64,000 bases of DNA from Aotearoamyces nothofagi (lineage: Eukaryota; Ascomycota; Leotiomycetes; Leotiales; Tympanidaceae). This document shows, piece after piece, positions 1 through 64,000 of this stretch. The notes under the pieces were generated by a model. It was not told where the DNA came from. It did not search any database and worked only from the letters and a program-made list of their open reading frames with translations. The position numbers and the translations under genes were made by a program. The DNA is taken from contig JADDTR010000001.1 of NCBI GenBank assembly GCA_015345905.1, positions 1,178,001 through 1,242,000 on the forward strand, in the 5' to 3' direction. Within the stretch, counting starts at the first letter, position 1, and the number at the start of each line of letters is the position of its first letter.

Positions 1-2763
1 TACGGCTACCTTCAAGGTTAACAATAGTGCTGTTGCAATATTAACGTTCATCGCAGCTTTGCGCCCAGGGTCGCGTTGTAGGGAGCCTGCGGATAAGAAA
101 GTCGTAATTTGCTCAAGAATACTCTCTTGTATCTTGGGTGGCGTTAAGGGAAATGCTATGGCAAAGAGTTTGATTCCGATGTTAACTACTTCGGTGGCAG
201 GTGGGTCAGGTAGAATATCAGAGTCGCCCACACTTTCGACATACAAGGCAAGAGAATCATGTTCCAAGGAGCTGCAAATAGGTGACAGGAGAATCGCATC
301 GATCCTTGAGTCAGGACCTTGTTCCATTGTCCATTCGTGTTCGGCCTCCTTCAAATGCTGCCCTGGGAGTGCCGTGACTTTAAAACCTCTAACCATCCCA
401 GTCACACCAAATCCACAATTATCGCCAATATCCCAGATGGTCTCAAAGCTTCCCATAGAACTCGCGATTGATGTACTCAACGAACTTGGTGTATAATTCT
501 CGGGGTCAGCAAAGAAGGAGACAGCCAGAGTAAGCAGGTTGGACTGCAGCAGAGCCTCGCTTCCCCCGGAAGAGCTTAGATTTACTAGCTTTGTATAACA
601 TTGAAGAACCCTCCTTTGGACCATAAGGTCGAGGTCGTGCAACTGCAGAGATGGCGACAGCCTTTGGGACATATCTGCTGTGGTTTTTTTAGAGGGCAAA
701 CTTTTGAGGAAAGCGGTGGTGTTGTAGAGCATTGCAGCAATACGTTTGGACACATCTGTAGTCAACAGTCTACTGTTGAACTGAAGAAATGATAGAATTG
801 AGCCTAAAGCACACTCTCGAACATGTGTGAGAAATGATGACTCAAGATAGCTGCGCTGGGAAGTATTGTCCTTTGCTAGAGGTTTGGGCAATGCGTTTTT
901 CCAAAGAAGAAGTAGTTGAGATAGATGAATCTTCACAAAATTAGGGCCCAAAGACATGAGACCCCCAATCAGGATCCAAGCAACTTGGATCTGGGTACTA
1001 GAAATTCGGAGTTCAGACTTGCCACTGGTTTTTAACAAACCAGTAGCTAAAGATAGTACGCGACTATTGACATCTATAGACCCGTAGAGCGGTTGGAGTT
1101 GCGAAGTACTGATCATCGCAGAGAGAGCATTGGCATATCCGACACAGCGGCGTGGAGAATTCCTTGCTGTATTTAGCAAATTGATCTCCCTGTTGACACT
1201 ATTCATGCAAATAGTGAGACAAGGCAAGAGCTGATGGGGGCAAGCCAGCGTGAAAGCCCGTAGACAACGCGACGTGTAGACTTGGACTGTATAGCTTGGG
1301 TGCTGGATCACTTGCAACAGAGCATCTCGACATGCCTCAGAAAACGCATTTGCACCCGAACCTAGAGCATTTATCAACGAGCAAAGCGCACTGAGAGCAG
1401 CTATGAGAGCATGTTTCGTAGGCTCCAATCGCTCCTTGATAACTTGCGGATAGTTCTTGAGGATATCATTGATCAAAGCTTTTGCTGCATCAAGCTGTCC
1501 TGATTCTCCTAATATCTGATGACCAATAATATCCTCAAGGATGATCTGCACGAAACGGCGAGTGATCAATACTCGATATCTGTTATTGGTAACATGTGAG
1601 TGACTTAGGAGCTCGATCATTAGATGATCGGCAATTTTGATGTAGTGTGACTCGACAACTTTTACGCTCAGTCCCTTTAAGACTTTGCCATAGCATACGG
1701 CTAACCCAGCTCGTGCTCTGCTAGTTGTAGAGATCCGCGTATATTGGGTTGAAAGTTGTTTGAGCAATTCAGGGAGTGTAAACGCAAGGACGAGGTTCTT
1801 TTTCGGACCTGGACTCTCCGGTCTTCGTATCTCATCTTCATCTCCACCTAACGCTATCGATTGCCGATTCGTATTGACTCTTTTTGGTTTCTTGAACTTA
1901 GGTGCATCACTATCTTGGACTCCATCCTCGGAATAACTTTTCACAAGGGCAGCGGCTAGGCATGTTGCAGCAGCCTGTCGGACAAGTGGTGCCGGCGAAT
2001 CAATGACTTTCCATATAGTCGATTTGAGACTATCAAAATCGCTCGAGTTGTCAAAGTAGGCCGTATATCTCACCAATGACTCTAGACACCTGCATGCTGT
2101 GATTTGTACGGTGAATGCCTTTTCGCTAGAAGCATGGTTTCTCGCCTGCTTCCAGATGTCCTTCGCAATACTCTCGTCCGTGCTTGTACCAACGATTTTG
2201 ATAATCTTGCCCAATGCCCGGAAGCATGCAGCGCGTAATCCTGCATCGTTCTGCGCGATCTTGAGGAGCTTAATAAGTGTCGAGCACGCCAGGGGATGTA
2301 ACCCAACGGCGCTGTCCCCAGCAGCCGCAAAACACTCTCCCAAACACTCCACTGCCGTGTGCCTCGTTCTCAGCTCTGCTTCTGCCTTGCCCTTACCGCT
2401 TGCACTAATATTGATAAGTTCGTTGATTGTCTCAAATAGCAGCTTCCGATCGCCCAACCCAAATATATGTGCAAAACACCTGCCAAGGTTCTTCCGAATT
2501 ACTCGAGTGGCCAAAGGGGCGGAGAGATTTAGGATCTGAAGGAGCTCCTTTTTGAGATAGAATTGTTGAGCTGTGCAATCGTCGGCAGACAGACTCTCGA
2601 CATGCTTCGTAAGTGTTGATACAAATGTCAGGAGGTACAAATCCTGTTGCTCAGAGGGCAAGGCTTGAAGCTTCGCGACATCGAGTTCAGGATTTGGAGA
2701 GGCTTCCGCCGTTGGGTGTGCGCTCGAGCCATTTGCAGAGGCTTTCGGACTTTCTGAGGACAT
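1..2763 (-). CDS. LAA1: HEATR5/Laa1-like HEAT-repeat protein, 3' end beyond the window
   Basis: One frame is open from the ATG at 2763 down to the window edge (921 codons), so this is the N-terminal part of a very large protein. After a Ser/Ala-rich start come helical repeats with family features: KNLGRCFAHIFGLGDRK around residue 80, then RTRHTAVECLGECFAAAGD, then FRALGKIIKIVG. These match the start of HEATR5/Laa1. In yeast, Laa1 binds the AP-1 adaptor and helps clathrin traffic between the trans-Golgi and endosomes; that role is family knowledge. No intron is needed in the visible part. The gene is divergent from the TACO1 gene, with 220 bp between start codons. Confidence 0.85.
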   Translation of the reverse strand, partial: MSSESPKASANGSSAHPTAEASPNPELDVAKLQALPSEQQDLYLLTFVSTLTKHVESLSADDCTAQQFYLKKELLQILNLSAPLATRVIRKNLGRCFAHIFGLGDRKLLFETINELINISASGKGKAEAELRTRHTAVECLGECFAAAGDSAVGLHPLACSTLIKLLKIAQNDAGLRAACFRALGKIIKIVGTSTDESIAKDIWKQARNHASSEKAFTVQITACRCLESLVRYTAYFDNSSDFDSLKSTIWKVIDSPAPLVRQAAATCLAAALVKSYSEDGVQDSDAPKFKKPKRVNTNRQSIALGGDEDEIRRPESPGPKKNLVLAFTLPELLKQLSTQYTRISTTSRARAGLAVCYGKVLKGLSVKVVESHYIKIADHLMIELLSHSHVTNNRYRVLITRRFVQIILEDIIGHQILGESGQLDAAKALINDILKNYPQVIKERLEPTKHALIAALSALCSLINALGSGANAFSEACRDALLQVIQHPSYTVQVYTSRCLRAFTLACPHQLLPCLTICMNSVNREINLLNTARNSPRRCVGYANALSAMISTSQLQPLYGSIDVNSRVLSLATGLLKTSGKSELRISSTQIQVAWILIGGLMSLGPNFVKIHLSQLLLLWKNALPKPLAKDNTSQRSYLESSFLTHVRECALGSILSFLQFNSRLLTTDVSKRIAAMLYNTTAFLKSLPSKKTTADMSQRLSPSLQLHDLDLMVQRRVLQCYTKLVNLSSSGGSEALLQSNLLTLAVSFFADPENYTPSSLSTSIASSMGSFETIWDIGDNCGFGVTGMVRGFKVTALPGQHLKEAEHEWTMEQGPDSRIDAILLSPICSSLEHDSLALYVESVGDSDILPDPPATEVVNIGIKLFAIAFPLTPPKIQESILEQITTFLSAGSLQRDPGRKAAMNVNIATALLLTLKVAV

Positions 2764-2983
2764 TGACAGTTCAATATATAGTGGATATTATCAGTAATGC
2801 CCGAATCTCGAGCTCTTCTCCTTTTCGCGGTTGTCAAATAGGCTCACGATTGCCGTCTATGCTTTCTGGCCTCGCCTCATATGCGGGTTGGCGAATTAGA
2901 AGCGAGAGTTCGATACCGCACCACATGAAAGTCGCGTGGCTGCAGAAAACATAGACCTGGCTAGATTTTTATGTCACCTAGCA

Positions 2984-3995
2984 ATGGCAACCTATTCTAG
3001 AGGTTTGAGATTTCTCAATTCTCCGGTAGCTTATACTTCTTCGTCGGAGTATATCTGTTCGCGATGTCTTCGATTCTCTACATATTCAAATCTGCGATCT
3101 GGTCACAGTCGATGGTCAAAGATCAAACATGACAAGGGCGACGCAGATGCAAAAAAGAACAAACAGCGCTCCGCTCTGGCACACGATATAGCACAGGCTT
3201 CAAAGCGTGAGTAAAGGTTATGTACTTGCAGCGTAAGCAACTACTGATTTCTAGATTCAGTCTATGGCGGCGACCCACAGGCAAACCCAATTTTGGCAGC
3301 GATGTTGGCAACAGCGAAGAAAGGTACATGACGGGGTACACCACCTTCCAACTACATTAGCGGTAATTGCTGACGCCTCAGCAGCTGGTTTCCCTAAGGC
3401 TTCAATGGAAGCTGCAATTGCACGAGGCCAAGGTATATCTACTACCGGCGCAGCACTTGAAGCCTTGACTCTTGAAATCATTGCACCGCCGTCAATCGCT
3501 CTCGTTGTCGATATCGAAACCGACAATCGCAAAAGGACTTTAGGCGATCTGCGGTATATCGTCAAGTCCCATGGAGGAACTGTCACCCCTACGAGCTACT
3601 TATTTCAGAGGAAGGGGCGGGTACAATTTGAGACGGATGAGAGAGGACTGGGGGTCGACGAAGTGCTCGACGAAGCAATTGAAGCAGGCGCGGAAGACGT
3701 CGAAGTAGACGAGGATGGTAACATTATCGTCTGGACCGAGCCAAGCGGGACGACAGGAGCTGGCCTAGCACTGGCAAAAAGTCTAGGGTTGAAGGTTCAG
3801 AGCTCGGATCTCCTTTGGGGCGCGAACGAGGAGACTCTGTTTCCATTGGAGTCACACGAACAACTGAAGTCACTGAGTGATTTAGTTGACGCCTTGCAGG
3901 AAAATCCCAATGTGCAAGGTGTATACGCCAACGTTGCACAAGGGAATGTAAACGAGGAAGCATGGTCAGCATTGCAAGAAAAGATTGGTGTATAA
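2984..3995 (+). CDS. YebC/TACO1 family mitochondrial translation activator
   Basis: Three exons: 2984-3206, 3255-3323 and 3382-3995, giving 301 aa. Both introns have GT donors; the second has a CTGAC branch-like site before CAG. The N-terminus is basic and hydroxylated and looks like a mitochondrial targeting peptide. The YebC signature follows (GHSRWSKIKHDKGDADAKK), then YGGDPQANPILAAML, GFPKASMEAAIARGQG and an acidic C-terminal half with VDIETDNRKRTLGDLRYIVK. Human TACO1 of this family promotes translation of mitochondrial COX1; the same role here is inferred. The ATG at 2984 is preferred to an upstream in-frame GTG because the targeting peptide starts there. Confidence 0.88.
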
Positions 3996-4325
3996 AATAA
4001 GCAGAACAGACCTGTTCTGAGTAATAGAAATGTATTATAACAGAAATCATTACGATAGCAGGTTAAATTTTATAACGCCTGATGGCAGGTTCACGTTCCC
4101 AGAATCTGTATCTCGGAACCCGCAAAGAAGCGGATTTAAGGTGCGCCATGCAAACGCCGAGGCCCGTATCGACAGCCACACCCTCCTTATCGCATCAAGG
4201 GTGGTATAATGGTGGGCTAGATAGACACTCTATGTCAGCTGCAGCGGCGGGTATCGTATTGTTTCATTTTAACTTCATTCGCTCAAGAGGTAGAGCTTTT
4301 TTCCTAATTTCAATATTTACACAAA
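3996..4325. other. Intergenic: TACO1 3' flank and dioxygenase promoter
   Basis: These 330 bases lie between two genes on the same strand. I see no conserved reading frame, repeat or RNA gene. A moderately pyrimidine-rich leader precedes the ATG at 4326. Confidence 0.6.
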
Positions 4326-5727
4326 ATGCCAACAACCATTACAGACGCACCGTCGACGACGAAGTTAGAACTCCGAACAGCTTACGGTCCAGTCTTTCGA
4401 GATGTCTTGAATATCCCACCTAGAGATTGCACAGCTGAAGAAATCCCTATAATAGACCTCGGGCGCCTCTATTCTGACCATCTTGAGGTCCGAAAGGAGC
4501 TAGCTGGGGAACTAAGGAAGGCATCTGCTAATACTGGCTTCTTCTATATCAAGAACCATGGCATTAAGGAAGAAACGATAGCGAATGCAAGGAAGCAATT
4601 AGCAGTGTATGCTAGTTTCCACATAAGCTGAATGGATGCTAAAGTAACTAAAGATTCTTTAAGCAGTCTGAAGAAGACAAGGCGAAGGCTGGACGATCAC
4701 AGTCAAAATACTTCAATGGGTGGAGAGGTGCCAGGCAGACAAATATAAGTCCTGGCGAGAGTATTGATGTCACTGAATCGGTAAGAATATGATGTTGCTG
4801 AAGTTTTTGTTACAAGTTTAATTGAAATTTATCTAGATGGCATGGCGATATGAGCCACAGTACGATCCAGATCCTAAACCTTTAGATGCTGTGCCTGAAG
4901 AAGTAAAGCCTTGGATTCGTGGAGAAGACTTTGTTTGGAAAGGCACCGCCCATCTTCCAGGCTTCAAAGAAGACGTCCTTGCCTACTGGTCATCATGCTT
5001 GACGCTCTCACGGAGACTTATCAGAATATTCGCCCTGAGCTTAGACCTGCAAGAAGATTACTTCGACAGCAGGGTCAATTATCCAGGTGCTGACGGTGTA
5101 TTTAACTGGTATCCTGTAACAACGGAAACAGAGAAGGCAGACAATGCCGTAGGGCTAGGCAGCCATACTGATCTGCAGCTCTTTACGCTGCTCTGGCAAG
5201 ACTATCATGTTAGTGGGTTGCAGGTCTTGAATAAAGAAGGACAATGGATTAAAGTAAGTACCAAATTTGGCCGTATAGGTACTAAGACTGACATTACTAG
5301 GCCCCGCCAGTTGAGGAGACCATCGTGGTGAATATAGGGGATTTTATGATGAGACTTTGCAATGATATCTATAAGTCTACTGTGCATCGAGTATACAACC
5401 ACGCATCTGTTGAGAGAGCGTCCATGCCATTCTTCTTTGGTATTTTACAAAAAAAAAACTTTGTGTTGGGAGAGCATTGCTAAGTTGTCTAGGTCTGAAT
5501 TTTAACTGCGTTGAGGGTGTGATACCGAGCTGTACGTCGGACGACAATCCTCCCCGATATGAACCAATATCATGCGGAGACTGTAAGTTGACAGAATTAT
5601 ACATGGATTACGACTTCTAACAACATCTTTAGGGTGCCAGCTGAGATTTAGCCTCGAAAATAAGCTGATGCGAGAGAAGGTGGCAAAGGAGAAAGCTGCA
5701 CCGAGTGGGCGTATAGTCGAATCTTGA
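4326..5727 (+). CDS. 2-oxoglutarate/Fe(II)-dependent dioxygenase, isopenicillin N synthase-like
   Basis: Six exons: 4326-4604, 4667-4780, 4837-5253, 5301-5439, 5493-5582 and 5633-5727, giving 377 aa. The DIOX_N region (EEIPIIDLGRL to TGFFYIKNHGI) is followed by the jelly-roll core. The metal triad is visible: HTD in GSHTDLQLF near residue 239 and the distal His in STVHRV near residue 299. An Arg-x-Ser in ERASMPFFFG about ten residues later would bind 2-oxoglutarate. The catalytic set looks complete. Substrate cannot be read from the sequence; relatives range from gibberellin oxidases to secondary-metabolite enzymes. No biosynthetic cluster surrounds it. The exon 2 acceptor could be 3 nt earlier, adding one Gln. 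Confidence 0.88.
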
Positions 5728-6100
5728 AGCAATAATGCTGCCAAACTAGTCGCTCATAACTCACTATATATATTCATTTCATCTTAAAATTGAGATGTCG
5801 GACTTTATTACCCAGAGAAGACAACCAGGTGACTTAGAGCCGACAATATCCACGCCATTTACATAGGGCGTTATTATTAGACGTAACAATATAGCATTGC
5901 GCAAACTCTTCCTGGGTTAAATTTCCAACTCATGGTTTCCCCAGGCTCATCATCATCTTTCGCTATAACCTCAATAATCTTTTACGGCACCGAGCAAACG
6001 AAGCCTGCGGTAAGTCAACAGTGCAGCGTGCTCTTGCAGGGCCATATTTATCGGCTTGCTATCTCAAAGGTCCATTTTCAAAATTAAGATATGAAATGTT
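5728..6100. other. Intergenic between convergent genes
   Basis: This 373-bp stretch separates the 3' ends of the dioxygenase and PAC3. It is AT-rich, and I see nothing beyond probable polyadenylation regions. Confidence 0.55.
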
Positions 6101-6629
6101 TCAAATGACCTTCTGTAGAAGTTCAAGCATGTCAAAGAATGCCTCTCTATCCATATCGATTTTCTGTAAGCCTAGACCAACCAGGACAGTCCTAGTTTCC
6201 TCGGGATTGCGTGTGGCTATTAAACTGGCGATTTGAGAAGCATAGAGATGGCCAAGTGTTTCTCGTTCTCCTCCTCCCCCACCCATGAGTGTTTTTGGAT
6301 TCAGGTGACCGAGCGGTAGCATGTCTTCTCCGAGTGATGGAAGAGCCGTTTCGAAGGTTGTGGGTGAGGCGGTGGATAAGGGAACTTGGATCTGATACTT
6401 ATTAATGAGTTTAAACAATGTTTCGGTAAGATAAAATTACCCATTGCGACAGTCGCCCATTCTGTGATATTGTAATCATGATCTTATCTGAGAAATATAT
6501 CGAAGACACGTTCGTGTTGATACTGTTGACAGCTCCTGCGGCTTGTTTGAATGGAGCTGGAAAGGTAGCTCCTTCCGTTCCTCCAACTTCCAGGCCCTGG
6601 AGCCCTACAGAAATAGCAGCTGTATCCAT
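6101..6629 (-). CDS. Proteasome assembly chaperone 3 (PAC3/Poc3/Irc25-like)
   Basis: Two exons on the minus strand: 6629-6441 and 6391-6101, joined across a 49-nt intron (6440-6392), giving 159 aa. Family-like segments are VSSIYFSDKIMITISQNGRL across the first half, LPLGHLNPKTLMGG in the middle, and GHLYASQIASLIATRNPEE followed by TVLVGLGLQ at the end. PAC3 proteins are small beta-sandwich chaperones that pair with PAC4 to guide alpha-ring assembly of the 20S proteasome. Length fits fungal members. PAC4 lies in the same window at 30.7 kb. The gene is divergent from DHR1 with 235 bp between start codons. I identified it from memory of fungal PAC3 sequences, not from a profile search. Confidence 0.8.
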
Positions 6630-6726
6630 CTTGTAAAACAGTCTTCTTTGACTTTCTCTTTTAGTTCGACTTTCAAATAAAGGTAGCCAAATCAAAAAAG
6701 TGCAATCCAATTGAACAAGTGAGAGC

Positions 6727-6777
6727 GGTGGCAGAATAGAGCCAAATGTGGGTTAGTGGGCGGTGATATGCGGCAGA
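6727..6777. promoter_or_regulatory. PACE-like GGTGGCAGA motif plus a related CGGCAGA copy upstream of PAC3
   Basis: GGTGGCAGA at 6727-6735 differs by one base from the yeast proteasome control element GGTGGCAAA, bound by Rpn4. A second related site, TGCGGCAGA, lies at 6769-6777. The first is 98 bp upstream of the PAC3 start codon. A GGCGGCAGA in the same relative orientation lies about 104 bp upstream of PAC4. Function is inferred; short matches can be chance. Confidence 0.35.
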
Positions 6778-6864
6778 AATAAGAATTTCCGTGATACTTT
6801 ATTTCACGCGGGATAACACTGGCTTTATTTCTAGGAACGAGGGGAAGATAACGTCGCTTTGAAG

Positions 6865-9800
6865 ATGAAGAAATTTGTACCTAGGCAACGGAAGCATAGA
6901 GCTCTCGCTAGGTTAAAGGATGGAGACAATAGTGAAAAATCGACGGTCGATTCCAACGCTATCGAACATATCCCAACCGACAAAGCTGAGGTCGAGGAAA
7001 AAAAGCGCCGACTAAGGGAGGAACTTAGGAAGGAGGGCACAAAGATTAGTGGCAAGAAGGCGAAACGCTTAGAGAAATACATTGATACAAAGTTGCGGAA
7101 AGACGAAAACCGAGAGTTAATTGAGAAGCTAGCTAAATCGAAGGTTGACACGAGCCTTTACCAGAGCAGCAGGAAGTTGGGCCAGGGAAAAGAGACAAAG
7201 AAGGAAAAACTGAGTCGGGCACTGAGGGATAAGAATGCCGGTATCGATATTGATGGTGACAATGACGATATACTATTCGAGAAGAGGGTGCCGAAAGCCT
7301 TTGCTGAAGCAACGTCCGAATCGGAGGGCGATGGGAAAGCAGCACCTACAGCTGCCGTAACAACTCCGACAAGTAATACACAAGGCCCTATATCGCATTC
7401 TTTGTCGGTTGGTGCTGGGTTAAAACGTCCTTTGGAGGTTGACGAGGAAGGCAAGCCAGTATTGAAGAAGCGAAAACGAAGAGGTGGAGTAAAATCAAAA
7501 TTATCATTTAAACACGAGACAAACGCAGAAACGAACAAAGAGCCAGCTTGGGAAGGATTTGATTCCCCGTCAGAAATGGACAGTGAATCAGAGCAGGAGT
7601 CAGGGCAATCCGAACCCGATGAAGATGTCTCTGTGGACGAAGATACAGAAGATGAAGGTTCCGCGACTAAATCTGAAGGCGAGGAAGGTGGAGAAGACAC
7701 CGAGGAGGAATCATCTGATGAGAGCGAATCCGAGGAAGATGGCGCCATCAAGCAGCAGAGATCTTCGGCGTTTAAGGCTTGGGCAACTCAACAACGAAAT
7801 GAGACCATGGGTTACCAATCGAGTACTGTGATTCAGGATGCTGAAGCTGCCCAGAAAATTGACAGTTTCAAGCCCAGAGCCCCAGAAGAAGATCCCTTGC
7901 CCATGGAATTACAACTATCAAAGAATGTAGCTCGGAAAGCGTTTAGTGTGTCTATCTCACGGTCAGCTGAGATACAGGAGGTCCGATTACATCTCCCTGT
8001 AGTTGCAGAGGAACAAAAGATCATGGAAGCTATCCATAATAACTCAACAGTTGTTATATACGGAGCTACTGGATCTGGAAAGACTACACAGGTTCCGCAG
8101 TTTTTATATGAAGCTGGTTACGGTTCTCTCAATTCACCGACTCCTGGCATGATCGGAATTACTCAGCCACGGCGAGTTGCTGCTGTAAGTATGGCAAAAC
8201 GTGTGGGAGACGAACTTGGGGACCATGGCAGTCGTGTCGCATATCAGATCCGGTTTGAGGGCACAGTTAACCCAAAGACCGCTATCAAGTTTATGACAGA
8301 CGGAGTCCTCCTGAGGGAAGTGGCTCAAGATATAGCGCTGCGCAAATATTCGGCTATCATTATTGATGAAGCTCATGAGCGCAGTGTCAACACGGATATC
8401 CTGATCGGCATGATGAGTAGAGTTGTCAAGTTGCGAGACGAATTGGCTACGGAAGACCCGTCTGTAAAACCACTGAAGCTGGTTATCATGTCTGCTACTC
8501 TAAGAATAACCGATTTCACAGAAAACACGACGTTGTTCCCTACCCCCCCTCCAGTCTTACAAGCTGAAGGCAGGCAATACTCTGTGACGAATCACTTCTC
8601 ACGACTAACGCATCATGACTACGTCGAGGAAGCGTTTAAGAAAATAAGCAGAGGCCATCGAAAGCTACCTCCTGGTGGCTTCCTTGTCTTCATGACTGGT
8701 CAAAATGAGATCACCCATCTGAGTAAGCGACTGAAGGAAGCATTCAGAATAGGCACAACTACTGCGACTCCGCAAGTGCGTATATCAGGCCAAGAAGCCC
8801 CGATCGAGGCCGAGGATATTGATTTCGGGGATGTCTTGGACGATAACGATGACAGTGACGATGAATCTGTGGACGTAAATATTAACGATGATGATGACTT
8901 TGATGTCGGCGATACAGAGTCGGGCCCGGCGAAAATGCATGTCTTACCACTGTATTCTTTATTGCCAACCCGAGAGCAATTACGAGTATTTGAACCGCCC
9001 CCTAATGGAGCACGTCTGGTAGTACTAGCAACCAACGTGGCAGAGACGAGTCTTACAATACCTGGTATTCGCTATGTCTTCGACTGTGGACGCTCGAAGG
9101 AGCGAAAATACGATCGACAGACCGGTGTGCAGAGCTTCGAAGTCGGCTGGATCAGCAAAGCAAGTGCGAGTCAGCGTGCAGGCCGTGCAGGACGTACTGG
9201 ACCAGGCCATTGCTACCGTCTGTATTCCTCAGCCGTATACGAGCGCGATTTCCAGGAATTTGCAGAAGCAGAAATATTGCGAATGCCAATTGAAGGTGTG
9301 GTGCTGCAGCTCAAAGCCATGAACCTGCAGCATGTCATCAACTTTCCCTTCCCTACGCCTCCAGATCGTCAAAGTCTTGCAAATTCTGAGAAGCTTCTTA
9401 CATATCTTTCTGCCATATCACCCACAGGGCAAATCACGACTGTAGGCGCAACCATGTCTATATTCCCGCTCTCACCTCGCTTTGCCCGTATACTACTCAT
9501 TGGTCATCTGCATGACTGCCTTCCTTATACCATTGCACTCGTCGCTGGTCTATCTGCAGCAGATGTTTTTATCCCAGAGAACCAAGTTGTACCTAACATA
9601 GCACCGAAAGAGGAGGGGGCCTATTTCACCGACGCCGATCGCATCGAGGAAACCAGGCGCAACGACGCCCGACGCGAGTTCAACAGAGTGCAGAAAACCT
9701 TCTGCTCCCTCGACGACAGGTCGGACGCCATCAAACTCCTTCAAGTAGTCGGCGAATACGCACACGAGTCAGAGAACTATAAAGAAACATGGTGCCAGAA

Positions 9801-10497
9801 GAATTTCGTGCGCTACAAGGTATTAAAGGAAATATCACAGCTTCGCCGACAAATTACCGAATTATTACGGACGAATATTCCGGCATTCGCAAACCTGAAG
9901 TTCCAAGATGCACTTCCTCAACCATCAACCAAGCAAGTGAAGGCCCTTAAGCAGATGGTGTCCGCCGGTTTCATCGATCATGTTGCTATTCGAGCGGATC
10001 TTTCACCTAATCCGCCAACCGGGTTGCGTAAGCCTCGCCGTGCGATAGAGGTTCCATATCTGACGCTTTTCGCATCCCATGCCCGACATGATGATGAAGA
10101 TAAGGCTGTTTATATCCATCCCTCTTCGCCTCTAGCACACATAAGTGCGGAGGAATGTCCGGAATACATAGTGTACTCATACCTACACCGTGCATCACCT
10201 TCAGCCGCGACGCCCGAGAAGATTCCAAGAGCCAGGATGCATTCATTGACCAATATTACTGGCGCGCAACTGGCTGCTCTTGCAAAAGGTACGCCGCTGC
10301 TACATTACGGAAAGCCGATTAAGGAGGTTATACCGAGTGCCAAGACGGCTAGAAATGGAAATCTTGAGGGTAATGTTAGGGACTGTTGGGTCATACCATA
10401 TTTGCGTGCTGAGGCTACGGGCTCAATTGGGTGGCCACTACCTGCACGAAAAGTTACTCAGAAGAAGATACCAGGGCGGGGTTGGGTTATTGAATAA
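6865..10497 (+). CDS. DHR1: DEAH-box RNA helicase Dhr1/Ecm16 (DHX37), 18S rRNA maturation
   Basis: A single exon of 1210 aa starting at the ATG at 6865 (MKKFVPRQRKHR, the typical start in filamentous fungi). A long basic/acidic N-terminal region with Asp/Glu-rich stretches precedes the helicase core. Motif I GATGSGKTTQ is near residue 400, DEAH near 500, SAT near 543, and QRAGRAGR near 770. An acidic insert (FGDVLDDNDDSDDES) sits between the two RecA domains, followed by winged-helix, ratchet and OB-like regions. Yeast Dhr1 removes U3 snoRNA from pre-ribosomes in the nucleolus; that role is taken from the family. No introns are needed. Confidence 0.95.
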   Translation: MKKFVPRQRKHRALARLKDGDNSEKSTVDSNAIEHIPTDKAEVEEKKRRLREELRKEGTKISGKKAKRLEKYIDTKLRKDENRELIEKLAKSKVDTSLYQSSRKLGQGKETKKEKLSRALRDKNAGIDIDGDNDDILFEKRVPKAFAEATSESEGDGKAAPTAAVTTPTSNTQGPISHSLSVGAGLKRPLEVDEEGKPVLKKRKRRGGVKSKLSFKHETNAETNKEPAWEGFDSPSEMDSESEQESGQSEPDEDVSVDEDTEDEGSATKSEGEEGGEDTEEESSDESESEEDGAIKQQRSSAFKAWATQQRNETMGYQSSTVIQDAEAAQKIDSFKPRAPEEDPLPMELQLSKNVARKAFSVSISRSAEIQEVRLHLPVVAEEQKIMEAIHNNSTVVIYGATGSGKTTQVPQFLYEAGYGSLNSPTPGMIGITQPRRVAAVSMAKRVGDELGDHGSRVAYQIRFEGTVNPKTAIKFMTDGVLLREVAQDIALRKYSAIIIDEAHERSVNTDILIGMMSRVVKLRDELATEDPSVKPLKLVIMSATLRITDFTENTTLFPTPPPVLQAEGRQYSVTNHFSRLTHHDYVEEAFKKISRGHRKLPPGGFLVFMTGQNEITHLSKRLKEAFRIGTTTATPQVRISGQEAPIEAEDIDFGDVLDDNDDSDDESVDVNINDDDDFDVGDTESGPAKMHVLPLYSLLPTREQLRVFEPPPNGARLVVLATNVAETSLTIPGIRYVFDCGRSKERKYDRQTGVQSFEVGWISKASASQRAGRAGRTGPGHCYRLYSSAVYERDFQEFAEAEILRMPIEGVVLQLKAMNLQHVINFPFPTPPDRQSLANSEKLLTYLSAISPTGQITTVGATMSIFPLSPRFARILLIGHLHDCLPYTIALVAGLSAADVFIPENQVVPNIAPKEEGAYFTDADRIEETRRNDARREFNRVQKTFCSLDDRSDAIKLLQVVGEYAHESENYKETWCQKNFVRYKVLKEISQLRRQITELLRTNIPAFANLKFQDALPQPSTKQVKALKQMVSAGFIDHVAIRADLSPNPPTGLRKPRRAIEVPYLTLFASHARHDDEDKAVYIHPSSPLAHISAEECPEYIVYSYLHRASPSAATPEKIPRARMHSLTNITGAQLAALAKGTPLLHYGKPIKEVIPSAKTARNGNLEGNVRDCWVIPYLRAEATGSIGWPLPARKVTQKKIPGRGWVIE

Positions 10498-13039
10498 TAG
10501 TGGTAATAGCATAAGTGTCTATCATTAGAAACAATCTGAATTATGCTGCTCCCTGATTAAATAGCTTAAATAATCATTTCACACGTGCATTCTCGTAGTG
10601 TAATGTTCGTTGGGAAGATAGTTGATTGTCACTGGAATAGGAGGTGTGAAAGAAAGACCACACTACCCTTATCTGACTATCTAACCAACCCACCCACAGT
10701 GACACAGTCTGTCGCCTGCACTTCCAATTCACAAGCCTATCAGGAATTGTACGCACAGTACACTTGACCTTGTATAAACATCAATGAAACGGCTATTTGA
10801 CGTGATGCCATCTCTCAGATACAAGGTCTTCAACTCAGTGCCCACCACAATAATCTGGAAATATATAGGTGCCTCAGTGCCTCGAGAGCTTATCGAACCG
10901 CCACAGGTGTCGGTGCTGACCATTCCCATCTGATGGGTCTTCGCCGTGTATACTGCATTGTTCCTAGAAGCTTTGCAGACTACTTTGTGCAGTCTACACA
11001 TCCATCCAACAACAACAATTTTGCGTCATTACGGACAGGATTTCCCGGTGTCTCGGTTCGTTGAGAGCTTATCGACTGCTTAAATATGCAGTATGACCGA
11101 TGGGACAAGCCACTGGCACGGCGTACCAGTGCTCGACCCAGGTACCTTCTACCGCCCAAAGACGGATAGCCAGGACCCATACTCTGATAGCAACATGGTT
11201 TGAACATCCCAAATAGCTTTCCCATGCATGAATATGGGTGGAAAGGCTGATAGCTCCAATGATGTTCCTACCGCGAGAAAAGCACTGCCTCGTCGTTTTA
11301 ACGAGGACTTCCGGATGCCATCTTCCTTCAAGGAGGGCTTCCAATGCATTATGGTTGCAACATGCGTATGTCGCAAACGTTTCTCATCACTGAGAGTAAG
11401 CATAACCAAGTAACTCGGCTGGTCGTCAAGACGAACAAACGTTCCGCACAACCTCCTCGTTACGAGGGCTCGATGCCATATAGACATCTAAGACCTTTCC
11501 AGCTCTACGGATGGTGGATCCGAGAGCTAAACATTGCAAACAGCATAGTGTAATCACGGATTAGCAAGATCCCACATGCTGCTTCACTCAGGAGATTTAT
11601 ACGTGCCTCCGAACACGGAATCAACCATCAATCAACAATCCACAAAGAACTGTGCTGATCAGACACGGTAATATGCATGGTGTTGTCGAGTTGATTGAGT
11701 GATTGATTGACTGGGCGAAAGGTTGGGGCATCGGATGACCTTATATGCACAGGGCATAATACGATATACAGCGTGATGCATGCTACCCCCCCTTCATCAA
11801 GCTGACACCATCCTGATAATTGCTTGGCATGCGACTGGAACCTTATTCCCAGCACACGTGGCGTTGATACCTAAGGGAATCGACCATCAGATTTGAGATA
11901 ATGTCGTTGCGCTGTAGTATATCGAAGAACACGACTACTTTCCGAGCTCAAAGTTGTCAATCACATGTGTCCAGGGAAGAAGTGGCACCTTTCCTCGGAT
12001 GCCACGTACTGGGAGCACTGTTGACTCGGTGAACACGTCAATAAACCGACACCAAGATTGCTCTGATTCTCAGAGAGTTGATGAAATAATATCTGTGCAT
12101 TTTCCAAATTCAACACTGTAACTGGCCTGCCCAGTGATCGTGACTCTAACCGCATCACTATTTTCGAGATACATCTTCTGCATACAGCCATTCACTTTGG
12201 AGTTTATCTATTTCACACCCATTCGAAAACTTCAATAAACATTGTTGCAGTTCATTGGCCTTTTCTGGTGCAGTGGCTAATAGGTTAGTGCTGGTTGCTG
12301 ATAGCGATGCCATGGCCATTGCTTGTCTGTTTCTGTGCTACCAAACCTCTAAAAGTCCTCGTCTTGAGTCTCGAACGATCGAGATTTAGCTGCAATGTGC
12401 CTTGTTCTAATCGGAAGTCTTGGGTTGATACCAATGTTGTTGCAGCATGTCGTGATAATACATGTTGTAGGAGTAATCTTAGAGGGTCGATGCTTTGACT
12501 TGCAAAATCCCGTCATTTACTGACGAGAGAAACTTAAAATACGACAGATGATATTTCAATAGATTTAAAGCTCTTGCCATTCATTGACGAAGCAGGAAAT
12601 TAGGAAAATTAGTTTTGTGTGTACCAACTTCTTTTCGAGAGATTGCTATGCCATTATGTAATCATACTCAAGTCTTCGAATGCATCTCATCGAGATATTT
12701 GACGCGCATTCTCTCATAAACTCCGTATGTCGCCCATAAGCAGGCACTCTGTTACAATCCTACGCAATTGAGGAGCAGGCCATGCTACGTTAATGTCTTG
12801 TCCCATCCCTACCCGGAAGATGATTCTCTTATGCTTGCTTATTGATACCTCCTTTCGGACGAATGTTTAAGATTGGGCAGGCTAAGTGGCCAACTCGTAT
12901 TTCTACAACGACGTTCATATCCCTGCTATGTTATTCCTGTGCTTGCAATGTATGTCTTAAGTCAGTGCTGATGCCTTCTTGGTATCTTCCATTCCATGCC
13001 TCTTTCTCTAGTAGCCCAGTCCTCATTGTTACTACCGTT
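10498..13039. other. Gene-poor stretch after DHR1, no coding content recognised
   Basis: About 2.5 kb of moderately AT-rich sequence in which every frame is broken into short pieces. A loose direct repeat around GAGAGCTTATCGA occurs near 10886 and 11063. I recognised no gene, transposon or RNA. It may include decayed 5' parts of the carboxypeptidase that follows, but I could not find the catalytic serine region. Confidence 0.5.
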
Positions 13040-14154
13040 ATTGGCTAGCCATGCTCTTACTGCATAAGGCGATCTTCAAGATATTAGCACTAATGACACT
13101 GTTGATATAGCCTGTGTCGAAGCTTATGTCTACTGCTCTACAAACGTGTACGTGGCGTTTACTAGTTCAGGTGTTAGTCTTCCATTCTTCTAGGCCGCCA
13201 GGCACTGACAGTTTATTAGTGGAATGTATATGATATTGCCCACAAGAACCCTGATCCATTTTCACCACCACATGTAACTGGATTTCTGAATCACCATTGG
13301 GTACAAGCCGCGTTGGGAGTCCCCCTGAGCTATACGTGTGGTTCTAATATTGCTTTTCAAGGTAACTTTGCTATTCAAGCTGCGAAGCCATCATTCACTG
13401 CCTAATCTAATGGTTGATATTTTATAGATTTCACTGCAACCGGTGATTTTGTCAGAAGTGGCTATATAAAAGACATCGGCAGTCTTTTGGGCCGTGGTGT
13501 TAAAGTAGCTTTTGATCTACGGCGACCGAGACTACCAATGTAATTGTCAGTCCTTTCCTCATAGCCTTCACCATTCAGCTCTTGGACTACACTAAACTAG
13601 TCATCAAGGATCGGCGGAGAAGCCGTCAGTTTAGCAGTCGAGCCCACGTTCTCATCTGGTTTTCGAAATACTGATTATGCTCATTTGTCGATTAATAGGC
13701 ACTACAAGGGAGGTGTTGTACGTCAGCATGGAAATTTATCTTTCTCGCGAGTATTTGAGTCTGGCCATGAAGGTATGTCGGCTGTCCTTGAACCACATAA
13801 AACCCCTTTGCTTTCATCCAATACAAAACCTTTCGTTTTTCATCGGCCATCAACAGCATAGTACCATACTACCAACCAAAGACTGCTTATCGTATTTTTA
13901 TGAGATCAATGTTCAGCCAGGATGTCGCAACTGGCAAGACTTCCCTTTCGACGACTTCCAACTACAATACAACGGGCCCATCATCAAATTTGTATATCAA
14001 GAATAAAGTCCCAATGTCACTGAAGCTAGTTTGCTGCCCTTGGGCCTTGCTGGAGACAGACACAGACGAAGAAGTCGAGTGGTTGTTGGATGGAACTGCG
14101 ATGGTGAAGGATTTTGTGCTTATCGGTCGGAGGAAAGTCGCCGTTGGCAAGTAA
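13040..14154 (+). pseudogene. Remnant of a serine carboxypeptidase (peptidase S10, carboxypeptidase S1-like)
   Basis: The C-terminal half of an S10 carboxypeptidase is readable in pieces: TNDTVDIACVEAYVYC (about 13090-13140), VYDIAHKNPDPFSPPHVTGF with LNHHWVQAALGVP (13225-13330), YIKDIGSLLGRGVKVA, YGDRDYQCN (about 13520-13545), IGGEAVSLAVEPTF, YKGGVVRQHGNLSFSRV, YYQPKTAYRIFMRSM and GTAMVKDFVLIG before TAA at 14154. Some introns remain canonical, for example the one splitting GHE from VPYYQ. The frame shifts between GVKVA and the conserved YGDRD motif, and one further intron lacks a clean donor. The N-terminal half, with the GESYGG catalytic serine region, was not found upstream. I read it as a truncated, frameshifted copy of a vacuolar or secreted peptidase gene. 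Confidence 0.7.
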
Positions 14155-15465
14155 CGCGAAAAGCTGGGATGCATAAAAATTATTGAGAGATATAATTATG
14201 GCTGTGATTATACGTTACAGATTTCCAAGACTTTTTGGAGAGGGTCAAACCACAACAATACAGCGCCGAATAATTGCTTCTCGGAAGCACATTCCAGCAT
14301 CTCAGTAATTCAGGTGTCAAACTATCTCTCTGTTCTCTTAAGCATAGTATAATACGGTCCAGATCAGCTCATGCTCGAAGGGTGTATTCTGTTGATACAA
14401 AAAGGGCTCCGGCGCTTCACCCCACTCCTCATCATCCAACAAATTTACTATAGGGACACAGTACAAGCCCACTATGTCCATTACATTCAGCCTCTCAGTA
14501 TCTTCTTCCGGCCAGCCGATGAGAGAAGCATTGTTAGCAGTTAATGGGGAGGAGGAGTTCTGGTGCAAGCCTCTCCTCTCAAAGGCGCATTGGAGAGGCA
14601 TGTTTACTGTGTAAGGTGTAACTCTTCAACCCAAATATTGTAAGCTGGTTCTCTGTCTTTGTCGTCATGGATGATAGTGAAATTGAATAGGTGGACCGCT
14701 GTAGCTGGTCGGCGCAAATGAAGCGGTAGATCCCACTACTGCTTTTAAAACTTTGCTAGTGCCTTACCAGTGATTTACAAGTATTAAATAAACATACCTC
14801 CGTAGACCTAGCGATAGGGTCCTTATGTATAGCAATAGATAAAGTAGTCGAGCATTGAAAAGGAAGTTGATACGAGAGGATAGATAAGCTCAGTAGATAG
14901 TTGAGCATCTTTATACTCAAGGAAAGTAGTAGAGTAGTCTATACAGCACCCCGTCCAAAGAGGTAGATGCGAAACCGAGATAGGCCAGTACTGTAACTGA
15001 GAATATAAGGAGTAATTCTAAGGTTCTCCAATTCTCTTAGAACTAATTCTTCGATAAGATTATAACAAAGTAGAAGACTAGATTAGAGACTACATTGCAG
15101 TTTGAAAAGGCGTTTATAACTTCACTATAAGTACATTAAATCTGTCTCTCTACCAAAACTCTATATTTGCTTGCGCAAGAAAAAGACTCCAAAAAGATTT
15201 CATGCATGGTGAAGTCACTCATTCACGTGATTAACCCCAGCTTTCTACGTGTCCGTGGCATCCCTGAATTGCACCGTTGGAAAGTAAAATCCGCTAAAAG
15301 TGCTTAATCGGTAGCGCCAGGACTGAGAACCACGCGATTCCAAATCGGGAAAATTCGACAAGAGCTTCCATAAACTGTGTGAACTCCAACTCGACACTTC
15401 GCCTCCAGCAATCTTCTCAACAGCTGGGACTTGACAGTACTGGCCACTGCCCTCTGTTTAGAATC
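14155..15465. other. AT-rich intergenic stretch upstream of the Nrd1-like gene
   Basis: About 1.3 kb with many TAG/TAGTA-like short repeats at 14800-15130 and no spliceable gene I recognise. A minus-strand 87-aa frame at 14338-14601 is listed separately. The last 200 bp are the probable promoter of the Nrd1-like gene. Confidence 0.5.
14338..14601 (-). CDS. Possible small or fragmentary protein, unrecognised
   Basis: This minus-strand frame of 87 codons has a protein-like composition (LIGWPEEDTERLNVMDIVGL, then NLLDDEEWGEAPEPF) with acidic, aromatic and hydrophobic patches unlike random translation. I cannot name a family, and it is short and isolated in a decayed region. It may be a fragment of a lost gene, a small gene with unseen exons, or chance. 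Confidence 0.25.
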   Translation of the reverse strand: MPLQCAFERRGLHQNSSSPLTANNASLIGWPEEDTERLNVMDIVGLYCVPIVNLLDDEEWGEAPEPFLYQQNTPFEHELIWTVLYYA

Positions 15466-17247
15466 ATGGCTGTCCCTACTGTAACGCTCGATCAAGCGTA
15501 TTTTGAGACCTTATTGCGAAGGTGAGCTAGAACTCCAGTGCAGCCTTGGGGATCCTGGGTTATACGATGAGTGACTGACTTTTTTATTTTTGACCGCAGA
15601 GCTCAGTTTGTAAGTTTGCGGGATTGTGTGCATTACAGGCATTCATATCATGTACTCATCTCTGTCTAGCATACAACTGGCGTCGACTTCACGACTCCGG
15701 TCAACCTACCAACAGTGACAATTCCCAAGATTGATCATGACACTCTAGTAAGCCTAAAAGGAGTCCTTCGATGGGTATACACGATATTGATCTTGATCAT
15801 AGTTGAATGTTGCCCGTCAATATGGTATGTTATGCATACTCTTCTCCCATGTTGTTACTCGTTTGCAGCTTAAACTCCGAAAAGTCAGGATCCTTGAGAA
15901 TTGACAGTATCTGGCAGCCAACCTTCGACGTAACCTATTCCATGGAGGTGTAACGGAGGAAACATTGGCGGTAAGTTCGGCTCTAAATTTATTCCAACAA
16001 CAGAGATGTGCTGACTTCGGGGACAGGTTCTCGTCAACGACGATGCTTCTCATTCCGAAGTCAACGATGGTTCGACCGATATTCCCACGATGGGTGACAT
16101 ATATGATAGTAGTGCCTTCTTGTCACAAGATTCACAGCCCCTTGTACAGGCCATGTCAAGATCTAATGGGCATGACTATACGTATGGCCGAAACGGCAAT
16201 TACGCTTCACGTACTAATAGTCGCGGAGGAAAGGGATTGCATGATCACGTCCATACATTCGACGGATATTGTGCTGTGAGATTTTCTAATTTAATAATAT
16301 CATCTATGATGTTCCTCTTTGGCTCATTTATTACCTAGGACTACGATAATGGCAATGGCTTCGATCAGCGACAGCGCCGCGGCAGCCAGTATCGGAAGAA
16401 TGCGAAACGCACCATACAGTTGAGCAATCTTGCAGATTCTGTCACTTTCGCAGATATTGTTGATGTAGTTAGAGGAGGAATGCTACTTGACATCTACTTC
16501 CGCAACAACGATCGCACCGTTGTAATCTCTTTTCTTGAAGAGAACCATGCACAAGAGTTTTTCCGATATGCCAAGCGGAACGATCTCTACGTTCGTGGTA
16601 AGAGAGTAAGTTAAGAGGAAACCACCTTCGCCCAAAAAACCTTTTCAAGGAACGACGACTTAGCACCAACAATATTCAGATTGCTAACATCCCTGGGATA
16701 GGTTGATATCAACTGGAGTGAGCGCCAATTTATTCTTCCTAGCCATGTTGCAAACAAGATCTCTACTGGTGCTACCAGAAACCTCATCGTTCGCAACATT
16801 AGCTCTAGACATACCGAGAAGGCCATACGTGACGACCTAGAGCACATTCACAACCTCGTCGTCATCCGTGTGGCTTTCGTAGATCGTAATGCTCACATAT
16901 CCACGAACTCAGTCCACAATGCCATGTTCGCACGCACTTGTATGATGTAAGCTGATACCAGTTCACCGCACCTATCTCTGCTGATATTTAGTAGATCGAG
17001 AACTACATATAAAGGATCTAAGATCGAGTGGGGAAATGATGAATGCGCCGCTCCTCTTCAGCAGCAGGCACCATCACACCCTCGCAAAGAAAACACCCCC
17101 CCAAAGAAGGCTGCGCCACTCATCAATCGCTTCGAACTGCTGAACATGGATGGTACTGAGGATGGCTCTTCTGATAATGAGCATGATACTAGCGGATTGG
17201 CATTCCATTCTGGCATCTCCGTACTCCCAGCCGGCGTCGTGGTTTGA
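15466..17247 (+). CDS. RRM RNA-binding protein, Nrd1/Msa1-like (negative regulator of differentiation)
   Basis: Nine exons: 15466-15521, 15600-15609, 15670-15747, 15803-15824, 15918-15970, 16027-16275, 16339-16605, 16702-16946 and 16995-17247, giving 410 aa. The N-terminus (VTLDQAYFETLLRRAQFHTT, VARQYANLRRNLFHGGVTEE) and two RRM-like regions follow the fungal Nrd1 pattern: TIQLSNLADSVTFADIVDVV near residue 190, and RNLIVRNISSRHTEKAIRDD near 285 with ISTNSVHNAMFARTCM. The C-terminus keeps INRFELLNMDGTEDG. In fission yeast Nrd1 binds AU-rich mRNA and delays sexual differentiation. The protein is shorter than S. pombe Nrd1 (four RRMs), so ortholog and divergent paralog are both possible. Exon 2 is only 10 nt. 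Splicing is inferred by matching family residues across junctions. Confidence 0.78.
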
Positions 17248-17733
17248 GTTCTTCCTTATCTGTAGTCTGTGTCGCTTGGCTGACTATCGAGTTTACTAAC
17301 ATTTCCCCGATGTTATGATTCATTTCCGCTTGTTGCGCGCATCCCATCATCCCACGGCGTTCACCTGGTGTTGCCAATTGGGGACCTAGCGGCAGACATG
17401 GCATGTGCAGGCTTTTATGGTCTCCCGGCCTTGTTGATATTGATGTCATTGCTGCATAACAGATACCCAGCGATGTATTGAATTTGTTTTTCTATTCGAA
17501 TACTTTTCTTTGACACAGTGTTCGGAATTTCTTAGTCTGAAACGTCTGCGAACTAGCTATACTAGATTGCCGAAATCAATACATAATCTCTGTATGCATT
17601 GATGTCGTATAGCTGAATGAAGAACACCGCATGACGGGTTATACTTCATCATGAGCGTGATCGTAGGCAAGATGACGTGACAAAAAAAGCCACATTCCCT
17701 GTCCCAATGCAACGACATAGCTCGATCCAATCA
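17248..17733. other. Intergenic between convergent Nrd1-like and Ku80 genes
   Basis: 486 bp containing the two 3' ends. I see no further coding or repeat signal. Confidence 0.55.
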
Positions 17734-20222
17734 CTACTTAGCCCTGTGTACTAGGTCGGCTTTCATTGAGTAAAACTGCAAGGTGTCAACACTATATAGC
17801 ATATATGGGAAAATAGAAACTCACCTCAGCAGCCTCCTCTTCCGTAACCAGCGAAGCCTCCGACTTATTATTATCAATGAGCCCTGCTCTCGCTTTCCTG
17901 ATCTCCCATAACATATCCCTTCTATCACCACCCAGCTCCTCAGCTAGTAACTTCCGCTTCAGATCCCTAATGAAATAATTATACAGTTCTGGCTCCTCTA
18001 GCGTAGTCAGCTCCTCTCTCATGACATCCATGTTTGCAATCGCACGGCCGTAACCGCTATCTCCAAGGCTATGCCTGATGAGAGAGTGAATGACGCTAGA
18101 CATTTGCTTGGCGGCATCTTTGATGGCTTCTTCGCTTTCAGCCGTGGCTAGCATTTGCTTGAATTCTGGGATGGCGTTCTCCCGTGTAAGCTTGACACGC
18201 TTTTCGCGGCTAAGTAGCAAGTCGACGTCGAGGCCCGAAAGAGGCTTACCGGTATCCCGGTAGCGCTTACCCTTGGCCTTGGGCGGAACTATAAACAGTG
18301 AGAAGCCGTGACATGATATGGAACGGAATTATCGCACCTTTTTTCACATCAGCACTAGCGATCAGCTTCTCGAGTTGAGAGCTTGATGCCTTTACAAGCC
18401 CCTCGGGAGGATGTGAGTATTTGATAAGGATATCTGCAGGTGGGAGAACGGCCTCGTCTGGCCGTACAGCCCTGCGTCGGATGGCTTGTTGAACTCGGTG
18501 AAGTACCGGGGCGTATGTGTCTTCAATGGCCATGCATTCTGTAGGTTCACTAGCTGGATATTAGCGACACACTCAGATGGCATAGCCGTTACGTACCCCT
18601 CATCATCTTTATCAAAATTTGACAAGTCCATGCTGTCAACATAGGCACTCATTGCCCTGTTAAGCTCGTCTGTTGGTATATTTCGGTGCTTAGTAAGGGT
18701 CTCGCCAGATATAGTGACGACTCGATCAAGTGGAGGAAATCTATACTGTCGAACATCTTCAGCAAATGGAAGGGGAACATCAATCAAGCATTCCAGCTCC
18801 AGCTCAATCGATGGACTGAGCAGAATCAACTGGGGGTCTTTCCCATCCTTCAAGACTATTCTTGCCACAGCGTACGACTCTAGTTCATGAAGTGCATGTA
18901 TGAGGGAGGACAGTGCGATACGAGCCTTATCATTGGTCCGTAATGCTATGGTGACACAGCTGTCTCCCATGTTGAAGAATCGCTCATACTGTTTTGATTA
19001 AATGAGGTTCAAAGACAGGTAGTAGGACGCTAACCTTTTCGGATGGAACGAATCCTATAATTGAGAAGCTCTGAACTGTCTCAAGCTTTGTGACATTCTC
19101 ATCAGACTCACTGATAGCAACTGCAGTTCGACCGTACTCATATCCTTTAGAAAGATCTTCGCGCTCGATATCCCGTTTGCCGCCAGGCACCGATTCATCA
19201 TTGACTTTATACGTTCGCGCGGTTTTGACCGAAGTCAAATCTCCACCTAGCACATCCATTCTACCATCCCTATCACCATTCATGGTATGTGAAGATTGTG
19301 CTGTGGCATCGTCATTTGCTAGATCTGATCTCGTAACGAAACTACTTGCTGACGGTGGCTTCGCTATCTTCGTTCGAAAGTATCGCTCGACATCGATACA
19401 CATCGCAGTATTGTACTTTCCAGGATCGCCAAGTGTGAGCTGGCCTTGGTATGTCTTGTAGGGCCTAGTCTCCTTCACTCGGGGAATCGCGAGGTCGTTT
19501 ACTGCTTCTGCAGCGGTGCCGAAAATGGCCTTTGAGCATTTATCCGTTAAGTATTTCAGCAAAGCTTCGTTGGTAGCCTATCAAGCTATGAGTTGGATGC
19601 GTGCACACGAAATAGTTTATACAAACCTTCAAAGGATCCTTTTCTTCTTCTTTGAAACCAAACTCTGGATCATCGAAATCCAGGCCTCTGAACCGTAATT
19701 AGCTTCACCCTTTATGGTATTTGGGGTGACTTACATGACTACCAGTTCAATCTCCTCTTCATTCAGCTTCTTTGCAACTTCATCGACATCATCTGCATCG
19801 ATGTGACCACGTGCATTAGTAACCAGAATAATCCTCCGAAGATACTTGAGCTTCTTTGTGAACAACTCCATCATATCGATGGCAAGTATGATTGCGGATA
19901 TGGCGTCGCCAACATCTGTCTGGCTAACTTTAATGCTATCTTGCAATTTTTTCAGCTGAGGAAACTTCATGGGGCCAAGACTTTGCATGATTGAGATGTG
20001 CTTGTAGCCTTCCTCCACCTGGAGTGGATTCTCCGTATCATCTGTCCCCAACCCGATCACACCCACATTGAGGGTTACTCTACCAGTGATCATAATCTCA
20101 GCAATTTTATCCCATACATATCGCATGCCAAAATCCAGGTCGCTCTCATCTCTGCCGCTGTTCTTTTCTTCCATAGACTTTCCCTGGTCTATGATAAAGA
20201 TTGTGGCTTCCTTGCCAGCCAT
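17734..20222 (-). CDS. KU80: Ku80 subunit of the Ku DNA end-binding complex
   Basis: Seven exons on the minus strand: 20222-19735, 19687-19627, 19577-19035, 18988-18597, 18549-18338, 18288-17825 and 17775-17734, giving 733 aa. It opens with the Ku von Willebrand A-like fold ([37 protein letters not shown]). The Ku beta-barrel core follows, with [19 protein letters not shown] near residue 360. The helical region ([49 protein letters not shown]) leads to a Ku C-terminal domain ending in [19 protein letters not shown]. Ku70/Ku80 binds DNA ends for non-homologous end joining and protects telomeres. The last exon encodes only 13 residues and is placed by the frame and a GTGAGT donor. Divergent from the TMEM205-like gene, 334 bp apart. 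Confidence 0.93.
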
Positions 20223-20556
20223 CTTGCCGCTTTAATTTAGACACGGGGATATGCTTAGCCACATTCGCAAATGTGTTGAATATGCCGAGTGTGCTGGATG
20301 TTGCTATGACAAGAAGACATTGAATCCGTCTGTTTGTGACTACCATCATTTGCATCGAAGTAGGCGGACGCGCACGAAAGCCGATAAGAGACGCGAAACG
20401 CGGGCGAGATCACGTGGAGAGAGCACAGACCCACATTTAGGTTGATGACGCCTTTATCGTGTGATTAATCCGGAGATGCCATTGTTAACGAACCTCACCG
20501 TTGTCCCTCCTCTATCGTTCACTTAAATACTGTATAAAGCTGTAAATATATCGAAA
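20223..20556. promoter_or_regulatory. Shared divergent promoter of Ku80 and the TMEM205-like gene
   Basis: 334 bp between two start codons pointing away from each other. No coding frame is visible. It includes a TATAAA-like stretch (TGTATAAAGC) at about 20531, some 25 bp before the start at 20557. No motif was assigned with confidence. Confidence 0.45.
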
Positions 20557-21424
20557 ATGCCTTCCCAGTCCATACTTCTGACGCCTGCGCCGTACCATAT
20601 TCTCACGTAAGAAGCCCAAGAAAATCAATTCTCCAGGGCCTTAATCCTGTATCCAGCCGGGTATTAACATTACATCAGATATGGCACACTTCTCGGCACA
20701 CAATTCTTCCAAGTAAGCACTTTGATTGTTGCAACCAAGCTTTCCTAGTACTGTTGTATCTCCGATAGTTGAGTGGCTATTTGCGTAACACCGGACAAAT
20801 TGGCGGTCATCCCCTAGTTGGAAGTGGCATCACCTACACGTCCAGGGATCTGCAACCGGATTGCCTCTGTGGGAATGAGTTCCAATGTACCTGGCTGACC
20901 AAAAAAGACCTTCATTGGCGGAGTTGTAGCGTTCAAGGTTCTCCCGCGTCCTCAGTTCTCTTCTCTCCAGCAGAAGGTGTTCCCCATCTACTTCTCGCTC
21001 CAGACTGCTCTTCCAGTAGTCCTTGCCCTGACTTACCCCGGTCAAGCACTTCTTGGTACTCCATCTGGTCTGAGTGGTGTCTTAGTCGAAGCAAACCGAT
21101 GGAGTGTACTTGTCCCTCTGGTTGGCATCTTTGCATCGAGCTTGCTTAATCTAGCTATTGTTGGACCGGCTACCACAAAGATCATGAAGGAGAGAAAGAC
21201 TCAAGGTAACTTGTATTTGAGAGACGTGACTCGGTTCCTGCTAATGAGATGGCCTAGAATCTCTAGATGGCAAGAAAAGCTATGATCCAGCACCACACAG
21301 CAAAGAGATGCAGAGATTGAACAAGGCCTTCGGGAAACAGCATGGAGTCTCCTCCTTGTTGAACATTGTGGGCTTCTTGGCCACAGTGTGGTACGGTGTG
21401 TCGCTTTCTGAGCGATTGCTGTAG
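20557..21424 (+). CDS. TMEM205/DUF4149-like four-helix membrane protein
   Basis: Four exons: 20557-20606, 20679-20712, 20908-21205 and 21267-21424, giving 179 aa. Hydrophobic segments cover GTLLGTQFFQTFIGGVVAF, FSLQTALPVVLALTYPG, VLVPLVGIFASSLLNLAIVG and LLNIVGFLATVWYGVSL, so about four membrane helices. Family-typical loops are LPRPQFSSLQQKVFPIYF, GPATTKIMKERKT and GKKSYDPAPHSKEMQRLNKA with FGKQHGVSS. The family is widespread in fungi and its molecular role is not established. The second intron is long (195 nt) and ends in an unusual AAAAAAG acceptor just after a CTGAC branch-like site; this junction restores FFQ-TFIGG but is the least certain. Confidence 0.8.
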
Positions 21425-21902
21425 AACAAGGTGTACAGAATGATACAAGAAGTGCCCAAAGAGGCGCGAAAGACATTTGGACATCAACTTGTGATTTTAG
21501 CACATTGTATTATAGTAAATGTAGCAAGACTAGGTTTCTAAAAGCATACCGTTTTCATATGAAACCGTCAGTTAGTGACTATAGGATGAAAGCAGTTATG
21601 CATATACTCCATATACAAGATTTACATGTTCCCGCATCCTATCCTTTATGAAGGGATACATAAACCCGATTTTCGTTTATCTCAAGACTTCTGATAATTT
21701 GGCTCTCTCCGTGGTTTCTGTTTCGGTACCAATCTCAAGCATTCAAATTTCTTGCACTCATAGGGAAGAGACGTGAAAAACTGTTTGCTGTAACATGGTT
21801 CTATTTACGAGAGATGCAGGGCTCGTGTCTTCAAGTAAGATCCAGCTCAGCAGGTTGTTAGGCACCCTCCATCAGGAAGTTATGCCTAGAATAATTGCAA
21901 TA
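21425..21902. other. Intergenic between convergent genes
   Basis: 478 bp with the 3' ends of the TMEM205-like gene and the gene at 21903-23861. Nothing else recognised. Confidence 0.55.
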
Positions 21903-23861
21903 TCAAATCCAGTTCTGCAAGTTGTGATGAGCTTCGTCATGCAGCGGCAACTCCGCTACTTCCGGTGCTCCCTGGGCCTCTTGTTCTTCTATGTCATCAT
22001 CGTTAATCCACACTCTTCCACCTCTAATCTGGGGAGAATCGACCTCGATCTTCTTTATCCTTTCAATTCGTGGACTCCGAAGATTCGAGACGCGAATGTG
22101 CTCCGGGTCCCTTTTGACAGGTGATGGTGTTCTCTGCCTGCTCAGCCATTCCACTTTTGAGGACTCAGATCTGCCGGTATAGAATGGATCCTCTAGCCAA
22201 CCTACTCCTTGATGCATACTCTCTTCATGTTGTCCAGCTGGTTGATATCGAACGCTGGATGGCAAGTGCACGTCTCGTTGCATCCGTATTGCGACATTCG
22301 GTGGGAGCAGCATGACCTCTGGCGGCAATGAATTACCAAATGGATTGAATGAATTTGAGGTCAGTCCGGAGGTCGGCAATACACAGGGCAGTGAGCCAAT
22401 AAACCTGTGTTCACTAGAAGTCTTTAAGCCTTCGTCTAGAGAGGAGCTATCTACAGAGAGCGGTGGACTGAGGACAGACACTGCAACAGCTACGCCCACA
22501 ACTGGTTCTGGTTCATCGTCTGAATCGCATTCCGCCCATGGCAACAATGACGGCGCAATTGAAGGGGATAGGGAGCTAGCAGATGACTTCCTTAAATGAT
22601 CGAAAGGAGCTTTGCGAGGTGGTAGTTCAGGCAACGGCCTATCACGACTACGCGTCCAATCGTTAAGCTCGGCCTGGGACAATGCGAATACAGAGGTAGG
22701 GACAAGACCTTGCTCACTCTCTTGCTGGGTAGATGGAGATGTAGAGCTAGAGGATCTAGAATATTCGTCTTGGAAAGTATCTTCGTCTATAACTTGATCA
22801 AAAATGGTGGGAATTTTGCGCATATTCTCAATAAGCAGAGCCCTAGGGGGCGAAATATCAAACGAGAAAGACGTATCCTGCTCATCACAGCCTCCTAGAT
22901 CGGTTTCTGCATGATCGCTATCCTCGAATAGTTCTCCGAGTATCTTCCTTGCGGTGTCGAAGCAGCCAGCAAAGCCAAAACTTTCAGGTTTCGGAAGTAG
23001 TGTCCGTGGATGCGTAGGTGGGATGAGCTGTAGGAACTCCAGATTTTTCCAGCTACGATAGTGAAATTTAAATGTTGCATAAGGCGAGTCTTTGGGGTCC
23101 GTGAGCAGCCAGTCAAAGTATCGAGTGTCCTGCGGCTTATCTAGCAGGCCGGAGCTTGGAAATCTAAACTCTATTAGAAAATACTGATATGAGATCGTAG
23201 AGCTTTAGCTACTTACGTGATACCATAAGAATTTTGTGCTCTAAAGACCTCCACTTTTTGGCTTCTTCTACTCCTACTCTTTGCTCGAAATACCATAACT
23301 TCAATGAGACCACCATCTTCAGCAGCAGCCTGATTTTGTTCCTCTGGTGCAAAGTAGAATGATCGAGACTCGGGAGCGGCAGGATTCACGGTTCTTCCTT
23401 TCTTATCTTTGTAGTCCCACCCGGGATCTGCTCTGTAGATAGCGCGTGTAACCTCCCCTATTGGTTTGGTTCTAGGATTTATGCCCCATGAAGTAATATG
23501 TCGGCCATTCATGAAAAGCTTAAAGTAGAACTGTTTCCCGTCTGGATGCGGTGGTGCAATCGAATATCTCACAAAGAATCGTGTCCCTGAATATGATGAG
23601 TTGAGACAATGCAGTCAGTCTGATTTACATACCTGGTTGAGAAGGTATGTACACAGATGTCGATGGCTTCCTGCCCAGAATTTTGTCTGCTTTGCTCGCT
23701 GTTACCATCGATGATGCAGAGATCGAGCCTCGCACCTCGTCATCGTTCAGAGGCGGACTTTTGACCTGGAATTGGGAGCTGTCAGGGTGATTAAATTCAG
23801 GATGCTGCTGGTGATCCCACTGTGAGATGATCGACACAGTAATGCCACGGTAATTTGGCAT
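21903..23861 (-). CDS. Uncharacterised fungal protein with a beta-rich N-terminal domain
   Basis: Three exons on the minus strand: 23861-23633, 23586-23217 and 23163-21903, giving 619 aa. I recognise the general type (a conserved filamentous-ascomycete hypothetical) but cannot give a function. The N-terminal third reads as a compact beta-rich domain: MPNYRGITVSIISQWDH, STSVYIPSQPGTRFFVRYSI, FYFKLFMNGRHITSWGINP, then RSFYFAPEE and IEVMVFRAKSRSRRS. A second conserved block has YATFKFHYRSWKNLEFLQLI. The last 300 residues are Ser/Pro-rich and probably disordered (RDRPLPELPPRKAPF). No signal peptide or membrane segment is seen. The exon 3 acceptor was chosen because nearer AG sites put a stop in frame. 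Confidence 0.75.
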
Positions 23862-24523
23862 TGTGCTGTTTGTTTCATCACAGATGAGATGTCTGAATGT
23901 GAGGTTGTGTTGCTATTTCTCGCCTCTGACTTGGCGTGTCGTGCATTATTAAGAAGCACTGTCAATCATCGGTAGATCAATTATTTCCTCCCAACATCGC
24001 ATCATAGAAGAACGTAGAAATCCCATAAAGTGTATATGGACGTTTAAATATCTGCGTGATTACTTTCTCATGACTTCCCAATCATATCATGCATCCTAAA
24101 CCGAGAACTGCCCGCAAAATTTGAGCCTTGAGTTAAAATCTGGGGGATCTAACCATCTCAACTTGTCCTCATAGAACATACTATATGAACTCTGTAGATA
24201 TAATCGGGCGGTTTCAGTCCCCTCGAAAGGCGCCGGAGTAGAGTATACATTGGAGAAAATGCAAAACATTGTCGTTTTATATGCCATATTTTGCAATCAT
24301 CACCAAAATGAATTGGCCTTGTGAAAGTGGCATTTCCCATTATTTGGTCTTGGGGCAGCTTTGCAAATTATCTGACGCAGGAGGAATTCAGGCTCCATTC
24401 AAAGAGAAGTTACACTTGTATCGAGTCATAGCAGACTTCACGGGACATTTATGACGAGCAATCTCTATTTCAAACCAATGCCATATGTACAAAGTGCGTG
24501 TTATCGTTGGCCAGCACTTGCTG
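23862..24523. other. Intergenic, promoter side of the gene at 21903-23861
   Basis: 662 bp between two minus-strand genes, moderately AT-rich. I see no RNA gene, repeat or additional coding frame. Confidence 0.5.
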
Positions 24524-25010
24524 CTAGTTGTTGCCCAGAACAATCTTAGTATCCTCCTCCTTGTCCAAAAGCCCCAGATTCCTTATGGTACCTGCTTTTG
24601 GCGCATCATCTCGAGGATGTGCAGCCTCTTGCTTCCTGTATGCTTGCTGTATCGCTCGCGTTCGTGTGGCCTATAATTACGCGGCTCGCGGTCAGTAAGA
24701 GCTCAGATTACCAATAACTTGTCTCGCAAAGATCCAGGACGAAGAGTCTACGCACCTCCTTCTTATGATGCAAGCATTCATAATAGTCCTCCAACACTGG
24801 TACACATTTCCGCTTTCCCGAATCGTCTTCGGTGTTGGTATTGACGACGTAGCAAGCTAGGACTTCTTGCCAGAAAGGAAAGCAGCGGGAAGGGCCTTGA
24901 GGAATTGCATTAGCAGTCGCTCTTGAAAACAGGTTCAGAACACATCTAAACATGTGCTGCAACTGGGTTATTGAATACATACCCCCATTGAGGCCATAAC
25001 CAGACGACAT
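24524..25010 (-). CDS. Complex I accessory subunit NDUFS5-like (fungal 11.5-kDa subunit)
   Basis: Three exons on the minus strand: 25010-24983, 24895-24756 and 24670-24524, giving 104 aa. The protein starts MSSGYGLNGGPSRCFPFW and carries the twin-cysteine helices expected of this intermembrane-space subunit: RCFPFWQEVLACYV, KRKCVPVLEDYYECLHHKKE. It continues TRTRAIQQAYRKQEAAHPRD. These four cysteines fit the CHCH-type fold imported by Mia40. NDUFS5 is a supernumerary subunit of mitochondrial NADH:ubiquinone oxidoreductase. The first exon codes for nine complete codons only; it is placed by the family start and a GTATGT donor. Divergent from SEC39 with 212 bp between starts. Confidence 0.9.
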
Positions 25011-25222
25011 CTTGTAATTGGGCGTGAGCTCTTTATCGTCGACAATCCCAAAGCATGAGGTCGTTGCGGAATTTAGCGCCGGCGGGCCGAACATCAAATG
25101 CATTGATGCCTCGTTGATGCCTGATACCAGATAGCTGGACGCTTAATGTACAACACTCCTTCGAGAGCCTGGGGTAGTTTAAATAAGACACGAACAGTTA
25201 CTGGCTTTCATGCCCACCACAT

Positions 25223-28200
25223 ATGAGCATGATGAACACCAAACTTTCTCCAGCCAAAGCCTTATTATCGGCTGTAGAGGCAGCATCTCATTCCAATATA
25301 ACTGTACTACGCGCTCTGGTTGCTCAATATCGCCAGACTCTCCGTACAGATATCATCCTCCGCGTACTTTTAAGTTATCTACCCGAAAGCCTTGAGCCCT
25401 CCGAATATGTCCAATTTCTTCTTGACTTAAATTCAGGGAGAATATTCGAAGAATCTTCGGTAGACATTGAGTCGTCCGCTGTGGAAGATCTCAGTGCCTC
25501 GGACGCCATCAAGAAAGCTCGAAAGCTACATCTGCTACCATTGGCGTGGCCGTCTGCTCCACCTGATGCGCCTGAGGATCCTCTTATCCTATTTCTCATA
25601 CATCGTGCATACAGAATTGACTCTGAAACTGGCCTCATCACGCAGCTACCAGAGCTCATAGTCCCATTTCTCGCCCAATCGGGGTACCTCAGGACATGGA
25701 TGATTTCGGTTCTTCTTCCTTTACTCCGTCTGAATTACGAATATCACCCCCAGGCTAGCACAACGCACACTATAGAGTCTTTCGGGAATTTAGACGATAG
25801 GGAAGCTGTTGGCCTCTTACTCTCGAGGACTGGCAATGACGTGGATAATGAAGGCGATGGTCATAAGACGGTTGGGCGGGATTTAAGAGGTCTCGTAGGC
25901 CCATGGATGTATGGAGACACAAGGTTAAAGCGACGAAGACTCGAAGGCTATCTTGTGGCAGAAGCACAAACCGTAGCGCCTTTAGATGATGTTGCCAAGG
26001 CAGACGGCCATAAATATGCTGGTTGGGAAGAGGCCTTTAAGTGGATAACTTCGCAAGCTAGCATTTCATGGACCACTTGTGTACAGGCAATTGAGCAATG
26101 GGATGGACCGGGGGATGTGGACTTGGGCGGTTACAGCGATGGTACTGTTTGGCTGGAGGAGAGTGAGCAACAACACCTTGAACAACGATATGCTCGTGCT
26201 ATTCTTGGTGCTGCATATCTCATACCAGAAGCCTCTATCGAAGCGCTGACCGGTGTTCAACATATCTTGGCAAGGCTAGTTGCTCTTCTCGACTCTGACC
26301 GGCTTCCATCTCTACCTACTGCAGCTGCTTTACTATCGCCGGTTCTAGTACTGAGCGACAGCGGTATCCTTTCGGCCGAAAATGCCAAGAATCTTCGTAC
26401 TGGTCTCATGAACGAGCAAAATGTGCTGACTACTCCTAATGAACAGTCAATGTCGCTATTGCATGGACTACTAGTGAGTGCCTTCCTACTCACTCGTGCT
26501 GGCATTCAATGCACGATTCGACAAGCGGGAGAGTTAGCTCTACTCCAGGATAAGAGAGAGCAAATGGATGTATTAAAAAGACTCATTGGCAAAGTTAGCA
26601 ACGGGCCCAAGGGCGATGATAAATACTGGGTGCGGGTGAGGAGCGAACTATTGTGGCTTCGAGACTGGGGGACTGGGGGGTTATCGGGAAATGGAGATAA
26701 TGCGGAAGGAACGGGCGTCTTTGGTAGAGTCAAACGGGACTTTCTAGAAATTGAAATTCTAAAGACACTTCTAGCCAATACACGTAAGTCGCTCAATTTT
26801 CCCGTAGATATTTATGCTTTGTTCTAATCTTTGGCACCTATATTCAGGCTACACCCTTGCAAGATCCATCTACGAGGCATCGCCAGATCGTCCTCTCACT
26901 ACACAACAGGTTCAAGATACAGTCATATCCTCTGCAATGAATGCATACGACAACGCCACCAATGGTAATAGAACAAGGGGAGGTGTAAAGAAATGCGACG
27001 ACATGTGAGCAATCTGCATCCGAGTTTTGTCGCTGTGTGGAGGCTAACGTGGTGCAGCCTTCACGCCTTTCCCGACACTGTTGGAAACTCTCTTGCTGAA
27101 CAGAGAATAGAGCATCTGTTAGATCTAACCCATTCAATCAGCCAATATCGTCTAGTACTTAAGCAAGGCGAGCTGTACACACCTGTTGTTCTCCGTACAC
27201 ACGGTGATCCAATTTCAATTATCGGCAAGATTCTCGACCAAAACCTGAAATGCTACACGAGAATCAATGATATTATGCGCATCGGCCAGCAGATGGTAAC
27301 TTCAGGACTAACAGTTCGTGATGTCGAGGGTCGTACCGTTTTACAACCGCAACAGGAGGCTGAGCAGATTTTAATAGCTAAGAGGCGCGTTACAAGTATG
27401 TGTATTGATGCTGCTCTAGCGGAAGACGACTTCGAAACAGCATACTCCTATGTTACTACCCGGCTTTCGTCGGTTGCTTCGGAGGCCCAAACTCGGACCC
27501 CTATAGCGAGTCGAACTGAAGCTGGGATATTTGCGCAGCCTGCGCCCCAAGTTCTGGATGACTGGTCATGGCGGGCAGCGCTTCAAGCTGGGAAATATCG
27601 TATAAATAGCCAAACTATCAAACCTACCCATCTTGGCAATGCTAGTGGTAATCCCGAAATTCGACATTTGGAACAAAGAATGGACTGCCTTTCTCAAGCT
27701 CTTCGAATTGCCCCTTCGGCAACGCTCCAGGAAATTCTGAATGTCTACCGTCGCTGCGAAGAAGAACTTGAGACAAAGATTAAGCAAGAGGCCGAACAAG
27801 AGGCAGCTTGGGATGAGGAAGGGGACCAAAAGGTCATGCCTGGGGGTTTTGGTATTGATCCGCCAACAACCATGTCAAGAGCTGGCGCTACCACTGGCAC
27901 AGCAACATCTCGTACTGGCGAAGAGGCGCCCATGTCTTTGTTTGATCTTACCCGTGCGAGCGCAGCCCAAGCTCAGAGATCTCTTTCCACGTTAGCCTCA
28001 TTGAAAGGTATCAGCACTAAAAACATGACGATTGGATCAGGTACGTCTTACCCGGTTTCTCGAAGCAATAGCAATGCTAACGGCGGCACAGAGAGTGCAG
28101 AGGATATTGCACACGATCATGGCGTTGAGGCAGGAACAATTAGAAAGAGAGATCAGTTAAGAAATGCTGCTGTCGGGACGCTGGCGAGTGGAATAGGTTG

Positions 28201-28276
28201 GTTGGTCGGTGCCCCACCTGTGGTGCAGTATCCCCGACAAAACCAGCCATCAAATTTGAGATATGATGGTGAGTAA
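25223..28276 (+). CDS. SEC39: SEC39-domain protein, Dsl1 tethering complex (NBAS/Sec39 family)
   Basis: Three exons: 25223-26783, 26848-27004 and 27058-28276, giving 978 aa. The N-terminus (SPAKALLSAVEAASHSNITV, LRTDIILRVLLSYLPESLEP) and the core (YTLARSIYEASPDRPLTTQQ, HAFPDTVGNSLAEQRIEHLL, YRLVLKQGELYTPVVLR, DPISIIGKILDQN) follow the fungal Sec39 pattern. An all-helical solenoid is expected. Sec39 is part of the Dsl1 complex that tethers Golgi-derived COPI vesicles at the ER. The C-terminal 150 residues are low-complexity. The stop TAA at 28276 overlaps a possible GTGAGT donor at 28269; splicing to 28310 would replace the last two residues with about 19 others, ending at 28365. I keep the simpler end. 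Confidence 0.88.
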
Positions 28277-28739
28277 GAGATTGATATCCTATATTCTGCT
28301 GCGTTTTAGCGGGAGTTTGGTTAGCCGGCCATGGCATAGCGCGGAGTCCGCATACTATATACTAGGGTATGCTCAGGGAATCCTGGTGGATTGGAACACT
28401 GATACCAGAAGCATTACTCTATTCCGCTGCATACAGTATCTCTGCATAACGTGAATGAAAAAAAATCCCGTACTAATCGTATCGTAAACCTTGTGTTATA
28501 AGTCTCCTCGGCATTTAACAGTTTGGAGTAGGGAGAAGATAGATACCTTAAGCTTTCCTAGAGAGTTGCCTCGGCACAACTCCACGAATCATTCGCGAGG
28601 TTTTCTACCCATAAAACTGGTAATGAATTCACAGAATCACGCGCATTTTAGCAACATTATACATATTAAATAGCTTTTACATACTATGTGTTGCTATAAA
28701 ATCCACCCTCTTGGTAGTGGTATTCCACAATCTACGTTG
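28277..28739. other. Intergenic between convergent SEC39 and CARNMT genes
   Basis: 463 bp of AT-rich 3' flanks. Apart from the optional last SEC39 exon mentioned there, I see nothing. Confidence 0.55.
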
Positions 28740-30363
28740 TTAGAGTTTTCTTGCAACCCAGTGGCTGGCTCTATATTTGCTTTGGAGCATACTTTCTGGA
28801 TCTTGAATATATCCTGCGTCAAGACCCGATTCTTTGTTCTCAACTCTAAAGCCGAATTTTTGGACTAATGCGACAACTTCATCATCTGTCAACTCTACTC
28901 TGCCAGGGTCTGCGATTCCTAGGTCGGCTACTGTTAGCAGATGCTCGCATATGAACGGCCGATTTTGACTTACCCGTCGTGTCCACGCTCGTCCCAACAT
29001 CACCAGTGGTACGATGTTTACCTGGGGGGTTGTTCTCGAAGTGCCAAAGAAGCGGGCCAAGATTCGCCCATATTCCTCCTATTTTTAGACAATTTCGAAT
29101 TGTCTGGATATAGCGGATAATATTTGGGGCCGTATCTATGAAGAACACCGTCGCAACTGCATCATACATGTCTTTATGGGCTTCATCGCCATAAAGGCAT
29201 AAGAAATCCGAGGCACTCATAGACATCTCCCCTGGCTTATGCAATGATCCATTCTTGGCCTTTTCGTGTAATGCTGTACCAGGATGAACATCTGGGATCT
29301 CGACTGCCTGTAGTTGATGTGATCGACTGATATGATTGGAAAAGCTGTGAACCCAAGGATATATGGTATGTGCCCGAGGACCATGACAATAATTTAGGAT
29401 ATAGGAGCTGGCGAGGAGCTGATGATAGCTTATCTCGTTCCCCTCTACATTAAAGCCCTCGTTGCAGAGCTCAAAGACAAGTCGTCCAAGTCCAGCTCCT
29501 GGAACCAGTACGTCCATCCGAGTAGAGCCATTAGACTCTCGCTCGGATACAAGATCTCTAATGATAGGTCCATAACAAGCTACCCGCTCCGATAAACCCT
29601 CTGCGGACCAGTCTCGATAGAATTGACGAAGCGTGCTCCTGGCTTTATCAATATCACTAGATGTAGCAGTGCTGCGCCACTGTTCTACATCTTTAACGTC
29701 GCCTAGATTGAGAGATGGACCAAAAGACTCAAGACCTGATTGTAAAATAGCTGCAGCTAGTTCTCCGTTTCTGTCAATGGCATCGTCGACTGCTGTAAGA
29801 GTATCAAGGTAGGAGAATGGTGGTGCAGCTAGGAGCTCCCATTGGGACTGGGGCAGGGCATAAAAGGACTGCCTTCGGAGATGCGTTGTATTGTAGTGCG
29901 CAGCTTTCGAATAATGACTAGATAATGAAATCAGTACTCTAATATATAAAATATTATCTAGTAAAGCGAAGATATAATAGTTTGTACAAGTTTCTTCAAA
30001 AAGAGAAATGTTGATATTAAAAATAGATTAGAAATATATACGATGGCTTTTAACACAAAGATGGAAAAGATTTCACCGTCATGAGATTATAAGCATGCCA
30101 TTTCTGAAGATGAGTAGGAACCTACTAGGAAGGATCTTACTTGTATAAGAGAATAACACAGTATGAAGGTAATGGAGTTCCGTGACAGCAAACGTGTTTG
30201 CGAGACAACTCAGCACGAAGCATGATTATAGAGAGACTAAAAGGGAGGGAATACGATTGACTTACTAAAATGAATCGAGAGCGGTGAAGAGTACCCTCTG
30301 CTCCTCAGGATCCTCCATAACACCGTCGCTACCTCCCCAAGCTTCAGGGTCCGCGTCCACCAT
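28740..30363 (-). CDS. Carnosine N-methyltransferase-like (N2227 family) SAM methyltransferase
   Basis: Three exons on the minus strand: 30363-30266, 29917-28974 and 28930-28740, giving 410 aa. After an acidic N-terminus (EDPEEQRVLFTALDSF) comes the N2227 pattern: AAHYNTTHLRRQSFYALPQ, VACYGPIIRDLV, then the SAM-binding loop VLVPGAGLGRLVFEL. Later blocks are EGNEISYHQLLASSYILN, YDAVATVFFIDTAPNIIRYI and GIWANLGPLLWHFENN, then VELTDDEVVALVQKFGF. Family members methylate carnosine or related dipeptides (CARNMT1; yeast YNL092W). The fungal substrate is not certain. The first intron is 348 nt and very AT-rich, much longer than its neighbours; joining across it gives DSFYHYSKAAHYN, as expected. The gene is divergent from PAC4, 311 bp apart. 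Confidence 0.88.
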
Positions 30364-30674
30364 TTGACTAGATTATATACCAACTATGGCGGTCAGTAGG
30401 ATCGCCTTAATATGACGCCTTCAATACTCTAAGTCCTAATGATCTAAAAGTATCATATCTACGTAAAATGGATAAAGATTATATAGGGCATTGAACAAAC
30501 TGAAGGATGATAGGTAAATGATAGTAGAGCAGGAGGATACGCATTAGCTTTCTCCACAGCATTCTGCCGCCATCACGTCACACCGCCTTAGCCGTTACTG
30601 CTCCTCAGATATCTACATGCCAAATCTCCAAAAAAAGAAAAAGTCTCGCATCGAAGCTCAACTGTATACCGATC
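30364..30674. promoter_or_regulatory. Shared divergent promoter of CARNMT and PAC4, with PACE-like site
   Basis: 311 bp between opposite start codons. GGCGGCAGA is on the minus strand at 30571-30563, about 104 bp upstream of the PAC4 start, and resembles the GGTGGCAGA upstream of PAC3. A CRE-like CATCACGTCAC lies next to it at about 30571-30581. Function is inferred. Confidence 0.35.
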
Positions 30675-31203
30675 ATGGCGAACGCTAGCACGCAATCTGT
30701 GAATCCTTGTACCAAGCCGATAGAGTTGTCATTCCCACTACCTAAAGCACCTCAGACCAAAGTCAACATCCATCTCACGATCAATGAAACCTCACTACTG
30801 CTTTTCTTAACCACCGTAGATGGCCAGACCACATCCACTGCCGTACCACTAGGGTCCTTTGTCTACGCGCTTCCAGATGTATGCATTTCTAACGCTACCT
30901 AATCCTGCCTTCCGCTAACATTTTAAAATACAGAGGAACAACCCTGACCAGACCCTCTCTACGCCTTTGTACACCTACGAGTCCTCAGTGGAGTTTACAA
31001 CCCGAATGGCGAGACATCTAGCAAGGAAAACAGGGAAGCCTGTCTATGTCGGTAATTCAATGAGCTTTACCAGTGCAGGCATGGGTGGCACGGTTGAGGA
31101 AGAGGTTGAGGGATTCAAAAAGGTGGTCGAAATAGTGATGGAGCAAGTCAAGAGTGCCGGAACCGAAGGACAAATAAACGGCACCGTGGATCCTCTAAGA
31201 TGA
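30675..31203 (+). CDS. Proteasome assembly chaperone 4 (PAC4/Poc4-like)
   Basis: Two exons: 30675-30878 and 30934-31203, giving 157 aa. Recognisable segments are LSFPLPKAPQTKVNIHLTIN, TSLLLFLTTVDGQTTS and PLGSFVYALPDRNNP, then STPLYTYESSVEFTTRMARH, LARKTGKPVYVGNSMSFTSA and GMGGTVEEEVEGFKKVVEIV. This is the fungal PAC4 pattern: a small single-domain protein that dimerises with PAC3 and binds alpha subunits early in 20S proteasome assembly. The intron (30879-30933) has a GTATGC donor and a CAG acceptor and joins in frame. The assignment rests on recalled family sequences; a profile search would settle it. Confidence 0.82.
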
Positions 31204-32985
31204 GACCAAGCCTGAAAATAATAAGCCCAAATTGCAGACATATCTGATAGGGAGGGGTTATTTCACTCTCGCTGTGTCCAATGCAGCTTAAGAGGCATCT
31301 GCATGGTTTAAAGCACTCCTATATCGTCGACTTCTACTCCCCACGAGAAGAGCTCTCATCATATGAAGGCATGTGTTGATGTTTCCTGATAGCAGAGGCT
31401 CCAGGCAAGCTTAGGTCCTAAGGGACAGTCAAGCTAGGAATACGAAATCATGGCCGCACTATTCTTGACCAGAGAACGTCACACGTTGCTCCTATCATAC
31501 ACCTGGCAAGAAACAGCTGTTACAGCATCAATACTTTAGAGCGAATAGGATCTGACGCTCATGTCTGTACATTGTTGGACACAAAGTCGTCAAGACCTGG
31601 CGAGAACTTTGATTGCACTAGTGCGTTATCGTCATCATCATATGCTCCGGAGGTGGAACAGATTGACCGCGATGGAAGCTGCGATAGCTGTAATATCTAT
31701 TCACCTTTATTACGTGACACAAACAGCCTATGATGTGTTGCACTATTGATGTTGTATGATACAATCTAGCCGATTTGCCTAGCCTCGACGTCAAAGAAAA
31801 AAATGGTGTTGGCGAAAACTATAGGCTTTAGAGAGAGAGGGCCGTGATATAGATGTGATCAAGGAAGACTGGAAGACATAGAGGATTTGTCACTGTTTGA
31901 TGACCCAGACATGTCTTTGGCGGTCTTTCTAACTTTCCAGTTCAGTCCAGTTCAATTCAGCAGTTATAGCGTGCCATGGGGAAAATATCGCTTGAATAAT
32001 TTCCACTGGCCTGGCCTGCTAGGTCTCACGAACTAGCCATCCACCGATGTCAAATTTGCCAAAACTCAAAGTTCAAGTACGTTACTTTATATAAATAAAT
32101 ACATTGGTCTGTAGTCTATACCTGTATGCGGCCTTGCCTACCGTGCATTGTATTATCCGCTAAGTGCTAGTCCACAGCATGTATAGAAAAGGTAGGGCAA
32201 GGATCCCCCCTAAACAATGTATTTCTGAGGAATTGATCGCGGTAACATTTAACATCACAGTACGTTCTTTGAGCCTGATCAGCGCCCCTACTCGGATAGC
32301 CATATTGCCATATCTCGAGGCTCGCCGAGCATAGCGGCGCAACATTTCGTACGAGGGGTTCAGTTTTGAGGGCGTGGAGGGGTAACTAGCCGGAGAAATT
32401 TAAGGTTGAACCGAACTGGCAAGCGAAGTTGGCGTCTTTCCAGAAGACCGCAGGGCTTTTGCCAAACGTTTTGGAACAGCGCAATTCTTCATGAGCTTCG
32501 CCATCATTGCCCGAGGTTTTGCTCAGCGTCAAGCACAACCAACTGCCGGATCCGACAATCGGAAGAGGCGAATTCCACGTTGTGGTGCAGGTACCCGTAA
32601 CTCGTAAACTCTCCACGACTTTCCATCGTCAAAACACAGCAAACAAATTGGGAGAGCCTCCCCTACCATCACGAGCACCACAATCGCCGAAGGCATCACG
32701 CACACCTAAAAAAGAACTACCAGCCCTTGATCTATCATAAGTGAGTGCGACTATCTTAATACCAGAGTTCTAGCGTTTATTACGCTTATGGGCGAGGCTC
32801 GCCTTTGAATCCGGCTGATCATCTAAGTTGCGAACAGATGTCGACCTCCAGTATCTAATGTCTCACAAGTGACCTTGTGCGACTGCAACTCACCTTTATT
32901 CATCAAGTGCATATCTTCATATCCGGTTCTTACAGACGATTTACGAGATACGCCGGTGGCGTGCGCGGTTCTTATGACAGTAGCT
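31204..32985. other. Intergenic, 1.8 kb upstream of KAP104
   Basis: No reading frame here looks like protein or joins plausibly to KAP104. The part at 32440-32740 is richer in C and A and may be transcribed leader. I see no repeats above a few copies and no RNA gene. Confidence 0.5.
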
Positions 32986-35967
32986 ATGGAGTGGCATCCA
33001 GAGGAAGAGCCGCTGAGGCAATTATCGAGCTGGCTTAGGGATTCGCTCAGTGGCCACAACAAGACCGCTCAGAAGCATGCGGAGATTGTACGCTCTTTCC
33101 AGTCCTCATACGTCCTGTGCTCTAGTCAATTGCGTTCTCTTGAATGCTAAGCTGACACATGCTAATCTCATTTCTAGATGCTCGCGCAAGCAAAGTCTAC
33201 ACCTACCATCAACAACTACCTCACGTATCTCTTCTCCAACGCGCAAGTTCCGCCCGGACTGTCCTATACTGTAGAGGAATATCATGCTGTCAGATCTGCT
33301 GCAGCGGTTATGCTCAAAAATAATATCAAGACCGGATACAAATCGATACCAGAATCTAGCCTGGATCTCATCCGATTATCGGTGCCTCTTGTACTCCAAG
33401 ACAAGAATCCCCAAATTCGTAGTTATGCTGGGAACGTCATCACCGAGATCGTAAGCAAGGGCGGGATCTTTTCCTGGCCACAGCTTTTGGAAGATCTTTT
33501 AGCACTTGTGGAAAATGCAGGAGGCATTACCACTCAAGAAGCACAAGAGGGTGCAATGGCTGCACTGTCTAAAGTTTGTGAGGACAACAGGCGGCTCCTC
33601 GACAGGGATTACCAAGGCCAGCGACCTCTTAATTTCCTGATCCCCAGGCTCATTGAGTTCACTACAAGTCCGGTCCCGAAGGTTCGATCACTGGCTTTAG
33701 CCAGCGTTAATATTTTTATACCACAAAAGCCACAAGCCCTACTGGTCAATCTCGACCTCTTGTTATCCCATCTGTTCCAGCTTGCAAATGACCCCATCCC
33801 AGATGTACGTCGGCAGGTCTGCCGCGCATTTGTCCAGATTGTGGAGGTCCGCCCTGACAAGATTCAGCCGCATATTGCCGGATTAGTTGACTACATCATT
33901 TCTCAACAGCAAAAGGTTGAAGAGGAAGATCTTGCATGCGATGCTGCAGAATTTTGGCTCAGCGTTGGAGAGCACAATGCACTCTGGCGGTCTCTAGGGC
34001 CGTATCTTAACAAGATTATCCCAGTCCTTCTGGACAGTATGGTTTACAGCGAGGAAGACATTGCTGTGCTCGAAGGTGGCGAAGATGATGCAGACGAAGA
34101 GGATCGAGCTGAGGATATCAAACCTAAATTTGCAAAAGCAAAGGGTGCTAGGAACTTCACCAATGGAGAGGGGGACGGCGAGGCAGATGAGAATGGCGGA
34201 GCCTATTCCAAGATATCTGGTGATGATGACGACCTCGACGAGGGCGAAATTGAGGAGTCCGACGATGATGATGAAGACGGCAACCCTGAGGATCAGTGGA
34301 ATCTACGCAAGTGCTCAGCAGCAGCCCTTGATGTCTTCGCAAATGATTTCCGGGGTCCAGTTTTTGACACTATCCTTCCGTATCTGATGAAGAATCTTCG
34401 ACATGAGGAGTGGCCTCATCGAGAGGCTGCTGTCCTCGCACTGGGCGCAGTGGCAGAGGGATGTATTGAGGTTGTGACACCTCATCTGCCTGAACTGGTA
34501 CCATATTTAATTAGCCTGCTAGATGATCCTGAGCCACTTGTTCGTCAGATCACTTGCTGGACCCTTGGCCGATATTCTGCTTGGGGAGTTGCACTGACTG
34601 ACCCTGGCGATCGATCGCGTTATTTTGTTCCCATGATGGAGGGACTTCTCACTAAGATGCTGGACCGTAACAAGAGGGTTCAGGAAGCTGGAGCTTCAGC
34701 ATTTGCACATCTTGAAGAAAGATCTGCCCAGCAACTCACTCCCTACTGTGAGCCGATCATTCGCCAGTTCGTACGATGTTTTGAGAAGTATAAGGACAAG
34801 AATATGTTCATACTCTACGACTGCGTGCAGACACTCGCAGAATATGTCGGACCAAATCTCGCGACTCCCGATCTCATCGCTTTATTGATGCCAGCTCTCA
34901 TTAATCGATGGCAGAAGGTCTCTGACCAATCCCGAGAGCTATTCCCACTACTCGAGTGCCTCTCCTACGTTGCAACCGCTCTAGGGCCTGCTTTTGCCCA
35001 ATTTGCACCCCCTATATTCTCAAGGTGCATCAAGATCATCCATCAGAATCTGGAAGACTCTATCGTGGCTATCAACAGTCCAATTTTAGAAACGCCTGAT
35101 AAAGACTTTCTCGTAACGAGCTTGGACCTTTTGAGTGCTATTATACAGGTCCTCGGCGAACAAAAGTCCGCAGAACTCGTATCCGGCTCACAGCCAGGGT
35201 TCTTTGAGCTGCTAACTTTCTGTATGCAAGACCCCAGCAACGATGTCCGCCAATCAGCTTACGCTTTGCTTGGCGACTGTGCCAAATGTGTCTTCCCTCA
35301 GCTGCAACCATTCCTCCCTAGTATCTTACCCATCTTGATCAAACAGCTAGATCTTAGGGTTGTTATAGATGATATGATCGAGAATGGGTTCAGCGTTGTG
35401 AACAATGGCTGTTGGTCAGCTGGTGAGATCGCCGTCCAGCATGGCAAGGGCATGGCCCCTTATGTCGAAGAATTGTTCAAGCGTCTTCTAGATATTTTGG
35501 GCGATCCTGATGTGCCGCCATCAGTCAATGAGAATGCTGGCATTGCACTTGGCCGCCTTGGACTAGAGAACTCGGAGGCTATGGCGCCGCATCTCGCTAT
35601 GTTTGCAACTCAATTCCTGAATTCGATGGATAAAGTCGAGGACACTGATGAAAAAGCTTCCGCCTTCACAGGGTTCACATTAATCGTTGGACGGAACCCA
35701 GAGGCAATGGAGAGTGTTCTTGCGCACTTCTTTACAGCTATTGCTCGTTTCACCTACGATTTTACAGCAATGACAGCGCAGAAGGGAGAGCTGAAGGCAC
35801 TATTTTCGCAGGTAGCTCACATCCTCCCCTGGAGCAATGTTCTCCGACTGACAGATGCAAAATAGGCTCTATTAGCATATAAGGCACTAATTCCAGACTT
35901 CGACGCATTTCTACAACAGCTCCCCTCAGCCGATCAACAGGCATTACGAAATACTTACAACTTGTAA
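32986..35967 (+). CDS. KAP104: Transportin/karyopherin beta-2 (Kap104, importin)
   Basis: Three exons: 32986-33087, 33178-35811 and 35866-35967, giving 945 aa. It starts MEWHPEEEPLRQLSSWL and continues with HEAT repeats (AQAKSTPTINNYLTYLF, AAAVMLKNNIKTGY). The acidic loop that releases cargo is clear near residues 350-400 (DDDDLDEGEIEESDDDDED), followed by NPEDQWNLRKCSAAALDV. Kap104 imports PY-NLS proteins, mainly mRNA-binding proteins, into the nucleus; Ran-GTP binding to the N-terminal repeats dissociates cargo. The simple reading frame stops at 35865, but removing a 54-nt intron (35812-35865) gives the family-like ending YKALIPDFDAFLQQLP to RNTYNL. I therefore place the stop at 35967. Confidence 0.92.
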
Positions 35968-38900
35968 ATAGAAAGGTCTTTCGGGATACATCACAAGGCG
36001 CAATGTTGGGCGGGTTGGGGCTTAACGCAACCGCTTTTGCATTTACGAAGGTATGACTTGGGAAAGGGAAGAGAAAAGAGTTGAGCGATTGCATTTTAAA
36101 GCGCCCACAAAGCAATGCGGTCTATGTACAGACGTTTATATTTTAGACAACAAGGCAGGCGCGCTTCTTATACGCAGAGGGCTTCCAGTTGACATGCTGT
36201 GGCGTTGGCATCAATCAGCGTTGTGTTTTGCAGGATGGCCACGATGAAATGTATCCCGCGGGGGGAACACTTTGTAGTGTCGTAAAGGCGGAGGAATCTT
36301 AGGGGGTCCCCAATTGGCATCAAAGGGGTTTCATGTCCTTATTCTTAGATAGAAAGTAGATAGAATAAGCAGCTCGAATTTCCGCGGCCCCTCCCCCTTC
36401 CGAGGTGACTTGGGCAAGGAGATCTTGGATGGTGTTGTCTACTGTTGTCTACTGTTGTCTAACTGAGGCCGTTGCGGTGGTCAATTCTCTCGGCGTAGAA
36501 TTGCACGGGCCTGCACGGGCCTCGGGCCTCTGGAGATGAGGTGTCAAGTCAGTCACGTTGCACATGACCACCTGACGGGAAAGCACGTGCCTTGTGGCTG
36601 TACAGAACGATGCAGAGTAGATGGCGCAGGGGGGCTATTTTTAGAAAAAGGGATCTCATCACGTCACGCCGGAGCAAGTGGAAGCTAGCTCGGCATAGCC
36701 TAAGGGGCCTGCCTACATTAGGAAGGCAGGCAGGGCCAGAACAGCCCGGGTCAGGCAATGCAAGGCGTGCAGTGCATCCCCCAAGCATTGCCCAGGCACA
36801 CGCTGTAGGAACCGCAATATAAAGTGCAGTGGCAGTGGCAGTGGCAGTGCAGCGTGCACTGTCAGCTACACGCGACGCTTATGGCAGCTTCTCAGTCTTT
36901 GTCAGTCTTCCTCGGCGCCATGTTGGGCCGGGTGCGTTGCGGGGTCGCGTTTCACCACTGGTTGATCTCCTTCCTTGGACAATGCAGTAACAATACCTCC
37001 GAGGACGATCTGTCCATGGTACAGGTACTATACACTGCTCGTTACATTGCTCGCACGTAGTAACTAAGCTTCCTCTGTACACTCTCTGCATACATATGGA
37101 CCACACCGGCTGTACTGTATGTATAGACACGCCCCCAAGCTTGACCAGTGCTCGGTGTTGGCACATTCAGGCTTCATTGAAGGCTGGTGAAGCACTGGGG
37201 AGCCTGGCAAAGGCTGCGAGCTAGCACTCATTATCCTGGGAGTGGGTACGTATCTACTCCGAACGCCGTACTGTACGGTACGGTATGTACAGGTCGTCGC
37301 TGGTCCCCTTTTGCACGGCCTGTTGTTGGATACATGGACCGTCCAAGTACATCTGACAGCTGGTAGGGCCGCAGAAGTGTATGTATGATACGTATCCCCT
37401 TTAGGCTCGCGGATCCGTCGTCCGCGGCAAGTAGGAGCTACGTAGGAGGTCTGCCTGGCTGCCTTCCCTTCTGCATCTCCCAGGTTGCAAGTACAGTAAG
37501 TATAGTATAGCGACCTCCGCTCTCTCACTTTATTTTGCTGGTGTACAAGGTACTTGGTCCATAACGGCTTGCTCGCCGCCAGAACTGCCAGGATGACGTG
37601 TTATCTGGCCTGCCGGGAATTGGCACGGGAGTGTCGGGGTCAGCTCTGGAATGGCCATGTCAAACTGGACCAGGGCATCTCGGGTTGAGCTGCGCAAATC
37701 TAAAGAATGTATGTGAAATAACGGGAGATCGGAAAACGGAAAGACCAGAGACAAAGAGATTGCATGCCTGTCTTGTCTTGTGTACATGATGGTGATTCAC
37801 CCGCCTTACCTGACCCTGTGGACTTCGTCCCTCAGCAGGTCGACGGTCCCGGTTGTAACGAACCATCGAGCGGCCCTTCGGCTATTCCATCAATCCTGTC
37901 AGTCCTATTTAGGTATCTATCAATCCTAGGTGAAGTATCTCCGTCGTAGCTGGCGTATGCGTTTGCCCAAAATAGCCGTAGCCCAAGGATGCGTACGGTA
38001 GATGTTGGCCTACGTTTCGAGTTTCGAGGTTCGAAGTTTGCTGCTCGATCTTCGGTGCTTGCTGTTTGCTGTTTGCTGTTTGCTGTTTTAGTGTTTGACT
38101 CGCTCCATGCACAATGGCTTTTCTCTGTCAGACTTTCACACTTCCACACGTCCACAACGCTACCCACCGTACAGTATGTTATGGTATGATATATCTAACC
38201 TAGGTACGGTACTCTAGCTGCCACGCTGCGGCCCTAGGCTCCATAGCACTCGGACGTCTTCGGATCCTTGTCTCCGGCTCCCGGCAGCACGGCCAGTTAT
38301 GTTTTCGACGCCTGACTTATTCAGGTCATCGTCGCGATGTGTTATGTACCATACAAAAAGTAGTACGATTATAGGGTTGCAGCGTTGCAGCGTTAAACGG
38401 TTATACGGTTATACGGTAGTACGGTTGTACGGGCTGTGACTTGCTACGCGGTTGTAGGGGAGTGGTACAGCGGACCGCGGCACAGCTCAAACGTAGGTAT
38501 TAATGTGGGTAACAGGCGTCATTCTCACCCCATCTTTTTCTACTGCCAAGCCAGGAGTCTCCAACAAAGAGAGAGAGACACCCGTGACAACTGACAGCCC
38601 GCTCGACGGACAAGACCCTGAAACGCTGGCACAGGACATATTTTCGGGGTAGAACAAGACCTCTTTCTACTGAGCTACTGTTGCTGCGGCATAAACGCAT
38701 CTGTCGTCCTGGTGCATCTGGATACTTGGCATGCTCACTCTCTTTTGTTTTATTTTACGTATGCGTCAAGAGAAAGGCCCGTTTCTGACCAACTCTGCAT
38801 CTTGCGTCTATATTGCTCTCGCTGCTGCTGCTGCTGCTGCTGTACAGGATATCTGCACATGTTGCCCTCGGCGAGAGCAAGATTCGTGAGCGGAGTGATG

Positions 38901-40140
38901 GAAGATCCAATGCCAAGAAGGAAGACCCAAGGGTTCGTTTTGCGATCTTCATGCCTCACTACTCATGTACAGACTCGTATGAAGCCCTATCTTAGAACCC
39001 AGCGGAGACGCACTAAAGCCAGATCTGAAATACTAGGGAAAGTCCTCAGCGCCAGCGACATACTATACTGGATACGTTATTCCGAGTTCGGCATAAATCT
39101 TCAGCTGAGACCCCATTCCAGCGTCTCGTGTCTTGTGACTTCGTGCTGCTTTTTTTTATACAGCACAAAACTAACATGGGAGTGCGGCATGCCAAGGGCT
39201 CAGGCTTGGCAGCGTCAACTTGACTCTCGCTCCTGGTTACTCGGGCCGCGTCGAGCCGGGTGTTGCAGGTAAGTCGGTAACAGGTGCGCGCACTAGACAC
39301 GGCATTTTATATTTGATAGGGTGTATAGGAAGTAGAGCATCCTCGTCTCATGCTACGTTGTATTCGTTTATGCGTCCGGAGTGCGAAGGAAGGCAAGAAG
39401 AGCATCTGCCCAGCAAGGTTGCGTGGGAGACGCAACAGCCGGCCAGCAAACGGCCTTCTAGAAAACAACGAGACGCTAATTATAGGGATTGCGCACCAGC
39501 TCTACTGTAGTCAGATGCCGAGAACTGAAACCACCATTCGGTATAAGGCTGTCTGTCGATCTCAGCAGATGAGATGAGGCTGTCCGCGATCAAGATTCGC
39601 CGCGCTGTGCTCACTGAGCAAGATCAGGCGGTCAGCCTGCCGCCACTCCACCATCGCGCCAAGAGGCCCGGAATGACAGGTTGACAGTCATCGTCGGCGT
39701 GCGCAACGACGACGACAGCGAGGTAAGCGGCTGTAAGCGGCTGTGAGCGGCGAGCAGTGCTGCTCAAGGGATCAAGGCCATAGCTATAACCAGAACTACG
39801 ACCATGCCAAGGTGCATACTGTAGGCATCGGCTTGCTATTCGGTACAGTATAGCCGGGCATTGACTCTGTTCAGAGATCGTGGGCATGGAGTCGCAACAG
39901 CGAGAAGGACAGATTCACAGCAGAGCAGGACAGGAATAGCGGATGGCCCAGGAGGTTCTCGTCTTTTCATCGTGGGAATCCAAGCCGGCATGCACTCCAG
40001 TACAGTTGCTAAGCTTGCTGGCGCACCGCCTCCTTCTGGCAGAAGACAGGCCAAGACAGACACGCCTTACGGTGCCTGCTCGGGTAAGCCGGCGCTGCCG
40101 TCGAGCAGTCCTTGCTGCCATGGACCGGACTTTACGTACT

Positions 40141-40177
40141 GGGCACGGGGCACGGGGCACGGGGCACGGAGCACGGG
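40141..40177 (+). repeat. Tandem repeat (CACGGGG)n with G-quadruplex pattern
   Basis: About five copies of a 7-nt unit. Four or more runs of at least three G are separated by CAC, a canonical G-quadruplex pattern on the plus strand. Confidence 0.85.
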
Positions 40178-40299
40178 TTTACAGGCTCGGACTTCGGTTT
40201 ATCAGGCCGCCGAGAGGGACAGGGCAAAGGCGAGTCGGCTTCCGGTCTGCTCTGCCCGTACTGCGCAGGATCAGGACGCGGTATTGTATTGTGGTGTTG

Positions 40300-40300
<1 letters not shown>

Positions 40301-40363
<63 letters not shown>

Positions 40364-40408
40364 CATACACATACATACACATACATACATATATACATAT
40401 GTACACAT
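40301..40408. repeat. Hexanucleotide microsatellite (ACATAT)n
   Basis: The first 62 bases (40301-40362) are perfect; the remainder decays into ACAC/ACATAC variants. It is an AT-rich island in a GC-rich region. Confidence 0.95.
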
Positions 40409-40572
40409 GAGTCCCTGAGCCCTGGACTGCTTACTGTACTGTGCTGTATTAGCACCCGCGCGCTGCCACGGCCAATTCGTATCCCGCTGGAAGGGAAGTG
40501 CCTGCCCTACAAGATGCGCCCGCCTGCTGCCCTACGGCGCCACGCAGGGTCGGCCTGAGGGCTGGGACGGCC

Positions 40573-40616
40573 AAGCCATCGATGAAGCCGTCGATGAAGC
40601 CGTCGATGGAGCCATG
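40573..40616. repeat. 12-nt minisatellite, unit GTCGATGAAGCC
   Basis: About three and a half copies with single-base differences at the ends. Confidence 0.85.
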
Positions 40617-41536
40617 AGTCTAAAACAACTGCGATGTGTTTAACCTTTTGCACTATCCGCTCTATGTGCAGCCATTCGTGCCACCCCCTGCTAGGAGGGC
40701 TTGGCACACCGCTGCGCCGTTTGATGGCTGCGGGTTCCGATTAAGGTACGGTGGGCACAGGCGGGCACAGGCGGGCACCTGTACTCCGTACTTCGTACAG
40801 ACGCACGGCCGTTGCTCGAGGGTTGGGAAGTTGGGAACATGGGATATCTGGCTTTGTACAGTACGGCAATGCTGCACCGCATGGACTGGGCTGTACTGTA
40901 CGGTGCTGTGAACAGCACTTGCTATCGGCCCCGCCCGAGACACCGAAACATCGCCTTTCCAGGCCGGCGGACTCGCAGCGCTACGGCGACGGGGTCTTCG
41001 GCCACGGTGGGTGGGCTAAGGGATATGCTTACCTGGCCGTAATTGCTGGATTTGCATTTGCTATTTGCTGTACTAGATCTGCCCTGGCCTGCCCTGCCCT
41101 GGCGTCTACACCTCTGCCGGCTTGCGGTGTCTGTGTCGCGGAAGTCGAGTTGGGTGACAGCTTGCAGGCCGCCTCCCAAGCAGCGTGCGCAGAGCCCGAG
41201 ATCGCGGACAGTTAAGGGCCCTCGACTTGTAAAAATCACCGGCAACCCGAATGGCACTGTCCGTACCATACTCCGCACACACCTCGATGCTCGACGGAGG
41301 TAAGTATAACCTCAAGAGCAAAAGCTTGGCACGGTTTAGGCCCCGTCTCCTCTGCACAGATTGGTCTCGCTCGCGCTACATGGTTAAGCTCATCCATGTC
41401 GCCCACCCCACCCATGCTCGCATCATCTGTCAGGCCTCCGGGCGTCAGGTCATCCTGCCCTGCCCTGCCCTTCCGTCGCAGTAATGAGGGACGGCAGCAA
41501 TTACTGTAGTAGCGGGCCCCCTTGTCCTGTGCGGCA

Positions 41537-41574
41537 CTGGACGAACTGGACGAACTGGACGAGCTGGACGAGCT
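41537..41574. repeat. 9-nt minisatellite, unit CTGGACGAA/CTGGACGAG
   Basis: Four copies; the last two carry an A-to-G change, so the array shows ordered internal variants. Confidence 0.85.
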
Positions 41575-42151
41575 GTCCCGTGCAGCGCTGGCAGTACGCA
41601 CCGTGAATGCCACTGCACATCTTCCACTGCGCGCCCTCGTGCCCGACTCGAATCTGTCCGAGTCTCCGAGTCGCCGAATGGCCGTGCCCATTGCCGTTCC
41701 TGTACAGTGCGCTGCAGCTCTCCTGGACTGAACGGGAGGTCAGGTCACGGCGAGGAAGGAAATCCAAAAATACACGCGCACCCCTGAGACGAATGGGATG
41801 GCGAGACAGCCAGGCGGCAGGCATACAGCCACGGTCGCAGCAGGTGAGTACCACTGCCCTCTCCAGCTGACTGCCTTCTCGCACGGAGCCCCGATTCTGG
41901 GCATCGCCGTTCGCGACTGCTGCAGCCGTGCAGTACATCACAGGTTGGTGACTGCAGCGGCGGATTATCGAGCAAGCATGAAATCACTCCGGCTATTTGA
42001 GAATTTGAGAATTGAGTTTTGAGATTCACTAAATTATCTACGGGATCCGACGGCGGCACGCAGCAGGGAGCATGAGCGTGGAGCGTGGAGCGTGGAGCAT
42101 GGGCCCACCAACATTGACATGCATCTCTTACCTGGTCGGGCGGACGAAAGC

Positions 42152-42184
42152 GGCAGGGCAGGGCAGGGCAGGGCAGGGCAGGGC
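42152..42184 (+). repeat. Pentanucleotide (GGGCA)n with G-quadruplex pattern
   Basis: Six GGG runs are spaced by CA, a canonical quadruplex pattern. The same unit recurs at about 42766-42785, and in reverse complement (TGCCC) at about 41088-41103 and 41455-41471. Confidence 0.9.
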
Positions 42185-44121
42185 TCGCACCAGTTCGCGC
42201 AACGCTTCCTCACAGCTGCAGAGCAAGTACAGTAGGTACAGTAAGTACTGTGCACAGCCGGCCCGCCATCTTACCTTACTCGCCTCACATGGCGCATCTA
42301 CAGCACCGTGCCTATGGACAGTCCCTTACTACAGTAGGTATGCGCCCGGCGCACTGCTACTCGGAGTGCAAGGCCCAGGAGCCGACTGCCCTATGAGACG
42401 CAGTTGAAAACCGGGGACGGTTCAGCACAAAGCTTCCAAGCGCATGGAAGGTGAGCGATCGGTGGCCCGAGTATCCAGACGCTGTACGGAACACGGAGCT
42501 CTGGACCCAGCAAATGCTTGAACCGTGTCCAGGGACTTACAGCAGCTAGGCGTCGTCTAGTCCGGCATTCCAGTTGATCAAAAACAGGCCGAACGCAAGC
42601 TACAGCTCTCAGGACGAAACAGGACGGCTGGACGGGTGAAGAATGGATGGCACGGTGGTCCAGCACGCTCGTCCATCAGGATTCTCCACCAGTAAACGGA
42701 CGGCGTAGAAAGCAACAGAACTAGATATGGCTGCTGGAGCAGGAGTAGCGACAGAGCAGAGCTTGGCAGGGCAGGGCAGGGCAAGAATAAGGAAGCAGGA
42801 AGAAGGAAGAAGGAAGAAGGAATAAGGATGCTGGGCCCGTTGGCTACTGAGGTGCTGCTAATCCGACCCAGGGAACAAATAGCGGGAAAGAAAGGCAAAA
42901 GCGCAAAAGGCGAGTCATCCGTCCGTCATTCCACCGCCAAGGCGATGCTGAGTTGCTGCAGCTTTACTGGCCACCTCGCCAAGCACCCTTTTTTTCTCTT
43001 CTTCCTGCCGGTGATTATTTTTGGAGTCGTGCGTCGCGCTCCTGCAAGCGTGCTCGGTGCGACTCGCGACTGGTGGTGATGCGGTGTGCAGCAGCAGCCC
43101 ATCCGCCGCAAAAGAAAAGACCCTGATTATTTATATACTCTGGCTGCCCTGATTAGGAAGTTGCGGGAGAGGCTGCTGGAGCTTGCGGTATGGGAAAGAG
43201 GCAAGTCGGGATCTAAGGTTGTAGTGGGTGATCTTTACGAAGACGACTGCTCCGTAACGCTGTCCACGGTAGGCTGGCGCGCTCTCCCTCCTACCTTACT
43301 GTAGGCACCCTAGGCCGAGGGGGCCTTGCCCGTTAGGGGCCTTGCCTTGCTGTCGAGATGGGAACCCCGGGCTCCGCCGTGAGACCGGAGCCTCCCCTCA
43401 TGCCAGCATAGGCGACGGCAGCATCAGTTTGTCTCTCTCGCTCGCTCGCTCGCTCTCGCTCTGCGCCCCATGCCCAGCGGTAGCGCTTCTCGGTAGTCTT
43501 TTCGCACACAGGTTGAATCCCCTGCAGGATGCCATTTTTACCTCTTGGGAGGATACGGTACGGCCGTACGAGGGTCTTGAGGCCTGTGACAACTGGGGAT
43601 TGACACATGGTGGTGTAGCATCAAGCACAGCACTAGGCGCCGTCGGTGGTCGATACGATACGGCAGGCAGGCACAGAGGACGGTACAGCGGGTACAGCTT
43701 TACCTTGGGTGGGGAGGAGAAGCAGGCTATACTTGTAGATACGGTAGGCAGTAGGCAGTAGGCAGGCATGCATACCTTTAAGGGAGGCAGTAAATAGGGA
43801 CAGGCACCCAAGATAGGTCTGTACATACCTTATTCTTAGGTACCTTAGGTACCTTGGGGACAGTGACTACAGTGGCTACAGTGGCTACAGTGGCTCTCCC
43901 TCGCCTTGCCCTGCTAGGACTGCTAGGACTGCTGCTAGGTACTGCTGGCCGCTGGCCGCTGGCCGCTGACAGCGGGCTACTGGGCTCTGCCCACATCTGG
44001 CGCTGGCGACTCACGGCCAGCGCTCCAGCGGCCCTCTCTTCCGGGCACGGGCACCCTGTCGTGCCTGTCTACCTGCCACGGCGGCACACTCTACTCGGGG
44101 CAGCAGGCCAGGCAGGCGTGT

Positions 44122-44250
44122 GGGAGGGGTGGGAGTGGTGGGAGTGGTGGGAGTGGTGGTGGGAGTGGTAGTGGTAGTGGTAGTGGGCACTGGTAGGGTG
44201 GGCTGGTAGGGTAGGGCACTGGTAGGGTAGAGCACTGGTAGGGGAGAGCA
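44122..44250 (+). repeat. G-rich degenerate repeat (GTGGGA / GTAGTG / GGTAGGG units)
   Basis: About 130 bp composed of G-rich units, first GGGAGTGGT, then GTAGTG, then CACTGGTAGGGTAG. The first part satisfies a G-quadruplex pattern (GGG, GGGG, GGG, GGG with short loops). Confidence 0.85.
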
Positions 44251-44350
44251 CCACCGGGCGATATGGATCGGGGGTTATGCTGTAGGCACTGTCCTGGAGT
44301 GCACTGCACTGGACTGGACTGGACGGTACTACGGTAGGTGTTAGGTGGCA

Positions 44351-44417
44351 TGAGCCTGTGCCTGAGCCAGTGCCTGTGCCTGCGCCTGCGCCTGAGCCTG
44401 AGCCTGCCCGTGCCTGC
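44351..44417. repeat. Hexanucleotide repeat (GCCTGN)n
   Basis: About eleven units of the type GCCTGT, GCCTGA and GCCTGC in tandem. Confidence 0.85.
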
Positions 44418-44755
44418 TCGCTCCAGCAGGCCGACGCGCTCCTCACAGCATGGCTCGATGCCTGCGCAGAGGCCGCCTGCACCTGGCTGGCGTGCCTGAA
44501 GGCGCTGTGGCCCAGCGCCCAGCGCCCAGCGCCCGCTCCGTCACTCACTTGCTTGACTTCGCCGGCACCCGCTCGCTCTCACCTCACGGCCCCCCCAGAG
44601 CGTGCCCGGTGCCCGGTGCCCAGTGCCCAGTGCCCCCCCAGTGCCAACTTCTCGCTGCTCCCTCGCCCTCCCCTCTGCTCGCCCCCCCCGGCTCACCCGC
44701 CCGCAGCCAATTGCCAGCTGCCAATTGCCCATGTCCGCGGGCCCCCCCCCCTGCG

Positions 44756-44801
44756 CGCCCATGCCCATGCCCAAGCCCAAGCCCAAGCCCATGCCCAGAC
44801 C
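44756..44801. repeat. Hexanucleotide repeat (CCCAAG/CCCATG)n
   Basis: About seven units with two alternating forms; C-rich on the plus strand. Confidence 0.85.
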
Positions 44802-45061
44802 CACGCCAGCCTGGCTCGGTGCTTTTTGCTACTGTACTGTACTGTACTGCGCTGTACTGTATGATGCTGATGCAGATGCAGATGCAAAATGGCAAATGCA
44901 AAATCCAAATCAATCCACATTGCACATGCACACCTCGCATCTCAGGTCGGCAAGGTCCTGGCTGGCCGTAACCTAGGGCGCCGTACCTAAGGCCAGTACA
45001 GTACAGTACAGTACAGTCAGGAGGAGCCACCGCACCAACCCACTTGTTTTAAGGTAGGCCG

Positions 45062-45171
45062 TAGCGCAGCAGTAGCCGTCGCCGTCGCCGTAGCCGTAGC
45101 CGTAGCCGTAGCCGTAGCAGTGGCAGTGGCAGTAGCAGTAGCAGTGGCAGTAGCAGTCGCCGTAGCAGCGA
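45062..45171. repeat. Degenerate 6-nt array (GCCGTA / GCAGTG / GCAGTA)
   Basis: About 110 bp of hexamers. Blocks of GCCGTC, GCCGTA, GCAGTG and GCAGTA follow one another, and GCCGTA returns at the end. It is one of the longest arrays of the region. Confidence 0.9.
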
Positions 45172-45284
45172 GTAGGGCAGGGTGGGTAGGGGAGGGGAGG
45201 CGGTTCCGCAATCTACAGTCCGTCGGGCAAGGTGCAGCACCGTACCAAGTGTCGCTGCCTGCTGTAGCCAAGTACAGTACTGTT

Positions 45285-45338
45285 CTGTACTTGCTGTACC
45301 TACTGTACCTACTGTACCTACTGTACCTACTGTACTTG
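45285..45338. repeat. 9-nt minisatellite, unit CTGTACCTA
   Basis: About five copies flanked by CTGTACTTG variants. It belongs to the GTAC-rich stretch at 44.8-45.5 kb. Confidence 0.88.
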
Positions 45339-45726
45339 CCTAACTTACTGCTGCTGTACTGTACTTGCACTGCCGTACTTACCGTACGCACTGTACTTAA
45401 CTTACTGTACTTAACTTACTGTACTGTACTTTACTTTACTGTACAGTACTTACTGCTGCTGCTGTACTGCACCCACTGTCCCTACTGTACATGCCGCACG
45501 TAGGGACAGTACCGTACCGTACCAAGCCTTTCCAAGCCCTGCCAACGCGCCACTCCCTCTGGCCCCCCCGGTCATATGCCGATTCTCCGCCTTCCAAGCC
45601 TCCTTCCTCCTTCCTGCCTCCTGCCCATCACCTAAGCAGTAAGGCCACCCTAGAGGCAGCTAAGCTGGGTGCTCGCTCGCCCAGTCCCTACCGAAGTGCT
45701 GCCCACCTGCCCTGCGCTGCACTGCA

Positions 45727-45735
45727 CTGGTACTG

Positions 45736-45766
<31 letters not shown>

Positions 45767-45808
45767 CACTGGCTCTGGCTCTGGCTCTGGCACTGGTACT
45801 GGCTCGGC
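45727..45808. repeat. Hexanucleotide repeat (CTGGCT)n
   Basis: About thirteen units with occasional CTGGCA and CTGGTA variants at regular places, suggesting duplication of a larger block. Confidence 0.92.
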
Positions 45809-46880
45809 CAATCTGGCACGCCTCAGCAGACGAGGAGGCCGTCGAAACTATTAAGATGGCTGCCATCGCCGTGCATCAGATATCTTCCTGCTCCTGCTCC
45901 TGCTCCTGCTCTGGCTCTTGCTCTCCAGTGCCACTTCCACTTCCACCTTTCACTTCCACTTCGGCTTCTTCTTCTCTCTTCTCTCTCGTCTCTCCTCTCT
46001 CTTCTCCCTCTCTCCGTCGACCGCCAGCCCCAGCTGCTGCTGCTGCTGCTGCTGCTCCTCCTCCACCCACGTTCGCTTTTGTGTGCAGCCCTCCAAGGGA
46101 AGCCCTCGTAGGCTCCTGCCATTCGCTTTTACTACCCTCCTCCTCGCCCTCCCCTCGTCCTCGCCGTCCCTCGTTCAGCATCCGCATCCGCGTCCTGCGT
46201 CCTGCGTCCTGCGCCGTGCATTTCAGCCTTACTTGGCACCTTGGGACTGCTTGGTAGCATTCGGAGAAACCTGCACCCAGGCTCCGGTCTCCCGTTGCTC
46301 GTTACTCGTTACTCGTTACTCGTTACGCACCACATTCGTTGACTGACTGCCTACTGCCTCCGCCGACCTGACTGCTCTTGTATGACGCCGCCGCCCACGA
46401 CGCACAAATCCCGTCCCTTCTCTGCTGACACTGCCCCGGAGAGGTGAGGTAATCAGCAAGCAGACGTTCCACACGCACACGGCCACCGTACGCCGGTTGC
46501 TACCAGTCCCGCCGCGTTACATCCATCTCATCTAGGTCCATTCGGCCGCTCCGCTCTCCTCCGGTGCACATCTGGCCCGCCGAGTGGGAACGTCCCGGTC
46601 TGACTTGAGGTACCTCAAACCCGCAGCCTTGCGCCCACGCTCGCTACCTGAGGTACCTTGGCTTCTTTCGGCCTGCATCTTACATATATACCTTTGCCTT
46701 CTAAGCCTTGGTGTCTGCCTCGACCCTGGGTCATTCCACCCTCCTCCAGGCACGCCTCCGTAACCTTATTGTTATTCAGTAAGAGGCAAGAATTTACCCT
46801 ACAGCCTTTTCTGTACTTTACACTCGTTGATCCCTATTCGCAAAAATCTCTTCTGCCCCCTCCCATCGAGCCTGTTGAAA

Positions 46881-48983
46881 ATGGTCGGGCCAGGTGGAGG
46901 ACCTCCTCGAAGGAGGTATGTATCTCCAGATTTTACCACAAAAGGCTTAAATTGCTCATGCTAATAATTCACTGCTTCAGCCATACCAAGTCTCGCAAGG
47001 GCTGTGACACCTGCAAGCGTAGACACATACGATGTGATGAGAACTTTCCCCAATGGTAAGACCACCCAATTCCAACTATTCGCAACGACATCGTATCGTG
47101 CAATAAATATCCTCTGGTCTCAAAATCCAAGCATTGTAGCTAACAACGGAGTAGTCGAAACTGTACGAAACATAATTGTCGCTGTCCCTACATGGACATG
47201 CCTCCGCAAGAGGAGAGAGCTCCTACTCCGGAAAAGCCAGACCTTCTGTGGACCCCGGAGAACGAGGCTGAAATTGAGCGCTGGCAACGAACGGGGGTCT
47301 TCCCATTCCCTGATCTTGCCATCTACCCGGCACCGAACCCACAGCTCTTCTCCCCCGAGGACCTTCGTTTGATACACCACGTCGCAGGCATCTCAACGGA
47401 GCTGAGTCTTCATGATGCAGGTAACTTTACCATTTGGACGGGTCAAATTCCTCTGTGAGTGGCTTGCTCTAGTATAGTGTGTGTGGATGTGGTTGGAGAA
47501 TACGAGACGATCCACTTGTTGATAACTTACCAACACGAGGGGATCGCCATGTATTTCCCACACCCTCCCATCCCTATAAGCAAATGCATGCATGCGTTCT
47601 AACAATCTCAACAGCTTCTTGAAGATCGGTTCCACGTATGGATTTGTCATGCATGCCCTCCTAGCTTTCTCAGCGACACATATTTCTTGGCTTACAGATT
47701 GTCAACTCGTCAACCGCATGGCGTACGAGCACAGAGGGATTGCTTTCAAGGGCCTCCAGGAGGCTATCGGCATGTTTTCAAGGGAGAATTCCGATGCTGT
47801 ACTCGCGGCTTCGCTCCTGCTGTCATGGCAAGCAACAGAATGGTGAGAGAGGCAATCACCTAGAATCGGCCCGTGGGACGGTTGCTAACTGCAAGTTTTT
47901 AGGCGTGGCTGGACACAATTGATGCATGGAACTTCCTCGGTAGGCGCTGACGTCCCGATGAGGATATTCTAAGCAGTAGCTCATGTTGTACAGGTTATTG
48001 ATGCGATGCAACCATGGAAAAACGAATCGCAGTTTGGCGATTTCATCGCGGAGCAATCGACCTTCCCAACTGCACCGCCCTCGCCTGTTCCTAACAAGAA
48101 GCTGACACAGCCTCGCAAAGAAGATCTTGATACCCTCCAGCGTGCCTATGCTCAGCTGCAAGTTGTAGAGATGAGGCTCGCAGAACTTAACGAGGACACA
48201 AAGGCAATTTCGCAGCTGATGACGTTTGTGCAAGGGATCCGAAAGGTAACACCAGCTCACACGGCCGCACAAAGATTCGAAATGCTCAATCCTCTTCGTA
48301 CATGGCTTTTCTGGTTACCAGTCATGTACCTCCAACAAGCTCGAGAAAGCCCGTATGCCTTGGTAATCCTGGCATATTACTATACTGTAGCATTGGTCGT
48401 CGAACCCATCTTCCCGGAAGTTGGCGCAGCCTATTTTGGTAGTCTCTCGCTCAGGCCTATAGAGGAAATTGCTCGCCGCTTGTTATCGATCAATATCTCA
48501 CAGCCCTCGAACGACGACCTCCAGACACCACTCACGCTCATGGAATACTCGATCGACATGGTATCGAAGTTCCGGGGTCGAATGGGTTGGGCTCAGCCTG
48601 AGCGTACCGCTTCGTTCCCTACGTTCCAGAGCAATGCATTTCAACAGGAGGACATATACGACATGCAGAGAAACCCCGGGCAGAATAGACTATATCCTTA
48701 CGGCAGCAATCCGGCATTCAGCTATAGCCAGGAGCACCTCACGCCGCTTCACTCCGAGCCAGGCTCCGCGATAAGCCCCTCGAGCCTCGATCCGTTTGGT
48801 GGCGCAAATACCCAGTATCTTGGAATTCCTTCACCGGGTGGCTTTGGTGGGTATGCTAGCCCAGCCACGTCGTCGTTTGGCGATGTTGCATATAGTGATC
48901 AGGGGGGAGAGGAGTATCTGTATGAAGGACAGGGGTCGCAGTCTGGATTTGGCGGGTTCGTGCACCATACAGTCTGGATATAG
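46881..48983 (+). CDS. Zn2Cys6 zinc-cluster transcription factor, possibly Upc2-like
   Basis: Six exons: 46881-46915, 46981-47055, 47155-47454, 47615-47842, 47903-47939 and 47994-48983, giving 554 aa. The zinc cluster lies near residues 20-46: HTKSRKGCDTCKRRHIRCDE, then NFPQCRNCTKHNCRCPYMD, with six ordered cysteines. The middle region (GSTYGFVMHALLAFSATHIS, LAASLLLSWQATEWRGWTQL) and HTAAQRFEMLNPLRTWLFWL resemble the ligand-sensing domain of Upc2/sterol-regulator-like fungal factors; that subfamily call is tentative. The C-terminus is Gly/Ser/Tyr-rich and may be an activation region. The gene follows the 10.9-kb repeat stretch. A proline-rich frame right after the stop (49004-49237) may be a further exon. 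Confidence 0.85.
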
Positions 48984-49882
48984 TCGGAGGACCTTCGTTT
49001 AACATGGCGCTCAGGGCATTCAATTTTCAGAGCGGCAGCCATCCTTCACCACGGTCAGGGACCCCCCTGGTTCCTTCTCCCATCCCACAACGATTTCCAC
49101 CGCAATACCAATCCTCGCCGCACTTATCCCCTAACCCTTCGCCACATCCTCGATATAATCAGCTATACTCGCATCCTCAAAGCACATCAATCACACCTCC
49201 TTCTCCGAAAGGAAAAGGCCGCCAGCAACACCCGTGATCATATTACGAATGTTATGACTCAAAAATAAGCAATTGAAAATAGCGTATTTGATTTAATTTC
49301 CGGAATTTCTTTCTGTCATAATGAGCAACGGAGCGCGACTTGGGCATTTCATCTCCCTAGAGCATGGAGCAGCATTTTGTCAGTCTCCACGACGAAGCTA
49401 AAACGGTAGCATACACGGTCCTTTACTATACCCACTGCATTTGGATGGCGCTTTTGAGATATTTAATGTTGGACTAGCATCTACGATCTTGCAAATTGGC
49501 GTTGATAGCGATGCGACCAAATCTGTATATGATATATTATAATATAGTCTTGCATGCACGCACTTGCCTGCTTATTAGCAGAAAAATGAATATTTGAAGA
49601 TGGAGCATTGGCACTGCATGTCGTATTTGTGTGATTTGCTTAATAATGAATTTACCTAGTTGTAACTGTAATTCCTAGCCACGGGTATGATATGATGTAT
49701 GATCTAAACAGTCCGAGATTGGACATGACGTGAGGCTGAACATCAGCCTTCTCGTTTCCTTTGTTACCAAAACGAAACTTGGTTCGCTAAGCGGCTCGGC
49801 GATGATGATCAACCCATCGAACCTGTAATTCAAGTTCCCCTTCTTTCAAGACTCTCAGCTATCCAGCATTCATTCAAGCAAA
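48984..49882. other. Intergenic, with a proline-rich frame at 49004-49237
   Basis: The first 250 bp hold a plus-strand frame translating to a Pro/Ser/Gln-rich 77-residue peptide (SGTPLVPSPIPQRFPPQYQ) that looks like a transcription-factor tail but is out of frame with the zinc-cluster gene. The rest is AT-rich flanking sequence. Confidence 0.45.
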
Positions 49883-50934
49883 ATGGCAAGCGGAGGCTGG
49901 AATACAAGTAAAGCTCCCCAGCTCTCCCAAACCTCATCTCACTAACGGCCATGCTCCCAGTTGAATCAGACGCCGGCGTTTTCACCTTCCTCCTTGACAA
50001 CCTAGGCGTTACAGGAGTCCAATTCGAGGAGTTAATCTCGCTCGACGAGTCTCTGCTGCGCGAGCTGAGCCCTGTCTACGGTGTTATCTTCCTCTTCAAA
50101 TACCCCACGAGCGAGAAGCGGAACGAAGATGGCACGCCCAATGACGGAACCTACGATTACGCTGCAGCCGAAAGCCTCTTCTTCGCTGCACAAACGATTC
50201 AGAATGCCTGTGGAACGCAGGCTCTACTGTCAGTGCTGCTGAACATCGATACGACAAAGACGCCGTCGAGCGCAATAACGACCGGGCCCGGCGGCGTCGA
50301 CATTGGCAAGCCATTAGCGGAGTTTAAAGACTTTACACAGGGCTTCCCCCCCGAATTCAGAGGCGAGGCACTCAGTAACTCGGAGTTGATAAGGGATGTG
50401 CATAACAGCTTTGCCAAGTCTAGTCCGTTTGTCGACGAGACGCAGCGGACTGCTGGGGATGATGACGACGTGTACCATTTTATTGGATATACGTCCATAA
50501 ACGGTGTGCTCTATGAGCTGGATGGGTTACAGCCAGCGCCCATATCGCATGGACCATGCACATTTGACGAGTTTCCTAAGAAGATCATCCCGGTGCTGCA
50601 GAGAAGGATCAATCGATACCCGGCAGACGAGATCAGGTTCAATCTACTGGCCATGGTACGGGATCTGAGAATTAATGCTAGGGATATTGGTGATGTCGAG
50701 TTGCTGGAGAGGGAGGAGAGGAAGAGGAATGAATGGCAATTCGAGAACGCTCTGCGGAGGCATAATTTTGTGGGCTTCGCCGGGGAGATGCTGAAGGGAG
50801 TTATCAGGTCGAAGCTTGCTGAGGGACCTGAGGCGTATAAGAGCTGGGTGGAGGATGCGAAGAGGGTCACGGCGCAGAGACTAGAGGGTCGTAAGGGGAA
50901 GGCTAGTGGGGAAGATGAAGAGATGACGGGCTGA
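49883..50934 (+). CDS. Ubiquitin C-terminal hydrolase, UCHL5/UCH37 type (peptidase C12)
   Basis: Two exons: 49883-49907 and 49961-50934, giving 332 aa. The UCH fold begins IESDAGVFTFLLDNLGVTGV. The catalytic cysteine is in NACGTQALLSVLLN near residue 90 and the catalytic histidine in VYHFIGYTSINGVLYELDGL near residue 180, with the Asp of LDGLQ following. The C-terminal extension (KRNEWQFENALRRHNFVGF, AEGPEAYKSWVEDAKRVTAQ) is the UCH37-like ULD region that in relatives binds proteasome subunit Rpn13 or INO80. The catalytic set looks complete. Substrate range and partners are inferred from the family. Confidence 0.92.
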
Positions 50935-51946
50935 AGCAGCTGATGCTGATGGGAAAATGGATTGATGGGAAGATGTGCTACGCATTTGCCGCATTTGCCT
51001 TTGTGCATTTCCGCGTAGCTGCGGCTTCAACTCCTGGTGATCACGGTATCAGACGAGGATCTGAGAGAGGCGCAGTGACAGTCTGATCGACGCCGAAGAG
51101 TCTCATGAGACGAGCTGTAAAAATATGTATATATATGCTAGATGCAGTAGATGCAATATTGCTTGCCCGGGAGCTGTATTGCGAACGGAAACTCAACACA
51201 TGTATACGCTCTCGTTATCACAGTAAGATCAAAGTATCGGCATTGCACTGAATGGCGATTCACGAATGGTGATTGAGACCCTGGCGTACGTGAGGATGAT
51301 AAAACTGTATTATTTGGGAGTGGAGCATGGTTGTGGTCGGCGTTTACGCATTGCCGCAGCGCATCGGTTTCATCATGTTCAAGGCAAGCATGTCTGGCTC
51401 AATCGCATCTCCTCGAATCAGACGGTGACGCTGACGGCGGCAGCAGCAGCAAATTATTCTTCCGTACCACGCGCGGCAAACGAGCCCCCCCCTCATGGCT
51501 CCCCCTCCGCTTCCTACCCAGCCCGATCAGCAGTGAGCGAAGCATCAAAAGCATCAAAAGCATCAAAAGCCTCAAAAGTTCCCGGCTGTGCTCTCTCTGA
51601 TGCGTCGGGATCCAGCAGTGAGATAAGTCCGGCGTGCGTTATCGATTGTCGCTAGGGCGTTCCGGCATACTCCACGCACCCACGCCAGACTCGTTGCGTC
51701 GCGGCGTGTCCAGAGCATCCCAGATCCACCCCCCGTCGCCCGCGGCAGCAGACCTGGCTCGTTCCTTACGACACACAGCACCCTACATCCGAACTTCCCA
51801 TCAACAGCTTCTCTCTCTCGATTTGCGCCCTATCGAACACTCGGCCAGCGAGGTCGAGCCTGCCTTTTTTTTTCTCGTTGTTGACGACGAACGCACGTTT
51901 GATTGAGCTGCGCTCTTTGACCTTACCCTACCCTTCCGCCACCGCA
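50935..51946. other. Intergenic, promoter of the Ssh4-like gene
   Basis: About 1 kb of GC-richer sequence with a pyrimidine-rich leader just before 51947. It includes a 9-nt array (GCATCAAAA, four copies) at 51539-51579. No gene recognised. Confidence 0.55.
51539..51579. repeat. 9-nt tandem repeat, unit AGCATCAAA
   Basis: Four copies, the last with one base changed. Confidence 0.85.
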
Positions 51947-53692
51947 ATGCCTGCCCTCGTCGAGATGCGGGGAGCGACGGCCTCACAATCCGAAATCGAA
52001 TATGCGCACCCGCGAGGCTTTGGCGAGAGGACCATGGCGAGCAGTCTGGGCTCGTCGCCACCGTTGGCAGTTCGCTCCAACAGCTCGACGGTCAATGGCG
52101 TCATGATAGGACTGCTGTCGTCGTTTGGGTCGGCGATCCTGATAGCGCTGATCTTCTTTGTCATATATTTCTTCAAGTATACTGCCGGTGGTCGGATATT
52201 GCTGGATCGCATCGGCAGGCCGGGAGAGTATGATGATGAACAGGCCTTCTTGAGGGAGGAAGCGGAGGCGTTGGAGCAGATGGATGATTCACAGCGGACG
52301 GAGTATTTGAGGGCAAAAGGTATGGTCTAGTGCTCTTGCAGCTGTCTACTAGAGATGTGTAGCAGTGCATTGACAGAGGGGTTACTGACTTTCCGCTCCT
52401 GTACAGCTTTCATCCAGGCCAACCCGCCCGACTCGTTACCAACTGACATATCGCTCTCGCAGTACCTCGCTATCCAGGAAAAGGGTGTTTCGGCGTGGGA
52501 ATTCGAGCCTGAACTCGAGATTGCGAATTGTTTTGTTGAAGCTCGAACCGAAATCGAGTTCTTTGATTCCGAGTGCTGTGTTATGAGCAATCTTCCAGTA
52601 CCCAAGCAGAACGAGGTATACTACTGGGAGAGCAAGATCTACGATAAACCCGAAGGGACGTTGATAAGTATCGGGATGGCCACGAAGCCGTATCCACTGT
52701 TTAGGTTACCAGGTAAGCTAGCATTAAATCTTTATGATACCAATACAAGACTTACAGATGGTTGGATAGGATGGCACAAATTTTCAATAGCTTATATCTC
52801 CTCTGGACACCGACGATATAACCAGCCCTTTACCGCAACTTCATATGGACCGACTTATGTACAAGGCGATGTTATCGGCGTTGGATATCGGCCACGTACT
52901 GGTACGGTCTTCTTCACACGCAACGGTAAGAAACTCGAAGACGTGGCGCATGGGTTGAAATCCCAGAACCTCTTTCCCGTAGTTGGCGCCAATGGACCTT
53001 GTCAAGTGCATGTGAACTTTGGCCAATCCGGCTTCGTATTTATCGAAGCAAATGTTAAGAAGTGGGGTCTCGCACCGATGACAGGAAGCCTGGCACCACC
53101 ACCCCCATATGGTAGTGAACAAGGAAGTGTTTTACTCGAGACAGGAAGAGAGGGTGTCGTACAGAGCAGTATCCAGGATCAAAGGCATGGGAGATCAAGA
53201 AGTGGTCATAACTTCCGCTTTGGACCGGGTGGCCCAACAAGTCCCGGCCCAGAACGATCACCTACCGATATCTCCCTCGCACATCTTGCACACATACCCT
53301 CAAATGAGGATGTAGGAGAGGGAACTAGCGGGAGCGGGGCCGAATACACGCGTACATATACTTCTCACTCATCACCACCTCCTGCGCATATCATCTCTAC
53401 TTTAAACAACCACGTTGGTCTAGGATTAGCGGTGGAGGACCATCACTCACAACCACCACCAGAATATTCTAGCCCACACTCTAGCGAAACAGGTAGTAGG
53501 AGGGGCAGTGGTAGCAGTGCCAGTGGTGATGAAACAGCACCAATGCTCAACAGACCACCGAAACCAAGTCCTCCGATCCCAAGCTACAATGACGCAGTTG
53601 CGGAGCAGCCACGGGAAGAAGAAGAGGAGGAAGAGGAAGAGGAAGAGGAAGAGGAAGAGGAAGAGAGTCACAGTGCCGAAGAGGATACTTGA
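51947..53692 (+). CDS. SSH4: Ssh4/Ear1-type SPRY-domain adaptor of Rsp5 ubiquitin ligase
   Basis: Three exons: 51947-52319, 52407-52712 and 52770-53692, giving 533 aa. A single membrane helix (GLLSSFGSAILIALIFFVIY) lies near residues 50-75, followed by an acidic linker and a B30.2/SPRY domain with YYWESKIYDKPEGTLISIG, RLPGWHKFSIAY and GDVIGVGYRPRTGTVFFTRN. Two PPxY motifs occur after the domain, PPPY near residue 336 and PPEY near 455. These would bind the WW domains of Rsp5, as in yeast Ssh4/Ear1, which help sort membrane proteins into multivesicular bodies and the vacuole. The tail ends in a poly-Glu run coded by a GAAGAG repeat. The second intron (52713-52769) is stop-free and a multiple of three. 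Confidence 0.9.
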
Positions 53693-54688
53693 TATATATG
53701 TATGTATATATATACGGCGGGAAATGAATCTATGATATGCACTCTACAATATTGTTGTTTTTGCTATTCTGTTTTAGCGATCGGTGGCGGTGTGCCTCTC
53801 AAAATAGGCCGTCAGTCAGGCAGGCGTACAGGACGAAAAGAGGAAATCAAATTTGCTAGGGTCGGTCGGTCTTGTGGTGTTACCGCTCGCTCGCCCGCCC
53901 TCCCCGCCTCAGGTGTGCTTGTGTGAATAGGACTGATTACCCGATGGGGTCGGGGTTTGATCCCGGCCGAGCTTAGGATACGTGATATGATATGACGCGG
54001 TGCGATGGCAAGACCCGTGCTGGAGCGGAGTGGTGTTTGGGTCTGGCTTGTGCTTGAGCGGCTGGTGTTTCTTCTTGGGTTGCTTGCTGGCTGGGGACTG
54101 GCTGGGAAAGGATGTGGTGGGGGAGGCGGGGGTTGGGAGTTGGGAAGGTGGGAGTTGGGAGTAATGATAGCTTTGCATAGCGTTTTGGAAGCGCACATAT
54201 ATATATATACAGAATACAGATACGACTATGAAAAGGCTTTGGAGAACTTTGAGAGGCTATGAGAGGCTATGAGAAACAGAAGCTTCATCCCTTGAAAGAC
54301 GTGACAGGGTAATGGCTGTTCTTGGATCGCGAGATCTATTCCTGTGTAGAGTATAGCAAGATGTTCGCCGTGATGATAGTACCTTGCTACTTGCTGATGT
54401 GATGTCTCATCATCCAAAATAATTGTCATCATCAAGAGCCCATCACGTCACAGCAGAAGGATCAAGGTCATGCGAGGCAGGCAAGTGCCTTTTTCTTCCT
54501 TCCATTAGATCTAAAACTCCTGCATGCAAGCCGTAGCTAGATGCGCAAACAGCGATATTACTAAACTAAACACCAGGCTCCGTACTGTTCATACACGGGG
54601 GTTGTATATTACAGATAGGTGTTACCATACAAAACAAAGGCACATGTAAACGCCGACGAGGTCATCCAAAACGCTGAATACCGTACAA
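53693..54688. other. Intergenic between convergent genes
   Basis: About 1 kb. It contains a short G-rich stretch around 54110-54165 and an AT dinucleotide run near 54190. No coding signal. Confidence 0.55.
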
Positions 54689-56657
54689 CTAGAGCAGGAC
54701 GCTCATCCCAGGATATGCAATGGTAAACGTGCAGCCGAGTTCCTCTTTCTTCCCATAAGCTTCTAATTCGCTCAGGATCGTGTCCTCGACTGGAGGCCCG
54801 TCGCTCAAGGTGTCCTTGACATGAATAATAACCACCGTCAAGCCTTTGAGGATGTTGTTCATTCCGTCATCTAGAGGGCCATCCAAGTCTCGTATGTGCA
54901 TGCCTCCGACTACAGGTAAACTTTCGGTCGACTTTCCTTCTAGCGGGGAAGGGGGACCCATGTTCTGGATGTGATTTGCCACCGGGTATTCTAAGGAGAT
55001 TGAGACAGGACGGCCAGTTCGTGGTGACCTTATAGGATCGTCGAATTCGTACTGATCTACCTCCAATGGACCATGAGGTGGTTGCGATAAAGGACTGAGG
55101 CTAGTATCTAGCATCTGCCGTCTATTTGGCGTCCCAGGGCGGTTCGGGTTCAATCGCTGCCATGAGGGGCTCCCCTCGAAGTCTATATGTGGACTGAAGC
55201 CTCCGAACGGATGATGAGAAGAAATACTGTAGGTATGACGTTTGCGTTTTTTGGATTCATAAGACGGGGTCTGAGGAGACTCTAGCGGATGAGAAGCTGT
55301 AATTGCACCTTGGACTAATTCGGCCAGGACAAGCAGCTCTTCGATAAGGAAGCGAGGGGCAAGATGACCAAAAAGAGTGCTTGTGGCCTGAGAATCATCG
55401 AATGAGCATTCAATGAAAACGGCCTTGAGTGATCCCGAGGCTATCTTAGGCGCAGCTTCGGACCAGACTTGGAAATTTCGAGGAGAAAGGGATATAGAAT
55501 CTGCTTCCACATCGCCAAAGATTAGGACCTCTCGACCTGTAGGAATATCCCGTATGAAGTATGCAGAAGAGTCGTAGATACATTCTTGTGAGTTGAGTCG
55601 AGCAGATGGGGAGGGATGACCGAATCCAGTGTCAGATACTATATCCGAATGGACGTGAGAGTGTTGATGTATTGACGGAGATGCGTACCCATCCTGTGAT
55701 GTATGTGAATGTAAACCAACGGATGAACCTCGGTGGCGGTGGTTTTCCATGCAGTGTCCGTGGCTAACAGACCATGTCTTGACTTCCAGGCCATCACAAA
55801 TCTCAATATAGCCTTTTCCTTCACCAGTACCAAGGGCAGGAGAGCCCCCTTCTACAAGACGTAAGTAGGTTATTAGGCCAGCTCCATTGTTTTCGTCTGA
55901 AAGATTTGGCCAGATCACATTGTTGAAGATGTGATTTTTGAAGGCATTAATGGTGGTAGGCAGCCCTGCAAGACGTGTTGGTCGTGAACCAAGAAGTGAT
56001 GCAGTATTGACGACAAAGCCCGAAATATGATCTAGGTGCGGATGAGTAATGAGATAAGTATCAATCAGGGATCGAGTAATGTGTGCTGCGTTTGCTTTTG
56101 CTGTTGTATGAGGCAGCTCTAGTCCGGCAAAGGGTCCGGCAGTAAGTATTAATGGCAATTGTGCCGCACCAATGGAGATATCTGGCATGAACTCCTCGAG
56201 GATTTTCAAAATCGCAGCAAGATGTACACCAGCATCGACGGCCAACAGCGAGCCTTTCGCCCATCCTGTCGAAGTTGAGCGAACAATAAATGCAGTGGTG
56301 TTGTCGTCTATGGGGCCTCCACCAGATCCCTACAGGCAAGCAATTAGCCTCTTTTGCCACAGTAATGATAAGAAGTGGCTCGTGCAAATATGACGCCTGA
56401 AGTGCTGGACACTGGAGTTGCGGGCGCACCCTCGGGTGCAGTGACCAAATCCACGAGAATGAAAGCCCGAGACAAGAGCCGGGTAGATAGATAGCCCCCG
56501 AAGAAAAGGCAAAGGAAGCACACTGCCGATTCGCAGTGCATGATGCAGGCCACACTGCAGCCACTCATGCAATATGCACGGCCCCTCCAGAGACGTCGGG
56601 AAGCTCACTCACCAAGACAATGACCTGCAAGGCAGGCTGCTCGTCCCCGTCTCCCAT
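54689..56657 (-). CDS. PDE1: Class II cAMP phosphodiesterase (Pde1-like)
   Basis: Two exons on the minus strand: 56657-56613 and 56329-54689, giving 561 aa. The start MGDGDEQPALQVIVL joins to GSGGGPIDDNTTAFIVRS, the expected opening. The metal-binding motif THPHLDHISG is near residue 106, HGH and HRH occur around 180-190, and IFGDVEADS is near 286. IECSFDDSQ at about 323 is also family-typical. Pde1 is a metallo-beta-lactamase-fold enzyme that hydrolyses cAMP with low affinity and tunes PKA signalling. A His/Ser-rich insert (SIHQHSHVHSDIVSD) and a 100-residue disordered insert (GTPNRRQMLDTSL region) are larger than in yeast Pde1. The first intron is 283 nt. Confidence 0.9.
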
Positions 56658-57772
56658 AGAGATAATTCTGCTTCCCGCCTTCGATAGATGCTTGTAGACG
56701 GCCAGAGACAAAGGGCCGTTCTGTCTGTTCCGTCGAGGTTCGTATGAGTTCCTATAGCACCGTATAACGCCCTGCAACGCCCTGCGACTTCCCGCAGCCG
56801 TCTACGCCGTCTCACACAGCGGCCGGCTGGCTGCCTGCCTGGAAATGGAAGACGGGAGGGTGAGCCTGCGAGGAGGATATCCTGTTCGGTGCTTCGTCAC
56901 TTTCCGTGCATGGCCGAGGGAGGGACAAACGGGCGAGATCTAAGCCCTGGTGGTGAAAAATGATAAAGAAAGAGAGAGAGAGAGAGAGGGATATCAGGAC
57001 AGCATTGCCTTCACTGGCGCAGCAGAGGATGAGGTCCAATCAAGCTCGTACACCGTTTTTCCAGCCACGCAACCTTCAGCCTCGACCCGTCTGCATTGGG
57101 GAAGGGTGGCGCTAGGCCGGATGCGGCGGCGGAAGTGTCCAGGCGCAGGGCCGCAGATGTGCTCGCTTGGGAGGGTCGCCTGGTATCGATTGACCTCTGT
57201 TTATCTCTGTTTGTCTCTGTTTGTCTCTGTTTATTTCTGTTCCTGCTTGTTTATTCGGGTGCCCAGCCGGCGGAGGAGCAGTGCCCAGTGCGTGGCATCA
57301 ATCCCGCCGTTGCAGCTGGGAAATGGCAGCGTCGGCCCCCGCGCAGTAGCAGCCCCGCCAGCGAGCGAGCGGAGCCTGGGGTATCTTATCGATTACCGCC
57401 GTCTCGATCTCTATCTCTACCTCTACCTCTATCTCTCCCTCTATCTCCACCTCTATCTCTCCCTCTTATCTCTCCCGCTCGTCTTCCTCCGCAAATCAAT
57501 TCGCGCGTCGTCCCCCAGCACCCTGCATGCGTATATCGGCAAGCTTATTCTGCTTCTGCAGGTACACATATTTATCGCTGCCGCTAGCAGCATCGCCCTC
57601 TGATTGGATGGCAATGCCAAGACAAGACGGCTGTGGGCAGAACTGGATATCTCAGAGCCGCATATCACGCCGTCGTATAATCCGGCCATAGGATAGCCTA
57701 GATGAGCATGGTGGCCAGCGGCGTGCCTATATCTTGATGTATTGTACAATTATGCCTTTCTAGATTTACGCT
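56658..57772. other. Intergenic: PDE1 promoter with pyrimidine-rich repeats
   Basis: About 1.1 kb between two minus-strand genes. The plus strand carries a CTGTTTGTCT decamer array at 57196-57240 and a CTCTAT/CTACCT array at 57405-57480, so the PDE1 sense strand is purine-rich here. A GA run lies at 56969-56989. No coding frame recognised. Confidence 0.6.
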
Positions 57773-59603
57773 TTACAGCTCATCCTTTGGCTTATTGCCA
57801 GCCGAACCCTTCGCCGGTTCGCATGCCGCAGGTGTTCCAACATCCATCCGGTAGATGCACTTCTCTAGCTCCACCACCTTCCAAATCTCGTCCTTCTCTG
57901 CACATGCCAATACCACAGTGGTTTCCCGGTGGGGGCCATTCCAGCAGCTCTGTCCATTCTCGTATCTTAGTGCCAAGCGCACACCGCTTCCTACACCCTT
58001 CCCATCGGCACTGACTTCCTCGTCAACCTCGACCTTATCGAAGCTTACAAAGTTTCCCATGCCAGTCTGGCCGCCTCCTTTCTTGCTCTTCTGGCTCGTC
58101 TTATCCAGCCAGCATAGTTCGTACGTATATTCGCCCGAGTCTTGCTCAACGCACGTGCCCTTGAGTGAGCGGAACACATCGTCAGGACCGTAGTCTTTCT
58201 CGAGATCAACTTCATGATCTCTAAGCTGGCCTTGCTTAATAGAAATATCATCACTGATAGCTTGGTAGGCGGTGCGAGCCTCAGAAACGACTTTGGATTC
58301 CGTGCCAGAGTTAGCGTTGTCGGCAAGGATACCATTTTCCACGAGCGTGACACGGAAAGCGCGGATTTTCTCATGAACCCAATCTCGGACAGCGTGGGGC
58401 AAATATTCCTCCCAGCGGTATACTATATGGAGGTTAGATATAGGAATGAATATGCTGAAGATAACTTACAAGCATCGACATCGCTTTCCTCCTCTGTCTC
58501 CCATTCTGCCCAATTGATGCCGTTAGACTCGCTATCAGCCTTTGCAATCTCGTCAATATCTCGATCTTCAGCCGCCACCTCTGGCTCGCCAGATTCCTTC
58601 TTAGCTGCATAATCCTCCCAGGCTTTGACAGCTCTCTTAACACCTTCATCGTTGAAATTTGGATTATACTCTTCCTTGAAAGTAGACAATATCGCCTCTA
58701 ACTCTTTGACCTTCTCCTTTGCTGCATCTCTCTTCTGTACCGTTTCCAACAACGCATTTCTTAGTTCCTCGTTTCGTTCCTTAGCCAATCCCGCGAGCAT
58801 AGTAACTTTACTTGCTTTGCCGCTCGGACTCCTAACAATCCGCCCCCTTTCCTTTCTCTCCAAATCCTCATAAATATTCTTCGCATCCACGGCCTTCGCA
58901 TCTAGTGCCTCGATCTCGACCTTCAGCTCTACTATACGGTTCCCGACCGAAGTCTTCAGCAATCCAGCTTCTTTAACCAATTCGGCCCTCCTCTTCCCAC
59001 TCGCAAACTCAGCTTTCTGCTTCGCTTCCAGTTTCTTCTTATATTCCTTTCCAATGGCCGCACAACGATCTTCGCATTTCACTCCGCCGACACCTTCCCA
59101 CTCATCGCTACCATCACAGCAGAGCTCGTAATCACAGACTCCGTCGTTGACGTAGGTGAAGGGTATATATGCGGGTTGGTGGCCTTTGTTCTTGCAGTAA
59201 AACCCCGGCAGCGCAACAGTAACGTTACTCGTGCCAGTCACCGTTCCATGGACAGGCTGCAGCGGAGAAAGAGTCGAGAGATATGTGCACGCAGCAGTGC
59301 CAGGCTCGTCAGATCCATCAGGGCAATCGCAGTAGTTATCGTTCACTTTGTCGGTAGAGAGAACGACAGAGGGTGCCGAAATACAAGTAAATGTATCCTT
59401 GCTTTTATAGAATTTCGCAACTAGAAAATAATGCTTGTCAGTGGAGTTCAATTCGGGCAGCTGAGCGTATATTATGGGGAAGAGCTCGTGGAGCAAGGGT
59501 TAGACCTACATTCTGGCCCTACACCACGAGGTCGCGTTGGCTCGGCGGCGAGAATCAAAGATGCAGCCGTGCTGAGAAGCACCAGTGCTTCTATGTGCCG
59601 CAT
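57773..59603 (-). CDS. Glucosidase II beta subunit (PRKCSH/Gtb1-like), ER
   Basis: Three exons on the minus strand: 59603-59510, 59420-58470 and 58422-57773, giving 564 aa. A signal peptide (MRHIEALVLLSTAASLILAA) leads to RPRGVGPEFAKFYKSKDTF. Two LDLa-like cysteine modules follow: DNYCDCPDGSDEPGTAAC and GVCDYELCCDGSDEW. A long coiled coil spans about residues 150-320. The C-terminal MRH lectin domain (GTCVEQDSGEYTYELCWLD, LRYENGQSCWNGPHRETTV) recognises mannose residues. It ends in KPKDEL, an ER-retrieval signal. The subunit retains the catalytic alpha subunit in the ER and aids glucose trimming of N-glycans in the calnexin cycle. Confidence 0.93.
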
Positions 59604-60296
59604 GGTGAATGTATTGTGATTAATCTACTTGTGGAGTTGAGCTTTAATATTCAACTTGGGAGCTTAGTGCCAGATGTCCAGCTTGGATGGTCCGTGCGCG
59701 GCTTAGTCTGATGTCACGACTCACCACCACATTGACTTATCCAACCCGTACCCTTTGGAATTTCAATGTAGCAATGTTGCTACTGATTTAATGAGCATTT
59801 GCCTAGGCAGTCAAGCATCATTAAGTAGACCTAGCATATAATCTCAGCTTTAAATTTTTGTTGCTATAATGCAGCTATATCTTCCAGTTGCTATACTCCT
59901 ATTTATGCCCATACTGACTTGCCAATTACACCGCCTTGTCTGTCAACACATATAATGTACCACATGGCTCATCCGGCCACCCGAGTATCACACTCTTATT
60001 CCCCAACAGTCAATGGCGCAGACCAGCTATGCCACCACAGTACAAACAGCCGCTGCTAGATTTCAAACGAATCCCAAAAGAAAGACATGGACGCGTGAGT
60101 TAGGATTAATGTGAACGCCAAACCTGGTTCTATCTTTCTTGGATGTATTGAACCATCAATAAAATAAGTATGGAAAAGAAACAATGTCAAACGCAAAATA
60201 AAATATCTTTACAAGAATTGCAGATGTAATTTAGCCAGACAACCGGCAGCATACCGCCACGTAAACTGGAGAATGTGGTAAATAAGGTATGGCACA
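59604..60296. other. Intergenic, AT-rich
   Basis: 693 bp between two minus-strand genes: the promoter side of glucosidase II beta and the 3' flank of the Ser/Pro-rich gene. I see no feature in it. Confidence 0.55.
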
Positions 60297-63200
60297 TTAG
60301 AACATGCCTCCTTCAATGGATGGTCTCGCTTTGCCCGAGCCTGCTGGGAACGTTGGCACAGCAGGACTTGGAGTTTCATTAAATGCCCTCTGTCCTCTGA
60401 CGCCGAGATTGCCGCCATCGCTCGAGCTCTTCCGAAGCTTTTGTCGCATCTTGGGCTTTTGGTCTGCCTCGTCTGCCGAAAAAGTGCTCGACTCGTCTTC
60501 CTGGTTCTGTATTGGCAGCGGAGGTGCCGTTGGAGTAGAATCTATCCCTCTACCTTTGAGAAGTCCGAACATCGTCTGGGTCCTGGTTTGCCGTCTACGT
60601 GGGTCCATTGGAGGAAGTGGCGGCGCTGAAATTTCAACTGTACTTTGTAAAGATGCTGCATCATTCAAGGTTACAGTAGTGATTCGAGAAGTAGTTGACA
60701 AGAATGTCGGCTCCGATATTTCAGATTTGTTGACTGATCTCTTCCGAGCCGCTGGAATGCGGCCTTGGCTTTGAAAGCCCTGTCCCTGCCCTGTCGGCGT
60801 ACTAGTCCCGGATCCGACAGGCGAAGGCTGAACTAAAGCTGGAGTTGAATTGACGGAAAACGGCGTCACAGGAGAAGGACGTGGAGAGATCCCTGTGTCG
60901 AGGTTGCCAGTCTGAATTGGCTGAGGGTGATGAGTGTCGAAGAATCCAGGAGTGGTCAACTTGCTATTGCTCCCTGCTCTCATAGAGGTACTAATAACAG
61001 GTGATGGAGCTGGAGAGCCTTTATACGCCACAGTAAAGGCAGGTGATTTCACAGCGGGACGAGAAGACAGAATATCTTCGTAGCTCCCTTGAGCAGAACT
61101 GCTCGTACCCTCTGCCATAGCCTTCGCTAAGTCATCGCGATATCTGCCATTTCTGCTTTTCGACCTTCCTGAAACATCTGAGCTCGACCGATCTCGTGTA
61201 CTTCTTGAAGGCGGCCTTGATCCTGACCTGTTGCTCGACACGACACTACCTTTGCTCTCCTCACTAGCAGCACGCTTTTCTTGCTCCAATTCTTGGCCTC
61301 CTACCACACCGGGCGTGCTCTCCAGTAATGGCACTTCAATGGACATTTCCAAAGGCTTTCTTTCATGGCTAGGTGCGCGCTGCTTTGTACTTGACTCTGC
61401 AGACCGGTTTTCTGGCCCGTCTCCCTTGCCTGATTCAACTGGCAGTCTTTGTTGGTGCTTCATCAGAACCTGGCGCTCACGGTCACGTTGAGCTTCCCTG
61501 CGTCCCTCTCTAAAGGCTTTAGTCTGCGGTGGAAGCCGTGCAGACTTGACAACCCCTCTAAGCATCTCCTCTTCTTCCTTTTTCCACAAATTCTCGGCAT
61601 ACTCTTGGGCACCAGGGGATGGGGAGCTGCTTATTGTAGTGCTTCCAATGCCCAACATTTTCATTGCCTTAGACTGCCCCTCCCTAGATCGGATCACGAG
61701 AGACCCTCGGCTCGACTTGGGTTTGACTAATCCTAGTGCGTTATTCTTCATGTCGATGCCTGGTAAAGGACTGGTAGAACGACTATCTGAATCAGCAAAG
61801 CTTTTGAGGTTTTCTCGGACCCTCTTTCGACGGGCGGCAAGCTCGTTCGCAAACTCCTCGCGTTCCTTCTGAGTCTCTGAACTTCCAGCTCTAGTGTGAT
61901 GGTTTTCCAACTCCTTCTCCCACGATGCTTTCCTAGGTTCTTCGGTCTGTCCTGCGCTGTTCCATGCACTTCCAGATACAGACGTTGGCATGACCGTGCG
62001 ATCGGAATTAATTGTTCCCCCAGAGGTCGAGTGATTGATGCCATTAGAATTTCTACAGTAATCTTGATCCCAATCCTCGTTTTCCCAAGGGTTGCTTGCG
62101 CTGCTGTAGTTCACCTCTGGAGCCACGTGAGAATCGGGAGGAAATCGGGCTGCTAGATTAGGTGAAGGCGCTCGGTATAATGAAGAATCGCCGCTATCAG
62201 ATCTCAGGTGTTGTCGCACCAAACCACTAAGTCCATTTACTGGACCTAAAGTCGGTGAATCTTCAGGAGGTTCTATATTGTCCTGCTCACGTCTATCGTT
62301 CTCTGATGCTCCATCAGAGACGGATATTGATAGGGGGTTGGTCTTAGTCACGCCCCCAGTATTACCAGACCAAGGTTGTAGTCGTGGTTGTCTATTTGCT
62401 GGATGTTCCGACTCAGGGGGTCTCTCGCCTCTAGCAAGAGGAGCAGACCGATTTGAACTAGTCACCTGGAGAGGCACAGAGTGGCCCCACGGTGTTCCAT
62501 TCATGGTGTCAAACTCTCTTGGCGAGCTCACTGAACTTCCATTAGGAGAATCAAGAAAGACACCTGAAGCAATAAGTTGACTGTCAGGAGTTGGGGGCTC
62601 TTTCTTAGAGGAATTAGTCGGGAAAGGCCGAGCTTGCGACACGAATTGGCCTTGTGCAGATGATGAGCGTGATCTGTCAGGTGCATAGGTAGAGTTCGAT
62701 TCGCCGCGGTTGCGTGCAGATAAATGCTGGTCCTGTTGAGGTACACGTGACGGCGAGTGTTTCCGTAACGGCGGCGTCTCCCGGCCTTGTTGCATTTGTA
62801 GTTGCCGCTGTGTATATTTGTTCTCGTCATACGGCTGTACAGGCTTGTAGAAGGCGCCTAGGGCCGTAGCCTTTCCTTTATCGTTTGGTTGGATTAGAAG
62901 ATTGGATTGTTCATCCCCTTCGCTCATTGGTGGACTTAGAGGTGGGGACATAGGGCCATATGATGATTTCGGCGTCTCGGTCAACGTGGATGTTTTGATG
63001 CCGAAATCAAACTTTCCCCGATTCCGAGCTAAAGAAGATGGACTCGAAGGTCCAGAATTTCCTTGGAGCACAGGACTAGTGACTTGAGGGCTGTCCGAGG
63101 CACCTGCCGGTGATGAGCTCAGGCTTGGTGAGGGTGGCCGGGCTCCCAAAGTTCGCTGTCGCGATAAGTTTTCAAGCCTACTCGTTGAAGTGTACTGCTG

Positions 63201-63983
63201 GCTATGCAAATGTTGATCCAGACCTGTCTCGTACAACCGTTTACCTTTGGTCATTGTTCGCTCTAATCCAGGCATGTTCGCCTGGTTCGGAATGGCGGGC
63301 GTAGATGGTGAGCTATACCCAGTGACTGAAGGTGCCCGTTGAGAGGTGACAGAAGTTGCAGCAGTAGAAGTTCGGGTCAGAGATGGGTTAGATGATGTTG
63401 TTGAGGATGTTTCCCGGTTTCGGTTGTAGCCCGATATTGGAGGCGATTCGGATCTACGTGGCAGCGAAGACAGCTGGCCATCTTCGATATCGTGTTGCTC
63501 GCGGTCACGTTGCGCTCTTTCCCGCTCCTTGAGCTTCTGGAAGGCGGATTGGCTAACATCATCGTCATAGAGAGCGCGACCTGACATTGCTGCAGCTTCA
63601 CCCCTACCAGTCAGGTTCTTCATGGAAGTAGATCCACTCATTGGGATCTTATAAATCTTTTGACGACCTCCGAACAGGTTATTGCTTTCTCCATTTTTTG
63701 GACGGCTCATGATGCTACCCCCACGCGTTATATCCTCATCAGTGCCATAGCCATCTATGGAATAAGAAGAATCCGCCCTGTCTAAGGCGAATGGCCGCCG
63801 TGCGGAACTTTTGATAGATGACACTTCGGCAATGTCAGCTAGGCCAGTTGATTGAAACCCAAAATCACCAAGCCTTGACTGCCGTTTTGGGAAAAGAACA
63901 CTATCATCACTCGCTTTTCCAATCTTTGATTTTGGGTCGTCCTGTTCTCGGAGCATAGAAAACCGAGCAGACAAGCCACTCAT
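60297..63983 (-). CDS. Large Ser/Pro-rich fungal protein of unknown function, 5' end beyond the window
   Basis: The minus-strand frame is open from the window edge to the stop at 60297. The first visible ATG is at 63983 (1228 codons), but the frame stays open upstream (RTSLL before the Met), so the true start or an upstream exon lies outside. A conserved start (GLSARFSMLREQDDPKSKIG, KASDDSVLFPKRQSRLGDFG) is followed by more than 1000 residues rich in Ser, Pro, Arg, Gln and Asn, predicted disordered. Two short charged helices break it: FQKLKERERAQRDREQHD and ENLWKKEEEEMLRGVVKSAR. No catalytic domain, signal peptide or membrane helix is seen. Conserved hypothetical in filamentous ascomycetes as far as I recall; function unknown. 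Confidence 0.85.
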   Translation of the reverse strand: MSGLSARFSMLREQDDPKSKIGKASDDSVLFPKRQSRLGDFGFQSTGLADIAEVSSIKSSARRPFALDRADSSYSIDGYGTDEDITRGGSIMSRPKNGESNNLFGGRQKIYKIPMSGSTSMKNLTGRGEAAAMSGRALYDDDVSQSAFQKLKERERAQRDREQHDIEDGQLSSLPRRSESPPISGYNRNRETSSTTSSNPSLTRTSTAATSVTSQRAPSVTGYSSPSTPAIPNQANMPGLERTMTKGKRLYETGLDQHLHSQQYTSTSRLENLSRQRTLGARPPSPSLSSSPAGASDSPQVTSPVLQGNSGPSSPSSLARNRGKFDFGIKTSTLTETPKSSYGPMSPPLSPPMSEGDEQSNLLIQPNDKGKATALGAFYKPVQPYDENKYTQRQLQMQQGRETPPLRKHSPSRVPQQDQHLSARNRGESNSTYAPDRSRSSSAQGQFVSQARPFPTNSSKKEPPTPDSQLIASGVFLDSPNGSSVSSPREFDTMNGTPWGHSVPLQVTSSNRSAPLARGERPPESEHPANRQPRLQPWSGNTGGVTKTNPLSISVSDGASENDRREQDNIEPPEDSPTLGPVNGLSGLVRQHLRSDSGDSSLYRAPSPNLAARFPPDSHVAPEVNYSSASNPWENEDWDQDYCRNSNGINHSTSGGTINSDRTVMPTSVSGSAWNSAGQTEEPRKASWEKELENHHTRAGSSETQKEREEFANELAARRKRVRENLKSFADSDSRSTSPLPGIDMKNNALGLVKPKSSRGSLVIRSREGQSKAMKMLGIGSTTISSSPSPGAQEYAENLWKKEEEEMLRGVVKSARLPPQTKAFREGRREAQRDRERQVLMKHQQRLPVESGKGDGPENRSAESSTKQRAPSHERKPLEMSIEVPLLESTPGVVGGQELEQEKRAASEESKGSVVSSNRSGSRPPSRSTRDRSSSDVSGRSKSRNGRYRDDLAKAMAEGTSSSAQGSYEDILSSRPAVKSPAFTVAYKGSPAPSPVISTSMRAGSNSKLTTPGFFDTHHPQPIQTGNLDTGISPRPSPVTPFSVNSTPALVQPSPVGSGTSTPTGQGQGFQSQGRIPAARKRSVNKSEISEPTFLSTTSRITTVTLNDAASLQSTVEISAPPLPPMDPRRRQTRTQTMFGLLKGRGIDSTPTAPPLPIQNQEDESSTFSADEADQKPKMRQKLRKSSSDGGNLGVRGQRAFNETPSPAVPTFPAGSGKARPSIEGGMF

Positions 63984-64000
63984 CAGCAGGCTGGTTCTAA

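Follow-up and report, generated by a model that had tools for sequence, protein, structure and literature searches.

Homotypic binding-site clusters are enhancer-like, yeast promoters are short, and fungal gene spacing and regulation have reportedly been covered in a general paper by Noble and Andrianopoulos in 2013. For Candida albicans, an excerpt of one study describes a segment upstream of WOR1, from -6536 to -2138, as required for commitment (PMC8546583). According to an excerpt of a review, repeats are present in about 25% of yeast promoters and enriched in nucleosome-free DNA, and changes in them alter expression (PMC3899988).

We have analysed a window of 64,000 nt from Aotearoamyces nothofagi (contig JADDTR010000001.1), focusing on positions 35968-46880, hereafter the desert. 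As in the WOR1 excerpt, several kilobases of non-coding DNA lie 5' of a regulator gene, which was identified here by eye from its Zn2Cys6 cysteines. Unlike the segment described there, the desert is rich in GC and in arrays and carries a shared palindrome, TACNGTA, and its control function is putative. Short arrays upstream of a gene are also the likeness to the yeast promoters of the review excerpt, but the desert has dozens of them over 11 kb, and their density peaks 1-3 kb before the start codon. Finally, many copies of one palindromic word, inside and outside arrays and within one distance range, resemble a homotypic cluster; however, these are putative sites, and no TACNGTA-binding protein is known to us. 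Neither long upstream regions nor promoter repeats are new in themselves; what is new is the variant seen in the desert.

An 11-kb stretch without visible genes

The desert is a real 11-kb stretch without visible genes, and its limits are those originally given: it follows the TAA (35965-35967) that ends the left frame and reaches the start codon of the zinc-cluster gene at 46881 (Table 1). The original prediction had described it as GC-rich and made of dozens of short arrays in otherwise unique sequence, and the analysis bore this out. The GC content was 0.568, versus 0.464 on the left and 0.506 on the right, with a maximum of 0.66 at 44-45 kb and a value of 0.50 just inside the zinc-cluster gene. 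Tandem arrays were called by TRF with a score of 40. The desert contained 62 of the 73 rows of the window, the left 36 kb and the right 17 kb having 1 and 10, respectively, and arrays covered 17.5% of the desert, 0.09% of the left part and 1.8% of the right part. In 50 Markov-shuffled deserts the coverage averaged 0.04% (maximum 0.45%) and the number of rows 0.14 (maximum 1). Array periods in the desert spanned 2-19, and the predicted unit sizes of 5, 6, 7, 9, 10 and 12 nt were among the commonest (5, 10, 12, 8, 4 and 5 rows, respectively), period 14 being also found in 5 rows.

Table 1. Features of the window and of the further places (window positions unless otherwise indicated)
Feature	Position	Strand	Remarks
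Left neighbour, HEAT-repeat/importin-beta-like, last large exon	33178-35967	+	Desert at its 3' side
Desert	35968-46880	.	Gene-free as far as seen, GC-rich, array-rich
Distal part	35968-44300	.	Mostly unique DNA, GC 0.50-0.60 per kb, scattered short arrays and TACNGTA
(TACATA)n array	40300-40400	+	About 17 copies, longest array in the distal part
(GGCAG)n array	42152-42184	+	6.6 copies
Array block	44001-46000	.	Array coverage 51%, GC 0.62, densest TACNGTA
TACNGTA homotypic cluster	44830-45521	.	1.36-2.05 kb before the start codon
Kilobase before the start codon	45881-46880	+	Putative leader/core promoter
Zn2Cys6 transcription-factor gene	46881-48983	+	Spliced; from translations
L023, Zn2Cys6 gene	Domain at C1:517833		Start faces arrays
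L025, DUF2722 gene			Start faces arrays
L026, presumably Lte1-like RasGEF gene			From sequence; start faces arrays
L027/L031, RRM gene			Start faces arrays
L028, SAM and HMG-box gene			Start faces arrays
L033, probable gene without family		-	Start faces arrays
L034, presumably bZIP-like gene		-	No Pfam match; start faces arrays

Between the arrays the sequence was unique at the BLAST depth used. With the low-complexity filter on, only matches of 20-29 bases were found within the desert and of 24-37 bases between the desert and other pieces. An origin from a transposon or decayed element was rejected because no copies were present in the pieces searched (only matches of 20-37 bases to the desert itself, 26 loci and the two window flanks) and no element proteins were found, transposon families being absent from the 17 families listed at E ≤0.1 for 119 desert frames.

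In 264 contiguous kb we have also compared the apparent non-coding gaps of 1.5 kb or more, 33 in all, and the desert was the longest and the most array-rich of them. The gap holding it had an array coverage of 15.8%, and none of the other 32 was as high, the next being a 1.9-kb gap with 14.2%. A similar array density in most intergenic regions, the outcome against which the original prediction was to be checked, was absent from this 264-kb sample. Nine other gaps of 4-8 kb had 3.7% array coverage and 0.5 TACNGTA motifs per kb, and coverage in the other gap classes and in coding segments was 1.5-4.1%. As a correction to the original prediction, which had gaps mostly below 1.5 kb in the rest of the window, other apparent gaps in the 264 kb were as long as 7.5 kb, a figure that is over-estimated since small exons were missed.

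Enrichment and placement of TACNGTA

The desert contains 45 copies of TACNGTA, 26 of them inside arrays. The remaining 19 exceeded the 2.8 expected, were 11.6 times as dense as in the rest of the window and were mostly dispersed, 14 being spaced at least 40 nt apart. Outside arrays, TACNGTA was the only outlier among all 64 odd palindromes, so that a single word is enriched beyond composition, as in a homotypic cluster. In the cluster proper (Table 1), the copies lay mostly within GTACA-, GTACAGTAG- and related arrays, in both orientations. Elsewhere in the genome, TACNGTA also occurred as GTACA arrays, and a paired form of the word had 350 forward matches genome-wide versus 2 for the reversed control. 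Words of the TACNGTA type were absent among the literature matches listed.

GC-rich, array-rich regions of this kind recur elsewhere in the genome, which corrects the original prediction. From the first 100 of the 699 places at which paired GTACAGTA words occur, eight were chosen for comparison; since the motif served to choose them, its presence there is not independent evidence, and only their position and neighbours are. Similar stretches were present at seven of the eight and a small island at the other. A gene start faced the arrays at seven places, L024 being the remaining one, and regulator-type domains were found by tool in three of the seven facing genes and by eye in two more. Among 125 Zn2Cys6 genes, three had arrays within 5 kb upstream and none downstream (1.2 expected). 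For 39 genes with other transcription-factor domains, the counts were one upstream and one downstream (0.4 expected). Upstream arrays were thus rejected as a general attribute of zinc-cluster genes, as the excess was not significant. MFS genes were dropped as a control family, 9 of 342 candidates having been scored.

Six starts were aligned, namely that of the zinc-cluster gene next to the desert and those of five motif-chosen places. Going upstream, the mean number of TACNGTA per kb was 0.17, 5.7, 6.8, 4.3, 3.7 and then 1.0, and in all six cases the kilobase fullest in the motif sat 1-5 kb upstream. Mean array coverage was highest at 1-3 kb (34-36%) and was 15% in the first kilobase; arrays are enriched upstream of the start codon, as in repeat-bearing promoters, with five of the six starts being motif-chosen. 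Exceptions were L023, where the first kilobase was as array-rich as the next two, and both L023 and L028 for one kilobase 8-9 kb upstream, which was equally or more array-rich. In the desert, the last kilobase before the start codon has a pyrimidine content of 0.67 on the coding strand, no TACNGTA and one ATG. The pyrimidine bias of this kilobase was clear in four of the six starts (0.62-0.67), but L027 had a weak one (0.56) and L026, whose start codon is uncertain, had none (0.47). Over five genes, the first 500 nt upstream had 12 ATG versus 19-25 expected, a modest depletion, and the next 500 nt had 13 versus 12-19.

Explanations for the desert

The original prediction saw no believable gene in the desert, and our search agreed with it. 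No coding segment was called, and a family search with the 119 frames of at least 62 aa, which could have overturned the prediction, revealed neither a conserved protein nor a believable family; the only matches were isolated ones, to families rich in repeats or of low complexity. Those below 1e-4 were to PARP (4.1e-6), SslE (1.5e-5) and ClfB (2.1e-5), one frame each of the 119, and were dismissed as artefacts of repeats, judging by the names of the families. It is very improbable that a protein-coding gene is hidden here, be it through small exons or through an unusual composition. Such a gene could still escape the coding scan, which handles small exons poorly (the first exons of the zinc-cluster gene went undetected) and GC-rich genes too (it chose the wrong strand in L023). 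The desert also has 18 frames that reach 150 aa, above most shuffles unless the arrays are kept: first-order shuffles had 3.8, rising to 8.3 (maximum 15) with arrays kept. In sets of 200 shuffles, 18 frames were reached by 5 second-order and 1 third-order shuffles when arrays were not kept, but by 11 and 20 when they were, so the count fits nulls that keep arrays and trinucleotides. The period-3 signal, seen in 6 windows (6.6%; null 1%), was confined to those overlapping an array of period 3, 6 or 12. Hence, a hidden gene received no support from the frame, family, shuffle or period-3 tests.

The composition of the desert could also reflect a hotspot of GC-biased repair, with meiotic breaks in an open promoter driving up GC and giving rise to minisatellite-like arrays; we regard this as possible, if doubtful. 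The climb of GC towards 44-45 kb and its drop inside the gene are compatible with it, as is the third-position GC, which is raised in the two exons measured next (0.55 and 0.63) compared with five genes on the left (0.39-0.49) and three lying further right (0.44-0.52). However, long frames with GC ~0.7 also occur in the genome outside such gaps, which shows that GC has other causes of variation, and the palindrome is left unexplained. Less probable still is that an unconstrained long gap would simply gather arrays by neutral slippage, TACNGTA being a slippage-spread unit without a binding protein. The many unrelated units, the short arrays in unique DNA, the majority of TACNGTA copies inside arrays and the GTACA arrays elsewhere would suit such an origin, but it accounts poorly for the dispersed copies outside arrays, for the lack of clear enrichment of any other odd palindrome, for the constant 1-5 kb position of the fullest kilobase and for the low array and motif content of the nine other gaps of 4-8 kb. 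It is unlikely in our view that the desert yields an unannotated long noncoding RNA, or that a second promoter there produces a very long leader. The pyrimidine-rich last kilobase with few ATG agrees with this, but no Rfam family at gathering score and no tRNA gene were found in the window, and the last 880 nt folded no better than shuffles (z 0.21). A scan for bacterial promoters and terminators, irrelevant to a fungus, was near chance.

Among the three options of the original prediction, we favour that of a long regulatory or leader region, because most of the arrays and motif copies are found 1-5 kb before the start codon both here and at the five other aligned places. Slippage, offered there as a competing option, is probably the origin of the arrays and not a rival. 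The desert is thus probably a long upstream control region enlarged by slippage, with the leader of the Zn2Cys6 gene near its right end. Against this reading stand the selection of the further places by the motif, the non-significant array excess at Zn2Cys6 genes as a whole, the finding of regulator-type domains by tool in only three of the seven facing genes, the irregular array coverage in L023 and L028, the uneven pyrimidine bias and modest ATG depletion near the starts, the fold of the leader and the limits of the coding scan. Such a region would work as a large platform for regulatory proteins, with many TACNGTA copies in the block 1-3 kb upstream and single copies across the distal 8 kb. 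An odd palindrome is a form that a homodimeric DNA-binding protein could read, and its binding may affect expression. The motif-free, pyrimidine-rich kilobase beside the start codon would comprise the core promoter and a transcribed 5' leader. Since no reading frame constrains the desert, replication slippage may continue to create and enlarge short arrays, which would supply more sites and lengthen the region.

A more speculative extension, which we consider a long shot, is a genome-wide class of GC-rich, super-enhancer-like regions 5' of regulators, in which one undescribed homodimer would read TACNGTA and slippage would add and remove sites fast. If the control-region reading is right, a compact fungal genome would mark a set of regulator genes with large, fast-changing control regions sharing one word. 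Knowing this word and how far it lies from the start would then provide a direct handle on the genes within one regulatory layer, and the regions a test case for slippage building and rebuilding enhancer-like DNA.

Neighbouring genes

The protein encoded downstream of the desert starts with MVGPGGGPPRR, and its CX2CX6CX6CX2CX6C pattern spans an intron. The Zn2Cys6 domain was read by eye because introns split it; no Pfam match was found for the large exon, and no name for this regulator appeared among the literature matches listed. On the other side, Pfam analysis of positions 33178-35862 detected HEAT_EZ (1e-42) and IBN_N (6.7e-6). The left frame has an in-frame TAG at 35863-35865, which is followed by 33 further open codons before the TAA that borders the desert.

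Composition and coding content of the desert

The gap between the HEAT/importin-like and the Zn2Cys6 (zinc-cluster) genes, here called the desert, was inspected by reading its sequence, measuring its composition and repeats, and searching for genes. The GC-rich, array-rich stretch of the original prediction was confirmed: it held 62 of the window's 73 tandem-repeat rows (mean 0.14 and at most 1 in 50 Markov-resampled deserts), 17.5% of its bases lay in arrays, and its GC fraction was 0.568, vs. 0.464 to the left and 0.506 to the right. The arrays were short, with many periods, and the intervening DNA was unique at the search depth used. The desert also marked a boundary in array coverage, which was 0.09% to its left but, to its right, 1.8% within the window and 3.7% over the following 200 kb (L003-L022).

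As predicted, no gene was visible in it. Neither ten of the longest desert frames nor all 119 frames of at least 62 aa returned a believable family; the few family matches below 1e-4 involved a single frame each and families repeat-rich by name. No coding segment was called inside the desert by a hexamer-based coding score, for which this genome itself served as training set. The score performs poorly with small exons and with GC-rich genes: it overlooked the opening exons of the zinc-cluster gene and chose the wrong strand for a GC-rich frame in L023, a further place sampled. The desert had 18 frames of at least 150 aa, vs. 3.8 in first-order shuffles and 8.3 (highest 15) when arrays were kept. 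A count of 18 was reached in 5/200 second-order and 1/200 third-order shuffles without arrays kept, and in 11/200 and 20/200, respectively, with arrays kept.

The genome has 25.5 Mb in 55 contigs and, judging from its genes, probably belongs to a filamentous ascomycete. The analysis covered the window (C1:1178001-1242000), the 200 kb adjoining it on the right, and eight places elsewhere together with four extensions. In the 264 contiguous kb (~1% of the genome), the desert gap was the longest of 33 apparent gaps of at least 1.5 kb and the richest in arrays (15.8%, followed by 14.2% in a 1.9-kb gap and 9.6%); thus, an equal array density in most intergenic regions, which would have counted against the original prediction, was not seen in this sample. 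Nine gaps of 4-8 kb averaged 3.7% arrays and 0.5 TACNGTA per kb, vs. 3.7 TACNGTA per kb in the desert.

A palindromic word and sister regions

The window's desert was not picked by the odd palindrome TACNGTA (N free), which occurred 55 times in the window (8.7 expected), with 45 copies inside the desert. Outside the desert's arrays there were 19 copies vs. 2.8 expected, 14 of them spaced by at least 40 nt, and the next-ranked of the 64 odd palindromes reached a z of only 1.5. Such a word has the form predicted for a site read by a homodimeric protein.

The word GTACAGTA had 27 copies in the desert and 0 in the rest of the window, and its close pairs gave 350 forward matches genome-wide vs. 2 for the reversed control. 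Eight pair sites on contigs C1-C3, chosen among the first 100 of 699 places, were fetched. Arrays covered 9-22% of six of them (L023-L028), whose GC was mostly 0.5-0.7; L033 had a comparable stretch over ~3 kb and L034 a smaller island (~1.5 kb). The desert therefore has sister regions in the genome. The coding scan still called short segments in these pieces, some being real neighbouring genes, and a gene start faced the arrays in seven of the eight places (see table).

Six starts were aligned (window zinc-cluster gene, L023, L025-L028). Five of them had been selected through the word, so that finding it in them is no evidence; what counts is where it lies and which genes adjoin it. Mean TACNGTA counts per successive upstream kilobase were 0.17, 5.7, 6.8, 4.3, 3.7 and 1.0, the fullest kilobase lying 1-5 kb upstream in all six, and the listed word pairs lay 1.4-4.8 kb from the start codon. 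Mean array coverage was 15%, 34%, 36%, 10%, 17% and 4%; individual starts followed this pattern less closely, L023 having 35% already in the first kilobase, and L023 and L028 an additional array-rich kilobase at 8-9 kb. The first kilobase was pyrimidine-rich on the coding strand in four starts (0.62-0.67), the fraction being 0.56 in L027 and 0.47 in L026. The first 500 nt upstream of five genes contained 12 ATG vs. 19-25 expected; over the 500 nt beyond, ATG were not clearly depleted. This strand bias and the few ATG are the sequence features that suggest a putative transcribed leader.

Possible origins and roles

Among the options originally proposed (ground for slippage or GC-biased repair, long regulatory or leader region, long noncoding RNA), the regulatory one reads best: the desert is probably a long upstream control region and leader serving the zinc-cluster gene, where slippage would create the arrays and so raise the number of sites. 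Slippage is in this reading the probable array builder; that it acted neutrally, the arrays having no function, is possible but less likely. GC-biased repair may account for the GC maximum at 44-45 kb as well as for the raised third-position GC in the next exons. The likelihoods given to these readings overlap because the mechanisms can coexist.

In C. albicans, long stretches upstream of genes are important (PMC5810986, PMC8546583), and promoter repeats influence expression in yeast (PMC3899988). The desert resembles the former in its long upstream region and the latter in carrying repeats upstream, and in that sense is a variant of what is already known.

Arrays did not stand out as a general mark of zinc-cluster genes, whose excess of upstream arrays was not significant: among the array matches listed (100 of 108, at least 49 loci), a GTACA array lay within 5 kb upstream of 3/125 zinc-cluster matches and downstream of none (1.2 expected). 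The listed matches placed one array upstream and one downstream of 39 other genes with transcription-factor domains (0.4 expected). Any array link concerns some genes, not the zinc-cluster class.

Other features

The TAG in the HEAT/importin-like gene may stem from a nonsense mutation, from an error in sequencing or from splicing that went unrecognised. GC was near 0.7 in three long reading frames; measured genes of this genome mostly have GC near 0.45-0.54. The frame in L023 presumably resembles an old-yellow-enzyme flavin oxidoreductase. The long-period repeats of L021/L022 perhaps belong to a repeat protein.

Features of the window, its right flank (L003-L022) and the further places
Feature	Position	Observation
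Desert	window 35968-46880	from end of left gene (TAA 35965-35967) to start codon 46881
HEAT/importin-like gene end	window 35863-35967	in-frame TAG at 35863, then open for 33 codons to TAA
L023		arrays faced by Zn2Cys6 gene start
L025		arrays faced by DUF2722 gene start
L026		arrays faced by gene start, presumably RasGEF-like (label from the sequence, not a tool match)
L027		arrays faced by RRM gene start
L028		arrays faced by SAM/HMG-box gene start
L033		arrays faced by start of probable gene without family label
L034		arrays faced by gene start, presumably bZIP-like (label from the sequence, not a tool match), divergent from acyltransferase gene
L024		right side is 3' side of DEAD-box gene; array coverage 22% over first 10 kb
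L024 coding-scan call	L024:241-450	single, short
L024 with adjoining L029	C1:607001-622000	~13 kb almost without coding signal within the fetched portion, longer than desert
L025 left edge	L025:1-500 (C2:26001-26500)	GC 0.25, edge of GC-rich array-rich stretch
GC-rich frame	L014:4155-6400	
GC-rich frame	L016:4118-5206	
GC-rich frame	L023:3180-4400	
Low-GC block	L015 ~500-3500 (C1:1362500-1365500)	~2.5-3 kb, GC 0.15-0.17, adjoining GC 0.6-0.75 stretches
Long-period repeats	L021:7500-10000 and start of L022	dense tandem repeats, periods up to 288, ~2/3 of 4 kb
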